Notes under the pieces: generated by a model
Database searches by the model: none
What the model was told of the DNA's origin: nothing
Seen by the model: the letters and a program-made list of their open reading frames with translations, nothing else
Shown: piece after piece, positions 1-64,000 of the stretch
How positions within the stretch are numbered: position 1 is the first letter of the stretch
Layout of the letters: each line of letters opens with the position of its first letter
Position numbers and translations under genes: made by a program
From: Shimia isoporae
GTDB lineage: Bacteria > Pseudomonadota > Alphaproteobacteria > Rhodobacterales > Rhodobacteraceae
Direction: 5' to 3'
NCBI RefSeq assembly: GCF_004346865.1
Contig: NZ_SMGR01000001.1
Location: 2,232,001-2,296,000, forward strand
Length of the DNA stretch: 64,000 bases

Positions 1-354
1 TGCGCGCAGCCCCGACAAGTAGGGCGAAAGCGGCACCGCTGGCACAAGCGGCGCTCGCGCCGCATCCTGCGCCATCTTTATTTCGATCGCGTCGACATCT
101 GCCCCCGGCACAACGGCCGCTACGGCTTCAGCTGCCTCTCGGTTCGTGCCGGCTATGACAAAACTGTCCGGACGAAACTGCTTCGCGGTCAGGTCAAAAG
201 CGAGTGCCTCGGCGATCCGGTCAGCCAAGGCGCTGTCCCCCGCCGCGAAGCCGTGAATCGCATCGAATGCCCAAGCATTCCACGTCGCAGCGAAATCAAA
301 CAAAGTGCCGTCTTTGTCGAAGAGTAATCCGTCCGCCCGCATCGTGTTCTTCAT
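1..354 (-). CDS. HAD-family hydrolase, 5' part only
   Basis: This is the start of a haloacid-dehalogenase-superfamily phosphatase on the minus strand. It runs off the left edge, so 118 codons are visible and the C-terminal half is missing. The N-terminus carries the phosphoacceptor motif FDKDGT (motif I, DxDGT), followed by a helical cap-like stretch rich in Ala. Soluble cytoplasmic phosphatases such as phosphoglycolate phosphatase have this architecture, but the substrate cannot be read from the fragment. The start is set at the ATG ending at 354; another in-frame ATG lies four codons further in. The frame is open throughout. The neighbour DUF3572 gene lies upstream in the same direction, 72 bases away. 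Confidence 0.8.
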   Translation of the reverse strand, partial: MKNTMRADGLLFDKDGTLFDFAATWNAWAFDAIHGFAAGDSALADRIAEALAFDLTAKQFRPDSFVIAGTNREAAEAVAAVVPGADVDAIEIKMAQDAARAPLVPAVPLSPYLSGLRA

Positions 355-426
355 CCCCGAAATTACTGAGCGCGACCTTGCCCGAGGTCGATGTTTGACA
401 CAAGCGCAAGAGTTGATGAATGGCCT

Positions 427-711
427 TCAGGTCCAGTGCATCCGAGCAGACCCTAACAGAACATGCGCCGCCATAAGCGGCTGGTCATAACCGACGCCCT
501 TCGTATCGCAGAACGCCACCACCCAAGCATCATCCATCGTTAAGAATTCAAGCACAGACCCGAGAAAGTCTGCCTCGCCAGCCCGGGCACGCAAATCGTC
601 CACGGACGCACCTGTTGCGCCCATAAACACCGGCAATACCTCATCATTGTTGACAAGCCAAGTCAGCGCATCCAGCGCCAGAGTTTCCGCTGCCTCATGC
701 GATAGCGTCAT
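427..711 (-). CDS. DUF3572 family protein
   Basis: A 94-residue soluble protein that matches the alphaproteobacterial DUF3572 family as I remember it: an acidic helical N-terminus (EAAETLALDALTWL) and a central segment reading LPVFMGATG. There is no signal peptide, membrane segment or catalytic motif. Its function is unknown. It is transcribed divergently from the PleD-like cyclase at 794, a pairing I recall as common in Rhodobacterales. The 82-base space between the two starts holds an inverted repeat at 737-761 that could serve both. The Shine-Dalgarno match before the ATG is poor. Confidence 0.75.
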   Translation of the reverse strand: MTLSHEAAETLALDALTWLVNNDEVLPVFMGATGASVDDLRARAGEADFLGSVLEFLTMDDAWVVAFCDTKGVGYDQPLMAAHVLLGSARMHWT

Positions 712-736
712 TTTTTATCACTTTCGAAAGCTTTTC

Positions 737-761
737 TTAACCTTTGTGGCCGCAAGGTTAA
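737..761. promoter_or_regulatory. Inverted repeat in DUF3572/pleD divergent promoter
   Basis: The arms TTAACCTT (737-744) and AAGGTTAA (754-761) are perfect inverted copies separated by 9 bases, lying between two divergent starts. Each arm contains TTAAC, which is the half-site read by CtrA in alphaproteobacteria. The nine-base spacing differs from the classical TTAA-N7-TTAA arrangement, so CtrA control is only a possibility. Confidence 0.35.
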
Positions 762-793
762 CGCAAACAAATTGCGAGTAACCAGGTCCCGTT

Positions 794-2203
794 ATGACAG
801 GTCATCTTTTGGTCGTCGATAGCATTGCAGCCAACCGGTGCGTGCTGAAAGCCAAGCTTTCCGCAAGCTTTCTCGACATCCGTCAGGCAGAATGCGGACA
901 GGAGGCCTTGTCCATGATCGCGGAAACGCCGCCTGATCTCGTCATCGCCGGGGGCGACCTGACAGACATGACCCGCGAAACCTTCTGCCTCCGTCACAAA
1001 TCCGGCGGCCAGAGCGCGGCGCCGCCCCTCATCGTCGTCGGGCCACACCTTTCTCGCGACCAGCGGCTGTCTGCAATGCGGTCCGGCGCGGATGACGTGC
1101 TTGTATCCCCTTTGAAAGACGCCCCTTTTCTGGCCCGCATACGCTGTCTTTTGCGTGCGCGAGAGACCGTACAGGGCCTTCGCTTGCAAGAATCCGCTGC
1201 CAGAATTCCAGGTCTGCACGAAGAGACCACGAGCTTTGACGCGCCATCTTCAGTTGTGTTTGCGGCGCAAGACGGCAGTGATGCGCTGAGGTGGAGCTCT
1301 TTCCTGAAACCTCTCGTGCCATACAGAATGCGCGCACTCCCCATTGGAGACGCGGTCCGGACGATGTCGCTGTATGCAAACCCTGATTGCTTTGTGATCG
1401 GTGTCCAAACAAATGCGCCAGAGGAAGCTCTTCGCTTTCTTGCCGAAATCCGCGCCCGTTCCACCACCAGAAACTCAGCTGTTCTGATGGTACTTGACCG
1501 CGAGGACGATTCTACGCGCGTCAACGCTTTGGATCTGGGGGCAAACGATGTCATGGCTGGCTGCTTCGATCCCGAAGAAGCGGCTGTCCGACTGGCTGCA
1601 ATACTTGCCCGCAAGCGGTTGACGGACCGGCTTTCAAAATCCGTGGAAGCCGGACTGAATGCAGCCGTCACCGATCCGCTGACCGGGCTCTATAACCGTC
1701 GTTACGCCCTCCCTCAACTCGAACGCATAGCTCACCACGCCCAAGCCACTGGTCACGACTTTGCAGTGATGATGGCTGATCTCGACCACTTCAAAACGGT
1801 CAACGACAAATTCGGACATGCCGCCGGTGATGTTGTGCTTGCAGAAGTCGCTCGCCGCTTGCGCAGCCAAATGGGTGCCGGTGACCTAATTGCGCGCATC
1901 GGCGGGGAAGAATTTCTGATCGTTATGCACAACACCAGCGCTCAGGACGCGACGCAAATGGCGCACCGCCTGCGCGATGTTGTCAGAAGTACCCCGGTCT
2001 ATTTGCGGGCCCGCGACATTCGCGTTCCGGTGACCGTGAGTATTGGCGTGACGATGGGGCACGACAGTTTTGCGACCCGGACTTCGACAAGCAACCCAAA
2101 GCGCCTCGATGCTGGTCTTCTGATTGAGCGCGCGGACCGGGCGCTCTATTCCGCCAAGGCGGACGGACGGGACTCGGTAACGATGACACGTCCCGCCGCG
2201 TGA
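794..2203 (+). CDS. pleD: PleD-like diguanylate cyclase with degenerate receiver
   Basis: A 469-residue cytoplasmic signalling protein with the PleD layout: receiver 1 (about 1-125), receiver-like adaptor (about 150-280) and GGDEF domain (about 295-465). The cyclase active-site signature is intact (RIGGEEF), as are the DxxxFKxxND substrate-binding segment (DLDHFKTVND) and the ending RADRALYSAKADGRD, so synthesis of cyclic di-GMP from two GTP is likely. Compared from memory with Caulobacter PleD, receiver 1 aligns without gaps but lacks the key residues: Asp10 is Ser, phospho-acceptor Asp53 is Gly, Thr83 is Gly and Lys105 is Ser. The inhibitory RxxD site before GGEEF reads GxxD. Control by phosphorylation is therefore unlikely. 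The start lies 82 bases from divergent DUF3572; the stop abuts the convergent gene at 2204. Confidence 0.85.
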   Translation: MTGHLLVVDSIAANRCVLKAKLSASFLDIRQAECGQEALSMIAETPPDLVIAGGDLTDMTRETFCLRHKSGGQSAAPPLIVVGPHLSRDQRLSAMRSGADDVLVSPLKDAPFLARIRCLLRARETVQGLRLQESAARIPGLHEETTSFDAPSSVVFAAQDGSDALRWSSFLKPLVPYRMRALPIGDAVRTMSLYANPDCFVIGVQTNAPEEALRFLAEIRARSTTRNSAVLMVLDREDDSTRVNALDLGANDVMAGCFDPEEAAVRLAAILARKRLTDRLSKSVEAGLNAAVTDPLTGLYNRRYALPQLERIAHHAQATGHDFAVMMADLDHFKTVNDKFGHAAGDVVLAEVARRLRSQMGAGDLIARIGGEEFLIVMHNTSAQDATQMAHRLRDVVRSTPVYLRARDIRVPVTVSIGVTMGHDSFATRTSTSNPKRLDAGLLIERADRALYSAKADGRDSVTMTRPAA

Positions 2204-2737
2204 TCAATCACTCTCGCTGGGGCCCTCTTTGGGACCAAGGTCTTTCTTGCCCTTTTTATGCTTGTCCGGACCGCGTTTCAGCACTTCTTCAAGCCTGTCG
2301 GCATACGCTGATCGCTCCTCAGGTGTCATCGCGGAAATACGTTCCACCAGTTTTGCACGAGCTAGGTCGCGCCGCCCCTCTGCGGACCGGTCAATGTCGC
2401 GCAGGGTGTCATTCAGAACCACCGGATCAAATGCATCCGAGCGCAACACCTCCACTGTCTGCAGATATAGGGCCCGATCTCCCATCAGCGTGTGCCCGCC
2501 ATCCCGATAGCTCTGCCGGATTGCGCGCCCCACTGCGCGACGGTCTTCGCGGCTAAGGGCTTGAACATACGGCGTTCCGAACCGTTCCTTGGCACCCGGC
2601 CCGTCTCCGCCGTGTCCACCACGATGGGACAGAACAGCCCCCCCGATCACGCCAAGGACCAGAAGGTTCACCGCCAATGACGCCACCAGCAATCCGCGCA
2701 ACGGTCGGCGTTGTTTCTTTTCATCGATCTGCGTCAT
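2204..2737 (-). CDS. Periplasmic Spy/CpxP-like (metal-resistance family) membrane-anchored protein
   Basis: A 177-residue protein with a short basic cytoplasmic tail, one membrane segment (about residues 14-38, reading LLVASLAVNLLVLGVIGGAVL) and a periplasmic helical, charged domain ending in a Lys-rich tail. The helical part, with repeated LSREDRRAVGRAIR- and MTPEERSAYADRLEE-like segments, resembles the heavy-metal-resistance/Spy-like periplasmic family. It lies last in a same-strand group with the ECF sigma factor and its presumed anti-sigma partner, which suggests an envelope or metal-stress role. An AAAGG ribosome site lies 8 bases before the ATG. It ends directly against the stop of the cyclase gene. 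Function is inferred from fold likeness only. Confidence 0.65.
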   Translation of the reverse strand: MTQIDEKKQRRPLRGLLVASLAVNLLVLGVIGGAVLSHRGGHGGDGPGAKERFGTPYVQALSREDRRAVGRAIRQSYRDGGHTLMGDRALYLQTVEVLRSDAFDPVVLNDTLRDIDRSAEGRRDLARAKLVERISAMTPEERSAYADRLEEVLKRGPDKHKKGKKDLGPKEGPSESD

Positions 2738-2771
2738 GATTGCGCCTTTCGTCTCTCACCCGGCGGCCCCG

Positions 2772-3170
2772 TCAGTTGCCCAGAAAGGCATAACTTGCGT
2801 CCAACGCCGAGAGATAGGTTTCTTCACTCGATACAATCAGGCTGGTGCCGATGTCGCTTTGCAACATTGCCGGCCCCGCCGCCACTCCAATCCAGACACC
2901 GGCCACGGTGGCTGCAGCCAATCCGGACACGGACTGCCACCCACCAAGCAAAGCAACGGCCTTCGCCACAAAAGACGCCCGCGGTACTTCAGCGGCCTGC
3001 GCGACCGGGTTCGACACCGGCATCGCTGCTTCTGCATCAGCAAGCACACGCGCCATGAAGTCCGGCGTAGGATCAGCAGCCGCATCATCCTTGGCTGCCG
3101 CAAAAAGCGAGTCGAGCAACGCCTCGTCTTCGCGCGCCAGCGGCGTTTTTTCTCTGTCTTTGTCAGCCAT
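2772..3170 (-). CDS. Putative anti-sigma factor (single membrane segment)
   Basis: A 132-residue protein whose start overlaps the end of the ECF sigma gene by 8 bases. The N-terminal half is an acidic cytoplasmic region (DEALLDSLFAAAKDD, TPDFMARVLADAEAA). A hydrophobic segment around residues 82-100 (SGLAAATVAGVWIGVAAGPA) would cross the membrane, leaving a short periplasmic tail. Position and topology are those of an anti-sigma factor. No ZAS zinc motif (HxxxCxxC) is present. Proteins of this type are often labelled dihydroorotate dehydrogenase in databases, as I recall, but nothing here supports an enzyme. The role is inference from context. Confidence 0.6.
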   Translation of the reverse strand: MADKDREKTPLAREDEALLDSLFAAAKDDAAADPTPDFMARVLADAEAAMPVSNPVAQAAEVPRASFVAKAVALLGGWQSVSGLAAATVAGVWIGVAAGPAMLQSDIGTSLIVSSEETYLSALDASYAFLGN

Positions 3171-3747
3171 CGGTATACCCCAATGCTTCGCGCTGTCCGG
3201 CCAGAGCCTTGGCCAGCGTCCGTTTCCCCCGCGCCGTCAGACTTTCCACAGCCTCGACGCTTATGTCCATGATCTCGGCAATCTCGGGATTGCCCAGACC
3301 TTCGATGTGGCGCAACACGACCGCTTCTCTTTGGCGATCTGGCAGCGTCGCCAAAGCGGTTTGCAAAGCGTCCTGACGCGCCCGATCCTGCATCGTTTCC
3401 GCCGCAGACTTGGCGTCGTCCTCAGGTTCGGGAATCGCATCGAGAGCGACGCCACGCGCCTTGCGCAACCGGTCAGTCGCAAGATTGGCCACCACACGAT
3501 ATAGCCATGTCGTCACCTTGGCCTCACCTTGTCGCCAGTCAGGCGCGATTTTCCAGAGCCGGATCAAGGCTTCTTGCGCCACGTCTTCCGCATCAGCCTG
3601 ACTCCCCAGCATCCGGTAGGCATGCGCATAAACCCGAGGCGTCAACCGCAAGGTCAACGCGCGGGCCGCCGCGCCATCCCCATTTGCGTAAAGCACCAAA
3701 AGCGCTTCATCAGGGATATCCTGTTGCTGGTCATAGGGCATTGTCAT
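3163..3747 (-). CDS. ECF-family RNA polymerase sigma factor
   Basis: A 194-residue sigma-70 family protein of the extracytoplasmic-function type. Region 2 is visible at about 25-95 (YAHAYRMLGSQADAEDVAQE, then WLYRVVANLATDRLRK) and region 4 at about 125-180 (LATLPDRQREAVVLRHIEGL, then the helix-turn-helix EIAEIMDISVEAVESLTARG). It should direct RNA polymerase to a small stress regulon. It overlaps the putative anti-sigma gene by 8 bases, so the two are co-translated. Two ATGs (at 3747 and 3741) are possible starts; neither has a strong ribosome site. The EF-hand gene 89 bases upstream on the same strand may be part of the same unit or its target. Confidence 0.92.
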   Translation of the reverse strand: MTMPYDQQQDIPDEALLVLYANGDGAAARALTLRLTPRVYAHAYRMLGSQADAEDVAQEALIRLWKIAPDWRQGEAKVTTWLYRVVANLATDRLRKARGVALDAIPEPEDDAKSAAETMQDRARQDALQTALATLPDRQREAVVLRHIEGLGNPEIAEIMDISVEAVESLTARGKRTLAKALAGQREALGYTDG

Positions 3748-3836
3748 GGTCCCGATGGCTAGCCTGTGTCCGTACGTGTTGCAATCTCGGCATTATCGTC
3801 GGACGGCGAATGGCCGCCCGACGATCCTGACAAACC

Positions 3837-4433
3837 TCAGTTACCCTGAGCTTTGCCTGCGCGTTTCTTGCCGAATTTACCGGCCTCGAACTCCTCCTTG
3901 GAGATCACGCCATCGCCATTGGTGTCGAGTTTTTCAAACATCTTGGCTTTTCGGTCGGCCATTTTGGCTTGTCGCTCGGCCTTGTGCGCGTCGAATTCTG
4001 CCTGGCTGATCTTGCCGTCTCCGTCGGCGTCCATACGCTCAAACATCTTGGCATGACGATCGCCGCGCGGTTTCATTTCGTCTTCGGTCAACTTACCGTC
4101 GCCGTTTGTGTCCATTTTGGAGAACATTTTGTCCAGCTTCTTGGCACGACGGTCCGAATTGCCCTCACTACCTTCCTTGGCCGAGAACTTCGATTTCATC
4201 TCTTCCAAAGAAATCGCGCCGTCTCCGTCCGTATCAAGCTGCATGAAACGCGACTTGGCGTGTGCTTCCATCTCTTCAACGGTGATGAAACCGTCGCCGT
4301 TGGTATCCAGTTGTTCAAAGGTCATGGGCTCACCGCCACGATGATGCCGGTCGCCTTCCTTGGCTGACGCGCCCACTGCGGTAACACTCAGGGCTGCGAC
4401 GACAACACCACCAATAAAATAACTCGTTTTCAT
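3837..4433 (-). CDS. Exported EF-hand protein with five calcium loops
   Basis: A 198-residue secreted or periplasmic protein with an N-terminal signal peptide (MKTSYFIGGVVVAALSVTAV, then GASA). Five canonical EF-hand loops are visible at residues 43-54, 67-78, 108-119, 135-146 and 170-181 (DTNGDG, DTDGDG, DTNGDG, DADGDG, DTNGDG, each ending in Glu at position 12). The last lies near a Lys-rich tail. It most likely binds calcium outside the cytoplasm. A longer frame begins at 4469, but an AAGGAG site 9 bases before the ATG ending at 4433, together with the signal peptide beginning there, fixes this start. It precedes the ECF sigma group on the same strand. An odd number of EF-hands is unusual because they normally pair. 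Confidence 0.9.
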   Translation of the reverse strand: MKTSYFIGGVVVAALSVTAVGASAKEGDRHHRGGEPMTFEQLDTNGDGFITVEEMEAHAKSRFMQLDTDGDGAISLEEMKSKFSAKEGSEGNSDRRAKKLDKMFSKMDTNGDGKLTEDEMKPRGDRHAKMFERMDADGDGKISQAEFDAHKAERQAKMADRKAKMFEKLDTNGDGVISKEEFEAGKFGKKRAGKAQGN

Positions 4434-4659
4434 GTCTTCGGTCTCCTTCAGAAAATGCGCATGGCGCATCGGCTCTCTGTGCCTGTTTCGTGATGGTGAA
4501 ACGGCCGGAGCGGCGTTTTCCGTCGCAGTTTCCGATATTTTTTTTTAGGCTGGCCCCGCTTGGCTTTTGCGACATGGCGACGCAAGCGCATTTGCGCCCT
4601 TTTAACTCGGCTGCACTAGGGTCATCTTGATAGCGCGAACAGATCAAAGTGTATTGAGT

Positions 4660-5055
4660 ATGAGCACAGTGACAGACCCGATTTCCGAAACCGCCATCGA
4701 AAACGAGCGCCCTGTAAAACCGGCGCTTTTGCGCGGCTGGAAACGTAAGTGCCCCAACTGCGGCACAGGCCCAATGTTCAAAGGCTATCTCAAGGTCCGC
4801 GACCATTGCCCGGTCTGCAAACAGGATCTTTCGCACCAGCGGGCTGACGACGGACCTGCCTATCTGACCATTCTGATTGTTGGCCATATCCTGGCGCCCC
4901 TTCTGCACGTCGCCTTTGTCCACTGGCGTCCGGACCCACTCATTCTCTTCACCGTTTTTGCGGTTGGCTGCGTCGGGCTCTCGCTCTACCTTCTGCCCAG
5001 ACTGAAGGGCTGTGTCGTTGCGTTTCAATGGGCACGAAGGATGCACGGATTCTGA
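4660..5055 (+). CDS. DUF983 family membrane protein
   Basis: A 131-residue protein of the DUF983 family. Two zinc-ribbon-like Cys pairs (CPNCG and CPVCK) stand before two membrane segments (about YLTILIVGHILAPLLHVAF and LILFTVFAVGCVGLSLYLL). The RGWKRKCPNCGTGPMFKGYL region is typical of the family. Function is unknown; it is widespread in alphaproteobacteria. The frame extends upstream to a TTG at 4627, but the ATG at 4660 is preferred because family members start close to this point. The ribosome site is weak. The Nudix gene follows 41 bases downstream in the same direction. Confidence 0.85.
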   Translation: MSTVTDPISETAIENERPVKPALLRGWKRKCPNCGTGPMFKGYLKVRDHCPVCKQDLSHQRADDGPAYLTILIVGHILAPLLHVAFVHWRPDPLILFTVFAVGCVGLSLYLLPRLKGCVVAFQWARRMHGF

Positions 5056-5096
5056 AATCCGTTCTATAAAGGCCCCGCACGATCCGAGGGGAATTC

Positions 5097-5810
5097 ATGA
5101 GCACGCCATCTGTCGACAAAACCGCCATCCGCAATGCCGCAACAGTTATAGTGCTGCGTGATCGCGAGACGAACCCGCAGATCCTGATGGGGCAACGTGG
5201 CGCCAAAGCGGCCTTTATGCCCAACAAGTTTGTCTTTCCAGGCGGTGCAGTGGACGCGGCAGACAGCAACATCACCCTAGCCCGCCCCTTGCCCGCGGTT
5301 TGCGAGGCCCGATTGGGCGAACAATCTGCACCGAATCTCGCCCATCCACTTGCGGTTGCGGCAGTGCGTGAACTCTGGGAAGAAACCGGACTGATCCTTG
5401 GCGAACAGGGCACATGGGCAAGCGCCCCTCCCTCAGATTGGGAAACTTTCGCAGCCACCGGTCACCTGCCGCGTGCCGACGCGCTGCAATTTGTATTTCG
5501 TGCCATTACGCCTCCCGGACGTCCGCGCCGGTTTGATGCACGTTTTTTCCTGTTGGACGCGGCCGCAGTCGCCACCGATCTGGACGACTTTTCCGCAGCC
5601 TGTGACGAGCTGTCCCACCTGCAATGGGTCCCGCTCAAGAAAGCGCGCGAATTTGATCTGCCCTTCATCACCGAAGTGGTGTTGGCTGAGGTCGAGGGCC
5701 GCCTTGACCGTCCTGAGGCGCCGGAAAACGTCCCGTTTTTCAAGAACGATGACGAAGCAAGCCACTTTTTGCGCCTGCGCGGCCACGCGCCGGATTGGGA
5801 TCGCGACTAG
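5097..5810 (+). CDS. NUDIX hydrolase with interrupted Nudix box
   Basis: A 237-residue Nudix-fold pyrophosphohydrolase. The first half of the box is recognised in FPGGAVDAAD and the catalytic half in RELWEETGL, but about 35 residues lie between them instead of the usual spacing. A similar insertion occurs in NUDT19/RP2-like and some CoA-diphosphatase relatives, so a CoA or nucleotide-sugar diphosphate could be the substrate. This is not provable from sequence. The ATG has a GAGGGG site 5 bases upstream. The stop overlaps the convergent DMT transporter by 4 bases. Confidence 0.88.
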   Translation: MSTPSVDKTAIRNAATVIVLRDRETNPQILMGQRGAKAAFMPNKFVFPGGAVDAADSNITLARPLPAVCEARLGEQSAPNLAHPLAVAAVRELWEETGLILGEQGTWASAPPSDWETFAATGHLPRADALQFVFRAITPPGRPRRFDARFFLLDAAAVATDLDDFSAACDELSHLQWVPLKKAREFDLPFITEVVLAEVEGRLDRPEAPENVPFFKNDDEASHFLRLRGHAPDWDRD

Positions 5811-6709
5811 GCGTAAAGAATCAATCCAAAGATAGAAGCCGCCAGCAGCGCCATGCCGAAGTATTCCCGCCTGCTGATCGTTTCGCGGAAGAACAGCACA
5901 GTGCCGACAATGCCAAAAACGAGTTCGATCTGACCAACGGCTTTGACATATGCTGCGTTCTGTAGCGTGAACGCGGTAAACCAGCAGAAAGTACCTGCCA
6001 TGCTGGTAAGGCCTATAAACCCTGCGCTCTTGTAGGCGGCCAACACCCGCCCGACCTCTCCCGGTTCCCGAAGCTGCAGCCAAGTCCACATGGAAACCAT
6101 CTGCATGGCTGTTACAGCCGCCAGCGTGACCAGAGCGCGCGCCAGAGGCGCGTCCAACTCCACCGCCAAAGACGCTCCGCGATACGCCACGGCGGAAACA
6201 CCGAACAAAGCTCCCGCGGTTAGCCCAAGCGCCGCCGAAGGGCTCAGAATACGCCGCCAACCGGTGCCTGTCGCCTCGATTGGCCCTGACAAAACCAAAA
6301 CCCCTGCAACACCAACGACGATCGCGCCAAACCCGACAATTGAGACTGTTTCGGAGAGCAAAACGAGCCCGATCAAGACCGTGAAGAATACCTCGCTTTT
6401 GATAAACGCCATGCCCACCGCGAGGTTCCTGCGGCCAAACAGCAAGACTGTGCACACTGTGGCCGTGATCTGCGCCGCGCCACCCAGCATGCCGAACATC
6501 CAGAAGTCCAACCCCAGCACGGGCAAATCAATGCGGCCTGCGGCGACAAACCCGACAAGGATCAGGCAAGCAACGGGCGCGGAATAAAGAAAGCGGGCAA
6601 AAGTCGCCCCTGCCGCTGATAGCGACACTGACGCCAGATGTTTCTGCAACATGAAGCGCACGGTCTGAAACGCGGCCGCAGCCACAGAGGCAATAATCCA
6701 AAGTTCCAT
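5807..6709 (-). CDS. DMT-superfamily (EamA) transporter
   Basis: A 300-residue inner-membrane protein with about ten hydrophobic segments arranged as two EamA repeats, typical of the drug/metabolite transporter superfamily. The first repeat covers roughly residues 1-145 and the second 150-300 (GLTAGALFGVSAVAYRGASL, ending FFRETISRREYFGMALLAAS). Substrates of such carriers cannot be told from sequence. It ends in a 4-base convergent overlap with the Nudix gene and begins 66 bases after the end of the desaturase gene on the same strand, so transcription could be shared. Confidence 0.85.
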   Translation of the reverse strand: MELWIIASVAAAAFQTVRFMLQKHLASVSLSAAGATFARFLYSAPVACLILVGFVAAGRIDLPVLGLDFWMFGMLGGAAQITATVCTVLLFGRRNLAVGMAFIKSEVFFTVLIGLVLLSETVSIVGFGAIVVGVAGVLVLSGPIEATGTGWRRILSPSAALGLTAGALFGVSAVAYRGASLAVELDAPLARALVTLAAVTAMQMVSMWTWLQLREPGEVGRVLAAYKSAGFIGLTSMAGTFCWFTAFTLQNAAYVKAVGQIELVFGIVGTVLFFRETISRREYFGMALLAASIFGLILYA

Positions 6710-6775
6710 GGCGGCATTGATGACCCGCGCTTATGCGAAAGTCACGCCCGTTCAGTCAAAGCGCGCGATTAGCGC

Positions 6776-7681
6776 CTATTCTCCGCCCCACAGCGGATGC
6801 GGCACAGGGTCTTTTCGCTTCAGGAAAAACCGCCGGAACACCTCCGCATAACTACGGAAATAGTAACCTTCATTGCGCATTAGATACCGGCCGCGGTTCT
6901 CCCGGAACAATATCGGCAAACGGTACCAGGGCACACGCGGGTGCATGTGGTGCACGACGTGCAGATTGTTGTTCAAAAAGATCCAGGCCAGCGGGCCTCG
7001 ATCATCGATGATCACCGTCCGTCCCCGCGCTTTTGCATGGGCCTGATGTTCCAGAAAAGTCCGGATTTTAAGGATCGAGAGCGCACAATACGCGCTCAGA
7101 AGGTAGGCCCAAACCGGCATTTGACCGACGGCAACCAGCCACCATACGACGATCGCCACAGCGGGAACGTGCAAGAGCCAGCCGACAAGAACCGCGGTAT
7201 TGCCACGCGCGATCTCCTGCGCGTCAGACCGCATGAACGCCAATTGCCCCAAAAGCGGTCCGACCATAAGGCGTCCCAAAAGCGTATTGTTGAAATCATG
7301 AACAAGCTGCAGCCATCGCGGCATACGCGCCCAGCGCTTCGGATCGAGAAAATTGGTCTCCGGATCGTCGTAGGGATCAGTCAGATGACTGTCCTTGTGG
7401 TGCGCCAGATGGGTATCGCGAAACCGCAAATATGGGATGCATAGTCCGACGGCCGGAAACACCAGAGCCTCGCTTGCCAGTTGGGATTGGAACGGGTGCC
7501 CGTGCAGAACCTCATGGCTCAAGGAACTGTGCAACGCCATCGCAATCACCGTAAGCGCCATGCCCAACGGAAGGAACCAGTCCGCAACCCAGACAGTGCC
7601 TAGCGCGTAAGTGACATAACACAGAACAACCAGTCCAAGCGTCGGCCATTCCACCTTAGGGGTCTTGCGTGGATCAGCCAT
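6776..7681 (-). CDS. Membrane fatty-acid desaturase-type di-iron enzyme
   Basis: A 301-residue membrane desaturase or hydroxylase. Three histidine boxes are visible: HEVLH (HX3H), HLAHH (HX2HH) and HVVHH (HX2HH), which bind the di-iron centre. Hydrophobic stretches between them form the membrane anchors. The substrate might be an acyl lipid, a carotenoid or another lipid. The frame opens further upstream at 7729, but the ATG ending at 7681 overlaps the stop of the DUF2061 gene by 8 bases and begins MADPRKTPK, so translation coupling favours it. The enzyme probably works with a neighbour-independent electron donor; none is encoded nearby. Confidence 0.87.
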   Translation of the reverse strand: MADPRKTPKVEWPTLGLVVLCYVTYALGTVWVADWFLPLGMALTVIAMALHSSLSHEVLHGHPFQSQLASEALVFPAVGLCIPYLRFRDTHLAHHKDSHLTDPYDDPETNFLDPKRWARMPRWLQLVHDFNNTLLGRLMVGPLLGQLAFMRSDAQEIARGNTAVLVGWLLHVPAVAIVVWWLVAVGQMPVWAYLLSAYCALSILKIRTFLEHQAHAKARGRTVIIDDRGPLAWIFLNNNLHVVHHMHPRVPWYRLPILFRENRGRYLMRNEGYYFRSYAEVFRRFFLKRKDPVPHPLWGGE

Positions 7682-7880
7682 GGATGCGCCCCCAGCGAAC
7701 GCCAGCCCAGATGCGCTCGTATACAACATACATGGACAGCCCCAGCGCCGCGTTGACTACGGCCATTTTCCCGCCCAGAGCCATAGACCCCGTCGCAACC
7801 AATCCAACCAAGGCCATCGTGGCCAGTCCGATCGCATTCCAGATCACAGCCTTCAACACAGAGCGCCGCCGCGTTTCCAT
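7674..7880 (-). CDS. DUF2061 small membrane protein
   Basis: A 68-residue protein with two membrane segments (about VIWNAIGLATMALVGLVATG and AVVNAALGLSMYVVYERI). The pattern RRSVLKAVIWNAIG...YERIW matches DUF2061 as I recall it. The function is unknown. It overlaps the desaturase start by 8 bases and leads that unit, which hints at a joint role in membrane lipid chemistry, but this is only context. The start is on the edge of the promoter region shared with the divergent XRE regulator. Confidence 0.8.
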   Translation of the reverse strand: METRRRSVLKAVIWNAIGLATMALVGLVATGSMALGGKMAVVNAALGLSMYVVYERIWAGVRWGRIHG

Positions 7881-7957
7881 TCCGTCCTCACCTTATGAAA
7901 GTCATCCCTCACAAACGTGTTACCGCTCTTACGCTGCGGTGAGGATTCTGAATGTGA

Positions 7958-7993
7958 TTAACAAAACTCCGCACAAGTGATATTTATCACCGT
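7958..7993 (+). promoter_or_regulatory. Candidate leaderless promoter of XRE regulator, with palindromic operator
   Basis: TTAACA (7958-7963) and TATTTA (7981-7986) are separated by 17 bases and fit a sigma-70 type promoter. Initiation about 7 bases downstream would fall on or next to the ATG at 7994, and no Shine-Dalgarno sequence precedes that ATG, so a leaderless transcript is plausible. A perfect palindrome GTGATA-TT-TATCAC (7977-7990) covers the -10 region, and a similar GTGATATTATC follows just inside the gene. This would suit self-repression. Confidence 0.45.
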
Positions 7994-8851
7994 ATGAGTG
8001 ATATTATCGACAAACGCCTTCGTGCCAGCCGCTTTCGCCAACGGCTTGAGACGGCAATGAAAACCCAATCCGTCACACAGTCGGAACTGTCGCGGCGCAT
8101 CGGCGTGGATCGGTCTACCATCTCGCAGTTGCTCAAAGACAAGGGCGCCCGTTTGCCCAACGCACAGGTTGTCGGAGAGTGCGCCGCAGCGCTTGGTGTT
8201 TCCGCCGACTGGCTCCTGTCGTTGACGGACCGACCTGAAAACACGGCCGACATCCTTGCAAACGCCATGAGCGTAACCGAAGCCCCGCGCGCCCTTGTCG
8301 ACGAACAAATCTTCAACTGGCATCAGGAGGCCGCCGGCTACAAAATCCGGCACGTGCCGGCAGGCCTGCCCGACATGCTGAAAACAGACGAAATGCTGGT
8401 CTGGGAGTATTCTCCCCACCTTGGCCGCACGACCGAACAAGCCATAAACGCCTCGCGTGACCGCCTCAACTGGATGCGGTCGTCTCAATCGGACTATGAA
8501 ATCGCTCTGCCGCGCCACGAAATGGAGGCGTTCGCGCGCGGGGAAGGTTACTACACTGGCTTGCCTTCTGGCATTCGCAAACGCCAACTTGCGCAATTCG
8601 CGCAGCTGACGGACCAGCTTTACCCCCGTATGCGTCTCTACCTCTTTGACGCGCACCGGCTATACTCAAGCCCGATCACCGTTTTCGGCCCGTTGCTCGC
8701 TGTGCTCTATCTGGGCCGCAATTATCTCGCCTTTCGCGACACCGAACGCGTCACCAGTTTCACCGAGCATTTCGACAGCCTTGTTCGTCAGGCAGACATC
8801 ACAGCCCGCCAAATCCCGCAGCACGTGGACGGTCTGAAAGCACTGATCTGA
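7994..8851 (+). CDS. XRE-family transcriptional regulator with C-terminal effector-like domain
   Basis: A 285-residue protein with an N-terminal helix-turn-helix of the XRE/Cro type (about residues 12-75; QSVTQSELSRRIGVDRSTIS, then AAALGVSADWLLSLTDRPE). The rest (about 100-285) is a soluble domain of no recognised family, rich in aromatic residues and Arg. It may sense a ligand. It lies divergently from the DUF2061/desaturase unit, so it could regulate that unit and itself. The ATG at 7994 lacks a ribosome site. The next gene converges, 16 bases away. Confidence 0.85.
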   Translation: MSDIIDKRLRASRFRQRLETAMKTQSVTQSELSRRIGVDRSTISQLLKDKGARLPNAQVVGECAAALGVSADWLLSLTDRPENTADILANAMSVTEAPRALVDEQIFNWHQEAAGYKIRHVPAGLPDMLKTDEMLVWEYSPHLGRTTEQAINASRDRLNWMRSSQSDYEIALPRHEMEAFARGEGYYTGLPSGIRKRQLAQFAQLTDQLYPRMRLYLFDAHRLYSSPITVFGPLLAVLYLGRNYLAFRDTERVTSFTEHFDSLVRQADITARQIPQHVDGLKALI

Positions 8852-8867
8852 TCCGGATCGGGCCGGA

Positions 8868-9626
8868 TTAAACCTTCGGATCAGGGTTCACTGTAAACCC
8901 ATCCACCGCGATCACCTGCCCGCTGACCAGCCGCGCATTCTCTGAACTTAGAAAAACCGCCATTTCGGCAACGTCGCGACCTTCTATGAATGATCCCATC
9001 GCTGTACCGGACGCATAGCCCGCATAGACATCGTCCCGTGTCATGCCCTTGGCTTCGGCCTCACGTTCCAGAACGCCCTCCATGCGTGCGCCTTCAACGG
9101 CGCCCGGACAGATCACGTTCGCCCGCACGCCGAATGGCCCCAACTCCATTGCCAGTGTCTTGGTTAGCCCAATAACCGCCCACTTCGCAGCAGCGTATGG
9201 CGCGCGATATGGGTAACCGTATTGGCCGGCAGTTGAGGAAGTCACCACAATTGACCCGCCCTTCTGTGCCTTCATCATCGGGGCTGCATATTTGGCGGCC
9301 AAAAAGGCTCCTTCCAGATTGACGGCAACACAGGCCTGCCAGTCTTGCAGTTTTATATCCTCAATGACTGCCGTTGGCCCCGCAATACCTGCATTGGCGC
9401 AAAGCGCGTCAACCCCTCCCCAACGCTCCAAAACCTCATCAAACAAGGATTTCACAGCTGTTTCATCGCTGACATCCACGTGGGATTTTTGCCATGTATC
9501 TGGCGCGGCGCCCAAAGCGGCGCCGTCCAAATCCGCAATCCAGACACGCCAGCCTTCTCGATCAAAAGCCCTCGCCATTGCGAGACCCACGCCCGAAGCT
9601 CCAGCGGTGATCAAAGCCCGTTTCAT
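8868..9626 (-). CDS. SDR-family NAD(P)-dependent oxidoreductase
   Basis: A 252-residue short-chain dehydrogenase. The cofactor motif TAGASGVG is at the N-terminus, NAG (CANAGIAG) follows, and the catalytic Ser-Tyr-Lys set is visible in TSSTAGQYGYPYRAPYAAAK. The C-terminal SGQVIAVDGF segment is typical. It overlaps the end of the carnitine dehydrogenase/thioesterase gene by 4 bases, so it belongs to that operon. One reading is that it handles acetoacetate or another product of carnitine cleavage, for example as a 3-hydroxybutyrate dehydrogenase-like enzyme, but the substrate is not shown by the sequence. Confidence 0.9.
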   Translation of the reverse strand: MKRALITAGASGVGLAMARAFDREGWRVWIADLDGAALGAAPDTWQKSHVDVSDETAVKSLFDEVLERWGGVDALCANAGIAGPTAVIEDIKLQDWQACVAVNLEGAFLAAKYAAPMMKAQKGGSIVVTSSTAGQYGYPYRAPYAAAKWAVIGLTKTLAMELGPFGVRANVICPGAVEGARMEGVLEREAEAKGMTRDDVYAGYASGTAMGSFIEGRDVAEMAVFLSSENARLVSGQVIAVDGFTVNPDPKV

Positions 9627-11098
9627 CTGGGCTGTCCAACATAGCGACCGACGCCTTCGGGCGCAGGCAATCCGGCTTGCGCCTCGGAGATCTTTTGCAG
9701 GTTGGCGGCTATTTCCGGACTGAACGGAGCGGGTCTGCGGGTCTCAAGGCTTACGTGGATGAGGATGTGCTCTCCCGTCGCCAGAAGTCTGTCGCCCGCA
9801 TACATCTCGTGCCAAAGGTGCATCTTCTTACCTTCAGCCATCAGCACACGGGTGCGTACGTCGATCATTGATCCAAGATGTGTCTCATCGATGTGACGGA
9901 TGTGCGTTTCAGCCGTAAAGAAACTCCCGCCTGTTGCGATGTACTCCTGATCACACCCGATGATCTCCATCAATCGGTCAGAGGCATCCGCAAAGGCCTG
10001 CAAGTAGCGGCTCTCTGTCATATGACCGTTATAGTCTAGCCAATCCACTGGTACGGCGCGTCGGGTGGTGACAATCGGCTGGGACAGATCAGCGATGTCA
10101 GCCGCGCGACGTACCATACCTGCCTCGGACGAGAGTTTGGCATCATGCTTGTTCAGCACGGCGCCTGACGCAAAGTTCTGCGCTTTAAGAGCCCGCATCA
10201 TTGAGACAATGTTGTTGTCCCTGATGCGCTCCATCTCGCGGATCGTCATGTGGCCTGACTGCGCGTCGGACTGCCCCGCAATCAGGTCGACCAGCTCGTC
10301 AGTGAACTCGGGCACATCCATCAACTTGGTCCACGGCCATTCCAGCGCCGGACCGAACTGTGCCATGAAGTGTTTCATACCCGCTTCCCCGCCAGCCACG
10401 CGGTAGGTGTCAAAAAGCCCCATCTGTGCCCAGCGGATGCCAAACCCCATTCGGATACTTTCATCAATTTCTTCTGTGGTGGCGATGCCGTCTTTGACCA
10501 GCCACAGCGCCTCACGCCAAACGGCCTCCAAGAAGCGGTCGGCGATATGCGCGTCAATCTCTTTGCGTACGTGCAGAGGAAACATGCCGACGCCGGTCAG
10601 GATATCCTTGGCCCGTTCGACCAACTCGGGAGGGTTTTTCTCTGTGGGCACAAGTTCCACAAGAGGCATCAGATAGACAGGATTGAACGGATGGGTCACC
10701 ACAATCTGCTCAGGGCGCGTCGCGCAGCCTTGAAGTTCGCTGGGTTTGAACCCGCTCGTCGAGCTCCCCAGAATGGCATTCTCCGCACAATGCTCTTGAA
10801 GCGTTTGATACACCTTCTGCTTCAGCTCCAATCGCTCCGGCACGCTTTCCTGAATCCACTCGGCCCCGTCCACAGCCTCTGACATGGTCTCATGAAAACT
10901 CAGATGGCCCTCTGCGGGCAACGCCGTGTCGCTCAATCCTGGCAAAGACACCCGCGCATTTGCGATCACTTCGCCAATTTTGCGTTCTGCTTCAGGATCG
11001 GGGTCAAACACCCGCACATCCCAGCCATTGAGCAGGAACCGCGCGGCCCAACCGCCGCCAATAACCCCGCCGCCGATAATCGCTGCTGTTTTTGTCAT
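9623..11098 (-). CDS. lcdH: L-carnitine dehydrogenase fused to betainyl-CoA thioesterase
   Basis: A 491-residue bifunctional enzyme. Residues 1 to about 320 form a 3-hydroxyacyl-CoA-dehydrogenase-like NAD domain (IIGGGVIGGGWAARFLL, then THPFNPVYLMPLVE), which oxidises L-carnitine to 3-dehydrocarnitine. Residues about 345-480 form a hotdog thioesterase (WLDYNGHM motif), expected to release glycine betaine from betainyl-CoA. This fusion is known from rhizobial carnitine catabolism. The frame is open from 11131, but the ATG ending at 11098 follows a GGAGAGAG site and starts MTKTAAIIGGG, as the family does. The SDR gene overlaps downstream; the matching BKACE enzyme lies about 1.5 kb upstream, separated by inserted genes. 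A broken copy of its 5' end lies at 11516-11872. Confidence 0.9.
   Translation of the reverse strand: MTKTAAIIGGGVIGGGWAARFLLNGWDVRVFDPDPEAERKIGEVIANARVSLPGLSDTALPAEGHLSFHETMSEAVDGAEWIQESVPERLELKQKVYQTLQEHCAENAILGSSTSGFKPSELQGCATRPEQIVVTHPFNPVYLMPLVELVPTEKNPPELVERAKDILTGVGMFPLHVRKEIDAHIADRFLEAVWREALWLVKDGIATTEEIDESIRMGFGIRWAQMGLFDTYRVAGGEAGMKHFMAQFGPALEWPWTKLMDVPEFTDELVDLIAGQSDAQSGHMTIREMERIRDNNIVSMMRALKAQNFASGAVLNKHDAKLSSEAGMVRRAADIADLSQPIVTTRRAVPVDWLDYNGHMTESRYLQAFADASDRLMEIIGCDQEYIATGGSFFTAETHIRHIDETHLGSMIDVRTRVLMAEGKKMHLWHEMYAGDRLLATGEHILIHVSLETRRPAPFSPEIAANLQKISEAQAGLPAPEGVGRYVGQPR
10773..11092. repeat. 320-bp duplicated segment, copy A (inside lcdH)
   Basis: This segment of the intact lcdH gene is repeated at 11547-11866 with an offset of exactly 774 bases and no gaps seen by eye. 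It spans the first 109 codons or so. Confidence 0.85.
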
Positions 11099-11134
11099 GT
11101 TTTCTCTCTCCAACTCCATGCCGGGCCGCACAAA

Positions 11135-11485
11135 CTATTCAAAGTAGGCACACTCCAAACTCACTTCTTCGCCTTTTACCAAGAGGGTTTTGTAACAATA
11201 GTTGCCGTGCACGACGGGGGCGCAGCTTGAGGTCTCAGCCAAGCAGATGTTCGCTTCGCACTGGCTCCCATCGGAGCAGCTTTTGCCGGCGTCGCTGGCG
11301 GGTTTCTCCGGTAAAGAGCAAATCGGAATTTGCGCTTTCTTTCCCAATCGTCCGAAAGTGCCGCCTTGCGCTTGGCACTCCGCCGCTTTTTCGCGCTCTG
11401 CCGCGTTACGGGGGGCGGCGTCCTGACACCCGGTCACTAAAACCAAGGCAGCCAAAATGCCCATCGCAGGTTTTCCAAGCAGCAT
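11135..11485 (-). CDS. Small Cys-rich putative lipoprotein
   Basis: A protein of about 116 residues with a lipoprotein signal: a hydrophobic stretch (MGILAALVLVTGC) ending in the lipobox LVTGC. The mature part has about nine further Cys residues, so disulphides in the periplasm or outer membrane are likely. No family is recognised. The frame opens at 11515, directly after the stop of the lcdH fragment; starts at 11515, 11485 and 11464 are all possible and no ribosome site decides. It sits between the intact carnitine dehydrogenase gene and its broken copy, on the same strand, and looks like part of the material inserted into the carnitine cluster. Confidence 0.55.
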   Translation of the reverse strand: MLLGKPAMGILAALVLVTGCQDAAPRNAAEREKAAECQAQGGTFGRLGKKAQIPICSLPEKPASDAGKSCSDGSQCEANICLAETSSCAPVVHGNYCYKTLLVKGEEVSLECAYFE

Positions 11486-11521
11486 TTCTAAAACTGTTTC
11501 CAACACGCCTCGCATCTAAAC

Positions 11522-11542
11522 TTTACCGACGTGATACCGACG
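11522..11542. repeat. 21-bp direct repeat, copy 1
   Basis: The sequence TTTACCGACGTGATACCGAC and one further G recurs at 12554-12574 with 19 of 21 bases identical. This copy lies at the broken edge of the lcdH fragment, so it may mark a recombination joint. Confidence 0.7.
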
Positions 11543-11546
11543 CAAT

Positions 11547-11866
11547 ATGGCATTCTCCGCACAATGCTGTTGAAGCGTTTGATACACCTTATGCTTCAGC
11601 TCCAATCGCTTCGGCACGCTTTCCTGAATCCACTCGGCTCCGTCCACAGCCTCTGACATGGTCTCATGAAAACTCAGATGGTCCTCTGCGGGCAACGCTG
11701 TGTCGCTCAATCCTGGCAAAGACACCCGCGCATTTGCGATCACTTCGCCAATTTTGCGTTCCGCTTCTGGATCGGGGTCAAACACCGGCACGTCCGAGCC
11801 ATTGAGCAGGAACCGCGCGGCCCATCCGCCGCCAATAACCCCACCCCCGATGATCGCTGCTGTTTT
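11547..11866. repeat. 320-bp duplicated segment, copy B (lcdH fragment)
   Basis: This is the second copy of the segment at 10773-11092, forming most of the lcdH fragment. Divergence is a few percent by eye, mostly scattered single-base changes, which points to a fairly recent duplication. Confidence 0.85.
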
Positions 11867-11898
11867 GCCCAACTCTCTCTCCCGATCGTTTTCCAGTG

Positions 11899-12456
11899 TT
11901 AGCGTGGCGGCTGCGCCACGTCGTACAGCTTGCTCACGTCGTACCCGTTCTTGGTCAAAGCGGCTTCCGCTTTGGCTCGAAGATCGGTTGAAATTTGAGG
12001 GTCGCGAGCCAGTATCCAGCCCGTTCTGCCCGCCGGATTGCCAATCGCTACCACCGAATAAGCATCATCAATCCACAGCACCCAATAGTCGCCGCGTGCA
12101 AACGGCAACCAAGGAACAAAGGTCACTTTCAGCTTGCCGCCTTCTATCAACCACGCCTCGCCTTCAGCGGTGCTGGCTTCACCGGCGGGGCTTCCTTCTC
12201 GACAGGTATTCAGAACCGAAATCTTGCCATCGGACCGCAGACCATACTCCGCAGTGACACCTTCGCACCCTTTTTCAAAACGGTTGGGAAAGCGCGCGAT
12301 CTCGTGCCATTTTCCGAGATAACGATCGAGATCGAGTGCCGAAACCGCTTCGATTGGCACGGCTCGGTCACGATATCTCTCCGCGACAGCTGCACTGGTC
12401 GACGCAAAGGTAGCGAGGGTTGCGAAGGCGAACGCAAAAAACTGGAAACGACGCAT
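11899..12456 (-). CDS. Lipocalin family protein (Blc-like)
   Basis: A 185-residue exported lipocalin. A signal peptide (FFAFAFATLATFASTSAAVA) precedes the mature start. The lipocalin signature GxW is visible in DLDRYLGKWHEIARFPNRFE, and later YWVLWIDDAYSVVAIGNP and GWILARDP match Blc-type bacterial lipocalins. It probably binds a lipid or other hydrophobic ligand in the periplasm. There is no lipobox Cys, so it is likely soluble. The frame opens at 12474, but an AAGGA site 8 bases before the ATG ending at 12456 supports the shorter form. It interrupts the carnitine cluster and has no obvious link to carnitine. Confidence 0.87.
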   Translation of the reverse strand: MRRFQFFAFAFATLATFASTSAAVAERYRDRAVPIEAVSALDLDRYLGKWHEIARFPNRFEKGCEGVTAEYGLRSDGKISVLNTCREGSPAGEASTAEGEAWLIEGGKLKVTFVPWLPFARGDYWVLWIDDAYSVVAIGNPAGRTGWILARDPQISTDLRAKAEAALTKNGYDVSKLYDVAQPPR

Positions 12457-12506
12457 GGGATATCCTTTCATCATGCTTCTCTTTTCACTTCCTTACGTAA
12501 GCCAGC

Positions 12507-12518
12507 GCATTCAGGCCC
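12507..12518. repeat. 12-bp direct repeat (copy of BKACE 3' end)
   Basis: GCATTCAGGCCC occurs here and at 12587-12598, 80 bases apart. The second copy contains the stop codon of the BKACE gene, so this one looks like a stray duplicate of that gene's end. Confidence 0.55.
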
Positions 12519-12553
12519 AACCCCCAAAATCGAACCAGTCGCGGCACCGATGG

Positions 12554-12574
12554 TTTACCGACGTGATGCCGATG
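12554..12574. repeat. 21-bp direct repeat, copy 2
   Basis: This is the partner of 11522-11542, lying between the lipocalin gene and the BKACE gene. The two copies bracket the lcdH fragment and lipocalin gene, as if that block were inserted or duplicated as a unit. Confidence 0.7.
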
Positions 12575-12590
12575 TTTTGCAGACAGGCAT

Positions 12591-13505
12591 TCAGGCCCCT
12601 TTCGGAGCCTTTTTCGTCAGCCCAAGCTTCTCGCGCACCTCTGCCGGACCAATCACCCGCGCACCCATATTTTCAATGATGGTGCCAGCCCGTTCCACCA
12701 GCTGCCAGTTTTCCGCCAGCACGCCCTTGTCGAGCCAAAGATTGTCCTCAAGACCAACCCTTACGTTTCCGCCAGCCAGCACAGACGCCGCGACATAAGC
12801 CATCTGGTTGCGCCCCAGCGAGAACGCTGAAAACGTCCAGTTCTCCGGCACATTGTTGACCATTGCCATAAAGGTATTGAGATCATCGGGCGCGCCCCAA
12901 GGCACGCCCATACACAGTTGAACAAGTGCATCGGCTTCGAGGATGCCTTCCTTTACCAACTGCTTGGCAAACCACAAATGGCCAGTGTCAAATGCTTCAA
13001 TCTCGGGCTTAACCCCAAGATCCGTCATCATTTTTCCCATCTCACGCAACATACCCGGCGTGTTGGTCATAACGTAATCTGCTTCGGCAAAATTCATTGT
13101 ACCGCAGTCCAGGGTACAGATCTCCGGCAAGCATTCGGCAACATGTGCCACGCGCTCGGTCGCCCCGACCATGTCGGTTCCCGCGACAGGCGGCAGCGGG
13201 CTTTCGACGCCCCCAAACACGATGTCGCCCCCCATGCCCGCGGTCAGGTTCAGCACCACGTCCGTCTCGCTGTCGCGAATGCGGTCCGTGACTTCCCGAT
13301 ACAGTCCCAGATCGCGGCTCGGCGCGCCGGTCTCCGGATCACGCACGTGACAATGCACCACCGCCGCGCCAGCCTTGGCCGCAGCGATCGCACTGTTTGC
13401 AATTTGCTCAGGCGACCGTGGTACATGCGGACTACGATCCTGTGTGCCCCCCGATCCGGTTACGGCGCAGGTGATAAAGACCTCACGGTTCATTTCCAAA
13501 GGCAT
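12591..13505 (-). CDS. BKACE-family 3-dehydrocarnitine cleavage enzyme (DUF849)
   Basis: A 304-residue zinc enzyme of the beta-keto acid cleavage (BKACE, DUF849) family. The metal-binding HxH is seen in [12 protein letters not shown] near residue 48, and the TAGMGGD and [11 protein letters not shown] regions fit the barrel fold. Family members exchange acetyl-CoA with a beta-keto acid to give acetoacetate and a new acyl-CoA. With carnitine dehydrogenase and betainyl-CoA thioesterase on the same strand and a GlxA-type regulator opposite, the likely substrate is 3-dehydrocarnitine, giving betainyl-CoA. Its start faces the regulator gene across 73 bases. Confidence 0.88.
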
Positions 13506-13559
13506 GGCGATTCCCCTTTTTGCTTTGCCCTAGCCTAACTCGCTTGAGCAACCAGACTT

Positions 13560-13572
13560 TTCGTAATACGAA
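13560..13572. promoter_or_regulatory. Palindromic operator candidate, carnitine cluster
   Basis: TTCGTAATACGAA is a perfect 13-base palindrome in the divergent promoter of the BKACE gene and the GlxA-type regulator, 6 bases before the latter's ATG. A further AATACGAA lies just inside the regulator gene. Such a site could serve carnitine-responsive control. Confidence 0.45.
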
Positions 13573-13578
13573 TTTTAT

Positions 13579-14556
13579 ATGTCAAAATACGAAGAAAACG
13601 GCGTTTTCCATCCAAATCCAAGGCCTCTCACAACCGCAATACTTGTGCTGGATGATTGCAACACCTTGAGCTTTGCAGCCGCCGTTGATCCGATGCGGGC
13701 CGCAAATCGCAGGGCAGGAAAACCGCTGTTTGACTGGCAGTTTTTCACGGCAACTGGCACGCCAGCCTCGCTCACGAGCGGCTTGAACATAAATGGTCCG
13801 GCCATCGCCAAGTTGACCTCATGCGACCTGCTGCTGGTTGTCGCAGGTTTTCGTCTTGAAGATCATGCCACACCAGCGCTTTTGTCCTCTCTGCGGCGCA
13901 TTGCAGGTCAGGGAACGAGCATTGCTGCGATCGACGGCGGCCCCTGGCTCTTGGCACGTGCAGGCTTGCTCGACGGGCAAATCGCCACCACTCATTGGGA
14001 GGATCTGGAGGAGTTTGCTACGCGATTTCCGAACGTAAACACCCGCAGGGACCGCTTTTGCATATCGGGCCGGTTTGCGACCTCAGGAGGCGCAGCACCG
14101 TGCATTGACATGATGCTATACCTTATAGGAACGCGCTTTGGCAAAACACTCGCACAACGGGTCGGCAGCGCATTTCTATATGACCCACTACCGGCCGGAA
14201 GCCAGCCGTTGACGTCCACGCCGCGCAAAGTCCGGCGCAACCCAAGGTTGGCCCGCGCGCTGGAGCGCATGGAGGCGACTATTTCCGAACCGCTCCCCAT
14301 CCCAGATATCGCGGCCCACGCCGGGCTCAGCGTCCGAGCACTTGAGTTGCGGTTTCAAACACACCTTGGTCTCTCCCCCAAAGCGACGTACTTACAAATG
14401 CGCCTTGAGGAAGCCCTGCGACTTGCTCAAGACACGTCTTATCCAGTTCGAGATATTGCGCTAGCGACAGGCTTTATCTCCCCGGCGAGTTTTGCACGCG
14501 CCTTCAAGGAGGCCCATGGCCAGTCTGTTCGCTCCCTGCGGTCACAAGGCAGTTAA
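13579..14556 (+). CDS. GlxA-family AraC-type regulator, CdhR-like
   Basis: A 325-residue regulator with an N-terminal DJ-1/PfpI (class I glutamine-amidotransferase-like) sensing domain (about 15-190; CDLLLVVAGF, IAAIDGGPWLLARAG) and a C-terminal AraC helix-turn-helix pair (about 225-320; IPDIAAHAGLSVRALELRFQ and VRDIALATGFISPASFARAF). In the domain's nucleophile position Gly-Gly replaces Cys, so it is a binder rather than an enzyme. CdhR of Pseudomonas, which activates carnitine dehydrogenase, has the same layout. Its place opposite the BKACE gene supports that role. No clear ribosome site precedes the ATG. Confidence 0.87.
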   Translation: MSKYEENGVFHPNPRPLTTAILVLDDCNTLSFAAAVDPMRAANRRAGKPLFDWQFFTATGTPASLTSGLNINGPAIAKLTSCDLLLVVAGFRLEDHATPALLSSLRRIAGQGTSIAAIDGGPWLLARAGLLDGQIATTHWEDLEEFATRFPNVNTRRDRFCISGRFATSGGAAPCIDMMLYLIGTRFGKTLAQRVGSAFLYDPLPAGSQPLTSTPRKVRRNPRLARALERMEATISEPLPIPDIAAHAGLSVRALELRFQTHLGLSPKATYLQMRLEEALRLAQDTSYPVRDIALATGFISPASFARAFKEAHGQSVRSLRSQGS

Positions 14557-14594
14557 GTCTTTCAAATTACGTGAAAATACCACTGAATGACACT

Positions 14595-16043
14595 TTACCG
14601 CGCGGCTGCCAGCAAGTTTTCGACGTCAACATGAGCTTCTATGTGTTCCGCCAATTTATCCAGAACAGCTTCGACCGTCGCATCGTAACCTTCGTTTCCG
14701 GCCTGAGCCCCAAGCGCCCTAAGCCATGCGCGACGGAACCCGTCATCACGGAACATCCCGTGCAGGTAACTCCCGCTGACACGGCCATCCAGCCCAACTG
14801 CCCCCTCATCACGGCCATCAACCCGAGCGAAAGGCCGCGAACAATCCGGCCCGTCGGTTCGCCCAATGTGTATTTCGTACCCGCGAAAGGCCTGACCCGA
14901 GGCAACATGCTCCGCCTGCGTTTCAGTTAGGCGTTTGTCGGGTGTCATCACTGTATCCACATCCAACAGTCCGAGCCCTTCGGTGTCTCCAGCAGGGCCT
15001 TCGATGCCCTCCGGATCGCGCACCCATTTGCCAAGCATTTGATATCCGCCACAAATACCGAGAACATGCCCTCCACGCCGCAAATGAGCGGCAAGATCAA
15101 TATCCCATCCTTGAGCCTTCAGAAACGCCAGGTCACCTCGCGTTGACTTGCTTCCCGGAATGATAACCACGTTTGCATCTCCGGGGACCGGCTCTCCGGC
15201 TCGCAACATCTTGAGCGACACGCCGGGCTCTTGTGCCAAAGGGTCCAGATCGTCGAAGTTTGCAATCCGCGACAAACCCAGACAAACCACTTTCAACCCG
15301 CCGCTCCGTTCTGCGTTTTTAATGTCCAGCGCATCTTCCGCAGGTAGTTTCCAAGCTTCACCAAAATACGGCAGCACACCGAAACCAGGCCAACCGGTCG
15401 TGTCTTTTATGAGTTGATACCCGCCATCAAACAAACTCGGATCGCCTCGAAATTTGTTGATCAGAAAGCCCGCCACCAGAGCAGCGTCTTCCTCCGAAAT
15501 CACCGCCTGAGTACCCACGATCTGCGCAATCACGCCGCCGCGGTCTATGTCTCCGGCCAGAATTACGGGTACATCGGCGGCTTGCGCGAAGCCCATGTTG
15601 GCGATATCGCCCTGCCGTAAATTCACCTCTGCCGGGCTGCCGGCCCCTTCCACAATGACCAGATCATTCTGAGATTTCAGACGGTTAAAACTCTCGAGCA
15701 CCGCTTTCATCAATTGCGGCTTGAGCTTGCTGTATTCACGCGCCTTCACAGTGGTCAGACGTTTTCCCTGAACGACGACCTGCGACCCCACATCCGTTTC
15801 AGGCTTTAACAGTACTGGGTTCATATCCACGACAAGGGGCTTACCGCAGGCGAGCGCCTGCAAAGCCTGCGCACGGCCAATCTCGCCACCATCCGAAGTC
15901 ACGGCCGCATTGTTAGACATGTTCTGCGGCTTGAAAGGCGCCACCGACAGCCCTCGCTTCCGTGCCGCACGACACAGCCCTGCGACGAGCATCGACTTGC
16001 CGACATTGGAGCCCGTGCCCTGGATCATAACCGCTTTTGTCAC
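14595..16043 (-). CDS. cobQ: Cobyric acid synthase CobQ
   Basis: A 482-residue ATP- and glutamine-dependent amidase that converts adenosylcobyrinic acid a,c-diamide to adenosylcobyric acid by four amidations. The N-terminal dethiobiotin-synthetase-like ATPase shows [20 protein letters not shown]. The C-terminal glutamine amidotransferase has the nucleophile Cys in [13 protein letters not shown] and His in GSYLHGMF. It is the last gene of the minus-strand cobO group: only 1 base separates it from the Lin0512 gene upstream. The length is normal for the family. Confidence 0.96.
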
Positions 16044-16044
16044 G

Positions 16045-16389
16045 TCACACCTGCTTGGGCAAAAACGCCTCGACCGCTGCCGAGGCGATCACCAGCACAT
16101 TGCCGTCGTCGGGATTGGTCACATTCATGCCGCCGAACACGGCTTTAACCTCCGCCCGACCGCGTGGGAGATGCGCAACCAAAGCGTCGCAATCAACCTT
16201 CTCTGGCTCCTGCACACCTACGGTCACCTGCACTCGCATTTCCTTGGGGTCTTTGCCCAAGGCAGCAAACATCGGAATAGAGGAATGGCGGATCGCGTCC
16301 TCGATCGCGCGGCCTGCAGCCTTGGTGTAATCCTGACCGTATTGGTCGTTGCCCATGCCCATTTCAATGATGAAACGCTGATCACTCAT
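16045..16389 (-). CDS. Lin0512-family protein, copy 1
   Basis: A 114-residue small soluble protein of the uncharacterised Lin0512 family. The N-terminal family motif, remembered as GxGxDxHG, reads GMGNDQYG here, with Tyr for His. [15 protein letters not shown] follows, and the C-terminal half is a beta-rich core ([27 protein letters not shown]). Its start overlaps the stop of copy 2 by 4 bases (ATGA). Sitting between cobO and cobQ in a gapless operon, it is a candidate for an undescribed role in cobalamin formation or handling. Nothing in the sequence gives a reaction. Confidence 0.8.
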
Positions 16390-16733
16390 GCTGCGACCTC
16401 CACATCAAGCGCCACCGAAATCGCAACATTGGCGATCACAGTTGGGTTGCCATCCGGGCGCGGGACGTCCAAGCCTCCCTTGACAGGTTTTACAGTGACT
16501 TGTCCGTAGGGAAAGATTGCCGCTATGACATCAGTTTCAACGTTCTCAGGCTGCTGAACCGCCACCTCTACGGTTATGAACATTTCGGATTTGTCTTTCC
16601 CGAACAGCTCGGCAAGATTGATCGAATTATGCCACAGCGCATCCTTCACAGCCCGCGACGCGGCTTCGGTATAGTCCTGACGGCGTAGAGATGAGCCCAT
16701 ACCAAATTCAGTAAGCAAACGTTTTCTGGGCAT
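16386..16733 (-). CDS. Lin0512-family protein, copy 2 (motif changed)
   Basis: A 115-residue paralogue of the next gene; both share the pattern [IF]EFGMG-type start, QDYT-AA-RA--DA--H-SI and a C-terminal VIA-VA segment. The family motif GxGxDxHG is altered here to GMGSSLRRQD, losing Asp and Gly, so this copy may have lost or changed the chemistry kept in copy 1. The pair could form a heteromer. Its ATG shares one base with the cobO stop (TGATG), and its stop overlaps the start of copy 1, so all are translationally coupled. Function unknown. Confidence 0.78.
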   Translation of the reverse strand: MPRKRLLTEFGMGSSLRRQDYTEAASRAVKDALWHNSINLAELFGKDKSEMFITVEVAVQQPENVETDVIAAIFPYGQVTVKPVKGGLDVPRPDGNPTVIANVAISVALDVEVAA

Positions 16734-17350
16734 CAGAACTCCACCCCAGCCTGCGCCTTTATTCCATCTCTGAACGGATGTTTCAGCAACGTCATTTCCG
16801 TCACCAAATCTGCGGCCTCAATCAATTCTGGCTTTGCGTTACGTCCCGTGCACAGAACGTGTGTCATCTCCGGCTTTTCGCTGAGCAAAAAATCCACCAC
16901 GTCGTCGATATCCAGATAATCGTTGCGCAATGCGATGTTGATTTCATCGAGCATCACAAACTTGTTTGAGGGATCACGGATAAGCTCTTTAGCCAACTCC
17001 CAACCAGCCTCAGCCTTGGCAATGTCACGCTCTCGGTCCTGCGTCTCCCAGGTAAACCCCTCTCCTGAAACGTGAAATTTCACTTCTTTTGGAAAGTGCT
17101 CTTCAAGAAAAGCCCGTTCGCCAGTGGCCATCGCACCCTTAATAAACTGGACCACGGCAACCGGCATATCATGAGCGATGCAACGCATGATCATGCCGAA
17201 TCCCGACGAGGATTTACCCTTACCGGGGCCAGTGTGCACGATGATCAGACCTTTTTCCTCGGTCTTCGTAGCCATCATCCTGTCGCGAGCCGCCTTGATT
17301 TTCGCCATTTTTGCCTTGTGGCGTTCGTTCTGGTCTTCGGCCTCGGCCAT
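16733..17350 (-). CDS. cobO: Cob(I)yrinic acid a,c-diamide adenosyltransferase CobO
   Basis: A 205-residue ATP:corrinoid adenosyltransferase that attaches the 5'-deoxyadenosyl group to cobalt. The P-loop variant GPGKGKSSSGFG is near residue 45, and VAVVQFIKG, FVMLDEINIALRNDYLD and VLCTGRN are family hallmarks. The frame runs far upstream to 17875, across the riboswitch, but that part is non-coding shadow: a GGAGG site stands 7 bases before the ATG ending at 17350, and the length then matches the family. It heads the minus-strand group cobO-Lin0512-Lin0512-cobQ and diverges from the riboswitch-led operon. Confidence 0.96.
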   Translation of the reverse strand: MAEAEDQNERHKAKMAKIKAARDRMMATKTEEKGLIIVHTGPGKGKSSSGFGMIMRCIAHDMPVAVVQFIKGAMATGERAFLEEHFPKEVKFHVSGEGFTWETQDRERDIAKAEAGWELAKELIRDPSNKFVMLDEINIALRNDYLDIDDVVDFLLSEKPEMTHVLCTGRNAKPELIEAADLVTEMTLLKHPFRDGIKAQAGVEF

Positions 17351-17404
17351 TGGTAACCCTCCGTTCGTGCTTGACTCTGCCCGCATCATTGCCCATTCGG
17401 GTGG

Positions 17405-17592
17405 ACGCTGGTTCCTGTTCTTAGAGCAGGTGAAAAGGGAATGCGAAAGGGGGCCGAGATCAACCCCCAAAAGCAGCCGCCCCCGCGACCGTGACCGGAG
17501 AGGTCCGCCGCACGCCACTGGGCATAGCCCGGGAAGGCAGGCAGACCGAAGGCGAAAGCCTGAATCCGCAAGCCGGGAGACCTGCCAGCCAA
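17405..17592 (+). promoter_or_regulatory. Cobalamin riboswitch aptamer
   Basis: The plus strand shows the hallmarks of a B12 riboswitch in order: GCTGGTTCC, then AAAAGGGAATGCGAAAGG, GCCGCCCCCGCGACCGTGA, GCCACTGGGC...CCGGGAAGGC, and the B12 box AAGCCGGGAGACCTGCC ending near 17586. GCTGG near the 5' end can pair with CCAGC at 17585-17589 to close the outer stem. It should bind adenosylcobalamin and lower expression of the DUF1636-cobW-cobN operon starting at 17682. Confidence 0.93.
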
Positions 17593-17657
17593 AAAGACAT
17601 GAACCGGACGGGGTGTTTCCGGTGTCGGGCTGTCCACAGGCTTCCCGCGCTTTCCCC

Positions 17658-17673
17658 GTCCCTGCTAAGGGAC
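17658..17673 (+). promoter_or_regulatory. Hairpin hiding the Shine-Dalgarno of DUF1636 (riboswitch output)
   Basis: GTCCCT (17658-17663) and AGGGAC (17668-17673) form a perfect 6-bp stem with a GCTA loop. The 3' arm contains the AAGGGA ribosome site of the gene whose ATG is at 17682. There is no U-run, so control is most likely at translation initiation. Another short hairpin, ACCGGA/TCCGGT, lies at 17603-17623. Confidence 0.6.
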
Positions 17674-17681
17674 CGAAACAA

Positions 17682-18065
17682 ATGGCTGACGCAAACGCGC
17701 CTGTCGAACTGCTTGTCTGCATCAAATGCCGTGCAGGTATGCCGACCGACGTCGAAGGCCCTCGCCCCGGAACACAACTTTTTGAAGCGCTCAGCGCGGC
17801 TGACTTACCGGAGAACGTCACTCTAAAAGGCGTTGAGTGTTTCTCCAATTGCGACCATGGCTGCTCTGTCACCATCCGCGGTGGTGATGACCGATGGACT
17901 TATGTCTACGGCAATTTCACGGGCGCAGATGATGCCGAACTTGTGGCTGAAGGCGTCTCAAAATATGCGGCGACCACGAACGGGCTTGTCCCGTGGCGCG
18001 ACCGTTCCACCCATTTCCGCAAAAACTGCATCGCACGCATCCCCCCACTGGAGATTCCCGAATGA
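17682..18065 (+). CDS. DUF1636 metal-binding-type protein, first gene of the cobalamin operon
   Basis: A 127-residue soluble protein with five clustered Cys: C13 and C16 in LLVCIKCRAG and C53, C57 and C61 in GVECFSNCDHGC. This resembles the thioredoxin-like [2Fe-2S] ferredoxin fold and fits the DUF1636 family, described as a predicted metal-binding protein. It is the first gene after the cobalamin riboswitch and overlaps cobW by 4 bases. Handling of cobalt or supply of electrons to the corrin pathway is possible, but unproven. Frames continue upstream to 17178 through the riboswitch; the ATG at 17682 has an AAGGGA site 9 bases before it. Confidence 0.85.
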   Translation: MADANAPVELLVCIKCRAGMPTDVEGPRPGTQLFEALSAADLPENVTLKGVECFSNCDHGCSVTIRGGDDRWTYVYGNFTGADDAELVAEGVSKYAATTNGLVPWRDRSTHFRKNCIARIPPLEIPE

Positions 18066-19099
18066 GCACCCTTGAAAAACTGCCAGTCACCGTCATCACC
18101 GGGTTTCTCGGTTCCGGCAAAACGACCCTTGTGCGCAATCTGATGCAGAAGCCGCAAGGCAAGCGCCTTGCCGTTATTGTAAACGAATTCGGCGATGTAG
18201 GTGTGGACGGAGAAATTCTCAAATCCTGTGCCATTCCGGACTGCCCGGCCGAAAACATCATGGAACTCGCAAACGGTTGTATCTGCTGCACAGTGGCGGA
18301 TGACTTCATTCCAACAATCGAAGCACTGATGAAGCTGGACCCGCGTCCGGAGCATATTCTGATTGAAACGTCCGGCCTCGCATTGCCAAAACCTTTGCTC
18401 AAGGCGTTTGACTGGCCAGACATTCGCTCCAAGATCACGGTTGATGGCGTTATCGCATTGGCCGATGCCGAGGCGGTTGCCGACGGCCGCTTCGCACCAA
18501 ATGTGGCTGCAGTCGACGCCCAGCGCGAAGCCGACGAAGGCCTGGATCACGAAACGCCTTTGTCAGAGGTCTTCGAGGACCAGATCAGCTGCGCAGACAT
18601 CGTTTTGCTTACAAAACCGGACCTTGCGGGTCCGGAAGGAGTCGCGAAGGCCAAGGAAATCGTTCTGTCCGAAGCTCCGCGTCCGCTGCCAGTGGTTGAG
18701 GTAGCCGAAGGGGATGTTGATCCACGCGTGGTTCTGGGGCTGGAGGCGGCGGCAGAGGACGACATGGATGCCCGCCCCTCTCACCATGATGGCCATCACG
18801 ATCACGAGCACGACGACTTTGAAAGTGTTGTAATCGAGGTTCCAGAGCAATCCGATCCGGGAGCATTTGCTGCAAAAATCGAGAAAATGGCCAAAGATCT
18901 CAACATACTGCGAGTCAAAGGCTATGCAGCGGTTGAAGGCAAACCGATGCGTCTTCTGGTTCAGGCGGTTGGTGCGCGCGTGCGTCATCAATTCGACCGC
19001 CCGTGGAAGCCCGAAGAAGGCCGACAGGGGCGGATGGTCGTGATTGCCGAACATGATGACGTAAATGTCGATGCGATCCGCGCCGCTCTGCTAGACTAA
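18062..19099 (+). CDS. cobW: CobW, COG0523 GTPase
   Basis: A 345-residue G3E-family GTPase thought to deliver metal to the cobaltochelatase. The Walker A motif is GFLGSGKTTL near residue 15; the metal-binding CxCC is in NGCICCTV; a His/Asp-rich stretch (HHDGHHDHEHDD) near residues 240-252 may bind divalent cobalt. The C-terminal CobW domain follows (about 265-345). The ATG at 18062 overlaps the DUF1636 stop (ATGA); a longer frame from 17993 would lie inside that gene and is rejected. cobN follows after 6 bases, consistent with joint action. Confidence 0.95.
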   Translation: MSTLEKLPVTVITGFLGSGKTTLVRNLMQKPQGKRLAVIVNEFGDVGVDGEILKSCAIPDCPAENIMELANGCICCTVADDFIPTIEALMKLDPRPEHILIETSGLALPKPLLKAFDWPDIRSKITVDGVIALADAEAVADGRFAPNVAAVDAQREADEGLDHETPLSEVFEDQISCADIVLLTKPDLAGPEGVAKAKEIVLSEAPRPLPVVEVAEGDVDPRVVLGLEAAAEDDMDARPSHHDGHHDHEHDDFESVVIEVPEQSDPGAFAAKIEKMAKDLNILRVKGYAAVEGKPMRLLVQAVGARVRHQFDRPWKPEEGRQGRMVVIAEHDDVNVDAIRAALLD

Positions 19100-19105
19100 G
19101 CTACC

Positions 19106-22100
19106 ATGCACGTCGTCTTTCGCGAAAGCCATGGCCTTGACGAGGCTGAAACCCCGATTGACCTGGGCCAGTCCCCGGCCGATTTGGTGGTGCTGTCCTT
19201 TTCTGACAGTGACCTTGGTGCTTTCGCGGCAGGCTGGCACCGGGCGAAAGGAGATCTTCCCACCCTCAGGCTGGCAAATCTGACGGCGCTGAAACATCCT
19301 CTGTCAGTCGACACTTATGTTGAACAAACGCTGTCAGGCGCCAAAGCTATCCTGATCCGCCTGATCGGTGGAATTTCGTATTGGCAGTACGGCATTCAGC
19401 AGGTGCAGGCTTTGTGCGAGAAAAAAGGCATCGCGCTGGCAGTGTTGCCAGCGGACGGTCGGCCTGATGAGCGGTTGGACGAAGTCTCCACCCTACCCGC
19501 CTCGACGCTTCACCGCCTGACGCACCTTTGTGACACCGGCGGCGCGATTGCCGCGCAGGCCGCATTGGCGCAATTGGCGCTCGCGGCAGGGCTCTATGCA
19601 CGTCCCGTGCCAGGTTCCAAGGCTTTGCCCAACCATGGTGGCTGGACACCTGAGAACGGGCTCACCGATCCACTCGCGGATCGGAGCCCAAACAAACCGC
19701 TGGTCGCCATAACCTTTTACAGAGCATACGTAAGCGCTGCGGACACTGCCCCGATCGAAGCAATGTTTGCAGAGTTCAAGGCGCGTGGCTTTGACGTTGT
19801 GGGGCTGTTTGCGCCCTCTCTGAAGGTACCTGAATCAGCGCAATGGCTTGCCCAAACCCTTAGCGCGCTCTCACCAGTGGCAATCGTGAACGCTACTTCC
19901 TTTTCCGGCAAGGGGGATGATGGGACATCCCCGCTGGATGCAACGGATGCTCCGGTTTTTCAGGTTGCCCTCTCGACGTCGCGGAAAAAAGCATGGGCAG
20001 AAGCCGAACGCGGTCTTGCTCCAGCGGATCTTGCAATGCACGTGGTTCTGCCTGAAGTAGACGGCCGCCTGTTTGCCGGTGTCAGCTCATTCAAGGAGCC
20101 AGGTAAAAAAGACGCAGCGCTAGAATATTCACGCTTTGCCCATCGCGCCGTCCCTGATCGCGTTTCGGCCATCGTAAGCAAGGTCGAGCGCTGGGTGCGG
20201 CTCGGAAAACAGGAAAACGAGGACAAACAGATCGCGTGTGTTCTGAGCACGTACCCGGGCAAAGACTGGAATATGGCCCATGCGGTTGGTCTCGATCCGC
20301 TAGCGAGCGTAGACGCTATTCTTGAAGACCTGTCGCAAGCCGGATTTCAGCTTGATCCAGAAAAGTCTGCAAACCTCGAAAATCGCCTGCTTGAAGAAAC
20401 CCTTGCTTGGTCTTTGACAGACTATCAAAAGGCACTGGAAGTGTTACCGCCCTCCCTAGCGAAGGCTCTTGAGAGCGCGTGGGGGGCACCAGAAAATGAC
20501 CCACGTTTTTCCGCGGGAGCGTTCCATTTTCACGCGGTTCAGAGCGGAAATGCCTTGATTGCACTTCAACCAGAGCGCGGATCTGATCAACTGCGCGAGG
20601 ACGAATACCACGACCTCTCACGCGTCCCCCGCCACAGCTATGTAGCCTTCTACCTCTGGATACGGCAGGAACTTGAAATCGATGCTCTGGTTCACATCGG
20701 CGCCCATGGAACCCTTGAATGGCTTCCGGGAAAGTCCGTCGCACTGTCGGGCGAGTGTTGGCCAGAAGCGCTGATTGGCGACCTTCCTGTAATATACCCC
20801 TTCATCGTCAACGACCCCGGAGAGGCCGCTCAGGCCAAACGGCGCATTAACGCGCTCACTTTGGGGCATGTTCCGCCGCCGTTAAAAACGTCTGCGACAC
20901 CGGAAAGGTTCGCGCGCCTGGAAACTTTGCTCGACGAGTTTTCCAATGCAGACGGACTTGATCCGAAGCGCCGAGATCGATTGCAAGCCGACATTCGCGA
21001 GGAAGCTGAAGCGCTCGGCCTTCAAGCTGAGTTGGGATTGGACGACGCCACTTCTCTGGCAGAGGCAATCACTCGGATTGACACGTTTGTTTGCGACATC
21101 AAAGAAAGCCAGTTCGGCGATGGCCTGCATATTTTCGGACGTGCCCCGGAACACCCTGGTGGTTTTGATGCTGTACCTTCAGCCAGCGCCGAACGTCACG
21201 CGCTGCTGCGCGCATTGAGCGGTAAACGCATTGAAGCCGGTCCTTCAGGCTCGCCCTATCGTGGTCGGCAGGACGTTCTGCCCACTGGTCGCAACCTTTA
21301 CACAACTGACCCAAGATCGGTCCCGTCCCGCTCGGCATATGCCCAAGGCGTGAAACTCGCCGAGGAACTCGTCCGTCGCCATCTTCAGGAAGAAGGTGAC
21401 TATCCCAAAAACCTCATCGTAGATCTTTGGGGTTCTGCCACGATGCGAACAGCCGGCGAAGAGTTTGCGATGGCCTTGCACCTTTTGGGCGCCAAACCCG
21501 TGTGGGACCAAGGCTCTGAGCGCGTGTCAGGGGTGGAAATATTGCCAATCGCGCTTATGGAGCGTCCCCGAATTGACGTGACTTTGCGCGTGTCCGGATT
21601 GTTCCGCGATGTATTCCCCACGCTTTCCACACTCTTCGGACAAGCGGTCAAAGCCTTGGCCGAACGCGATGAAGCCACCGACTGGAACCCGTTCGCTGGC
21701 CGCGTCACGGCCCCACGCGTTTATGGCCCCGCGCCAGGCAGCTATGGCCTAGGCATAGGGCACGAGATCGAGAACTACTCCGAAGAGGGTCGCAAGGCAG
21801 CTGGCGAAGCTTGGCTGGATGCCTCCTCCTACGCGTTGGACACCGGCGAAATCACTAAGGATGCTGAAGGTATTCGAGCTTTGGTAGGAGCAGCCGACAG
21901 CTTTGTGCATCTGCAGGACTTACCGGAGACCGACGTATTGATCGCCAGTGACTACGCTGCCCACGAGGCAGGCTTTGCCGCCGCGCAGGCGATCACCGGT
22001 GGAAGCGCTAACCTTTATCATGTGGACAACACCAACCCCGCAAATCCACGAGCTCGCAGCCTGACCGAAGAAATCGCGCGAGTTGTGCACGCCAGAGCAA

Positions 22101-22396
22101 CTAATCCGGAATGGTTGGCCGGCATGATGCGTCACCGCTTCCGGGGTGGCGCGGAAATTGCTGCCACCCTCGATCACATGGCGGCATTTGCAAATCTTGC
22201 AGGAGCGGTTCCGCCCCAGCTTTTTGACGCCTACCATGATGCGACTCTCGGCAGTGCCGAGATCGTCGCGTTCCTAGAACGTGAGAACCCTCGGGCCCTC
22301 GCTGCAATGCGAGACCGTTTCGCCGCCTTGCATGAAGCAGGTCTTTGGATCACACGCCGGAACTCCATTCTTGCTGATTTGGAGAATGCGTCATGA
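19106..22396 (+). CDS. cobN: Cobaltochelatase large subunit CobN
   Basis: A 1096-residue protein, the largest in the window. It is the substrate-binding subunit of the aerobic ATP-dependent cobaltochelatase, which inserts cobalt into hydrogenobyrinic acid a,c-diamide together with CobS and CobT (neither is in this window). Typical CobN/magnesium-chelatase H segments are AHGTLEWLPGKSVALSGECW, NLIVDLWGSATMRTAGEEFA and GSYGLGIGHEIENYSEEG. It is shorter than the Pseudomonas denitrificans protein (1275 residues, from memory), with loss mainly in the N-terminal half as far as can be judged. It overlaps cobG by 4 bases. Confidence 0.96.
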   Translation: MHVVFRESHGLDEAETPIDLGQSPADLVVLSFSDSDLGAFAAGWHRAKGDLPTLRLANLTALKHPLSVDTYVEQTLSGAKAILIRLIGGISYWQYGIQQVQALCEKKGIALAVLPADGRPDERLDEVSTLPASTLHRLTHLCDTGGAIAAQAALAQLALAAGLYARPVPGSKALPNHGGWTPENGLTDPLADRSPNKPLVAITFYRAYVSAADTAPIEAMFAEFKARGFDVVGLFAPSLKVPESAQWLAQTLSALSPVAIVNATSFSGKGDDGTSPLDATDAPVFQVALSTSRKKAWAEAERGLAPADLAMHVVLPEVDGRLFAGVSSFKEPGKKDAALEYSRFAHRAVPDRVSAIVSKVERWVRLGKQENEDKQIACVLSTYPGKDWNMAHAVGLDPLASVDAILEDLSQAGFQLDPEKSANLENRLLEETLAWSLTDYQKALEVLPPSLAKALESAWGAPENDPRFSAGAFHFHAVQSGNALIALQPERGSDQLREDEYHDLSRVPRHSYVAFYLWIRQELEIDALVHIGAHGTLEWLPGKSVALSGECWPEALIGDLPVIYPFIVNDPGEAAQAKRRINALTLGHVPPPLKTSATPERFARLETLLDEFSNADGLDPKRRDRLQADIREEAEALGLQAELGLDDATSLAEAITRIDTFVCDIKESQFGDGLHIFGRAPEHPGGFDAVPSASAERHALLRALSGKRIEAGPSGSPYRGRQDVLPTGRNLYTTDPRSVPSRSAYAQGVKLAEELVRRHLQEEGDYPKNLIVDLWGSATMRTAGEEFAMALHLLGAKPVWDQGSERVSGVEILPIALMERPRIDVTLRVSGLFRDVFPTLSTLFGQAVKALAERDEATDWNPFAGRVTAPRVYGPAPGSYGLGIGHEIENYSEEGRKAAGEAWLDASSYALDTGEITKDAEGIRALVGAADSFVHLQDLPETDVLIASDYAAHEAGFAAAQAITGGSANLYHVDNTNPANPRARSLTEEIARVVHARATNPEWLAGMMRHRFRGGAEIAATLDHMAAFANLAGAVPPQLFDAYHDATLGSAEIVAFLERENPRALAAMRDRFAALHEAGLWITRRNSILADLENAS

Positions 22397-23538
22397 CATC
22401 GGAACCAGACCGTTCCCTTGCCAAAGGCTGGTGCCCGGGCGCCTTCACGCCAATGATGTCCGGCGACGGTTTGGTCGTTCGCGTCCGCCCCGTGATGGCG
22501 CGCCTGAGCCAACAGCAAGTCTTTGGACTTTGTGAGATCGCTCTGGAGCTCGGCTCGGGTTTGATCGACCTGACCAGTCGGGCAAACCTTCAAATCCGTG
22601 GCGTGACAGAAACCGACCACGAACGCGTCCTGCAACGTCTCGACGATCTGGGCCTTTTGCCCGACGAACCGGATCTGGAAGCCCGTAGAAATTTTCTGAT
22701 TCCACCGATGTGGCGCGTAAACGATGCCGCGCACAGAATTGCTCTGGACTTGATGCAACGCCTGGCTGAGTTTCCGGAACTGCCAGCCAAAATGGGCTTT
22801 GCAATCGACACAGGTCCGTCGCCAGTATTCGCCCGCAGCTCCGCTGACTTCCGAATTGAACGCACCGCCGACGGGTCATTGATGCTCCGAGCTGACGGGG
22901 CCTCAAGAGGACGTCTGGTTACTGTAGATTCTGCCGTGGACAGCACGTTGGAAATGGCCGAATGGTTCGTGGCGACGGGTGGATCTGAAAATCGCCGTAT
23001 GGCGCGCCATGTTTCGCTCACGCAAATGCCGGCGGAATGGCAAGCGGTACTTCCGGCATCGAATGCTTCGCCAATTGTCCCCGGCCCATCAGAACTTGGA
23101 GCTGTTTTTGGTGTCGCCTTTGGTCAGATTTCCGCAAAATCGTTGATGCATCTTTCCGAGGCAACAAGAGCCACAGCGATGCGCGTTACGCCATGGCGCA
23201 TGTTTTTACTCGAAGGCACCGACGTAACCCAGACGTCAGAGTTCATCTGTGACGCAGACGATCCGCTCCTGACAATTGATGCATGTCCCGGTACCCCTTT
23301 TTGCACTTCAGCAAGCGTCGAAACCAGATCTGTGGCGAGACAGCTTGCACGACACAAAACCACTGCACTGCATGTCTCGGGCTGCGCCAAGGGCTGCGCG
23401 CGTCCGAGGGTTTGCGCAACCACTCTTGTTGGACGTGACGGCAGGTTTGACCTTGTCCAGAACGGCACCCCATGGGATCACCCCACCCGAACCGGCCTAG
23501 CGCCTGACACCCTCATCGACGCTTTGGGAGAGCTTTGA
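22393..23538 (+). CDS. cobG: Precorrin-3B synthase CobG
   Basis: A 381-residue mono-oxygenase of the nitrite/sulphite reductase fold that turns precorrin-3A into precorrin-3B using O2; it marks the aerobic cobalamin pathway. The cysteines for the 4Fe-4S cluster are seen in CPGTPFCTSASVETR and HVSGCAKGCARPRVCA. The N-terminal half has the ferredoxin-like substrate domain (GSGLIDLTSRANLQIRGV). The start ATG overlaps the cobN stop and the stop shares a base with the cobH start. Confidence 0.94.
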   Translation: MTSEPDRSLAKGWCPGAFTPMMSGDGLVVRVRPVMARLSQQQVFGLCEIALELGSGLIDLTSRANLQIRGVTETDHERVLQRLDDLGLLPDEPDLEARRNFLIPPMWRVNDAAHRIALDLMQRLAEFPELPAKMGFAIDTGPSPVFARSSADFRIERTADGSLMLRADGASRGRLVTVDSAVDSTLEMAEWFVATGGSENRRMARHVSLTQMPAEWQAVLPASNASPIVPGPSELGAVFGVAFGQISAKSLMHLSEATRATAMRVTPWRMFLLEGTDVTQTSEFICDADDPLLTIDACPGTPFCTSASVETRSVARQLARHKTTALHVSGCAKGCARPRVCATTLVGRDGRFDLVQNGTPWDHPTRTGLAPDTLIDALGEL

Positions 23539-24167
23539 TGCCATACGAATACGAAAAAAACGGTCAGGCGATCTACGACGAAAGCTTTGCCACCATCCGG
23601 CGCGAAGCGGACTTGGATCGGTTTGACAGTGACGAGGAACAAGTTGTGGTGCGCATGATTCATGCTGCCGGTATGGTCGGCTTGGAAAATCACGTTAAAT
23701 TCACGCCTGGCATGGTGGCTGCATCACGTACCGCGATGGAGAATGGCGCTCCGATCTTTTGCGACGCCCGCATGGTCAGCGAAGGCGTCACCCGCCCTCG
23801 CCTGCCCGCGGATAACGAAGTGATCTGCACCCTTCACGCCGACGGAATCTACGAACTCGCCGCGAAAATTGGCAACACACGCTCCGCGGCCGCTCTGGAG
23901 CATTGGCGCGATAGACTTGGCGGCGCCATCGTCGCCATCGGCAACGCGCCGACAGCACTGTTTCACCTCCTGAACATGCTGGAAGACCCCGACTGCCCGC
24001 GGCCGGCGGCGATAATCGGTTGTCCGGTGGGATTTGTTGGAGCCATGGAAAGCAAGGACGCCCTTTGGGCCGACCAGCCTGTACCCTGCATGATTGTGGA
24101 GGGCCGGCTCGGTGGTTCTGCAATGACCGTTGCTGCAATCAACGCCATCGCGAGCCGAAAGGAATGA
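23538..24167 (+). CDS. cobH: Precorrin-8X methylmutase CobH
   Basis: A 209-residue enzyme that moves a methyl from C11 to C12 of precorrin-8X, giving hydrogenobyrinic acid. The catalytic His is at residue 42 in VRMIHAAGMVGLENHVKFTP; GCPVGFVGAMESKDAL and GSAMTVAAINAIA are family signatures. The frame is open from a TTG at 23535; the ATG at 23538 is preferred because it shares one base with the cobG stop (TGATG) and has GGAG upstream. cobI overlaps by 4 bases. Confidence 0.95.
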   Translation: MPYEYEKNGQAIYDESFATIRREADLDRFDSDEEQVVVRMIHAAGMVGLENHVKFTPGMVAASRTAMENGAPIFCDARMVSEGVTRPRLPADNEVICTLHADGIYELAAKIGNTRSAAALEHWRDRLGGAIVAIGNAPTALFHLLNMLEDPDCPRPAAIIGCPVGFVGAMESKDALWADQPVPCMIVEGRLGGSAMTVAAINAIASRKE

Positions 24168-24895
24168 GTACGACTGGAACAATCCACGGTGTCGGGCTCG
24201 GACCAGGCGATCCCGACTTGATGAGTGTTCGCGCCCATCGCCTTTTGAAGAGTGCAAAACACGTGGCGTTTTTCCGCAAAGCCGGACGCAAAGGGCAGGC
24301 CCGCCAGATTGTGGAGGGCATACTGCCCGACACGGTGATCGAGTTTCCGATGGAATACCCGGTCACAACAGAAATTCCACTATCTGATCCACGCTACAAC
24401 CAAGCCTTGTCGACATTCTACGAGGAGGTAACACAGCACCTCATTGGTCTTGCAAAGTCCGGCGACGACGTGGTTGTCCTTTGCGAAGGTGATCCATTCT
24501 TTTACGGATCCTTCATGCACCTTTATGCACGCTTGCGCGACGTTGTTCCTGTCGAAGTTGTTCCGGCCATCACGGGCATGTCCGGCGCTTGGACAGCCAC
24601 AGAAACGCCAATCACTTGGGGCGATGACGTCCTCACAGTTCTTATGGCGACCCTCGATGAGACCAAACTCACCCACCACATTGCCGAAACCGATGCGCTG
24701 GTGGTTATGAAAATTGGCACAAACTTCGAAAAGGTCGTGCGCGCTCTAAAAGCTGCCGGTCGCTTTGATGACGCATGGATTGTACAGTACGCCACCATGC
24801 CGAAACAGAACGTCATCAAACTCAGCGAGATGACCGAGGACGTAACTCCGTACTTTTCGATCATCGTCGTGCACGGACAAGGACGACGCCCGTGA
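24164..24895 (+). CDS. cobI: Precorrin-2 C20-methyltransferase CobI
   Basis: A 243-residue SAM-dependent methyltransferase of the tetrapyrrole family (CobA/CbiF fold). The N-terminal GVGLGPGDPDLMSVRAHRLL and the later VVLCEGDPFFYGSFMHLYAR are typical of C20-methyltransferases. The ATG at 24164 overlaps the cobH stop (ATGA) and follows AAAGGA; an upstream open stretch to 24020 lies inside cobH. It ends in a GTGA overlap with cobJ. Confidence 0.95.
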   Translation: MSTTGTIHGVGLGPGDPDLMSVRAHRLLKSAKHVAFFRKAGRKGQARQIVEGILPDTVIEFPMEYPVTTEIPLSDPRYNQALSTFYEEVTQHLIGLAKSGDDVVVLCEGDPFFYGSFMHLYARLRDVVPVEVVPAITGMSGAWTATETPITWGDDVLTVLMATLDETKLTHHIAETDALVVMKIGTNFEKVVRALKAAGRFDDAWIVQYATMPKQNVIKLSEMTEDVTPYFSIIVVHGQGRRP

Positions 24896-25644
24896 CCGGC
24901 TGGGTGCAGATCGTCGGCATTGGCCCGGGTGATGAAGACCTTGTGACGCCCCAAGTACAGGCCGCCATTCGCGAAGCCACAGATGCTGTAGGCTACATTC
25001 CCTACGTGGAACGGGTCGCGCAAAACCAGAACCTGACCTTGCATCCTTCAGACAACCGTGTGGAAATCGACCGCTCGGTCCACGCCCTTAAAATGGCTTC
25101 CGAAGGCAAACGTGTCGTTGTCGTGTCATCAGGCGACCCCGGTGTATTCGCCATGGCCGCTGCAGTCTACGAGGCCATCGAACATGGGGACCCTGAATGG
25201 CGCAATCTTGATGTTCGCGTGCTGCCCGGCATCACAGCCATGCTGGCGGCATCAGCGGCCTGCGGCGCTCCTCTCGGGCACGACTTTTGCGCCATAAATC
25301 TGAGCGACAACCTGAAACCTTGGGATTTGATCGAGACGCGCCTTCGTCTTGCCGCGGAAGCGGATTTTGCGATGGCATTCTACAACCCACGCTCGAAATC
25401 CCGCCCCGAAGGCTTTGAAAAGGCTCTGGAAACTCTCAAAACTGCCTGCGGCGACAACCGCCCAATGATTTTTGCGCGCAATGTATCGCGGCCTGACCAG
25501 TCCGTTCGTATCGTTCCCTTGCAGGAAACCACGCCGGATATGGCCGATATGCGCACTGTCGTGCTGCTTGGGTCGAGCCAGACCCGCATCATAGAGCGTG
25601 AGGGAGCGCCGATGGTCTATACGCCTCGGTGGGTGGAACAATGA
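24892..25644 (+). CDS. cobJ: Precorrin-3B C17-methyltransferase CobJ
   Basis: A 250-residue SAM-dependent methyltransferase that contracts the ring while methylating C17. VQIVGIGPGDEDLVTPQVQA opens the protein, with GYIPYVERV and VVSSGDPGVFAMAAAVYEA following, all as in CobJ/CbiH. The start is GTG at 24892, overlapping the cobI stop (GTGA), and the reading frame before it lies inside cobI. Its stop lies 11 bases from the stop of the inverted cobK gene, so the operon's polarity changes here. Confidence 0.95.
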   Translation: MTGWVQIVGIGPGDEDLVTPQVQAAIREATDAVGYIPYVERVAQNQNLTLHPSDNRVEIDRSVHALKMASEGKRVVVVSSGDPGVFAMAAAVYEAIEHGDPEWRNLDVRVLPGITAMLAASAACGAPLGHDFCAINLSDNLKPWDLIETRLRLAAEADFAMAFYNPRSKSRPEGFEKALETLKTACGDNRPMIFARNVSRPDQSVRIVPLQETTPDMADMRTVVLLGSSQTRIIEREGAPMVYTPRWVEQ

Positions 25645-25655
25645 AGGGCTATCGT

Positions 25656-26390
25656 TTAGTTCGTGACCCAATCCAGAACCGCTTCAACCGTCGAAACCTC
25701 GCGGCGAGGTGGCAATTCAGCCCTATCGATCATGATCACGGGCAGTCCCAGCTTTCTGGCCGCAACAAGCTTGGCCTCGGCGCCGATTCCACCGCTGTTT
25801 TTGCAAACAACAACGTCCACGCAAAGTTCTTTCATCATTGCGAGGTCACCGGCCAAGGTAAACGGCCCTCGGCTTACAACGATAGTATGATGTGGCAGCG
25901 GCGGAGGCGCCTCTGGCTCGTCGACAAGCCGCAGAATGTAGTGATGTTGGGCCTGATCGGCAAAGGCAGGTACGTTTTGTTTGCCAAGCGCGAGCAAAAC
26001 CCGTCTGGCCTCTCCCTGCAAAGCATCGACCGCGCCGCCAATGTCCGGGACGTGCGTCCAAAGATCTTTTTTCCTGGCTTTCCACGCTGGGCGCGACAAA
26101 GCGATCAACTGCACTCCCGCACTTTGACATGCATGAAACGCGTTCCAACTCATTTGAGTAGCAAAGGGATGCGTGGCATCGACAACATGCGTGATATTGT
26201 GGGCGCGCAGGTATCCAACAAGGCCATCGATCCCTCCGAACCCGCCAATCCGCGTTGGCAAAGGCTGGGCCTTGGGAGTTGCAACGCGGCCAGCATAGGA
26301 AAACACGGCGTCCACTCCACTCTGGGCCACAAACGAGGCCAACTGGCTCGCCTCGGTGGTTCCGCCAAGGATAAGGAGTTTGGTTGTCAT
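25656..26390 (-). CDS. cobK: Precorrin-6A reductase CobK, inverted within the operon
   Basis: A 244-residue NADPH-dependent reductase giving precorrin-6B. The N-terminal TTKLLILGGTTEASQLASFV, DATHPFATQMSWNA, SRGPFTLAGD and VVCKNSGGIGAEAKLVAARK segments are family features. It is the only cob gene on the minus strand within a plus-strand series: it faces cobJ tail to tail with 11 bases between, and its ATG (26390-26388) overlaps the cobL ATG (26389-26391) by two bases through CATG. Longer frames up to 26465 would run into cobL and are rejected. Confidence 0.94.
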   Translation of the reverse strand: MTTKLLILGGTTEASQLASFVAQSGVDAVFSYAGRVATPKAQPLPTRIGGFGGIDGLVGYLRAHNITHVVDATHPFATQMSWNAFHACQSAGVQLIALSRPAWKARKKDLWTHVPDIGGAVDALQGEARRVLLALGKQNVPAFADQAQHHYILRLVDEPEAPPPLPHHTIVVSRGPFTLAGDLAMMKELCVDVVVCKNSGGIGAEAKLVAARKLGLPVIMIDRAELPPRREVSTVEAVLDWVTN

Positions 26391-27585
26391 GTCTGCTGAT
26401 CCGTGGCTGACTATCGTCGGTTTAAACGAAGATGGACCGGATGGCCTCGCGCCTGCAAGTCGCAAAGCGCTCGCCGACGCGGAGGTGGTTATGGGTGCGT
26501 CCCGTCATCTCACTTTGCTGTCTGACCTTTCTGCCGAGACCATAGAATGGCCTGTCCCGTTCGCTAACGGAATTCCTCTGCTGCTGGACCTCAGAGGGCG
26601 CAAGGCCGTAGTCCTTGCCTCTGGCGATCCATTTTGGCACGGCGCGGGTGCAATTATTGCGCAGCATTTGTCCCCATCCGAATGGCGGACGCTGCCGGCT
26701 CCTTCGACGATGTCTCTTGCGGCGGCAGCCTTGGGATGGCCACTAGAAAGCACCTTGACCATGGGGTTGCACGCGGCACCATTTTCCGATCTGCGCCCCC
26801 ATTTGAGCGAAGGCCAGCGCGCTATCATCACCGTTCGCGACGGTGGTGCCGTTTCCAATCTCGCCAATTGGCTTTCCTCGGTGGGCTTTGGCCGAAGCAC
26901 ACTGCACATTCTCGAAGCGCTAGGTGGCCCGCGCGAACGCATCCGGCAAACCCGCGCCGATGAGTCCCAACCTGTGGACATCCAGCATCCGGTTTCGGTC
27001 GCGCTGGAATTCTTTGGCGGATCGACAATACCGCTGGCAAACGGACGCCCCGACCATCTCTTTGAGAACGACGGGCAGATTACAAAACGCCCGGTGCGCG
27101 CGCTGAGTTTGTCAGCGTTGGCGCCACAAACCGGCGAGCACCTCTGGGACATCGGTGGCGGCTCCGGTTCGATTGCGATCGAATGGCTGCTGGCGCATCC
27201 ATCCTGCCAAGCCACAATCATCGAAAACGACAAAACACGCGCAGCGCGCATTGCACAAAATGCGGCAAATCTTGGCGCAGCTCGTCTGAACGTCGTTGTT
27301 GGGGCAGCTCCCGACGCCTTATCCGATCTCCCGTTACCCGACGCCGTCTTTGTGGGTGGGGGTATTTCAGACGAAATGCTGACCTACTTGTGGGAGAACT
27401 TGCCCGAGGGCACACGCGTCGTTGCCAATGCCGTGACACTCGAGGCAGAAGTGCTACTTGCCACGTGGCATGAACAAAAGGGCGGTGACCTCTTGCGCGT
27501 CGAGTTAGCTCATGCCAACCCCTTAGGCCGCAAACGCGGCTGGAAATCCAGTTATCCCATTGTCCAATGGAGTGTCACAAAATGA
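26389..27585 (+). CDS. cobL: Precorrin-6Y C5,15-methyltransferase (decarboxylating) CobL
   Basis: A 398-residue fusion of a CbiE-type methyltransferase (about 1-200; LASGDPFWHGAG) and a CbiT-type methyltransferase/decarboxylase (about 225-398; SAM motif LWDIGGGSGSIAIEWL). It methylates C5 and C15 and decarboxylates the C12 acetate. The ATG at 26389 has an AAGGAG site that lies within the first codons of divergent cobK. A longer frame from 26356 would run antisense into cobK. It overlaps cobE by 4 bases. Confidence 0.95.
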   Translation: MSADPWLTIVGLNEDGPDGLAPASRKALADAEVVMGASRHLTLLSDLSAETIEWPVPFANGIPLLLDLRGRKAVVLASGDPFWHGAGAIIAQHLSPSEWRTLPAPSTMSLAAAALGWPLESTLTMGLHAAPFSDLRPHLSEGQRAIITVRDGGAVSNLANWLSSVGFGRSTLHILEALGGPRERIRQTRADESQPVDIQHPVSVALEFFGGSTIPLANGRPDHLFENDGQITKRPVRALSLSALAPQTGEHLWDIGGGSGSIAIEWLLAHPSCQATIIENDKTRAARIAQNAANLGAARLNVVVGAAPDALSDLPLPDAVFVGGGISDEMLTYLWENLPEGTRVVANAVTLEAEVLLATWHEQKGGDLLRVELAHANPLGRKRGWKSSYPIVQWSVTK

Positions 27586-27947
27586 TCGTTGCAGGGTTCG
27601 GATTTCGTGCCGCCGCCACCACGGAAAGTTTGCGAGATGCGCTTGCTATCACCGGCGAAGTTGATGTCGCGGCGTTGGCAACTGCTAGCGACAAAGCCCA
27701 ATCGACAGCGATTCAAAAGTTGGCGGCCGAACTCTCTGTTCCTGTTATCGAAATTCCGGCAGAAATTATGGCTTCCGTTAAAACAACAACGCAATCGGCG
27801 AAAGTAATAGAGAAGCGCGGCACAGGCTCTGTGGCAGAGGCATGCGCGTTGATCGCGGCAGGTACAGGTGCCGAGTTGAAGAAAGAGCGTGTTGTATCTG
27901 GCGATCGCCTTGCCACGTGCGCCATTGCATACGGAGCTCTCAAATGA
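27582..27947 (+). CDS. cobE: CobE (CbiG C-terminal-like) protein
   Basis: A 121-residue protein matching CobE and the C-terminal domain of Cbi[21 protein letters not shown] at the start, and [15 protein letters not shown] and [14 protein letters not shown] at the end. CobE binds pathway intermediates in Pseudomonas, but its exact role is unsettled. The ATG at 27582 overlaps the cobL stop (ATGA), favouring it over 27567. The end overlaps cobM by 4 bases. Confidence 0.9.
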
Positions 27948-28738
27948 CCGTCCACTTTATCGGTGCCGGCCCAGGTGCTGCCGACCTGCTGACCTTGCGT
28001 GGTCGTGACCTGATCGCAGCTTGCCCGGTTTGTCTCTATGCCGGCTCTCTAGTGCCCGACGAAATCCTGTCCCACTGCCCAGAAAACGCTCGCATTATCA
28101 ACACCGCTCCACTGGATCTTGATGCGATTGTCGCCGAGTGCAAGACGGCTCACGAAGCCGGGCAAGACGTTGCCCGCCTTCATTCGGGGGACCTGTCTGT
28201 TTGGTCGGCAATGGGAGAGCAACTTCGACGCCTTAGGGTGGAAGGAATTCCCGTGTCCGTTACGCCCGGCGTTCCCAGCTTTGCAGCCGCCGCTGCGGCC
28301 CTACAAACCGAACTGACATTACCCGGACTTGCGCAATCGGTGGTTCTGACCCGCACCCCTGGCCGCGCTTCGACCATGCCGCAAGGCGAGACTCTTGCCA
28401 ATTTTGCGGCGACGGGCGCAACACTCGCAATCCATCTTTCGATTGGAAACCTTGATCAGGTTATCGGCGATCTGACACCGGCCTACGGCAAAGACTGCCC
28501 TGTGGCAGTGGTTTACCGAGCGAGTTGGCCTGACCAACAGATCATTCGAACATCACTCGGCTCTCTCAAGGCCGATGTTACCGAAAACATCACACGCACA
28601 GCTCTAATACTTGTTGGTCCAGCTCTCGCGGGCGAAGGGTTCGATGACAGCTGCCTCTACGCAACCGAATACGATCGCCGATACCGACCGCAAAGCGCCG
28701 AAAGCCCTTGGTCAAGCTGGCAACACGGAGATGATTAA
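27944..28738 (+). CDS. cobM: Precorrin-4 C11-methyltransferase CobM
   Basis: A 264-residue SAM-dependent methyltransferase producing precorrin-5. The N-terminus [30 protein letters not shown] and [20 protein letters not shown] are classic CobM/CbiF sequences. The ATG at 27944 overlaps the cobE stop (ATGA); open frame upstream to 27842 lies inside cobE. The cobB start is directly adjacent (TAA then GTG). Confidence 0.96.
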
Positions 28739-30061
28739 GTGACCCCTCCTCCCGGCATACTCATTTCTGCACCGTCTTCCGGTACCGGCAAAACCACCGT
28801 GATGCTCGGCCTGCTCAGAGCTCTGTCCGAAGACGGCCTCAAGGTTCAGCCCTTCAAGTCCGGCCCTGACTACATCGATCCCGCGTTCCATCACGCGGCC
28901 GCGCGGCGAGCCGCTTATAATCTTGACACATGGGCGATGCCACCGGACCTCGCCGGCGGTATTGCGGTACAGTCCGAGGGTGCGGAAATCGTTGTGGCAG
29001 AGGGGTCTATGGGCCTGTTTGACGGCGTGGCAACAAGAGGAGAGAACGGATTTGGCAGCTCTGCGGAGACTGCATTGATGATGGGCTGGCCAGTTGTTCT
29101 GGTAATCGACGTAGGTGGTCAGGCTCAATCTGCAGCCGCAACAGCGCTCGGCTTTAAATCTTACAATCCTGATCTTCCATTTGCGGGTGTCATTCTCAAC
29201 CGGTGCGCCTCACCGCGTCACGAACGCCTGGCGCGCTTGGGGATGGATCAGGCCGGCATCAATGTCCTTGGCGTACTTCCGAGACGAGGCGACCTGACGC
29301 TACCCGAACGCCACCTCGGCCTCATACAGGCCGTGGAACACCCCGACTTGGAAGAAGCAATCAAAGGCTACGCGGATTTTTTGCGGAAGCATGTTGACCT
29401 GCAGGCGATCAAATCTGCAGCCAAGGCAGGTGCGCCCAAAACCGGATCTTTGCCGAAACCGCCAGCGCAAAGAATTGCGCTCGCACGCGACGCTGCCTTC
29501 AGTTTCACCTATCCTCACCTATTGACAGGGTGGCGCAATGCTGGGGCCGAAGTGCTACCTTTTTCGCCTCTCGCGGACGAGCCCCCTGCTCCGGATGCAG
29601 ATCTGGTCTGGCTTCCCGGTGGATATCCTGAACTGCACGCGGGAACGCTTGCAGGGAATACAAACTATCTCTCTGGGTTGCGCCAGCATGCTGCTAGCAA
29701 ACCTGTTCATGGCGAGTGTGGCGGGTACATGGCGCTCGGCAAAACGTTGATCGACAAGGACGGCCATGCGCACGAAATGGCCGGACTTCTTGGCCTTGTG
29801 ACGTCTTATGAAAAACGAAAATTCCACTTGGGCTACCGGCAGGCCACCCTATTGGCACCCATGTTGGGCTTCGAGGCGGGCTCACGTTTGCGCGGCCACG
29901 AATTTCACTACACGACCATTCTGGAAGAACCAGACGCGCCTTTGGCGCAGGTAGGGGACGCAGACGGAAATGCGGTGCCTGAAACCGGATCGATTAAGGG
30001 CAATGTGACGGGCACGTTCTTTCACCTCATTGCTGAAGCTTCAAAAGGACAAGACAAATGA
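28739..30061 (+). CDS. cobB: Hydrogenobyrinic acid a,c-diamide synthase CobB
   Basis: A 440-residue ATP- and glutamine-dependent amidase acting on the a and c side chains before cobalt insertion. It has a P-loop (SAPSSGTGKTTVMLGLLRAL), the FKSGPDYIDPAFH motif and a C-terminal amidotransferase with the nucleophile Cys in VHGECGGYMALGK. The start is GTG at 28739, immediately after the cobM stop; no ATG fits the family start better. It overlaps cobA by 4 bases. Confidence 0.95.
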   Translation: MTPPPGILISAPSSGTGKTTVMLGLLRALSEDGLKVQPFKSGPDYIDPAFHHAAARRAAYNLDTWAMPPDLAGGIAVQSEGAEIVVAEGSMGLFDGVATRGENGFGSSAETALMMGWPVVLVIDVGGQAQSAAATALGFKSYNPDLPFAGVILNRCASPRHERLARLGMDQAGINVLGVLPRRGDLTLPERHLGLIQAVEHPDLEEAIKGYADFLRKHVDLQAIKSAAKAGAPKTGSLPKPPAQRIALARDAAFSFTYPHLLTGWRNAGAEVLPFSPLADEPPAPDADLVWLPGGYPELHAGTLAGNTNYLSGLRQHAASKPVHGECGGYMALGKTLIDKDGHAHEMAGLLGLVTSYEKRKFHLGYRQATLLAPMLGFEAGSRLRGHEFHYTTILEEPDAPLAQVGDADGNAVPETGSIKGNVTGTFFHLIAEASKGQDK

Positions 30062-30780
30062 CCGGCTTTGTCAGCTTCGTGGGCTCCGGCCCCGGCGACC
30101 CTGAGCTCCTGACGCTAAAGGCCGTTGACCGATTGCAAAAAGCCGAGGCTGTCCTCTTTGACGACCTTTCTGCGGGTGCAATCCTTGAGCACGCTAACAA
30201 AAATGCGGATCTCGTCGGCGTCGGAAAACGCGCGGGGCGGCCGTCACCCAAGCAACATCACGTTAGTCAGCTGTTAGTGGACTACGCCAAAGAGGGCGCC
30301 CATGTTGTACGCCTCAAATCTGGCGACAGTGGCATTTTCGGACGCCTTGAAGAAGAAATAACCGCTCTGCAGGAAGCCGGCATCGATTTTGAAATCATAC
30401 CAGGCGTAACATCGGCCAGCGCTGCGGCCGCTGCCGCCCGTATCCCCCTCACCCGGCGTTTGGTGGCGCGACGTGTGCAATTCGTAACAGGTCACGATGT
30501 TGCCGGAGCACTCCCGGGCGACCTTCACCTTCAATCGTTAACGGACCCCGGCGCAACCACCGTTCTTTTTATGCCAAAACGCACGTTCCCTGAACTCGCC
30601 GAAAAACTTTTTGCAGCTGGATTGCGCCGCGATTGTCCTGCACTACTCGCGGAAAATGTGAGCCACCCAAATCAAACCCTGAAACGCACAACGATGGAAA
30701 ACTTGGCCAGCCAGCTGGCGGACGACATTTCCTCGGCTCCGGGAATTATTTTGTTCGGCGAATTGGCAGAGAGCCCATGA
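30058..30780 (+). CDS. cobA: Uroporphyrinogen-III C-methyltransferase CobA
   Basis: A 240-residue SAM-dependent enzyme that makes precorrin-2, the first committed step. VSFVGSGPGDPELLTLKAVD, VLFDDLSAGAI, RLKSGDSGIFGRLEEEI and the PGVTSASAAAAAARIPLTRR segment are typical. There is no siroheme-synthase N-terminal domain, so it is the short methyltransferase form. The ATG at 30058 overlaps the cobB stop, and the stop overlaps cobF. Confidence 0.95.
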   Translation: MTGFVSFVGSGPGDPELLTLKAVDRLQKAEAVLFDDLSAGAILEHANKNADLVGVGKRAGRPSPKQHHVSQLLVDYAKEGAHVVRLKSGDSGIFGRLEEEITALQEAGIDFEIIPGVTSASAAAAAARIPLTRRLVARRVQFVTGHDVAGALPGDLHLQSLTDPGATTVLFMPKRTFPELAEKLFAAGLRRDCPALLAENVSHPNQTLKRTTMENLASQLADDISSAPGIILFGELAESP

Positions 30781-31535
30781 TTACTCTGTCACTCGTCGGC
30801 ATCGGATCTGGAAATCCGGATCACTTGACCCGCGAAGCCATTCGCATTTTGGAAAGCGCCGAAGTGATCCTTCTGCCGCGCAAAGGTGCGGAAAAAAGCG
30901 ATCTTGCGGACCTGCGGCTCATGATTGCCGAGAACATCCTGAATGGCTCGCCAAAGATCGTAGAATTTGACTATCCGGTGCGGGACGCCAACACACCGAA
31001 ATATCTCGATGGTGTAAACACCTGGCACGACGCACTGGCAGCCATTTGGCAAAAGCTCATCTCCAGCCATGTCTCCAAGGAGGGTAGTGTGGCTCTGATG
31101 GTGTGGGGCGACCCGTCGCTTTATGACAGCACGCTGCGGATAGCTGACCGATTGATCGCCCGCGGGATGGCTCTGAACGTAAACGTAGTACCAGGCATTA
31201 CTTCGCTGCAGATGCTAACCGCGGCACATACCATCCCACTCAATACACTCGGCGCACCGGTTCTCATAACAACCGGCCGGAAACTCCGAGAAGACGGTTG
31301 GCCCGAGGGCGTAGATACTGTTGCTGTGATGCTGGATGGAGAATGTTCCTTTCAACACCTAGACCCTTCGGGTGTTTCAATCTGGTGGGGCGCTTATGTG
31401 GGCATGCCGCAACAGGTCTTAATAGAGGGGCTTTTGTCCGAGGTCGGCGAGGACATTGTCAGCACAAGAGCTATGGCGCGGGCCGAATCTGGTTGGATCA
31501 TGGACATCTATGTGCTGCGTAAGTCAGCAAATTAA
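30777..31535 (+). CDS. cobF: Precorrin-6A synthase (deacetylating) CobF
   Basis: A 252-residue SAM-dependent enzyme that methylates C1 and expels acetate; like CobG it belongs to the oxygen-dependent route. LSLVGIGSGNPDHLTREAIR, VALMVWGDPSLYDSTLRIAD and NVVPGITSLQMLTAAHTIPL are characteristic. It is the last gene of the operon, with a 4-base overlap with cobA. A long frame from 30633 would lie inside cobA and is rejected. Confidence 0.95.
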   Translation: MITLSLVGIGSGNPDHLTREAIRILESAEVILLPRKGAEKSDLADLRLMIAENILNGSPKIVEFDYPVRDANTPKYLDGVNTWHDALAAIWQKLISSHVSKEGSVALMVWGDPSLYDSTLRIADRLIARGMALNVNVVPGITSLQMLTAAHTIPLNTLGAPVLITTGRKLREDGWPEGVDTVAVMLDGECSFQHLDPSGVSIWWGAYVGMPQQVLIEGLLSEVGEDIVSTRAMARAESGWIMDIYVLRKSAN

Positions 31536-31869
31536 GCTGTTGATCCTATCAGCCTCCTGCCGAAATTGAGGCGATCGACCAGGCTGCCAATAGTTCGACA
31601 ACCATCGGGTCAGCAGGAAATATTTGCAAAAATGCCACACACTTTCGCCCTCATCTAAGCCTTATCGTCGCAATTTGACGCCATTTCGCGTCACTTTCCG
31701 AAGGTTTTTTGACAAATGTTCAAAAAAACCAATTGGTCCAGCTTTCGCCCATTTCTCGACGCAATCCCCCTGCACTTTTTGTACGAAGGCTGACTCACTT
31801 GCGTCAGCACCTGCGTATGAAACGGTTTGGGTAAGACTTGGAAATTTTGGACCCAAGAAGGGGCTAAGA
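31536..31869. other. Intergenic region after the cobalamin operon
   Basis: These 334 bases hold an A/T-rich inverted repeat at 31703-31730: TTTTTTGA (31705-31712), 7 bases, TCAAAAAA (31720-31727), extended by GG/CC with one bulged base. It could end transcripts from cobF or serve as an operator for the response-regulator gene that starts at 31870. I see no gene or strong terminator directly behind cobF. Confidence 0.5.
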
Positions 31870-32949
31870 ATGAAGATTTTGGCCGTCGACGACGACGAGA
31901 ACATCTGCGCACTGCTCACCGAAGCAGTGACAGCCAAAACCAACCACGAGCTGGTTACGGTGCCGTCAGGCCCAGAAGCCATTCGCGCGATCGCGCGACA
32001 GTCAACACCGTTTGACTGCTTCCTGCTCGATATTCAGATGCCGGTCATGGACGGCATCACGCTGGCGGAAAAAATCCGCAAAACAAAAGGTTACGCTCGC
32101 ACACCAATCATCATGCTCACAGCGATGTCGCAGAAGCGCTACATCGACGGAGCATTTGCGGCCGGCGCGACGGACTACATCACAAAGCCGTTTGATTTCC
32201 TCGAATTGTTCAGCCGTATCAGCGTCGCGGACAAGCTTGTCGGAGAACAACAGCGGGTGAGTGCCAGCGCCTCCGAAATGACCGCGCTCAAGCGGGATCT
32301 CATCCAGAATACATCCCACAGCCTGAACGAACCGGTTGAAGTCATCGGCGTCACGCAGGTCGTTGGCTATGTCGCTTTTGAAAACTACATCATGCAGCTG
32401 TCACGGTCCAAGTTGCTGCGCAGCTCCGTTTTTGCCGTGAAGATTGCCGGAGTTGAAAAAATCTTCAACAAGTCCGACCCGATCGCGTTTCGCCAAATGC
32501 TGACGGAGATCTCCAGCGAGATCGTCTCCGTCTTGGCAGACAACGGCGCGATGGCCGCCTATCGAGGAAACGGCGTATTCCTGTGCCTGTTGCCCCGCAA
32601 TAATGGGTTCTCTCACCAGAAGTACGAACTCGACCTGAACACACGGCTCGAGTACTGCCCAGCCCTGCGCGAAATCGAGACACCCACCAAAGTGTGCGTT
32701 GGCGAAGCCTTTAGCCTTCGCTCTTTGACGCGCGCTGGGGCGCTCTTCAGCCTACAAAAAGCGTCTGCAAGCGCAGAAACCCGTGCAAAGAGCCAAAAGG
32801 AAGTGCTGGCACTCTTGCGCAAATCGGTACGCATGGCGCCGCGCACTGGCTTTCAAACGGAAATGGAGCGAAGAGCGTACGAGGTTTTGCTGCAGGACGC
32901 ACTTCGGGAAGATAAATCGAGTGAAGGTCCTGCAACGGCCTACGGATAA
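31870..32949 (+). CDS. Response regulator with degenerate GGDEF-like output domain
   Basis: A 359-residue protein. Residues 1-120 form an intact receiver: acidic pocket DDD (7-9), phospho-acceptor Asp54 (FLLDIQMPVMDG), Thr84 (MLTAMS) and Lys106 (TKPF). The C-terminal part (about 175-300) has the length and pattern of a GGDEF domain, with AYRGNGVFLCLLPR where RYGGDEFxxLLP would stand, so cyclase activity is very unlikely and a binding role is possible. This likeness is by eye. A frame from 31624 exists, but AAGGGG before the ATG at 31870 and the receiver start there fix the start. It is convergent with the luxI-type gene across a shared terminator. Confidence 0.8.
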   Translation: MKILAVDDDENICALLTEAVTAKTNHELVTVPSGPEAIRAIARQSTPFDCFLLDIQMPVMDGITLAEKIRKTKGYARTPIIMLTAMSQKRYIDGAFAAGATDYITKPFDFLELFSRISVADKLVGEQQRVSASASEMTALKRDLIQNTSHSLNEPVEVIGVTQVVGYVAFENYIMQLSRSKLLRSSVFAVKIAGVEKIFNKSDPIAFRQMLTEISSEIVSVLADNGAMAAYRGNGVFLCLLPRNNGFSHQKYELDLNTRLEYCPALREIETPTKVCVGEAFSLRSLTRAGALFSLQKASASAETRAKSQKEVLALLRKSVRMAPRTGFQTEMERRAYEVLLQDALREDKSSEGPATAYG

Positions 32950-32953
32950 AACC

Positions 32954-32981
32954 AAAAACCGGCCCCAAGGCCGGTTTTTTG
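32954..32981. terminator. Bidirectional terminator between response regulator and luxI
   Basis: AAAAACCGGCC and GGCCGGTTTTTT form a strong stem with a CCAA loop. The T-run on each strand allows ending of both convergent genes, whose stops lie at 32949 and 33000. Confidence 0.85.
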
Positions 32982-32999
32982 TTTCGAGCTCATGCGATT

Positions 33000-33587
33000 T
33001 TAGTGGCGGAAAGAATTGAGATCCATGCTGGCGACCTGAACGCGAGCACCGTCAATGGTCATGACTGGACCAGCCGGCACAGCGACGAGTCCCAGTCGCC
33101 CGATCCAGCGGGACCAAACTGCCGGTACCAGTCCCAGTACCTGCTTCGCCTCAAGCGCTCGCGCCGTTTCGATCAACTGCATCATCAGTTGCGCCTGAAC
33201 TCTGGTCCGCTGTTCCGCAGGTACGAGGTGGGAGACAAATACGCGGCTTGACTCCCAAACATCAGGATCAACAGGAGCTTCGAAATCCAACAAATCTGAC
33301 GGAATTGACTCCAACATGCCTTTCTGCGCGTCGCGGATCATATACGTGTACATGCCGCACTTCGCCGTGGTGGGCGTCAGACGGATTCCGGCGAGAATCT
33401 TGTCATCCTCATGCACGGCAATCCAACGACTGGCCGGGGTGTCGTATTGGTCATATTCCATGCCCTCTGCTTCGGGCAGGTCCCAGTTATTCTGCACGAT
33501 GAAAGACTGCTTTCGCGCCTTCAGAAGGTTGACCATCAGTTCGCCATGCTGATGCATGTTCTCAAACGATAGTGTGGTCGCAAGCAT
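33000..33587 (-). CDS. luxI: LuxI-type acyl-homoserine-lactone synthase
   Basis: A 195-residue protein with all invariant residues of AHL synthases: R25, F29, W35, D46, D49, R69, E112 and R115 (KARKQSFIV, WDLP, EYDQYD, ILAGIRLTPT, WESSRVFV). It should join S-adenosylmethionine with an acyl carrier to make an acyl-homoserine lactone; acyl length cannot be told. The ATG ending at 33587 follows GGAGACGAGG. No LuxR-type gene is adjacent, which is unusual; the neighbours are phosphorelay proteins. A long non-coding region lies upstream. Confidence 0.9.
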   Translation of the reverse strand: MLATTLSFENMHQHGELMVNLLKARKQSFIVQNNWDLPEAEGMEYDQYDTPASRWIAVHEDDKILAGIRLTPTTAKCGMYTYMIRDAQKGMLESIPSDLLDFEAPVDPDVWESSRVFVSHLVPAEQRTRVQAQLMMQLIETARALEAKQVLGLVPAVWSRWIGRLGLVAVPAGPVMTIDGARVQVASMDLNSFRH

Positions 33588-33773
33588 TGCGCCTCGTCTC
33601 CGGTCTTAGTCGCATATAAGAGAAACTCACAAACACCGGACCGCGTTTGAACACTTGGGGACCCGGAACGCGTTAACAAACCAAAACACTACGCACCGCA
33701 CAACGAGCAATCCAAGCATTGCAAACCCCATCCCCTACGGTGCACACGCCTGCGTCACGTCTCGCCCTCAAAG

Positions 33774-33789
33774 GGTGACCGCGATCACA
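33774..33789. promoter_or_regulatory. CRP/FNR-family-like site
   Basis: GGTGA-CCGCGA-TCACA matches the CRP consensus TGTGA-N6-TCACA at 9 of 10 defined positions. It lies about 190 bases upstream of the luxI start. One such match may occur by chance. Confidence 0.35.
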
Positions 33790-33982
33790 AATTAAACCAA
33801 CGCGTTCTGCGTCCGAAGCGGTGCAAGTGCTCGGCCTCTCGCCTCAATTGAGACATAATTTTCCGAACTTTCCAATAAAAAAATCACTAACTTTCAGTCA
33901 TGTGCGGGTATTTGCTCATGCTTCGGTTGAAAATTGCGCATTGGACTCAAGTCATTGCCCATATTTTACTGACGCCTCGCAG

Positions 33983-34026
33983 GCCTTTGATTAAAAAAGA
34001 ATTTTTTGTAACGGAAAGGCTTTTTT
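33983..34026 (+). terminator. Orphan terminator-like hairpin
   Basis: GCCTTT (33983-33988) pairs with AAAGGC (34015-34020), an inner A6/T6 helix strengthens it, and TTTTTT follows. No plus-strand gene precedes it, so if real it would end a non-coding transcript. Confidence 0.4.
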
Positions 34027-34138
34027 GATTTTTCGCAATTATTTCCAGAGACGAACACGAATTCGCCGTTTTGTGAATGCAGCTATGTAACGTAGCGGCA
34101 GCTGACCGCGAGATGTAACGCAGGCAGAGAGATTGACG

Positions 34139-34522
34139 ATGCAGCCCTACTTTATGAACTTCCACGTCAAAGGCGAAGTTGCCGGAACGCTGCTGTTGAA
34201 CGCCACAGAACCCAAGCTTCTGGTGGATCTCTCTCCCGAATGTGCGACCCGGGAAAAGGCTCCTGGCTTCAAATACCCGAACCGCGTCAGCTTCACGATC
34301 TGTAATCCGGATCTGATAAAGCGCTTTCAAAAAACCGTAGCTTTGGGAGATGTCATCGAAGCTCATGGTGCCTTTGTGCAGTCGGGCTATGTGCCCCACG
34401 GCAATCGCCATGTCGACACGACCTTCGAAATGCGCAGTTTCCAGCAGCGATCGGCCAAAATGCCGGAACTGTCGCACGGCGGTCAGGTGTTTCAGATGCG
34501 AACCGCTGGTCTGCCCAACTGA
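34139..34522 (+). CDS. Hypothetical small protein, possibly OB-fold-like
   Basis: A 127-residue soluble protein with no signal peptide or membrane segment. The pattern FHVKGEVAGTLLL, then GDVIEAHGAFVQSGYVPHGN and TTFEMRSFQ suggests a beta-barrel of OB type, but this is a weak visual likeness and I do not recognise the family. A TTG at 34133 opens the frame; the ATG at 34139, about 8 bases after AGAGAG, is preferred. It lies between luxI (divergent) and the histidine kinase (111 bases downstream, same strand), so it may belong to the same signalling unit. Its function is unknown. Confidence 0.65.
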   Translation: MQPYFMNFHVKGEVAGTLLLNATEPKLLVDLSPECATREKAPGFKYPNRVSFTICNPDLIKRFQKTVALGDVIEAHGAFVQSGYVPHGNRHVDTTFEMRSFQQRSAKMPELSHGGQVFQMRTAGLPN

Positions 34523-34633
34523 TTGGCAACCGGCCAAATCTTGGCCCAGTCAGTCCATTCTGCGGCCACATTTCCCCGTTAACCAATCATTAGGCAGGAT
34601 TCCCAGTCGGGATCCAAATCGTGGGAAAACGCA

Positions 34634-36070
34634 ATGTTGCAAGGCATCATAAAGACTCCGAACTGGATTCAAACGGTCGCATTTCGATGGCGCCGCCGTT
34701 TGCGCACGCTCTTCCCGTCCCAAAAGATTACCGTCGAAGAAGCCCGTCGCCTCAAGAAGCAAATGCATGATTTTGCCAGCGGCGGCCTTGCACTGTTCTG
34801 GCAACGTCAAGGCATCTACGCGGGCGCAGCCATTTTGTGTGGCTTCTACTATTCCATCCCGATTGCAGTCCTTTGCTACTTCCTCTGCCAGGTCACCGAC
34901 CTGTTCGACAGCTTCATTTCGCTGCGCGTTATCAACCGCAAAGACCATTCTTTCCGTCACAGTATCGCGCTGCTGAAGTGGTTGTTCTTTTCCAACACGT
35001 TGTCGACGTTTGCAGTAGCAACATTCACCTATCTTATCGCCAAACTCGAAGGCCCGACCGAGCACTTTGCATCGCTCTTCTTTTTGTTTGCCGCTGGCCT
35101 TTTTGCAGCTGTGAATAACCACCAGCTGCCTCAAGTTCTGGCTGTTCGTCTCGTCATCTACGGCATGTTGTTTATCTATATCCCGGGTGCCGACATCTGG
35201 ACGGAACACACATCGTATCAATCAACTGCGTGGCTGCACTTCGCGACTTCGCTGTTCGTTCTCTACTTCGTATTGGAATGTTCCGTCATCTTCCTGAGAC
35301 TCTATCAAAAGGGTCTGGACCAACTCGACGAGTTGCGTGCCGAGCGAGACCGCGCTCAAGAGAGCTACGAGGTGAAGTCGCAGTTTGTATCCGTGGTGAG
35401 CCATGAATTGCGTACGCCACTGACATCCATCAATGGCTCGCTCACGCTGTTGCGCGACACCGATCTGTCAAAGAACCCGGACAGCGCCGCCCGTATGCTC
35501 GACATCGCGCACAAAAACAGCCAACGCCTGTCGAAGTTGATCAACGACCTTCTCGATATCCAAAAGATGGAAGCGCATAAGATGACCTACATCTTTGCTT
35601 CAATTGATTTGGGCGAACTGATCGAGGAGGCCGCGCAATCCGTCACGCCCTATGCAGATCAGTTTGAAACCGTTATCCGCGTCAGTCGCCCCAAGCACCC
35701 GATCACCATACGGGCTGATCACGAGCGTATGATGCAGGTTCTGGACAATCTATTGTCCAATGCCGTGAAGTTCTCTTATGCGGGGTCGTACATTGAACTC
35801 ACTGCCGGCCTCTACGGCGACCGCCCAATGCTCGAAGTCCGTGACTATGGCATCGGTATCCCCGAAGACGCACATGAAAAAGTGTTCGAAAAATTTCAGC
35901 AGGTGGACAACTCCGACCGACGCGACTTTGACGGTACGGGACTTGGGCTATCAATTGTGCGCCAAATCGTAGACGACCACGACGCCGACATCGACTTTGA
36001 AAGCACGCCTGGCGAAGGCACCCGTTTCTACATCGTTTTCCCCCCCGCGCCGGATGTATCCGACGACTAA
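34634..36070 (+). CDS. Membrane sensor histidine kinase
   Basis: A 478-residue kinase. The N-terminal half (about 55-220) has five or six hydrophobic segments forming a membrane sensor of no recognised type. A short coiled coil (QLDELRAERDRAQESYEVK) leads to the HisKA domain with phospho-His at residue 257 (SHELRTPL). The ATPase has the N box (LDNLLSNAVKFS), G1 (RDYGIGIP), F box and G2 (GTGLGLSIV). It has no receiver of its own. An Hpt gene follows after 20 bases and a receiver gene is opposite, so it probably starts a phosphorelay. Many membrane passes with small loops suit a hydrophobic signal, such as an acyl lactone, but this is a guess. Confidence 0.92.
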   Translation: MLQGIIKTPNWIQTVAFRWRRRLRTLFPSQKITVEEARRLKKQMHDFASGGLALFWQRQGIYAGAAILCGFYYSIPIAVLCYFLCQVTDLFDSFISLRVINRKDHSFRHSIALLKWLFFSNTLSTFAVATFTYLIAKLEGPTEHFASLFFLFAAGLFAAVNNHQLPQVLAVRLVIYGMLFIYIPGADIWTEHTSYQSTAWLHFATSLFVLYFVLECSVIFLRLYQKGLDQLDELRAERDRAQESYEVKSQFVSVVSHELRTPLTSINGSLTLLRDTDLSKNPDSAARMLDIAHKNSQRLSKLINDLLDIQKMEAHKMTYIFASIDLGELIEEAAQSVTPYADQFETVIRVSRPKHPITIRADHERMMQVLDNLLSNAVKFSYAGSYIELTAGLYGDRPMLEVRDYGIGIPEDAHEKVFEKFQQVDNSDRRDFDGTGLGLSIVRQIVDDHDADIDFESTPGEGTRFYIVFPPAPDVSDD

Positions 36071-36090
36071 TAATCAAGAGACCGACGACA

Positions 36091-36429
36091 GTGTTTCCTC
36101 AAGAACATCAAGACAAATTTGCAAAACTTCGCGCGCATTTCCTTGCTACGCTTCCCGAGAGAGAGGCGGAAATCGAGGACATGGTGTCCACGCTGATGGA
36201 AAAAGGGCCAAGCAAGAAGGTCTATGAAAACCTCTTCATTGCCACCCATAAACTGGCAGGCATTTCCGCGACTTATGGCATGGCGGCCCTTGGCAGCCGC
36301 GCGGAAGAGGCCGAAGTGTTGGTCGACGAAGCGCGCAAACAACGTCCTGACGAGAAACGTTTTTATGAAATTCTGTCCGCGACCGATATGCTTACCGAAG
36401 AGCTGCGACGCGTGGCTGGACTTGATTAA
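36091..36429 (+). CDS. Histidine phosphotransfer (Hpt) protein
   Basis: A 112-residue all-helical protein with the Hpt motif THKLAGISATYGM, phospho-His at residue 53. It would carry phosphate between the adjacent kinase and a receiver. The start is GTG at 36091 after an AAGAG site, 20 bases downstream of the kinase stop. Its end overlaps the convergent receiver gene by 4 bases, so kinase, Hpt and receiver are packed together. Confidence 0.88.
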   Translation: MFPQEHQDKFAKLRAHFLATLPEREAEIEDMVSTLMEKGPSKKVYENLFIATHKLAGISATYGMAALGSRAEEAEVLVDEARKQRPDEKRFYEILSATDMLTEELRRVAGLD

Positions 36430-36809
36430 CCGGTCGCGTTAGCCGCCATTGCCCGCAGCTGATCCGGAAGCGCCACCGGATCAAACGGCTTCTGAATCGC
36501 CCCCACAGCCAGCGTCTTGATGTCGTCCTGATGTTCAGTCGCGACATTCTTTGACGTCATGAACACCGCCGGAGCATCAACGGCCGTTTGCGCACGAATA
36601 GCTTGAAGTGTTTCAACACCGGTCATGCCCGGCATCATCATGTCCAGCAAAATCAGATCCGGCGCAAAGTCCTCGACTTTTGCCAGCGCGTCCGCGCCGT
36701 CTGCACATTGCAAGACCTCGAGACCACCAAGCTCCGCAAGTGCCAAATAGGCTATCTCACGAATGTCCGGGTCGTCTTCCACGTGCAGAATTTTACGGAT
36801 TTCCGTCAT
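36426..36809 (-). CDS. Single-domain response regulator (receiver only)
   Basis: A 127-residue stand-alone receiver with a full active site: E11, D12 and D13, phospho-acceptor D56 (LILLDMMMPGMTG), the conserved hydroxyl in VFMTSK and Lys in IQKPFDP. There is no output domain, so it works through protein contacts or as a phosphate sink. It converges with the Hpt gene with a 4-base overlap. It may be the receiver partner of the Hpt protein, or the response regulator at 31870 may be. Confidence 0.92.
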   Translation of the reverse strand: MTEIRKILHVEDDPDIREIAYLALAELGGLEVLQCADGADALAKVEDFAPDLILLDMMMPGMTGVETLQAIRAQTAVDAPAVFMTSKNVATEHQDDIKTLAVGAIQKPFDPVALPDQLRAMAANATG

Positions 36810-37010
36810 TTAGTGTGTCCAGTGTTTCCATCCCGCCAAAACTTTATCCTTCCGCTCGGGTATTTGAAAGACAACCGCCGAACGCGTGTCACAACCTGTG
36901 ACCATTCTGCGGCTGATGTTCTTGTCAGGTAACGTCGCGTTCAGCCACGTGGCGCCTCTTTGCCTCGCGCGCCACCCGACTTAGTCTCCTGCCAACGAGG
37001 AGGACACTCA

Positions 37011-37775
37011 ATGACCGAAAACGCGATCCTGCAGGAAAGGCAAGGTAACGCCCTTATTCTTACGCTGAACGATCCAAAGCGGCTCAACCCGATTGGCGCC
37101 GCCACCCGCTCAGCGCTCAGCAACGCGCTCGAAGAAGCCGAAGCTGACCCCAGTTTGCGCGCAATCATTATCACTGGTGCCGGCGGAAACTTTTCGTCAG
37201 GTGGCGACATTTCCACTATGGACGCACCTCAGCGTCTGAAACGCATCAACTTTGAGCGCGTCAAGCACCTGGCTAACCAGATTACAGGGGCGTCCGTGCC
37301 AGTAATCGGCGCTGTCGAAGGTTGGGCGGCAGGCGCTGGAATGGCGCTGGCGATGCTGTGCGATACCGTTATTGCGGGAAAATCTGCACGGTTCATGTCG
37401 GCTTTCCCGAAAATCGGCCTGATGCCGGATTACGGCCTTCTCGGATCCTTACCAGCCCGCGTTGGGCAATCCCGCGCCCGTCAGATCATGCTTTATGCAA
37501 AACCTGTCGGGGCCGAGGACGGTCATAATTATGGAATGGTCGATAATCTCTGCGAGGATGGCGAAGCTGTGGCCGAGGCGCTGAAACTCGCCCAACACAT
37601 CGAAACGCTCGCGCCCGGCGCCTTGAGAGCGATAAAGGCATTTGACTCAGGCCGTTTGGACCGTGCGATCGATTACGAACGCGATGTACAGCCGGGGCTG
37701 CTTGACAGTGAGAACGCCCAAGAAGGCCGTGCGGCGTTCTTTGAGAAGCGCCCAGCAAATTTCAAAGCCGACTGA
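37011..37775 (+). CDS. Enoyl-CoA hydratase/isomerase family protein, PaaG-like
   Basis: A 254-residue crotonase-fold enzyme. The CoA/oxyanion regions are GAGGNFSSGGDISTMD and VEGWAAGAGMALAMLCD. The two Glu of true enoyl-CoA hydratases are replaced (GAGMA for GGxxE; FPKIG for xPEIG), while an Asp is found in GLMPDYG, as in PaaG-type isomerases. So isomerisation rather than hydration is likely; the substrate is unknown. The ATG at 37011 follows GAGGAGG; the open frame from 36960 is not needed. A terminator follows at 37779. Confidence 0.87.
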   Translation: MTENAILQERQGNALILTLNDPKRLNPIGAATRSALSNALEEAEADPSLRAIIITGAGGNFSSGGDISTMDAPQRLKRINFERVKHLANQITGASVPVIGAVEGWAAGAGMALAMLCDTVIAGKSARFMSAFPKIGLMPDYGLLGSLPARVGQSRARQIMLYAKPVGAEDGHNYGMVDNLCEDGEAVAEALKLAQHIETLAPGALRAIKAFDSGRLDRAIDYERDVQPGLLDSENAQEGRAAFFEKRPANFKAD

Positions 37776-37778
37776 AAC

Positions 37779-37815
37779 AAGCCCCCGCAACCGGTCGATT
37801 GCGAGGGCTTTTTTG
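37779..37815 (+). terminator. Terminator after the PaaG-like gene
   Basis: AAGCCCCCGCAA and TTGCGAGGGCTT form a stem with one mismatch and an 8-base loop, followed by a run of T. The convergent gene ends just downstream at 37817. Confidence 0.8.
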
Positions 37816-37816
37816 A

Positions 37817-40057
37817 TTATACGAAGTCGATGTGGTTGTAGAGCGGCAGCTCACGAATTCGCTGCCCCGTTGCAGCAAATATCGCATTCGCCAGCGCCGG
37901 CGCCGCCGGAGGAACAGGCGGCTCGCCGATCCCGCGCACCTTGTCGCTGCTTTCCAGACCTTTGACAAAAATCTCAGGGCACTGGTGCATCCGCATGCCT
38001 TCAGCATCCCAATAGTTGGCTTGTTCGGCCATACCATCGGAGTACGTAATCTCACTGTTCATCGCATGACCGAGGGCAAAGACGACCCCGCCCTGCACAA
38101 GGTTTTCAAAGTTCACTGGGTCGATCACAGTCCCAACGTCTGCAGCCACCCAGACCTTATCGATGCGAATTCCATCTTCGGTGTTTGTGACCTCGATCAC
38201 CTCGGCGGTCGGCACGCCAAAGCTCTCAACAAAAGCAATACCGCGCCCTTTATTCGCACCAATCGGGCTACCCCAGTTTGACATTTCGCCCACGGCTTCC
38301 AGCACCTTCCGGCTGACATCATGCTCCATCAGACGGATGCGCTCCTCCAGCGGGTCTGCGCCAGCTTCATGGATGAGTTCGTCCAGGAGACTGTCAAAGA
38401 AGAAGCCGCCCGCGGATGCCCCGACAGAACGCCAGCTCGACGTTGGAGCCAGTTCCGGAACTCGATAAGCCCGCATCCGGAAGTTTTCCATCGCATAGGG
38501 ATTGTTCCACGCGCCCGCGGAAATCTGCGTATCCGGCCCTGGTACAGAAATTCCCGCGCGCCCCATCTGCGAATTGATCACCGAAGGCATTGCAACCGAA
38601 AGGTCCATGGCAACGACTTTGCCGTCTTTGACCGCGCCGGAGCCTTTCGCCATTCCGATATGTCTCGGGAAGTCATGGGCGAAGTCTTCTTCGCGGGAAT
38701 AGGTCATCTTGACCGGCGTCCCACGCATCTGGTTCGCGACCTCGGCCGCAACTTTGACGTGCTCAAACTCCAGTCGGTGTCCGAAACTGCCCCCCATGTA
38801 TTGATTGATGAACTCCACCTGATCAGGCTTGTGGCCTGTGATCTTGCCCACCTGCTGTTGCAACATCCGCGGGATCTGGTGACCTGTCCAAACCGTCACC
38901 TTGTCGTCCTCAACGAGTACGGTGGCGTTCAACGGCTCCAGCGGAGCATGGGCAACATACGGCACACGGTATTCGGCTTCGACAGATTTGCCCGCCGCCA
39001 TAGCCTGATCCACGTCGCCATCAGCCCGCCATTCCTTGTCCAACCGCTCTTCAGTAAACGACGCGGCAACTTCTGCCCAATGGTCGTCCTGCTCAGAGGG
39101 ATATGGCGCAGGGCCCCAGTCAAAATCTATGGCTTCCGCAGCCTTGATCGCGCGCCATGTATTGTCGGCAACCACTGCGACCCCACCAGTGACGTCCAAT
39201 ATTTTCTGAACACCACGCATATCTTGTGCCGCCGAAGCATCATAGCCGTTTAGCGCGCCCCCTTGACGCGGGTTGCAAACCACCGCCGCGTGAACGGCGC
39301 CTTCGACCTCTACATCGATGCCATAGTCCATTGTGCCAGTCGATTTTGCAACAATATCAAGACGTTGCATCGGCTTGCCGATCAGACGCCATTCGCTCGG
39401 TTCGCGCAGTTTGATCTCGGTGACAGGCTCGAGTTTCGCCGCTTCGCCGGCCAGCGCGGTGTAGGCCAGCTCCGTTCCGTCAGGCAAAATGACCATGCCA
39501 TTGGCAGTTCTGAGATCACGTACAGGCACGCCACTGACATTGGACGCCGCCAGCTTAAGAGTTTCGCGCGCTACCGCTCCGGCCTCGCGCAATTTGACAA
39601 AACTATCCGGTATCGAACTTGATCCACCGGTGCCCTGCAATCCGATCAACTTCATCATGCCGCCCATGACGGACCGCGTGGTTTCAGCGGAGAAGCTTTT
39701 GTCCGTAGACATAAACGGCACGCCATCTTCTGCCATCGCACGGTTCCAGTACGCCTTGTCTGGCTTGCCGAAAGTCGTTTCGAACTGCCCGAACTCAACG
39801 TCCAACTCTTCTGCGATCAACGCAGCTTGGGCATGCATGATGCCCTGGCCTTTATCGCCATGCGGTCCGACCAGTGTAATCTTGTCAGATTCGATCACGA
39901 CCCAAGGATTGAATGTGGCGGCCCCATCGGCAAGGCCGTCTTTCAGTGGGTTTTCATAAGGCGTTCGTACCTTGTAAACACCGAATGCAACGCCCCCCGC
40001 GACAGCAGCGGCACCGATCAGGAAAGTACGACGGGCGATTTTTCCAACTTTGCCCAT
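37817..40057 (-). CDS. Tat-exported molybdopterin subunit of xanthine-dehydrogenase-family hydroxylase
   Basis: A 746-residue large subunit of the IorB/aldehyde-oxidase type. A twin-arginine signal (ARRTFLIGAAAVAGGVAFG) at the N-terminus sends it across the membrane. Typical molybdopterin segments are VGPHGDKGQGIMHAQAALIA, GGSFGHRLEFEHVKVAAEVA and ASAGGFFFDSLLDELIHEAG. It oxidises an aldehyde or N-heterocycle of unknown identity. Two ATGs compete: one at 40063 overlaps the small-subunit stop, but the AGGAGG site is only 1-2 bases from it and 7 bases from the ATG ending at 40057, so the latter is chosen. The electron path probably needs a cytochrome encoded elsewhere. Confidence 0.9.
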   Translation of the reverse strand: MGKVGKIARRTFLIGAAAVAGGVAFGVYKVRTPYENPLKDGLADGAATFNPWVVIESDKITLVGPHGDKGQGIMHAQAALIAEELDVEFGQFETTFGKPDKAYWNRAMAEDGVPFMSTDKSFSAETTRSVMGGMMKLIGLQGTGGSSSIPDSFVKLREAGAVARETLKLAASNVSGVPVRDLRTANGMVILPDGTELAYTALAGEAAKLEPVTEIKLREPSEWRLIGKPMQRLDIVAKSTGTMDYGIDVEVEGAVHAAVVCNPRQGGALNGYDASAAQDMRGVQKILDVTGGVAVVADNTWRAIKAAEAIDFDWGPAPYPSEQDDHWAEVAASFTEERLDKEWRADGDVDQAMAAGKSVEAEYRVPYVAHAPLEPLNATVLVEDDKVTVWTGHQIPRMLQQQVGKITGHKPDQVEFINQYMGGSFGHRLEFEHVKVAAEVANQMRGTPVKMTYSREEDFAHDFPRHIGMAKGSGAVKDGKVVAMDLSVAMPSVINSQMGRAGISVPGPDTQISAGAWNNPYAMENFRMRAYRVPELAPTSSWRSVGASAGGFFFDSLLDELIHEAGADPLEERIRLMEHDVSRKVLEAVGEMSNWGSPIGANKGRGIAFVESFGVPTAEVIEVTNTEDGIRIDKVWVAADVGTVIDPVNFENLVQGGVVFALGHAMNSEITYSDGMAEQANYWDAEGMRMHQCPEIFVKGLESSDKVRGIGEPPVPPAAPALANAIFAATGQRIRELPLYNHIDFV

Positions 40058-40059
40058 AA

Positions 40060-40518
40060 TCATGCCTCCTGAAGTTTGGCAGCGGCAGTTTTCACCGCAG
40101 CGCGAATACGGGGATAGGTCCCACAGCGGCAAAGGTTACCTCTCATGGCGTCGTCGATGTCTTCATCTGTCGGATTAGGGGTATCGGTCAGCAAAGATGC
40201 CGCCTGCATGATCTGGCCAGACTGGCAATACCCACACTGCGCGACTTGATGCTCAACCCAGGCTTCCTGAACGGCGTGCATCGCATCAGGCGTACCCAAC
40301 CCGTTGATCGTTGTAACCTCTCCGTCCACGTCAGAAACCGCTGTCTGGCAGGACCGCACCGCCACGCCATCAATGTGAACCGTGCAAGCGCCGCACGCAG
40401 CGACACCGCACCCGTACTTCACACCCTTGATGTTGAGTTCGTCCCTCAAAACCCACAGAAGCGGCATGTCATCTTCGACATCCACTTCGTGCCGTTTCCC
40501 GTCCACGACCAGTTGCAT
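40060..40518 (-). CDS. [2Fe-2S] small subunit of the molybdenum hydroxylase (IorA-like)
   Basis: A 152-residue iron-sulphur subunit. The plant-type ferredoxin cluster Cys are in [17 protein letters not shown], and the second cluster in [10 protein letters not shown] and [12 protein letters not shown]. It passes electrons from the molybdenum centre. It has no signal peptide, so it is likely exported in complex with the Tat-bearing large subunit, whose gene follows directly. The first gene of the pair; its promoter lies in 40519-40663. Confidence 0.95.
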
Positions 40519-40663
40519 TTGCTGCCTCCCGAAAACCTGTGTCCTGTTGCGTTACGAACAAGGTAATCGGGATGCTCAAAAAAACCACTCGCAGATCGTG
40601 CCAAACGTCATGCAAGTTGTGACAACGCAAAACACCGCACTGTCACACTTTTTGATCGGCCGT

Positions 40664-41542
40664 TCAGCGGCCCAGCTTTTTGGAGACGCCCAGTGTCACC
40701 AAGAAGGCGTCTTTGCGCTGGTTGGACAACAACTTAGTAGTCGGCGTGCTCGCATAGCCATTGGATGCTGTCAGATCGAGTGCCCAACCCTGTCCAAGGT
40801 CGGCTCGCGCACCCACAGACCAGATCGCCAATTTATCGAGATTGCCACCCGACCCAAGACGGTTTTCCCCTGAAATCGGGTAATCTAGGGAGCCGTGGAA
40901 ACTAAACGGCCCGGCAGGGTTGATATTCACACCACCGCCGATAGAAAAAATTTGGCCAACTTCACCGCCCTTGCGCGAGTACTGCGGCAGTAGCGCGTAA
41001 GACAGCGACCCGCTCAGGGCAAACATTTCGGAAGGCGCATAAGTCACCGGAAGATGGACCGACCCAGCCGGTGACGCACTCATCAAACGGCCGCCGACCG
41101 GAACACTTTGCTGCCAGTTGATGTATTCGATCGCCCCCATAACCGCGAGGTTCCAGTCACCCCATTGCGCAAGCTGATACTTCGCATGGGCGCCGATCGT
41201 GCCAACACCGTCAGTGTCCAGAAGCCCCGAAAACGTAGAACGAAGCCCATAGGTGGATGTAAGTACCGCGCCGAGTTGCCAGCGGTCACTGACACCCCAA
41301 TACCCGCCGATAGAGAAGTAGTTTGGCGGCGAGCTGACATTTGAATTCACAATATTCGCATGGTCCAGCCAATAAACCGACTCCCCTTGGCGCAACTGCC
41401 GCGCGTCATGAATGTGCTTTACCGGACGCGCGTCTCCTCCATAATACCGGGCGCTGTCGCCCGATTGCGATAGGACTGGCTGGGCAAATACAGCCACGCT
41501 CAGTGCCGCACCGGAGATAATTTTTTTTACTGACTTAATCAC
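40664..41542 (-). CDS. Outer-membrane-type beta-rich protein of unknown function
   Basis: A 292-residue protein with a signal peptide (IKSVKKIISGAALSVAVFAQ, then PVLSQSG) and a mature part of alternating polar and apolar residues with many Gly, Tyr and Trp, as in outer-membrane beta barrels (for example YFSIGGYWGVSDRWQLGAVL). No family is recognised, and the C-terminus lacks the usual final Phe or Trp. The start is GTG ending at 41542, with GAGGG 7 bases upstream and the signal peptide beginning right there; the frame from 41641 is rejected. Confidence 0.7.
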   Translation of the reverse strand: MIKSVKKIISGAALSVAVFAQPVLSQSGDSARYYGGDARPVKHIHDARQLRQGESVYWLDHANIVNSNVSSPPNYFSIGGYWGVSDRWQLGAVLTSTYGLRSTFSGLLDTDGVGTIGAHAKYQLAQWGDWNLAVMGAIEYINWQQSVPVGGRLMSASPAGSVHLPVTYAPSEMFALSGSLSYALLPQYSRKGGEVGQIFSIGGGVNINPAGPFSFHGSLDYPISGENRLGSGGNLDKLAIWSVGARADLGQGWALDLTASNGYASTPTTKLLSNQRKDAFLVTLGVSKKLGR

Positions 41543-41923
41543 AAAAAGGCCCTCGCATCGTGCCGATTGCACGGCAATTGAAATCACGGTCTTGTGGAGC
41601 GGCATTCTTTGGCACTCGAAATTTTGCCCAAGCCTCACCACGCGCTCTACTCAAAAGATACATACCAAACTTCCAAAGCGCGCGACAATTGTCTTGGGAG
41701 AAACCGCGAATTCGAATCGCTTGCGATGAAAATGCGCAACATAGGCCAATGTGAACGCTAACCTTTTCCAAAGCAGCCATATCGTTAGCGTTACCGTTGG
41801 CGGCACCGGTAAGGTTTATCGCTAACATCCCGTTTTTTCACACAATCTTACCTTTCAGGCGACACCCTTGTTCCCTATAGGAAACACAATCCAACCGAAG
41901 ATCCCGAGCGTCAGGAGAGCAGG
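41543..41923. other. Intergenic region upstream of gap
   Basis: These 381 bases separate the divergent outer-membrane gene and gap. The right part carries three operator-like elements at 41751-41826. The left part shows no gene or clear structure. Confidence 0.6.
41751..41826. promoter_or_regulatory. Three evenly spaced LacI-type operator-like sites before gap
   Basis: GTGAACGCTAAC (41751-41762), GTTAGCGTTACC (41784-41795) and TTTATCGCTAAC (41815-41826) are imperfect 12-base palindromes around a central CG. Their centres are 33 and 31 bases apart, about three helical turns each. LacI-family regulators of central carbon metabolism (CceR in Rhodobacter, for instance) read CG-centred sites of this kind, so sugar-responsive control of gap is likely. 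The regulator is not in the window. Confidence 0.5.
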
Positions 41924-42922
41924 ATGACCGTCACCGTAGGTATCAACGGCTTTGGCCGCATTGGCCGTTCCACACTCATGCACATTGCTGAAGAGGCGCG
42001 CGAAGACGTGCGTGTCGTCAAGGTGAACGCAACCGGCCCCCTCGAAACCGCCGCGCACCTGATCCGCTATGACTCCGTTCACGGCCGCTTCCGCAACGAG
42101 GTGATCGCAGGCAACGGTACCATGGACGTTGGTCAGGGCCCGATGCGTATGTACTCCACATACGACATGGACGAGCTGGACTGGGACGGGGTTGACGTCG
42201 TCCTGGAATGCACCGGCAACTTCAACGACGGCGAGAAAGCAAAAAAGCACCTTGAGCGCGGCGCAAAAAAAGTTCTGATCTCTGCTCCGGCCAAGAACGT
42301 GCAAAAAACCATCGTGTTCGGTGTGAACGACGATACGCTTGAAGCTAACGACAACATGATCTCCAACGGATCCTGCACAACGAACTGCCTCGCTCCGCTG
42401 GCAAAGGTACTGCACAACGCCATCGGGATCGAAAATGGCATCATGACGACGATCCACGCTTACACCGGCGATCAGCCGACGTTGGACCGCCGCCACAACG
42501 ACCTGTATCGCGCCCGCGCTGCGGCCATGTCGATGATCCCGACCTCCACAGGCGCTGCGAAAGCCTTGGGCGAAGTGCTTCCCGAACTGAAAGGTAAGCT
42601 GGACGGCTCCGCAATTCGCGTTCCAACCCCGAACGTTTCCGCGGTGGACCTGACATTCACAGCATCCAAGGATGTCACCGCCGAAGACGTGAACGCCATC
42701 ATGGCGGAAGCGGCTGCAGGTGAGATGAAAGGTGTTCTGGGTTACAACGACCTGCCGCTGGTTTCCGTAGACTTCAACCACACTACAGAAAGCTCCACTT
42801 TCGCAGCAGACCAAACCAAGGTGCTCGGGAACCGTCTGGTTCGCGTTCTGGCCTGGTACGACAACGAATGGGGCTTCTCGGCGCGCATGGCGGATGTGGC
42901 TGCCAAAATGGGCCGCATCTAA
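41924..42922 (+). CDS. gap: Glyceraldehyde-3-phosphate dehydrogenase, type I
   Basis: A 332-residue glycolytic/gluconeogenic enzyme using NAD(P) and phosphate. The Rossmann motif GINGFGRIGR opens the protein, the catalytic Cys is in SNGSCTTNCLAPLAKVL near residue 150, and WYDNEWGFSARMADV ends it. The ATG is preceded by AGGAGAGCAGG. It is a single gene with a strong hairpin after it and a 47-residue gene following. Expression is probably controlled through the operator-like sites at 41751-41826. Confidence 0.97.
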   Translation: MTVTVGINGFGRIGRSTLMHIAEEAREDVRVVKVNATGPLETAAHLIRYDSVHGRFRNEVIAGNGTMDVGQGPMRMYSTYDMDELDWDGVDVVLECTGNFNDGEKAKKHLERGAKKVLISAPAKNVQKTIVFGVNDDTLEANDNMISNGSCTTNCLAPLAKVLHNAIGIENGIMTTIHAYTGDQPTLDRRHNDLYRARAAAMSMIPTSTGAAKALGEVLPELKGKLDGSAIRVPTPNVSAVDLTFTASKDVTAEDVNAIMAEAAAGEMKGVLGYNDLPLVSVDFNHTTESSTFAADQTKVLGNRLVRVLAWYDNEWGFSARMADVAAKMGRI

Positions 42923-42949
42923 ACACTCTCAATTCTGTGCAAAATCTTG

Positions 42950-43001
42950 CGCCCCTGCGGGTGGTCAGGCATACCTGAACTGACCACCAACCGCAGGGGC
43001 G
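42950..43001 (+). terminator. Long hairpin after gap
   Basis: CGCCCCTGCGG-GTGGTCAG and CTGACCAC-CAA-CCGCAGGGGCG fold into a stem of about 19 pairs with an 11-base loop. The U-run is poor (TATTTA), so it may shield mRNA ends or stop transcription only partly. The next small gene starts 11 bases later. Confidence 0.65.
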
Positions 43002-43011
43002 TATTTACGTC

Positions 43012-43155
43012 ATGACCAACCCGATCGCCGTTTTTCTCGTGCTCCTTATCCTGACGGGACTCGGCGCGGATTTGCTTTTCAACAACGGTGACGCCACGCT
43101 TGTTATCGTGCGGAAATTCTTCGACCTGATCGAGTGGGTTGCGTTCTGGCGCTGA
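43012..43155 (+). CDS. 47-residue membrane protein behind gap
   Basis: A small open frame of 47 codons beginning MTNPIAVFLVLLILTGLGAD and ending VRKFFDLIEWVAFWR. One membrane segment (residues 4-18 or so) is followed by an amphipathic C-terminal helix. I recall similar short proteins after gap in other roseobacters, sometimes mislabelled as the dehydrogenase itself. Function unknown. It begins 11 bases after the large hairpin, which may control its read-through. No strong ribosome site is seen. Confidence 0.7.
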   Translation: MTNPIAVFLVLLILTGLGADLLFNNGDATLVIVRKFFDLIEWVAFWR

Positions 43156-43238
43156 TCACCGGTTTTTCCCATGCACCCATCGTTGCACTGCCTGTGATGA
43201 AACCGCTAGGCTGCCGTTGAGCAGCAAAGAGGTGCACC

Positions 43239-45176
43239 ATGCGCGTCGTCCGTTTTCTTTTTGCCCTGATGGCACTTGTCGTTTTGGGGCTAGGGGCATT
43301 GGTCGTCTTCCTACCTGGCGAAAAAATCGCCGCCATTGCGTCAGAACAGGTGAAATCCAAGACGGGTCGCGCCCTAAAGTTCGAAGGTGACGTGGGTATA
43401 AGCTGGTTTCCGACGATCGGCGTTTCCACTGGCAAGGTGACTTTATCCAACGCACCATGGTCGACAAACGGCCCAATGTTTTCAGCAGCAAGCGCAACCA
43501 TCGGAGTTGATGTAATGTCAGCCCTTTCAGGGGATATACGCATCAAGAAAATCGAGTTGATTGGACCTGATATTCTTCTTGAACAGACCGCCGGCGGAGA
43601 GGCTAACTGGTCCCTTCTGACTTCTTCGACAGACAAGGCTCCGGTGGCAGCGCCTCAGTCAGACGCATCCGCAGTCGGCGGCTTCGCCCTGGAAAGCATG
43701 GTGATCAAGAATGCTCGGCTCCGATTTTGGGCGGCAGGACAAACGCCGGTTGAGATATCAAACCTCGACGCCGAACTTTCTTGGGCAGATCGGACGTTGC
43801 CCGCAAAACTCGATCTCAAGGCGCAACCAGCCAACGCACCAGTCAACATCTCCGCAACGATCACGCATATGGATGCTTTTCTTGCGGGAAATATCAGTGA
43901 CCTGACAGCCGACATCACAGCTGCGAAAGGTCTGGTCACTTTCGACGGTCGCGCGGGCATCGCCCCCGAAGCGGCTGGAAAAATCGCCGTGGATTTGCCA
44001 AACGCCGACGCCTTCCTCAATGCATTGGGAATGCCCGGCGGGATCCCTGGCCCACTTTCTATTGCCGGAGATGTGACACTGACACGCGACTTGCAGCTGA
44101 GCTTGCGTCAGGGTGCCATATCAGCTTTCGGCAACGTGATCTCAGCTCAAGCAGACGTAAACTTGAACGGGGCCAAACCCGTCGTGAACGCACAGATTGC
44201 CACGCAAACGCTCGATCTCAAGCCGCTCATCTCGGGGTCGGCATCGGGTCCGGGCGGAGCATCGTCCCCGGCCCCTGCCGGAAAGGCCCCTTCCACCGGC
44301 TGGTCCAAGACCCCCATCGATGCCAGCGCGCTTGGGCTGATTGACGGCACGATCAGTTTTGCCTCCGAAAAAATCGACATGGGGGACATTGCCGTTGGCC
44401 GAACGCGCGCAACCATCGCCATAGACAACGCCCGTGCGGTCGCGACGCTGCGCGAACTGCAAGCATATGATGGTCTCGTCACGGGCATATTTGTCGCCAA
44501 CAATCGCAACGGCCTTTCGGTTCGCGCCGACCTCGACGTGAACCAAATCTCGCTTCAGCCGTTTCTAACAGCTACAGCAGACATCAAGAACTTTACTGGT
44601 AAGGCAAACCTCAAAACTTCTGTGCTCGGCTCCGGCAACTCAGTGTTTGCAATTATGAACTCGCTTGACGGGGAAGGCTCCGTTTCTGTCGGGCGCGGCA
44701 CTATCGAGGGCATCGACCTGGACGAGCTTCTGCGTGGCGACGTAACCGGAGGCACAACGGTGTTTGACAAGCTGACGGCGACCTGGACAACGCTCAATGG
44801 CGTATTACGCAATGATGATCTGCGAATGGAGCTGCCACGCCTCGCAGCAACGGGCGCAGGCACAATTGGCCTTGGCCTGCGCACGATCGACTATGTCGTT
44901 TCCCCCCAGATCCGTGGCGACGACGCCCCGCTGCTGGTTGTACCGGTGAAAATCGAAGGCAGTTGGGACAACCCGTCAATCGCCCCGGAGTTGGACAAGG
45001 TCATCAAACAAAACTTCGCAAAAGAAAAAGAGGAACTTGAGCAGAAAGCCAAGGAGGCTGCTGCCAAAGAGTTGGGCGTGACCATCGAAGAAGGCCAGTC
45101 TGCGGAAGATGCTCTCAAAAAGAAACTCGAGGACGAGGCGACGAAGGGCCTTCTAAAACTGCTCGGCGGCGACTAA
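43239..45176 (+). CDS. AsmA-family inner-membrane protein
   Basis: A 645-residue protein anchored by one N-terminal membrane helix (residues about 4-26) with a long periplasmic part. The start of the domain (LKFEGDVGISWFPTIGVSTG, then LSNAPWS) and the C-terminal VGRGTIEGIDLDELLRG and YVVSPQIRGD segments are typical of AsmA, a relative of bridge-like lipid-transfer proteins that shapes outer-membrane lipid content. A Lys/Glu-rich coil ends the protein. AGAGGTG precedes the ATG. The MFS gene follows after 9 bases. Confidence 0.92.
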   Translation: MRVVRFLFALMALVVLGLGALVVFLPGEKIAAIASEQVKSKTGRALKFEGDVGISWFPTIGVSTGKVTLSNAPWSTNGPMFSAASATIGVDVMSALSGDIRIKKIELIGPDILLEQTAGGEANWSLLTSSTDKAPVAAPQSDASAVGGFALESMVIKNARLRFWAAGQTPVEISNLDAELSWADRTLPAKLDLKAQPANAPVNISATITHMDAFLAGNISDLTADITAAKGLVTFDGRAGIAPEAAGKIAVDLPNADAFLNALGMPGGIPGPLSIAGDVTLTRDLQLSLRQGAISAFGNVISAQADVNLNGAKPVVNAQIATQTLDLKPLISGSASGPGGASSPAPAGKAPSTGWSKTPIDASALGLIDGTISFASEKIDMGDIAVGRTRATIAIDNARAVATLRELQAYDGLVTGIFVANNRNGLSVRADLDVNQISLQPFLTATADIKNFTGKANLKTSVLGSGNSVFAIMNSLDGEGSVSVGRGTIEGIDLDELLRGDVTGGTTVFDKLTATWTTLNGVLRNDDLRMELPRLAATGAGTIGLGLRTIDYVVSPQIRGDDAPLLVVPVKIEGSWDNPSIAPELDKVIKQNFAKEKEELEQKAKEAAAKELGVTIEEGQSAEDALKKKLEDEATKGLLKLLGGD

Positions 45177-45185
45177 CCAGAAGGC

Positions 45186-46385
45186 ATGTTTCGCGCTGCT
45201 ACCTCCCCACCTAGCCTGACCACTCTTGTTCTATTGACGGCCTTCTCCGTTCTGTCTTTGAACATGTTTTTGCCGAGCCTGGAAAACATCGCCAAAGACT
45301 TTCAAGTCGATTACGCGATGGCGAACCTGTCAATTGCCGGCTACCTCGCCATAACTGCTGTATTGCAGATTATCATGGGCCCGCTGTCAGACCGTTTTGG
45401 CCGCCGTCCAGTCATGCTGGCCGGGCTTGGCATCTTCAGTTTCGCCTCCATCGGCTGTCTTTTGGCAACGGACATTTGGGTTTTCCTTGCGTTTCGCCTC
45501 CTGCAAGGCGCTTTGATCGCAGGTATGACGCTGTCCCGTGCTGCGGTGCGAGATCAGCACAGCCCTCAGAAGGCAGCCAGCCTTTTGGGCTACATCTCGA
45601 TGGCCATGGCTGTCGCGCCAATGACAGGGCCCTTGTTCGGCGGAATTCTCGACCAGCTTTTTGGATGGCGAGCCACTTTTGTCTTCTTCGTCGCCGCCGG
45701 CTTTCTTTTGTGGTGGCTCGCCTGGGCCGACATGGGGGAAACCAACGAAACCCCAAGCGCCACGATCAGAGCGCAATTCAAAACTTACCCCGAATTGTTA
45801 AGGTCACGGCGGTTTTGGGGTTACGCATTTTGTCTCACATTTTCCCTTGGTGCCTTCTATGTCTACATAACCGGCGCAGCTTTGGTTGGCGGTGCCGTAT
45901 TTGGGCTTTCTCCTGCAGCCATCGGCGCGGGAGTCGGCATCATAACCTGTGGATTTGCGGTGGGCAGTTTCCTGTCGGGGCGCTTTGCCAATCGTTTCCC
46001 ATTGACGACAATGGTCATCTCGGGCCGGGTTGTGGCTGCATGCGGGCCTACATTGGGACTATTGCTGATGGCAGCCGGTGTGCTGCATCCAATCACCTAT
46101 TTTGGCGCGATCACGCTTGTCGGAATGGGAAACGGGTTGACCATCCCTTCCGCCAACAGCGGCATCATGTCCGTGCGCCCTCAACTGTCTGGCAGCGCGG
46201 CTGGCCTGTCTGGTGCGATGGCCGTTGCCGGCGGTGCAGCGCTCACATCGCTAACAGGCGCCGTCCTGACCCCGGAAACAGGCGCATTGACCTTGATGTT
46301 GCTGGTCCTTGCCAGCGTTTTGTTATCGCTCCTCGCCGCTCTCTATGTCCGCTGGGTGGACATGCGCGATCCATTGCCTGAATGA
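45186..46385 (+). CDS. Bcr/CflA-type MFS drug efflux transporter
   Basis: A 399-residue inner-membrane carrier with 12 predicted segments. The MFS motif A is visible as GPLSDRFGRRPVMLAGLGIF between segments 2 and 3, and motif C-like GPLFGGILDQLFGWRATFVF at segment 5. The layout resembles Bcr/CflA multidrug or sulphonamide exporters. It begins 9 bases after the AsmA stop and is probably co-transcribed. The substrate is not known. Confidence 0.9.
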   Translation: MFRAATSPPSLTTLVLLTAFSVLSLNMFLPSLENIAKDFQVDYAMANLSIAGYLAITAVLQIIMGPLSDRFGRRPVMLAGLGIFSFASIGCLLATDIWVFLAFRLLQGALIAGMTLSRAAVRDQHSPQKAASLLGYISMAMAVAPMTGPLFGGILDQLFGWRATFVFFVAAGFLLWWLAWADMGETNETPSATIRAQFKTYPELLRSRRFWGYAFCLTFSLGAFYVYITGAALVGGAVFGLSPAAIGAGVGIITCGFAVGSFLSGRFANRFPLTTMVISGRVVAACGPTLGLLLMAAGVLHPITYFGAITLVGMGNGLTIPSANSGIMSVRPQLSGSAAGLSGAMAVAGGAALTSLTGAVLTPETGALTLMLLVLASVLLSLLAALYVRWVDMRDPLPE

Positions 46386-46585
46386 TCCCGTCTTGACCTG
46401 CCCGACGAAATCGTGCGACCAAGCGTGCATGACCAAGCCTGACCTCACTTTCTTCGTCTATTATTCCCTGACCACATAAGTGGCGGGGCTATCATCATGC
46501 ACTCTCGCCGCGGCGCGGGGGTAGCATCAGAGGCACCATAGGTTTTCAAACTCCCGTTGGCGCGGCCTTATTTAGGAACCGCCTT

Positions 46586-47344
46586 ATGGGACACACTATC
46601 GAAACTAACCGCCCATTGACCCTTGGCCTTTTCGGCTTTGGGGCCTTTGGCAAACTCGTCGCCCGTGAACTCGCCGATCATTTTGAAATAACGGTTTGCG
46701 ATCCGGCCTACGTTGGAGCGGTGCTGGAAGATGGTCGCGCATTTGCAATGCGGGACGCCGAGGAAACCGCGCGGGCGGACATTGTTGTTCTGGCCGTACC
46801 GGTCGCCCGCATAGCCCATGTTTGCCAGCAAATTGCCCCGCATATTCGTGTTGGCGCTTTGGTGGTGGATGTCGGAAGCGTCAAGACGGCCCCTATGGGC
46901 CATATGGCAAAACATCTGCCGCGACACGCGAATATCCTCGGAACACATCCCCTGTTTGGTCCCCAATCAGCAAAAAGTGGCATTGCTGATCGTAAAATCG
47001 CGATATGTCGAGAGCGCGGAAACCGGCAAAGAGTGACAAGGCGCTTCCTGCGATCTCTCGGACTGGAAGTCATCGAAACAACCGCCGAGGCTCACGATCG
47101 GGAAGCGGCAATGGTTCAGGGCCTCACGCATCTGATTGCCAAAGTACTGAACGATCTTGGCCCCCTGCCCGACCAAATGACCACCGTAAGCTTCGATCTT
47201 TTGCGCGAAGCTGTTGGCATGGTCAAAAACGATCCACCCACGGTTCTGCATGCTATTGAAGTCGCAAACCCCTATGCAGCTGAAATCAGAAACGCCTTTT
47301 TTGATCGCGCTGAAAAGATCAGAGCGCAATTTGAAGCTGTCTAA
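46586..47344 (+). CDS. Prephenate/arogenate dehydrogenase-like protein (TyrA family)
   Basis: A 252-residue NAD(P)-dependent protein. The Rossmann motif LFGFGAFGKLVARELADHF opens it; VVDVGSVKTAPM and the HPLFGPQSAKSG segment fit TyrA; the C-terminal helices contain MVQGLTHLIAKVL. It would oxidise and decarboxylate prephenate or arogenate in tyrosine synthesis, although it is a little shorter than usual and other 6-phosphogluconate-dehydrogenase-fold reactions are not excluded. AGGAA lies 8 bases before the ATG. It overlaps the next gene tail to tail by 4 bases. The 200 bases before it hold no clear promoter. Confidence 0.8.
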   Translation: MGHTIETNRPLTLGLFGFGAFGKLVARELADHFEITVCDPAYVGAVLEDGRAFAMRDAEETARADIVVLAVPVARIAHVCQQIAPHIRVGALVVDVGSVKTAPMGHMAKHLPRHANILGTHPLFGPQSAKSGIADRKIAICRERGNRQRVTRRFLRSLGLEVIETTAEAHDREAAMVQGLTHLIAKVLNDLGPLPDQMTTVSFDLLREAVGMVKNDPPTVLHAIEVANPYAAEIRNAFFDRAEKIRAQFEAV

Positions 47345-48069
47345 TACGTATCCGTTCGGACATAAACGACCACCGCGAACACTGCGGTGGCCACACCCAG
47401 CAAAAACGCCTTTGTATTGACTCTCGCCCGTGCAGGAAGTTTGAGCCGAACCGACAGAATGATGATGACCCCGCCGACCACAGCGGTCGCAACCGATTGA
47501 TATGGATTATATTTTTCAACCTGCGTTCCGGCATACCCCCCCGCCATCAATGCCACCACAAACGCCCACCGCATCCATCGACCGAAGTCCTCCGGATACA
47601 TTCTGAACAAAAAGTTGTTCACACCAAAAAGGTGCAGGGTGAAAACCACGGCAGAGGTGAGGTAAACGCCACGAATATCCGAATTGAGGTGAACCACCGT
47701 AGCGCCAATCAAAGCGCTGTAGGCCATGAACGATGCCAGGTTCAAGGCTTCCCCGATGTGGCTCGGACGCGCCTCGTGCCTTTTGAAATCGACGAGGTAG
47801 TAGACCAGAAATCCGCCAAGCAAATAAAAGTAGAGCTGGTACTGCATCAAAACGTTGTTGGCAGGAAGGCTCGTCTGGAGCGCGATCGTCATGGTCCCGA
47901 TTTTCGGCAGCAGATATAGGAACGCGTAGCCAATCCCCAGACCGGACGAAAAATCCAGCAGCCACCGGGAAAGGTCCGGCTGCCTCCGATAAACATGCAT
48001 GGCGCCTATATGGGCAAAACTGATCACCAGCAGCGTTGTCGCTTCATATACCGTAAAGCCAGTGCCCAA
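47341..48069 (-). CDS. Integral membrane protein of unknown family
   Basis: A protein of about 242 residues with seven or so hydrophobic segments, separated by short loops, one of which reads YLVDFKRHEARPSHIGEALN. No family is recognised. The open frame begins at an ATG at 48126, but that codon lies inside the terminator hairpin of gcrA, so a later start is needed. A TTG ending at 48069 follows AAGGGAG by 8 bases and gives MGTGFTVYEATTLLVIS, which I choose with moderate confidence. It is tail to tail with the TyrA-like gene (4-base overlap). Confidence 0.6.
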   Translation of the reverse strand: MGTGFTVYEATTLLVISFAHIGAMHVYRRQPDLSRWLLDFSSGLGIGYAFLYLLPKIGTMTIALQTSLPANNVLMQYQLYFYLLGGFLVYYLVDFKRHEARPSHIGEALNLASFMAYSALIGATVVHLNSDIRGVYLTSAVVFTLHLFGVNNFLFRMYPEDFGRWMRWAFVVALMAGGYAGTQVEKYNPYQSVATAVVGGVIIILSVRLKLPARARVNTKAFLLGVATAVFAVVVYVRTDTY

Positions 48070-48105
48070 GCCGTCCGCTCCCTTTCGCTGATGTTTAGCT
48101 AACAC

Positions 48106-48141
48106 AAAAAAAGCCCCAAGGATCAACTCCTTGAGGCTTTG
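48106..48141 (-). terminator. Terminator of gcrA
   Basis: Read on the minus strand, CAAAGCCTCAAGGA and TCCTTGGGGCTTT form a stem with one G-U pair and a 5-base loop, followed by a run of seven T. It lies 22 bases after the gcrA stop. Confidence 0.8.
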
Positions 48142-48162
48142 AAAATCGTTTTGGTTGGCTGC

Positions 48163-48756
48163 TTACCGCTTACGATCTCGACGCGCGCTCATCGGCTGGA
48201 ACGCCACGCCGACATGGGCTTCGCAATAAGGTTTACCTGCCTGAACAGGCAGACCGCAGAACCAGAAGTCTTCGGTTGCCGGGTCTCCGACGGGCCATTT
48301 ACAAGTCCGTTCGGTGAGCTCCATCAACGTGAGTTTCTTTGCCGATTTCTCGACTTCGTTCACCTTTGCCAGAGCTTCCGGGCTGATCTCGTTCGCAGAC
48401 GGCTGCGGTGGCAGCGGTTGACCTGCAGGAATAATCGCCTTGCGCAATGGCTGCGCCGGTTTTGCTGCAACGGCCGGTTCTGTCTTGGGCTCGGGTTTCG
48501 GAGCCGGTTTGGCTTCGGCCTTCGGCTTGGGCGCGGCCTTTGGTTTGGCTGCTGCCTTGGGTTTCGCAGCAGCCTTCGGTTTTGCTTCGGCCTTTGCACC
48601 GCCACCTGGCGAGCGATTGGAAAGGCCAAGACGGTGCACCTTGCCGATCACAGCGTTGCGGGTCACCCCACCCAGTTCCTTGGCGATCTGGCTGGCCGAT
48701 TGGCCCTCGCCCCACATCTTCTTCAACAGTTCAACGCGATCGTCGGTCCACGACAT
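48163..48756 (-). CDS. gcrA: Cell-cycle regulator GcrA
   Basis: A 197-residue transcription factor that acts with sigma-70 and recognises CcrM-methylated GANTC sites in alphaproteobacteria. The N-terminal DNA-binding domain MSWTDDRVELLKKMWGEGQS, then GGVTRNAVIGKVHRLGLSNR is diagnostic. A low-complexity linker (about 60-110) of Lys/Pro/Ala repeats (AKPKAAAKPKAAAKPK type) leads to the C-terminal domain with CKWPVGDPATEDFWFCG and PYCEAH, which contacts the polymerase. The linker repeats look prone to length change. It is a single gene with its own terminator. Confidence 0.95.
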   Translation of the reverse strand: MSWTDDRVELLKKMWGEGQSASQIAKELGGVTRNAVIGKVHRLGLSNRSPGGGAKAEAKPKAAAKPKAAAKPKAAPKPKAEAKPAPKPEPKTEPAVAAKPAQPLRKAIIPAGQPLPPQPSANEISPEALAKVNEVEKSAKKLTLMELTERTCKWPVGDPATEDFWFCGLPVQAGKPYCEAHVGVAFQPMSARRDRKR

Positions 48757-48895
48757 GCCATATTTCCTCAGCTAAAAAGCGGCCCCCAAAAAGGACCGCC
48801 CCGCATTTCTTGGTCAGGGGCCTATTCTAATCACCCCAGCCCGAGTTACAAGGCAGAGAATCAGCCAGCGGCACTCTGAACGCGAGGAAAAGAGC

Positions 48896-49696
48896 ATGGA
48901 AAACGTAGAAATGGGCGTGCGACGCTTTGGTCGGGTGAATTGGCTTGGCCTCAAAACCCTCGCACTTCGCGAAATCTTGCGTTTTGCAACTGTCTGGACA
49001 CAGACCCTTCTGGCCCCGCTCGTGACCGCCGGTCTCTTTCTTTTGATCTTTTCCATCGCAATCGGCCCAAGCAGAGGCGACGTTATGGGCGTCCCGTTCA
49101 TCACCTTTCTGGCGCCGGGGATCATGATGATGACCGTCATCCAGAATGCCTTTGCCAACACGTCTTCTTCAATTGTGATTTCCAAAGTCCAAGGCAACAT
49201 CGTGGACACTCTTATGCCGCCTTTGTCTCCGCTGGAACTTGTCCTTGGCTATCTCGCAGGCGCGGTTGCCCGCGGCGTTGTCGTCGCCCTCGCCATTCTT
49301 GTCGCTCTCGCAATCTTCTTGGGTATCTTTCCGGTTCATCCGCTCTGGGCTTTGACTTTTGTTGTGTTTGGCGGCGCCCTGCTGGGCGCAATCGGCATGG
49401 TTGCTGGTATTTTCGCCAACAAATTCGATCAGATGGCAGCCATCACTAACTTCATCGTGACGCCTTTGGCTTTCCTCTCCGGCACCTTTTACTCTGTCGA
49501 AGCCTTGCCGACCGGACTGAACACCTTCACCCATTTTAATCCGGTATTCTACCTGATCGACGGCGCACGTTTTGGTGTGATCGGTACCTCAGACAGCGCC
49601 CCTGAACTTGGGCTCGCAGTGGTGAGCGGCACAACCGTCATCGTCGTCCTGATCGCTTGGGCGATGATCAAAACAGGATATCGTCTCAAGAATTGA
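48896..49696 (+). CDS. ABC-2-type transporter permease
   Basis: A 266-residue permease with six membrane segments, of the ABC-2 class (ITFLAPGIMMMTVIQNAFAN, VQGNIVDTLMPPLSPLELVL, and FLSGTFYSVEALP near the end). Such permeases export lipids, polysaccharides or drugs with a separate ATPase. No ATPase gene is adjacent here; the neighbours are gcrA (divergent) and a MATE pump (convergent, 11-base overlap). GAGGAAAAGAG precedes the ATG. The substrate is unknown. Confidence 0.9.
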   Translation: MENVEMGVRRFGRVNWLGLKTLALREILRFATVWTQTLLAPLVTAGLFLLIFSIAIGPSRGDVMGVPFITFLAPGIMMMTVIQNAFANTSSSIVISKVQGNIVDTLMPPLSPLELVLGYLAGAVARGVVVALAILVALAIFLGIFPVHPLWALTFVVFGGALLGAIGMVAGIFANKFDQMAAITNFIVTPLAFLSGTFYSVEALPTGLNTFTHFNPVFYLIDGARFGVIGTSDSAPELGLAVVSGTTVIVVLIAWAMIKTGYRLKN

Positions 49697-51020
49697 TCTC
49701 GGCGAGCCTCTCCAGTCGCGGATAGCGCACCCCAAGCGTGACGCCTCGCGCCACAAAGCTGATCAGCATCGCCCCCCAAAGCCCATGATTGCCAAACGCC
49801 GGAACAAGAGCGAGCACCGCGGCCACATAGATTAAGGCTGAAATGAACATCATGTTCCGCATCTCGCGGCCCTGCGTGGCTCCTATAAAAATGCCGTCCA
49901 GCATCCACGCGGCCACGCCGAGCAACGGTGCAAGAACCATCCAAATCAAATAAACACGCGCCTCCGAGCGGACATCTTCCGCCGTCGTCATAACGTCGAT
50001 AATCGCGCCACCGAACAAGGCGAAAACGGCGGCCAAAACGATCACGCACAATCCTCCCCAGAGGCTCGACATGATTGACGCCTTTCGCAGCCCGGCGCGG
50101 TCCTTCGCGCCAAAAGCCTGCCCGACAAGTGCCTCGACGGAAAACGCAAATCCATCCAGCGCGTAGGCCGTAATTGACAGAAATTGCAGCAATACTTGAT
50201 TGGCCGCGAGCGTTACGTCCCCAAAATCGGCCCCAAGAAACAAGAAACTCACAAAAATCGCCTGAAGCATCAATGATCGCAATAAAATATCGCGATTGAC
50301 CGCCGCCATTTCCAGCAGTGCCGCTCTGTCAAAGACCCGCGTCCAGTCCCGCCACGCAGCGCGTTTAAAGGCATCGCGACACATCCAAAGTGCGAGCGCA
50401 AAGCCTGAAACTTCGGCAATCACGGTCGCAATCGCGACCCCACCAACGCCCCATCCGAGCCCAAGAACAAACCAGATATCGAGCAGTATATTGAGCCCAT
50501 TCATCCACACTTGAATGATCAGAACCGCCTTGCCCCGCTCCAACGCGATCAGCCAGCCGGTGAGGCCGTATATAGCTATCGCCGCTGGAGCAGACCAAAT
50601 CCGAATTGACAGATAGTCCCGCGCAAGCGCCTCAACTTCCGGAGACGCAGGCGACACATAGAATGCCCCTCGAAACAGCCAAACCTGAAGCGCCATCACC
50701 AAGAATCCGCCGCCTACGCCGATCATAACTGCGCGGGTCAGCATGGCTGCGACTTCTCCTTGACGCCCAGCTCCCTGCGCCTTTGCCGTCAGCCCGGTCG
50801 TGCCCATCCGCAAAAAGCCGAAGACCCAGTAAATCGCGCTGAGGATTATCGCGCCAATACCGACAGCGCCGATCGGAGCGGCTTCGCCCATTTGACCAAC
50901 GACGCCTGTGTCCACAGCCCCCAAAATCGGCACTGTAGCGTTGCTCAAGACAATGGGTAGCGCCGTGCGCAAAATGCGGCGATGGGTGATCTCCCCGACG
51001 CCGCTCACCGTTTCACTCAT
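49686..51020 (-). CDS. MATE-family efflux transporter (DinF-like)
   Basis: A 444-residue inner-membrane exchanger with 12 hydrophobic segments. The opening RILRTALPIVLSNATVPILG and VDTGVVGQMGEAAPIGAVGI segments match MATE transporters of the DinF branch, which expel cationic drugs or metabolites using Na+ or H+. Its start overlaps the thioesterase gene upstream by 8 bases; its end overlaps the convergent permease gene by 11 bases. Confidence 0.92.
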   Translation of the reverse strand: MSETVSGVGEITHRRILRTALPIVLSNATVPILGAVDTGVVGQMGEAAPIGAVGIGAIILSAIYWVFGFLRMGTTGLTAKAQGAGRQGEVAAMLTRAVMIGVGGGFLVMALQVWLFRGAFYVSPASPEVEALARDYLSIRIWSAPAAIAIYGLTGWLIALERGKAVLIIQVWMNGLNILLDIWFVLGLGWGVGGVAIATVIAEVSGFALALWMCRDAFKRAAWRDWTRVFDRAALLEMAAVNRDILLRSLMLQAIFVSFLFLGADFGDVTLAANQVLLQFLSITAYALDGFAFSVEALVGQAFGAKDRAGLRKASIMSSLWGGLCVIVLAAVFALFGGAIIDVMTTAEDVRSEARVYLIWMVLAPLLGVAAWMLDGIFIGATQGREMRNMMFISALIYVAAVLALVPAFGNHGLWGAMLISFVARGVTLGVRYPRLERLAEINS

Positions 51021-51522
51021 CGCGCGCTGGCATCAGGAAATGTCCGGTGGCCTGCGCAAAAGGTTGGTGGCGCTGGTCCTGCCAAGCTTCGACTTGGACT
51101 GATGCATAACGCCGGCCGGAACGCGTCACACGTGCCCGGGCGTAGGCGTCTCGAGGAAGGCCCGAACGCAGATAATCCAACGTAAAATCAATGGTTTTTG
51201 GCAACCGCGGCAGATGTCCGCGGGTCAGTTCCTCCATATCGAACCTGCCGGCCTCGATGTCATCCCAAAGACTGGCCCAAGCCAGCCCGATCACAGCAGT
51301 TGTCTCAAGGAATCCGGCCGTAACCCCACCGTGAATGGCAGGCAAAAGCGGATTGCCGATCAGTTTGTCGTCATAAGGCAAAACGGCAGTCAGTTCGTCC
51401 CCCCGCCGGTCGAACTCGATTCCCAAGAATTGAATATACGGCACGCCATGCACCAAGGCTGAAAGCGCAGCATCACGGCGTTGCTTGACCACCTGAACAG
51501 GTTCGGGTCGGGAACGTGGCAT
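51013..51522 (-). CDS. PaaI-family thioesterase
   Basis: A 169-residue hotdog-fold acyl-CoA thioesterase. The family motif appears as LPAIHGGVTAGFLETTAVIG (HGG followed by a catalytic acid several residues later). It should hydrolyse an acyl- or aryl-CoA. It overlaps the MATE gene by 8 bases and shares one base with the second thioesterase gene upstream, so the three are one unit. Two different thioesterases in tandem suggest a heteromer or broad clearing of CoA esters. Confidence 0.88.
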   Translation of the reverse strand: MPRSRPEPVQVVKQRRDAALSALVHGVPYIQFLGIEFDRRGDELTAVLPYDDKLIGNPLLPAIHGGVTAGFLETTAVIGLAWASLWDDIEAGRFDMEELTRGHLPRLPKTIDFTLDYLRSGLPRDAYARARVTRSGRRYASVQVEAWQDQRHQPFAQATGHFLMPARDE

Positions 51523-51944
51523 TATTTTCTCTCCACAGTGAAAGCACCGGTCGCGGTCGCCACCGGCCTTTCGGCATCATCATCAACTGCCGTGGCGCGA
51601 ACAAAGGCCACCGATCTGGTGATGTGATAGCACTCTGCTTTTGTCCGTATTGCCTGCCCGGGCGTCGCCGCTCTCATATAATCGATTCGAAGGTCGATGG
51701 TCGCCGTTCCGGACGGCGAAGACGGATGGCTCATTGCAGCCGCCCCGCAACAGGTATCCATTAGCGCCGACACCGCTCCTCCATGCAAAACACCAGTTTC
51801 CGGATCGCCCACTATTTGCTCGCTGTAAGGCAACTCCATTTCGGCCATACCGTCGCCAATCGCCGTTAACTTCATGCCCAGCGCCTGACAATGCGGGATC
51901 AGGTTTATGAACTGTTCGGCAAATTTTGACTTGTCGCCCTGCAT
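51522..51944 (-). CDS. PaaI-family thioesterase, second copy
   Basis: A 140-residue hotdog thioesterase with the motif VLHGGAVSALMDTCCGAAA (HGG then Asp). It is related to, but clearly different from, the following gene. The open frame reaches a TTG at 51971, but the ATG ending at 51944 follows GAGG by about 6 bases and is chosen. It begins opposite a MerR gene; an inverted repeat at 51964-51993 lies between the two. Confidence 0.88.
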   Translation of the reverse strand: MQGDKSKFAEQFINLIPHCQALGMKLTAIGDGMAEMELPYSEQIVGDPETGVLHGGAVSALMDTCCGAAAMSHPSSPSGTATIDLRIDYMRAATPGQAIRTKAECYHITRSVAFVRATAVDDDAERPVATATGAFTVERK

Positions 51945-51963
51945 TTTGAACCTCGGGGTTGTT

Positions 51964-51993
51964 TGCGCCAATTAAGATCGACATTTTGGCGCA
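51964..51993. promoter_or_regulatory. Inverted repeat between thioesterase and MerR genes
   Basis: TGCGCCAA (51964-51971) and TTGGCGCA (51986-51993) are perfect inverted copies 14 bases apart in the 116-base divergent promoter. This is a candidate operator, possibly for the adjacent MerR protein. Confidence 0.4.
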
Positions 51994-52060
51994 GGAGCAA
52001 GGGGGGCGGTTGCCCTACCGAGGCAAGATAACTAAGTTCCGCGGCAAGGAGACCTGCCAA

Positions 52061-52438
52061 ATGAGCGAAAATCGCCTGTCTTTCAAGGAAATGTGCGCCC
52101 GATTCGACGTGACGCCTCGGACGCTGCGTTACTATGAATACATCGAGCTTCTGCAGCCCGAACGCGAAGGCCGAAGCCGCTATTTCGGCCCAAAGGAAGT
52201 CGCCCGCATGACCCTGATCATGCGAGGACGTCGGTTCGGTATCAAACTCGAAGACATCCGCCAGTGGCTGCTGATTTATGAACACGAGGGCACCGCTGCC
52301 CAGATGCAGGCCTTTGTGGACATGGCGGACCGGCAATATGCGGAGCTGCTGGAACAGCGCGAGCAACTCGACGAAGCCATGCGCGAGCTCAAGGAACTTC
52401 GGGACGAGACCGCAGGCTTCCTGTCAAAAGAAAAATAA
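52061..52438 (+). CDS. MerR-family regulator (short form)
   Basis: A 125-residue regulator. The N-terminal winged helix reads LSFKEMCARFDVTPRTLRYY, followed by the EGRSRYFGPKEVARMTLIMR segment and a C-terminal coiled coil (EQREQLDEAMRELKELRDE). There are no metal-binding Cys. It closely resembles the MerR protein at 54642, so the two are paralogues. AAGGAG precedes the ATG at 52061; the longer frame from 51959 is rejected. Divergent from the thioesterase/MATE unit, which it may control. Confidence 0.9.
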   Translation: MSENRLSFKEMCARFDVTPRTLRYYEYIELLQPEREGRSRYFGPKEVARMTLIMRGRRFGIKLEDIRQWLLIYEHEGTAAQMQAFVDMADRQYAELLEQREQLDEAMRELKELRDETAGFLSKEK

Positions 52439-52464
52439 TCGGACCTTGGGGCGCTTTTTGGGCC

Positions 52465-53232
52465 TCAAATCTCCCAACGGTTCCAGCACGTGCGCCCATA
52501 TAGGCTGTTCATGTGGAATACGTCGTTTTCGCGGTGCTCTTTCGCGTTCTTTTCAACGGCCCTAAATAACACCGAACCTCGCGAGAATTCCGCTTTGGTC
52601 ATAACGCCATCGCGCTTGGTTTCTTCCGGTTGCTCCAGAACGCCAAACCCCGCATCGCGCAATTTGTCTGCGACCCCGTCCATCATCATGTTCACAAAAG
52701 GCTGGTCGCCGTTGTCGAGGATTGGCTGCATCTGCGCAGCGCGCCAATCTATGTCAAAAAGGCTTTCCGAGCAGAATGCTTGCCATGCCAGATGAATCGG
52801 CTTGTCCGTCGCGCGCCGCAACACCCTTGCGCAATGCATCATCATCGACCCGTCGATGCTCTCCCAAAGCGTGTCCGCGATAACCGCATCGCTAACGAAA
52901 TGCTCTGCAACGTGCTGTGTACTCGGTGTGGCGAACCTTGCATAATTCGTGAATACAGGCGTCGGGAAAAGCCCCATCCCGACAAGGACAAACGCGTCGT
53001 AGTCTTCGGCCCGAACACCGCCGCCGGTGCCGGAAATCCTTTTGAAGAACTCAGCGGCCTTTCGCTCGCGCGGAATCACTTCTCCGTCCACAAAATCAAG
53101 GGTGCCCATACCGTCGGAAAGAGCACCAAAGAAGGTTGGTAGAATGTCTTTCCGCGGCGCCGCGCCGTCTTCCCAGCCCCCCTTGAGCGCGGCCACATGC
53201 GAGTTGCCCATCACACAAATCCGCCGGCTCAT
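52465..53232 (-). CDS. SGNH/GDSL-like protein paired with GSCFA protein
   Basis: A 255-residue soluble protein. The N-terminus CVMGNSHVAALKGGW resembles block I of SGNH hydrolases (GNSH with catalytic Ser), and the C-terminal DVFHMNSLYG offers the His of block V. I do not recognise a named family. It overlaps the GSCFA gene upstream by 4 bases, so the two proteins probably act together, perhaps in modifying a surface glycan or another acylated molecule. No signal peptide or membrane segment is seen, so the site of action is likely cytoplasmic. Confidence 0.65.
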   Translation of the reverse strand: MSRRICVMGNSHVAALKGGWEDGAAPRKDILPTFFGALSDGMGTLDFVDGEVIPRERKAAEFFKRISGTGGGVRAEDYDAFVLVGMGLFPTPVFTNYARFATPSTQHVAEHFVSDAVIADTLWESIDGSMMMHCARVLRRATDKPIHLAWQAFCSESLFDIDWRAAQMQPILDNGDQPFVNMMMDGVADKLRDAGFGVLEQPEETKRDGVMTKAEFSRGSVLFRAVEKNAKEHRENDVFHMNSLYGRTCWNRWEI

Positions 53233-54299
53233 TTTTGAAACGCCTCCAGAAGAATTTCCTCGCAGACGACATCGGCGTCTTCCGATTGTGGCAACTGTGC
53301 CGGCTTCTTGGGTTCTTTTGGAGAGTTGCCGCTTGGATCGTGCTGCGCCAGAAACGCCCCCATTGCAGTATTCACTCCTGTCTCGGTCACACTGCGCAGA
53401 TTTGGCTCAAAGAGCATTCCGCGGGTCGCAGGCGCAGTGATCAACTCGTAGGAAGGGAAATAGTCCACATCACGGTATGTATCGAACAACTCCCCCGCAA
53501 CGCCGCGCAGCACGGACTTCGAATAGGTTGAAGCCGCAAGCACATGTTGGCCGGAGGCCGTGGCTGTCAACGGAACCGGCGATACCGTGACGATCGTCTT
53601 GAAGGGACGATCACGCTCCCGTCGCAAAAGCCTTTTCAGTTTCACGAAGTCTCCAAGCACCCGGCTATGGCGGTGGTTCTGGAATTCATAAATGTCAGGA
53701 TCAAAAGTCCCTGCAATCGTGCCAGGCGCAGTCGGAAAAACAGTCCCGCTGTCCTTGTGTACCCAGGTTTCCGTCAGTCCAAAAGTGAAGACAAAAACAT
53801 CCATGTCCAGCAGCATCTGTCGAACAAATCCAAGGTGCCCCTCTCTCGCTCGCAGCACCTGCTCTGGCGTTTCAAACCCATCGGGTTCAACATTGGGTCG
53901 CTGCGCATCAAAATAGCGCCCATCCCGCTCCCAAACTCTGTCTTCCGGCACAGACAGCCCAAATGCCTCACGCGCAAGCTGCAACATCTGGGCCGCCGTA
54001 TAAATGTTCCCATAGCGGCACGTGTAAATGCCAAAACCGTATTTCTTGGACAGCTCCGCACTCATACCTCGCGGCGCAGGCTCGTATTGCAAGACATTGA
54101 ACTTACGCGCTTTCAGATGTCGTGCGATGTGCTGGGCAAAACAACTGCCTGCCGTCGCAATTGCGTCCCGACGCGAAATGCGGAACTTGCGCCGATAGAT
54201 GCCGTCAATAGCCAGCGGGTCCTGCTGTGCGACGCCGCTGCGCCAATAACCTCGTTTTGGCACGTCCTCATAGGGGGACGTCTTGGGGGATTTGCCCAT
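53229..54299 (-). CDS. GSCFA-domain protein
   Basis: A 356-residue protein with the naming motif AGSCFAQHIARHLKARKFNV around residue 50 and further family segments DVFVFTFGLTETW and FKTIVTVSPVPLTATA. The GSCFA domain is a distant relative of SGNH esterases; the Ser next to Cys may be the nucleophile. Members are often near glycan or capsule genes, but no such genes are seen here. It leads the two-gene unit with the SGNH-like protein (4-base overlap). Function is not established. Confidence 0.85.
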   Translation of the reverse strand: MGKSPKTSPYEDVPKRGYWRSGVAQQDPLAIDGIYRRKFRISRRDAIATAGSCFAQHIARHLKARKFNVLQYEPAPRGMSAELSKKYGFGIYTCRYGNIYTAAQMLQLAREAFGLSVPEDRVWERDGRYFDAQRPNVEPDGFETPEQVLRAREGHLGFVRQMLLDMDVFVFTFGLTETWVHKDSGTVFPTAPGTIAGTFDPDIYEFQNHRHSRVLGDFVKLKRLLRRERDRPFKTIVTVSPVPLTATASGQHVLAASTYSKSVLRGVAGELFDTYRDVDYFPSYELITAPATRGMLFEPNLRSVTETGVNTAMGAFLAQHDPSGNSPKEPKKPAQLPQSEDADVVCEEILLEAFQK

Positions 54300-54641
54300 T
54301 CTCTGCTCTCTCTGACGGGCCTGCTGAAATCCTATTCGCCTCCAGATCAGCCCTTGCCTGCCTTGCCGCGATATTACTGCGGTCGTTTTTTCCAGAATCG
54401 CAAATACTTAGGTGCACAGTCAACCATTTCCTGCGGCCGACGTTTGTTTCACCGCCACCCACAAAGCCGACAAACTTGGACCCAACGTCATGCAAATTTT
54501 ACGAAAAAAGACCTAACGTCAAAGGATCCTACGTCACGATTTTTGTGACGCAACGTCTCTCTTACGTTAACGTAAAGCAGTACTGTAACCCTTCGGCAGT
54601 CACCCCATCTGTTCACAATAGAAGAGAGCCAAGGAGGACCG
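54300..54641. other. Intergenic region upstream of the beta-oxidation operon
   Basis: These 342 bases between divergent units hold a hairpin-forming CGTCAC/GTGACG pair near 54532-54550 and a perfect 14-base palindrome at 54562-54575 before the MerR gene. I see no gene in it. Confidence 0.55.
54562..54575. promoter_or_regulatory. Palindromic operator TTACGTTAACGTAA before MerR-led operon
   Basis: This perfect 14-base palindrome lies 67 bases before the MerR ATG. It closely resembles sites I recall for LiuR/PsrA-type control of branched-chain and fatty-acid breakdown by MerR-family proteins in proteobacteria. It therefore probably mediates self-control and acyl-CoA-responsive control of the operon. 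Confidence 0.6.
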
Positions 54642-55043
54642 ATGAGCGAAGACCTTATGACGATCCGCGAGATGTGCGACGCCTATGATGTAACGCCGCG
54701 CACCCTGCGTTTCTACGAATCCAAGGAACTGTTGTTCCCTATCCGCGAGGGCCAGAAGCGCCTGTTCACGAAACGGGATCGCGCCCGACTGAAACTGATC
54801 CTGCGGGGAAAGCGGTTCGGCTTTTCGCTCGAAGAAATCCGTCAGCTGCTCGATCTGTACGACATGGGCGACCAACAGGCGACCCAACTTCAGCGGACCT
54901 ACGACGTGGCCCGCCAGCGCCTGAAAGACATGGAAGAGCAGCGCGATGAGCTGAACGAAGCCATCGACGATCTGCGTGAACAACTGAAGTGGGGCGAGCA
55001 AATCATCGCCGACTTCAACAACGACCAAAAAGCTGCACAGTAA
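54642..55043 (+). CDS. MerR-family regulator of beta-oxidation operon (LiuR-like)
   Basis: A 133-residue regulator: winged helix MTIREMCDAYDVTPRTLRFY, wing EGQKRLFTKRDRARLKLILR and a long C-terminal coiled coil (QLQRTYDVARQRLKDMEEQR). No metal site is seen. AAGGAGG stands before the ATG. It heads the operon for an acyl-CoA dehydrogenase, thiolase and multifunctional enzyme, so it probably senses an acyl-CoA and represses the operon through the palindrome at 54562. It is a paralogue of the regulator at 52061. Confidence 0.9.
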   Translation: MSEDLMTIREMCDAYDVTPRTLRFYESKELLFPIREGQKRLFTKRDRARLKLILRGKRFGFSLEEIRQLLDLYDMGDQQATQLQRTYDVARQRLKDMEEQRDELNEAIDDLREQLKWGEQIIADFNNDQKAAQ

Positions 55044-55061
55044 GTCCAAGGGAAGAGACAC

Positions 55062-56837
55062 ATGCCGACTTATACCGCCCCGGTAAAAGACATTCAGTTC
55101 GTTCTGCATGAAATGCTGAACGTCGCCGATTCCGACATCCCCGGCTACGCCGACATGGAAGCCGACTTCACAAATGCCGTCCTCGAAGAGGCAGGCAAAC
55201 TGACCGGTGAAGTTCTGGCGCCTTTGAACGTTGTCGGTGATCACGAAGGCTGCCGCCTTGAAAACGGCGTCGTTTACACGCCGACCGGCTTCAAGGAAGC
55301 CTTCGAGCAAGTCAAAGAAGGCGGTTGGACCGGTCTGGACATGCCCGAAGAATACGGCGGTCAGAACCTGCCATACGTGCTGTCCACTGCTGTCGGCGAG
55401 ATGTTCTCTTCCTCCAACCAGGCGTTCACCATGTATCAGGGTCTGACCCATGGTGCGGCCGCTGCAATCCTTGCGCACGGTACCGAGGAGCAGAAAAACA
55501 AATGGCTGCCCAAGATGGTCTCCTGCGAATGGACCGGCACCATGAACCTGACCGAACCGCACTGCGGCACCGATCTGGGCCTGATGCGCACCAAAGCTGA
55601 GCCTCAGGACAACGGCACTTACAAAATCTCCGGCCAGAAGATCTTCATCTCGGCTGGTGATCACGATATGGCGGACAACATTGTCCACCTCGTACTGGCG
55701 AAAGTTCCAGGCGGCCCCGAAGGCATCAAAGGTGTTTCCTTGTTCATCGTGCCCAAGTTCCTTGTGGACGACGAAGGCAACATCGGCGCCCGCAACGGTG
55801 TGTCCGTGGGCAACATCGAGAAAAAGATGGGCATCCACGGCAACTCCACCTGCGTGCTGAACTACGACGAAGCCGAAGGCTACCTGATCGGCGATCTGAA
55901 CAAAGGCATGCGCGCCATGTTCACTATGATGAACGAAGCCCGCCTGGGCGTTGGCATGCAGGGTCTTGCTGCGGCAGAAGTTGCCTACCAAAATGCTGTG
56001 GACTACGCCAAAGATCGCCTGCAGGGCCGCGACGTGACCGGCGTGAAAAATCCGGACGGTCCAGCAGATCCTTTGATTGTGCACCCTGACGTGCGTCGTT
56101 CGCTGATGGACCAGAAGTCCTTCGCAGAAGCCGCGCGCGCCTTCATTCTCTGGGGCGCGACCATGATCGACGAAGCCCACCGCAAGGGTGACAAGGACGC
56201 GGACGGCCTTGTGTCGCTGCTGACACCCGTCATCAAAGGCTTCCTGACCGACGAGGGCTATGACATGACCGTCAAAGCCCAACAGATCTACGGTGGCCAC
56301 GGCTACATCGAAGAGCATGGCATGAGCCAGTTCACCCGCGATGCACGCATCGCGATGATCTACGAAGGCGCCAACGGCGTTCAGGCGCTTGACCTCGTCG
56401 GCCGCAAGTTGGCCGCGGATGGCGGCAAACACGTGATGGCCTTCTTTGAGCTGGTCAAGAATTTCTGCAAGGAAAACGGCGAAGACGAAGCTCTCAAAGA
56501 CTTCATCGAGCCTCTTAAGAAAGCATCCAAGGATCTTCAGGCAGCGGGCATGTACTTCATGCAGACTGGCATGAAGAACCCGAACGACGCCCTCTCCGGC
56601 TCCAATGACTTCATGCACCTGTTCGGTCACGTCTGCCTCGGCCTTATGTGGGCGCAGATGGCCAAAGCTGCAAACGCGGCGCTGGCCGGTGGCGCATCTG
56701 ACACCGAGTTCTACGAGACCAAGCTGGCAACTGGCCGTTACTACATGGCGCGCCGCCTGCCTGCGACCGGCATGCACCTGGCCCGTATCCAATCCGGTGG
56801 CGACACCGTGATGGCGCTGGCAGCCGAAAACTTCTGA
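55062..56837 (+). CDS. Acyl-CoA dehydrogenase, long form (FadE/DmdC-like)
   Basis: A 591-residue FAD enzyme with the extra C-terminal domain of the long acyl-CoA dehydrogenases. The flavin-contact segment is [20 protein letters not shown]; the catalytic Glu is in [38 protein letters not shown] is typical. The family includes DmdC, which oxidises methylmercaptopropionyl-CoA in DMSP breakdown, but the operon here is general beta-oxidation, so a fatty acyl-CoA is the likelier substrate. GGGAAGAG precedes the ATG, 18 bases after the MerR stop. Confidence 0.92.
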
Positions 56838-56897
56838 TGCGTTTGGGGCGGGGTAACCCGCCCTTTTCTACCACGTCCGGTATCTCAGGGAGGACTG

Positions 56898-57110
56898 ATG
56901 CCCAAACGTTTTCGACTGACCCGCCGCTTCCCGGTTTCAATGACCGAGGATGGGTATCGCAAGCTCAAGAGCTTTGCGGCGGAGGCTGGTCTGGACGAAG
57001 GCGAAGCACTGTCCTTTCTTTTTGAAAATTTCGACGCGGTGACGGATGAAGACTTGCTGGCGCATCGTTTGCGCCAGTTCAACGCTACGCTGGATGCGAG
57101 AAAACGGTGA
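56898..57110 (+). CDS. 70-residue protein of unknown function in beta-oxidation operon
   Basis: A small basic-to-acidic soluble protein starting MPKRFRLTRRFPVSMTEDGY and continuing with two helices (KSFAAEAGLDEGEALSFLFE, AHRLRQFNATLDARKR). GGGAGGACTG before the ATG is a strong ribosome site and fits the operon spacing, so the gene is likely real. No family is recognised. The N-terminal half resembles ribbon-helix-helix proteins slightly, which would make it a DNA binder or antitoxin-like, but this is weak. Confidence 0.65.
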   Translation: MPKRFRLTRRFPVSMTEDGYRKLKSFAAEAGLDEGEALSFLFENFDAVTDEDLLAHRLRQFNATLDARKR

Positions 57111-57147
57111 TCGGACACACCGGCCAAATGCCACAGGGGAGGACGGC

Positions 57148-57786
57148 ATGACTATCAAACTATATTGCTTCGGGGAATCTGGACACTCTTACAAAGCCGC
57201 TCTCGCGCTTGAGCTTGGCGGCTTTGACTGGGAGCCGGTCAAGGTCGACTTCTTCGCCGGCGAGACCCGCGGCGAAGATTATCGCGGCACCAAGAACGAG
57301 ATGGGTGAAGCGCCCGTATTGATAGATGGCGACGTCACGCTGACCCAGTCTTCTGTAATTCAGGATTATCTCTCTGAGAAAACCGGCAAGTTTGGCGGCA
57401 AGGACGCTGCCGAGCGCCGCGAAATTCTGCGGTGGCAATTCTGGGATAACCACAAGTTTTCCTCGGTGGCGGGCATGACGCGCTTCCTGATGAATTTCCT
57501 GCCTGAAGACAAACAGCCCAAAGAGGTCATCGGCTTCAACCTTGGCCGTCTCAAAGGCGCCTATGACATTCTGAACAAGCACCTTGAGGGCCGCGACTGG
57601 ATCGTGGGCGACAGCTTGACCAACGCCGACCTCACCTGCTGTTCGTATCTCTACTATCCGGAGCCTTTTGGCTTTGATCGCGCTGACTGGCCGAACATCG
57701 ACCGTTGGCTCACCAATATTTCCGAAACGCCGGGGTGGAAGCACCCCTACGACCTGATGCCCGGTTCCCCCGCGGACCGCGCCTGA
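57148..57786 (+). CDS. Glutathione S-transferase family protein
   Basis: A 212-residue protein with an N-terminal thioredoxin-fold domain (IKLYCFGESGHSYKAALALE; EAPVLIDGDVTLTQSSVIQD with the glutathione-binding pattern) and a C-terminal helical domain (DWIVGDSLTNADLTCCSYLY). It may use glutathione to handle reactive acyl or electrophilic products in the same operon. GGGGAGGACGGC precedes the ATG at 57148; the frame from 57046 is rejected. Substrate unknown. Confidence 0.9.
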   Translation: MTIKLYCFGESGHSYKAALALELGGFDWEPVKVDFFAGETRGEDYRGTKNEMGEAPVLIDGDVTLTQSSVIQDYLSEKTGKFGGKDAAERREILRWQFWDNHKFSSVAGMTRFLMNFLPEDKQPKEVIGFNLGRLKGAYDILNKHLEGRDWIVGDSLTNADLTCCSYLYYPEPFGFDRADWPNIDRWLTNISETPGWKHPYDLMPGSPADRA

Positions 57787-57809
57787 AAGACCCTGACAAG
57801 GAGACCAAA

Positions 57810-59021
57810 ATGACCGAAGCCTATATCTATGACGCCGTGCGCACCCCGCGCGGCAAAGGCCGCAAGGACGGCAGCCTGCACGAAGTGTCCTCGCTGAACC
57901 TGTCCACCACGGTTCTCAACGCGCTGAAAGAGCGCAACAACCTCGAAGGCCATGCAGTCGAAGACGTCATCTGGGGCAACGTGACCCAAGTCAAAGAAAA
58001 CGGCGGCTGCCTCGCGCGCACCGCGGTTCTGGCGTCTGACCTTGACGAGATGATCCCCGGCCTCGCCATCAACCGTTTCTGCGCATCCGGCATGGAAGCT
58101 GTGAACCTGGCGGCCAACCAGGTCAAAGGCGGCGCGGGCAAAGCATACATCGCTGGCGGTGTCGAAGCGATGAGCCGCGTTCCTATGGGCTCTGACGGCG
58201 CAGCCATCGCCGTTGACCCGTCTGTTGCCATGGAGATGTACTTTGTACCTCAGGGTATTTCCGCGGACATCATCGCCACTGAATACGGCTTCTCCCGCGA
58301 TCAGGCGGACGAACTGGCTGTCGAGTCCCAGCGCCGCGCCGTCGCCGCATGGGAAGACAAGCGTTTTGATGGCTCCATTGTTGCCGTGAAGGACGTCAAT
58401 GGTCTGACCATTCTGGACAACGACGAGTACATCCGCCCCGGCACAGACATGCAGTCCCTCGGCGGCCTGAAGCCTGCGTTTAAAGAACAGGGTGAGGTCA
58501 TGCCCGGTTTCGACAAACTGGCGCTGATGAAGTACCCGCACCTCGAGAAAATCAACCACATCCACCACGCCGGCAACTCCTCCGGTATCGTGGACGGCTC
58601 CGCCGGTGTGCTGATCGGCAATAAAGAGTTCGGTGAAGAATACGGCCTCAAGCCACGCGCAGTGATCAAGCAGACCGCCAAAATCGGTCTCGACCCGACC
58701 ATCATGCTGACCGGTCCGGTGCCTGCGACCCAGAAGATTCTCAAGGACGCTGGCATGGAAATCGGAGACATCGATCTGTTCGAAGTCAACGAAGCCTTCG
58801 CTTCTGTGGTTCTGCGCTTCCAGCAAGCGTTCGACGTGGACCCGTCCATCGTCAACGTGAACGGCGGCTCCATCGCGATGGGCCACCCGCTCGGCGCAAC
58901 CGGCGCGATCATCATCGGCACCCTGCTGGATGAGATGGAGCGTCAGGACAAGGAAACCGGTCTGGCAACGCTTTGCATCGCCTCCGGTATGGGCGCAGCC
59001 ACCATTCTTGAACGCGTGTAA
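57810..59021 (+). CDS. fadA: Acetyl-CoA C-acyltransferase (thiolase)
   Basis: A 403-residue thiolase that cleaves 3-ketoacyl-CoA to acetyl-CoA and a shortened acyl-CoA. The nucleophile Cys is in NRFCASGMEAVNLA, the catalytic His in GGSIAMGHPLGATGA, and the second Cys in LCIASGMGAA. AAGGAG precedes the ATG at 57810; the longer frame from 57705 lies in the GST gene. The multifunctional enzyme follows 24 bases later, and the two are expected to work as a FadA/FadB-type complex. Confidence 0.95.
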   Translation: MTEAYIYDAVRTPRGKGRKDGSLHEVSSLNLSTTVLNALKERNNLEGHAVEDVIWGNVTQVKENGGCLARTAVLASDLDEMIPGLAINRFCASGMEAVNLAANQVKGGAGKAYIAGGVEAMSRVPMGSDGAAIAVDPSVAMEMYFVPQGISADIIATEYGFSRDQADELAVESQRRAVAAWEDKRFDGSIVAVKDVNGLTILDNDEYIRPGTDMQSLGGLKPAFKEQGEVMPGFDKLALMKYPHLEKINHIHHAGNSSGIVDGSAGVLIGNKEFGEEYGLKPRAVIKQTAKIGLDPTIMLTGPVPATQKILKDAGMEIGDIDLFEVNEAFASVVLRFQQAFDVDPSIVNVNGGSIAMGHPLGATGAIIIGTLLDEMERQDKETGLATLCIASGMGAATILERV

Positions 59022-59045
59022 TCCGCCACTAACAGGATAAGAGAC

Positions 59046-61244
59046 ATGACTGATTTCACAATGAAAGTCGGCGACAACGGTGTCGCCATCATCACCTGGG
59101 ACGTGGCTGACAAGTCGATGAACGTCCTGCGTCAGGAAGCGTTCGGTGAACTCGAAGCGCTGATCGACGAGGTTCTGGGCAACGACGACATCAAAGGCGC
59201 CGTAATCACCTCCGGCAAAGACACTTTTGCTGGCGGCATGGACCTGAACGTTCTGGGCACCATCCGCGAACAGGCGGGCGCTGAGCCTGCGAAGGCGCTG
59301 TTCGACTTCACCATGAACGGCCACACCTTCCTGCGCAAAATCGAACGCGCAGGTATGGACCCGAAAACCAACAAGGGTGGCAAGCCGATTGCGTCTGCCC
59401 TTCCCGGTACAGCGCTCGGTATTGGTCTGGAACTGCCGCTGGCGACCCACCGCATCTTCGCGGCCGACAACCCGAAGTCCAAGATCGGCCTGCCGGAAAT
59501 CATGGTTGGTATCTTCCCGGGCATGGGCGGCACCACCCGCTTTATCCGCATGATGGGTTTCATGGCCGCATCCCAGTTCCTGCTGCAAGGCAAGATGGTT
59601 GACCCCAAGAAAGCCAAAGCAGCCGGTATCATCGACGAAGTGGTCGACGATCCTGTTGCCGCTGCGACCGAATGGGTGCTGAACGCAACCGACGCCGATC
59701 TCGTGAAACCTTGGGACGCCAAAGGCTACAAAATGCCGGGCGGCGACCCCTACCACCCACAGGGCTTCATGACCTATGTTGGCGCATCCGCCATGGTCAA
59801 CGCCAACACATGGGGTGTGTACCCTGCCGCCAAGGCGCTTTTGTCCGCTTGCTACGAAGGCGCACAGGTTCCGTTTGACACCGCTCTCAAGATCGAAGCG
59901 CGCTGGTTCACCAACGTTTTGATGAACCCGTCCTCCTCCGCGATGATCCAATCCCTGTTCATCAACAAGGAAGCGCTGGAAAAAGGCGCCAACCGCCCTG
60001 CGGTTCCGGATCAGTCCGTTAAGAAACTCGGCGTTCTCGGCGCAGGTATGATGGGCGCAGGCATCGCACTGGTTTCGGCACAAGCCGGTATGGAAGTTGT
60101 TCTGATCGACACCACGCAGGAAGCAGCCGACCGCGGCAAAGCCTACACCGAGGCCTACCTCGACAAAGGCATGAAACGCGGCAAGGTGACGGCCGAGAAG
60201 AAAGAAGCCATGCTGGGTCGTATCAACGCGACCACCGATCTGCAGGCGCTTTCCGACGTTGACCTGATCATCGAAGCCGTTTTCGAAGACACCGCAGTGA
60301 AAGCCGAAATGACCAAGAAGGTCGAGGCGATCATTCCGGCGGACGCGATCTTTGCTTCCAACACGTCGACCCTGCCGATCACCGGCCTGGCCGAAGCCTC
60401 GGTGCGTAAAGATCAGTTCATCGGCATCCACTTCTTCTCCCCTGTTGAGAAGATGGCGCTTGTGGAGATCATCAAAGGCAACGAGACCGGCGAACGCGCT
60501 GTCGCCAAGGCTCTGGACTATGTGCGTCAGATCAAGAAGACGCCTATTGTGGTGAACGACGAACGCTTCTTCTACGCAAACCGCTGCATCATTCCTTACA
60601 TCAACGAAGGCGTGATGATGGCTGGCGAAGGCGTTGGCCTGCCACTTCTGGACCACGCCGCTCAGCTTCTGGGCTTCCCTGTGGGTCCGATCCAGCTGGT
60701 GGACGAAACCTCCATGGATCTGGGTGCGAAAATCGCCAAGGCCACCATGGCAGCGATGGGCGACGCCTATCCGAAATCCATCGCGGATGACGTGACCTTC
60801 TGGATGGTCGACGAAGGCCGCCTTGGTCGCAAAGCCAAGGCCGGCTTCTTTGACTACGATGAAAAAGGCAAGCGACTGGGCTACTGGGAAGGCTTCAACG
60901 AAAAGTTCGCCCTCAAGGACGACCAGCCCGAACTGACTGAAGTGCAGCACCGCCTGATCTTTGCTCAGGTTCTCGAAGCCGTCCGTGCACTGGAAGCAGG
61001 CGTTCTGGAAGACATCCGCGAAGGCGACGTTGGTGCGATCCTCGGCTGGGGCTTCATGCCGTGGTCCGGTGGTCCGTTCAGCTGGCTCGACATCGTTGGC
61101 GCCCCTTGGGCAGCCGAGCGTTGCGACGAACTGACAGCAAAATTCGGCGAGCGCTTCTCCTGCCCGCCGCTGCTGCGCGAAATGGCAGAGAAGGGTCAGA
61201 CCTTCTACGGCCGCTTCGGCCCGCAGGCAGAAAAAGCCGCATAA
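59046..61244 (+). CDS. fadB: Multifunctional beta-oxidation enzyme (enoyl-CoA hydratase / 3-hydroxyacyl-CoA dehydrogenase)
   Basis: A 732-residue fusion. The N-terminal crotonase domain (about 1-190) keeps both catalytic Glu (GIGLELPLATHR and GLPEIMVGIFPGMGG). The dehydrogenase part (about 325-505) has the Rossmann motif LGVLGAGMMGAGIALVSAQA and catalytic His in FIGIHFFSPVEKM, followed by two C-terminal helical repeats with YANRCIIPYINEG. It hydrates and oxidises acyl-CoA intermediates made by the acyl-CoA dehydrogenase. It ends the operon, with a strong terminator just after. Confidence 0.95.
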   Translation: MTDFTMKVGDNGVAIITWDVADKSMNVLRQEAFGELEALIDEVLGNDDIKGAVITSGKDTFAGGMDLNVLGTIREQAGAEPAKALFDFTMNGHTFLRKIERAGMDPKTNKGGKPIASALPGTALGIGLELPLATHRIFAADNPKSKIGLPEIMVGIFPGMGGTTRFIRMMGFMAASQFLLQGKMVDPKKAKAAGIIDEVVDDPVAAATEWVLNATDADLVKPWDAKGYKMPGGDPYHPQGFMTYVGASAMVNANTWGVYPAAKALLSACYEGAQVPFDTALKIEARWFTNVLMNPSSSAMIQSLFINKEALEKGANRPAVPDQSVKKLGVLGAGMMGAGIALVSAQAGMEVVLIDTTQEAADRGKAYTEAYLDKGMKRGKVTAEKKEAMLGRINATTDLQALSDVDLIIEAVFEDTAVKAEMTKKVEAIIPADAIFASNTSTLPITGLAEASVRKDQFIGIHFFSPVEKMALVEIIKGNETGERAVAKALDYVRQIKKTPIVVNDERFFYANRCIIPYINEGVMMAGEGVGLPLLDHAAQLLGFPVGPIQLVDETSMDLGAKIAKATMAAMGDAYPKSIADDVTFWMVDEGRLGRKAKAGFFDYDEKGKRLGYWEGFNEKFALKDDQPELTEVQHRLIFAQVLEAVRALEAGVLEDIREGDVGAILGWGFMPWSGGPFSWLDIVGAPWAAERCDELTAKFGERFSCPPLLREMAEKGQTFYGRFGPQAEKAA

Positions 61245-61265
61245 GAACCGGCATCCTGAAAATCG

Positions 61266-61303
61266 AACGCCCGGGAGTCCCCACTCCCGGGCGTTTCTTT
61301 TTT
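61266..61303 (+). terminator. Terminator of the beta-oxidation operon
   Basis: AACGCCCGGGAGT and ACTCCCGGGCGTT form a perfect 13-bp stem with a CCCC loop, followed by TCTTTTTTT. Confidence 0.93.
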
Positions 61304-61310
61304 AGGCCGC

Positions 61311-61347
61311 AAAAGAAAAGCGCCCGCCGATCCCCCCGGCGGGCGCT
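61311..61347 (-). terminator. Terminator of the Hint-domain gene
   Basis: On the minus strand AGCGCCCGCCG and its complement form an 11-bp stem with a 7-base loop, followed by TTTTCTTTT. It lies 24 bases after the stop of the gene at 61371. Confidence 0.85.
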
Positions 61348-61370
61348 CCCCTTCTGACCTTAAAATTGCC

Positions 61371-62039
61371 TCAGGCTATCGCTTCGCCTTCAAACTCGGT
61401 CAGGAGCACCTCGACCAACGCCTTGGCGGTGTTGATAGGAAGCATGTTGTAGTTCGACGGGGCGCCAAAGCGCGGCATAAGGCCGGCGCGCGTGCCCCAG
61501 TGGGCCTGACAGAATGTCAGCATTCCACCAGCAGAAAACACCATCTGATCATCGGCGAACACCGGTAGGACAATGTCCGCCGCAGCCTGAGGCGATACCC
61601 GCTCAACGCCAGGGATGATGTCCAAGGAAGCGGCGGGGATCACGGCGTAGGGATCACCAAACCGATCCGCGACATCCTCGATCTCAAGCAGGATACCCTG
61701 ATGTGGCAGCATCAGGACTTCCTCGCGGTTTTCCAGAGCACCAGCCGGCACCATCACAGGCCGAAGGGCCTCCGGCCAACGCGACCCGGACCGTATCCTA
61801 TCTTCGCGCACCATCGCGCTCAGCGGTTGAAAGCCGGCATCAAACGTCAGGACCTCATCGCCCCGTTCGAGATCGCCAACCGCAACCCAACCGTTTGGCG
61901 TCGCCACTGGCGTTTCCGCAAACAACCCAAAACCCGGCCCGGAATAGACCGGCGCGATTTTGCCTTTGCGCGGTTCTAAGTCATTCCACCAGTTCTCGCT
62001 CGTATCCATCTTCGTCTTCCCCAGGTGCATGGTTTTCAT
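61371..62039 (-). CDS. Hint-domain protein lacking the catalytic Cys
   Basis: A 222-residue soluble protein resembling the Hint (hedgehog/intein) module common in Rhodobacteraceae: LFAETPVATPNGWVAVGDLE then RGDEVLTFDAGFQPL, and later VLMLPHQGILLE with the His of block B. The usual start of the Hint domain is GCFxxGT with a nucleophile Cys; here it is GLFAETP, so Cys is absent and self-splicing is not expected. The N-terminal 30 residues are polar and unlike a secretion signal. ATGs ending at 62039, 62030 and 62009 are possible; AAAGG fits the second better. Function unknown. Confidence 0.75.
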   Translation of the reverse strand: MKTMHLGKTKMDTSENWWNDLEPRKGKIAPVYSGPGFGLFAETPVATPNGWVAVGDLERGDEVLTFDAGFQPLSAMVREDRIRSGSRWPEALRPVMVPAGALENREEVLMLPHQGILLEIEDVADRFGDPYAVIPAASLDIIPGVERVSPQAAADIVLPVFADDQMVFSAGGMLTFCQAHWGTRAGLMPRFGAPSNYNMLPINTAKALVEVLLTEFEGEAIA

Positions 62040-62360
62040 GCCTTTGAGGACATACTGCTAAGATGTTTGGAGTGATTGGGCCACAAATCGGGAAAAATTG
62101 CGGCACTGTTTCAGGACGCTCAACACTCAACTTGGTTAATGCATATTAACCATGATCCGAGATCAACATACCTTGTTATCACCGCATTTGCGCCCTTTAC
62201 CGAAAGCCTTTCGGGACAATCCTGACAAGATCCTTACTTTTCCCCTGCCGCCCTGACCTACGTCGATTCCCGCAAAAACCCTGCGTAGAATTACCAACTT
62301 CCCAAGGCGGCGTTCTATGGGCAATATCCACCGACCATGATCAACAGGGAGGAGGCGGCC
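62040..62360. other. Intergenic region between Hint and acyl-CoA synthetase genes
   Basis: These 321 bases separate two divergent genes. The main feature is the palindrome at 62133-62152. No other gene or strong promoter is evident by eye. Confidence 0.5.
62133..62152. promoter_or_regulatory. Palindrome TGGTTAAT-GCAT-ATTAACCA
   Basis: Two perfect 8-base inverted arms are separated by GCAT, in a divergent promoter region. The arms contain TTAACCA, close to the CtrA half-site TTAACCAT, with a 6-base rather than 7-base gap between TTAA cores. It is a candidate operator. Confidence 0.4.
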
Positions 62361-63989
62361 ATGGGTTGGATGTCCGATGAAACCGGGCTGGAAAAGCGCG
62401 CAGCAAATTATGTGCCACTGACACCTTTGTCGGCCCTGAAACGCGCGGCCAAGATCTTCCCTGAGAAGCTTGCAGTGGTGCACGGTAGCCACCGAAAAAC
62501 CTATGGGGAATACCACACGCGCTGCACACAACTGGCCTCCGCCCTTGTGGAAATGGGTGTGAAACCAGGCCAGGTCGTCGCAACAATATTGCCAAACATC
62601 CCTGCCGCCGCCGAAGCTCACTTTGGCGTTCCGGCCTGTGGTGCTGTGTTGAACGCCATCAACATCCGACTTGATGTTGCAACTGTGGCCTACATTTTTG
62701 ATCACGGCGAAGCCAAAGTCGTGCTTGTCGACACAGAGTTCCTGTCTCTCGCAGAATCCGCCTGCGCCGAAATGAAAGGCACTCCCCCCAAAATCATAGA
62801 AGTTGCCGCCCCAGAGCAGGGGTATCACGCGACGGGGCGTCATCCGGAGTATGAACAGGTCCTCGCCGGAGCAGACCTTTCTTTCGACTGGATCATGCCG
62901 GAAGACGAATGGGAGAGCCTTGCTCTGAACTATACTTCAGGCACCACCGGAAAACCGAAGGGCGTCGTCTATCACCACCGAGGAGCCTACCTGAACGCCA
63001 TGGGACAGGTCCTGAGCTGGCGCATGGTTCTGCACCCTGTCTATCTGACGATCGTGCCCCTCTTTCACTGCAACGGATGGTGTCACACGTGGATGATGCC
63101 GATGGTTGGTGGAACACTTGTCTGCTGTCGCGACATCACTGCCAAGAACATCTTTGATGCCATCGCAGATGAAGGCGTGACGCATTTCGGCGGAGCCCCA
63201 ATCGTGCTCAACATGCTGGTCAACTCACCGGACGGAGAACGCCGCTCCTTCGACCACACGGTGGAGGTTTTCACCGCAGGCGCCCCCCCTGCGCCCGCTA
63301 CGCTTGCCAAGATCGAACCGATGGGATTCCACATAACGCAGGTCTACGGCCTGACCGAAGTCTATGGCCCCGCCACGGAGTGCCTGTGGGATCATGAACG
63401 CTGGGGAGAGTTGGAAGGACACCATCGCGCAGAAATAAAAGCCCGTCAGGGGGTCGAAATGCCCTTTATTGACGAAGTCACCGTGATGGACGAGCAAATG
63501 AACCAGACCGAGATGGACGGCGAAAGTCTCGGTGAAATCATGATCAAGGGCAATGCGGTCATGAAGGGGTATTTCAAAAACCCCGCAGCCACAGAAGAAG
63601 CCTTTGCAGGCGGCTACTTCCACTCCGGAGACATCGCCGTCCAACACGACGACACTTATGTGCAGATCACTGACCGCGCGAAGGACATCATTATCTCCGG
63701 CGGCGAAAACATCTCTTCCGTCGAAGTTGAAGGTGTCCTGATGCATCACCCGGCTGTATCCCTTGCTGCCGTCGTTGCAAAACCGGATGAGAAATGGGGA
63801 GAAGTGCCCTGCGCATTCCTCGAACTTCTTGAAGGCGCCGAAACCACCGAAGAAGAGGTGATCTCCTTCGCTCGGTCACAATTGGCGGGGTTCAAAACAC
63901 CCAAGAAAGTCATCTTTCAAGAACTTCCGAAAACATCGACGGGCAAGATCCAGAAATTCGAGTTGCGGACACTCGCGCGCGATCTCTGA
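62361..63989 (+). CDS. Acyl-CoA synthetase (DmdB-like medium/long-chain type)
   Basis: A 542-residue AMP-forming ligase that activates a carboxylic acid to its CoA thioester. The P-loop signature YTSGTTGKPKG, the A5 region QVYGLTEVYGP, HSGDIAV and RAKDIIISGGENISS are all present, and the C-terminal catalytic Lys is in KTSTGKIQKFELR. Length and sequence type resemble DmdB (methylmercaptopropionate-CoA ligase) of roseobacters, but medium-chain fatty acids are equally possible. An AGGGAGGAGG site 6 bases before the ATG at 62361 sets the start; the frame from 62337 is less likely. It ends 11 bases before the window edge. Confidence 0.93.
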   Translation: MGWMSDETGLEKRAANYVPLTPLSALKRAAKIFPEKLAVVHGSHRKTYGEYHTRCTQLASALVEMGVKPGQVVATILPNIPAAAEAHFGVPACGAVLNAINIRLDVATVAYIFDHGEAKVVLVDTEFLSLAESACAEMKGTPPKIIEVAAPEQGYHATGRHPEYEQVLAGADLSFDWIMPEDEWESLALNYTSGTTGKPKGVVYHHRGAYLNAMGQVLSWRMVLHPVYLTIVPLFHCNGWCHTWMMPMVGGTLVCCRDITAKNIFDAIADEGVTHFGGAPIVLNMLVNSPDGERRSFDHTVEVFTAGAPPAPATLAKIEPMGFHITQVYGLTEVYGPATECLWDHERWGELEGHHRAEIKARQGVEMPFIDEVTVMDEQMNQTEMDGESLGEIMIKGNAVMKGYFKNPAATEEAFAGGYFHSGDIAVQHDDTYVQITDRAKDIIISGGENISSVEVEGVLMHHPAVSLAAVVAKPDEKWGEVPCAFLELLEGAETTEEEVISFARSQLAGFKTPKKVIFQELPKTSTGKIQKFELRTLARDL

Positions 63990-64000
63990 ACCTAACTGTC

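Follow-up and report, generated by a model that had tools for sequence, protein, structure and literature searches.

Comparison across genomes suggests that a membrane histidine kinase encoded beside an orphan luxI gene in Shimia isoporae is, on balance, likely to be the receptor for the AHL produced by that LuxI. In marine Rhodobacterales, luxI adjoins this uncharacterised six-helix kinase where a LuxR would usually be expected, and relatives of the kinase adjoin a FeeM-type synthase, which makes the kinase the probable receptor for such signals. A kinase-based quorum circuit had been proposed for this locus in a sequence-only reading, and comparative genomics now lends it strong support through the adjacency of the two genes across divergent genera and differing gene orders, the exclusion of luxR, and FeeM swaps in two clades.

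The window, that is, the whole 64,000-nucleotide stretch analysed (C1:2232001-2296000), belongs to a 4.23-Mb genome close to those of Shimia sp. SK013 and S. haliotis. Profile searches and key residues located every part named in the sequence-only reading where that reading had placed it. The first is a response regulator on the forward strand (31870-32949), composed of a receiver (E=5e-25, with Asp54 and Lys106) and an output of about 230 residues without a DNA-binding domain. It converges on the LuxI-type AHL synthase gene, which lies on the reverse strand (33000-33587; Autoind_synth, E=1.7e-12), and a terminator-like hairpin with an 11-bp stem, detected by pattern match, occupies the interval between the two (32954-32979). 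As had been claimed, no luxR adjoins luxI. On the other side of luxI, a divergent intergenic region of 551 bp (33588-34138) leads to a forward-strand group of three genes. These encode a 127-residue protein with a predicted SSB-like OB fold (34139-34522), the histidine kinase (34634-36070; HisKA and HATPase_c), and an Hpt protein (36091-36429; E=6e-6, His53). The sensor part of the kinase (34634-35353) consists of an N-terminal segment and six transmembrane helices; its core (35354-36070) has HisKA with His257 and HATPase_c with intact N and G boxes, and carries no fused receiver. A lone single-domain receiver (36426-36809, Asp56) is encoded on the reverse strand and runs against hpt. The island is not one operon, since the response regulator gene and luxI converge at the hairpin while luxI is divergent from the genes for the 127-residue protein, the kinase and Hpt.

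The divergent region is of similar length in relatives (about 515-830 bp) and contains short conserved blocks. A search of the 551 bp yielded neither a sigma-70-like promoter nor an assignable lux-box. A CtrA box was considered 5' of the kinase, where the window has TTAA-N7-TTAG, and was rejected as a conserved element: similar sequences occur in two close Shimia genomes and not beyond.

The synthase was described earlier as having every invariant residue. This held on alignment, in which R25, F29, W35, D46, D49, R69, E112 and R115 are all present, in addition to the PF00765 profile match. The same eight residues are kept in 68 of 68 island-type LuxI proteins, except that E112 is replaced by Asp in nine. 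The window luxI is the one genuine luxI in its genome, the second match being a 24-bit partial. Shimia SK013 has an orthologous island (LuxI 91%, kinase sensor 88%), whose luxI is the single Autoind_synth gene of that genome. The SK013 genome paper likewise reports a single AHL gene, Shim_31370 (PMC4818494), and in a chemical survey this strain yielded one AHL, a C18:2-HSL isomer (PMC6356624, Table 1). Because SK013 has only that luxI and one AHL, the island LuxI probably makes C18:2-HSL. By this elimination the island synthase is probably active, with a very hydrophobic AHL as its product, and orthology with SK013 makes C18:2-HSL the most likely long-chain product of the window LuxI as well.

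To survey the kinase, the first 240 residues were used as a sensor query, which returned 209 relatives in GTDB genomes, and the best 80 were kept. In 67 of these 80 loci luxI lies no more than 1.8 kb from the kinase, at a median gap of 805 bp and in four relative arrangements (48, 11, 6 and 2 loci). LuxR queries against the same 67 loci detected no luxR. The flanks differ, with no gene family outside the island common to more than 16 loci, and one plasmid carries the luxI-kinase pair in minimal form. Conservation of the neighbourhood, the check suggested with the sequence-only reading, therefore extends past close relatives. The complete set of response regulator, luxI, 127-residue protein, kinase, Hpt and receiver is found in 26 of the 67 luxI-linked loci retained from the best 80 of 209, in Shimia, Rhodobacter, Tabrizicola and others. 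Taken singly over the same 67, the response regulator output is present in 45, the receiver ORF in 41, the 127-residue gene in 35 and a recognised Hpt in 27, and luxI and the kinase stand alone in 10. The relay was accordingly rejected as a conserved unit. The conserved core is luxI plus the kinase with its six-helix sensor, since the response regulator, the 127-residue gene, Hpt and the receiver are each absent from many loci, and the relay parts are accessories. The earlier claim of a complete kinase-Hpt-receiver relay is correct for the parts present in this window, but these do not form the core.

Two of the accessories deserve comment. A degenerate GGDEF-like output had been suggested for the response regulator, which is plausible: the two best PDB profile matches of the output are GGDEF domains, though weak (E=0.03 and 0.08), and Pfam GGDEF matches 2 of 40 members, with 0.009 as the best E. 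GNGVF stands where the GGDEF signature would be and no GG(D/E)EF was encountered; going by this substitution, the output is not an active diguanylate cyclase and is probably a dead GGDEF remnant. The 127-residue protein, seen only in such luxI-kinase islands, is predicted to adopt an SSB/PriB-like OB fold (AlphaFold2 pLDDT 73; Foldseek to SSB E 6e-5, probability 1.00), and sequence searches gave no match to SSB families.

The sensor itself appears to be a distinct family. Its conserved motif, of the HF..LFFLFAA.LFAA.NNHQ type, spans residues 144-164 and lies at the start of and within the fourth of six transmembrane helices in an AlphaFold2 model (mean pLDDT 85). A Pfam search with the sensor part returned no family, a PDB sequence search with the sensor returned no relative, and Foldseek with the whole kinase returned only kinase cores. 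These sequence and fold searches thus gave no link to known AHL-sensing kinases, which weighs against the receptor reading. About 285 Alphaproteobacteria outside the Rhodobacteraceae contained no such sensor. The sole other trace was a weak hybrid-kinase paralogue in the S. isoporae genome and in one relative.

The relation of the kinase to luxR was examined in one genome for each of 150 genera of the family, with the LuxI subfamily defined by at least 50% identity. Within this subfamily, the 40 luxR-paired LuxI proteins, each with luxR at most 1.5 kb away, all lack the sensor kinase, and all 15 kinase-paired ones are without luxR. The luxR-paired LuxI proteins form one clade (99/89). The kinase-paired LuxI of the window type groups with them (100/99), apart from other kinase-paired LuxI proteins, among them that of Roseovarius nubinhibens. 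Rooting the tree on luxR-paired outgroups places the kinase-paired forms at the base, but the AU test does not reject a single kinase-paired clade (p 0.15).

One concern is whether a LuxR encoded elsewhere receives the signal. Two LuxR solos, C1:1496903 and C1:222050, lie about 0.8 and 2.0 Mb from luxI, and solos are present in 49 of the 50 genomes with a luxI-kinase pair, which weighs against the receptor reading. One of them might sense the AHL while the neighbouring kinase senses something else, and distant LuxR regulators do occur in roseobacters (PMC3824088). We nevertheless consider this unlikely. The best solo (L003) is not tied to the island luxI, because it is found in 123 of the 150 genera irrespective of luxI, many of them without any luxI match, and it was rejected as a specific partner. 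Furthermore, the draft genome of Sulfitobacter sp. HI0040 bears the pair without a detectable LuxR, and sensing by a solo leaves both the fixed adjacency of luxI and kinase and the FeeM swaps unexplained.

These swaps came from kinases which seemed at first to be unlinked. Having no luxI nearby, they were provisionally treated as such, a view abandoned when a reading of the plasmid loci showed that several adjoin FeeM. FeeM shares the LuxI fold and produces long-chain N-acyl amides, as reportedly described by Van Wagoner and Clardy in 2006 (cited in PMC11580390). The sensor kinase adjoins a FeeM-type N-acyl amino-acid synthase (PF21926) on one plasmid each from Loktanella salsilacus and Sulfitobacter sp. 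OXR-159, as it does at six chromosomal loci (L058, L059, L060, L061, L178 and L180). A wider profile search of 397 genomes, nearly every one from a different genus, found 52 sensor loci, of which 32 are beside luxI, 7 are beside FeeM, 10 have neither within 3.5 kb and 3 lie at contig edges. A LuxI-fold N-acyl synthase therefore adjoins 39 of the 49 scorable sensor kinases in these genomes, where chance would give well under 1% (a rough estimate, which assumes that 4 Mb contain one or two such genes). The remaining kinases, some 20% of those scorable, have no synthase within 3.5 kb and weigh against the receptor reading.

Every FeeM locus examined also contains a methyltransferase. In type A loci the enzyme is a PEMT/ICMT-like membrane protein, and the L. 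salsilacus one carries the NCBI annotation isoprenylcysteine carboxylmethyltransferase; in type B loci it is a soluble SAM enzyme, once encoded in the same ORF as FeeM. The combination of FeeM and methyltransferase predicts methylated N-acyl amino acids as the products of these loci. Roseovarius and Loktanella are known sources of compounds of this kind, the NAMEs, which are analogues of AHLs but lack AHL-type activity (PMC11580390, PMC4582587). The kinase tree resolves FeeM_A and FeeM_B as one clade each (SH-aLRT 100), at separate positions among the luxI-linked kinases; a FeeM partner was thus, most simply, gained twice.

The sensor motif changes with the synthase partner. H144, F157 and H163 are kept in 39 of 39 luxI-linked kinases. 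FeeM_A kinases have L, M or R at position 144 and Y at 157, and in FeeM_B kinases N161 is replaced by Y and H163 by S. From this covariation we infer that residues 144-164 are a candidate ligand-reading region, although with two independent swaps only, the changes could mirror clade history.

Taking the kinase as receptor, we infer ligand binding, signalling direction, relay order and output as follows. LuxI would make a very hydrophobic long-chain AHL, most likely C18:2-HSL, which would partition into the membrane. The six-helix sensor may read it there via a site around residues 144-164, whereupon the kinase would alter the phosphorylation of linked receivers. The response regulator at 31870 could be reached directly or, in this lineage, via the receiver at 36426 and the Hpt protein at 36091, and the signal would end at this regulator, which has no DNA-binding domain.

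The same gene pair could be read in the opposite direction, with the kinase sensing some other membrane or lipid cue and controlling the synthase or its product, so that the signal is the output of the kinase and not its input. Which of the two acts on the other does not follow from adjacency by itself, and FeeM synthases, for whose products an antibiotic role has been proposed (PMC11580390), are likewise found with the kinase. This arrangement seems improbable to us, as the linked response regulator lacks a DNA-binding domain and 10 of the 67 luxI-linked loci have neither response regulator nor receiver nearby; the variation of sensor residues with synthase type is also easier to reconcile with a sensor for the product than with one for an unrelated cue. 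That luxI and kinase merely move as one island, with no joint function, is very improbable: the relay genes around the pair do come and go and plasmids carry the pair too, but it persists despite changed orientation and flanks, excludes luxR, and includes a kinase that gained FeeM partners twice.

Reception of the AHL by the kinase, the reading we prefer, has a counterpart in the LuxM/LuxN (AinS/AinR) systems of Vibrio, in which a membrane histidine kinase reads an AHL and passes the signal on by phosphotransfer (cited in PMC3824088). The likeness lies in the proposed reading of an AHL by a membrane kinase; in architecture, the present system differs in its LuxI-type synthase, its six predicted transmembrane helices and the absence of a fused receiver. 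The idea of an orphan luxI working with a kinase is not new, since roseobacter topologies were published with the LuxN analogy in 2013: Cude and Buchan noted orphan luxI genes beside kinases in 7 of 38 roseobacter genomes and proposed LuxN-like signalling (PMC3824088). The window locus shares with their topologies H, I and J a luxI without adjoining luxR and a histidine kinase beside it, and in Roseovarius nubinhibens ISM, their topology I strain, we found the same sensor kinase beside luxI (L166). Their study comprised different kinase types, whereas the present one follows one sensor family, counts the exclusion of luxR and adds FeeM partners. The window-type LuxI also lies apart from I-delta and near the luxR-paired LuxI, subject to the AU result given above. 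Its close relatives are the LuxI proteins of the I-beta LuxI/LuxR pairs of roseobacters (about 50-65% identical), to whose constant luxR partner and lack of sensor kinase the window locus is the opposite. Open full texts contained no experimental follow-up of the orphan luxI-kinase arrangement, most subscription papers lying outside the scope of this search. The elements that appear to be new are the single sensor family, its exclusion of luxR, its pairing with FeeM and a methyltransferase, the changes in the motif and the link to the SK013 product.

A broader reading, on which our expectations are close to evenly divided, is that kinases with the six-helix sensor form a family of membrane receptors whose ligands are long-chain N-acyl amide signals. 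LuxR-free AHL signalling would on this reading be a long-standing and widespread form of quorum sensing among Rhodobacterales. The FeeM loci resemble what would be expected for NAMEs, in that a LuxI-related acyltransferase for long-chain N-acyl amides neighbours the same kinase family. Neither a biosynthetic locus nor a receptor for NAMEs is described in PMC11580390 or PMC4582587, and NAMEs would gain both if this reading is true.

Non-LuxR receptors for the orphan luxI genes of roseobacters have been named as an open question in review (PMC3824088). For this question our work supplies a candidate sensor domain, a candidate ligand-reading motif and a candidate ligand, C18:2-HSL, together with culturable strains in Shimia SK013, S. 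haliotis and S. marina. If the kinase is indeed the receptor, a single synthase family would have LuxR as its reader in one branch and a membrane kinase as its reader among close relatives, a natural exchange of receptors that is directly testable.

A minimal pair of luxI and the sensor kinase, the membrane histidine kinase proposed as receptor for the LuxI product, is carried by the Sulfitobacter pontiacus plasmid pDSM110277_b (58794-61089; locus L202), where RND efflux and cytochrome P450 genes border the two. At L250, a single open reading frame (3353-4942) upstream of the sensor kinase has Pfam matches to both a SAM-dependent methyltransferase and FeeM, a LuxI-fold N-acyl amino-acid synthase. 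At L263 (2177-5045), the sensor kinase adjoins a luxR gene whose product contains an autoinducer-binding domain, without a synthase nearby. Response regulators of the island's type form adjacent gene pairs with Hpt (L058:2907-4339, L204:600-1957 and L237:2884-4237), and such pairs are seen repeatedly no more than a few kb from the sensor kinase, including where luxI is absent. Within the window's own genome, a hybrid histidine kinase on the second contig (G000:C2:360997-361512) is weakly similar to the sensor part of the kinase (E 2.5e-5) and is perhaps distantly related to the sensor fold.

In approximately half of the luxI-linked loci, a gene for a predicted SSB-like OB-fold protein (window 34139-34522) lies between luxI and the kinase. 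A conserved short block, approximately ACCACGAATTTGCCACCTT, is situated some 60-110 bp 5' of this gene, both in the window (34020-34090) and in its relatives L103-L118, and is a possible regulatory site. The fold modelled for the protein, of a nucleic-acid-binding type, is unexpected in a quorum-sensing island.
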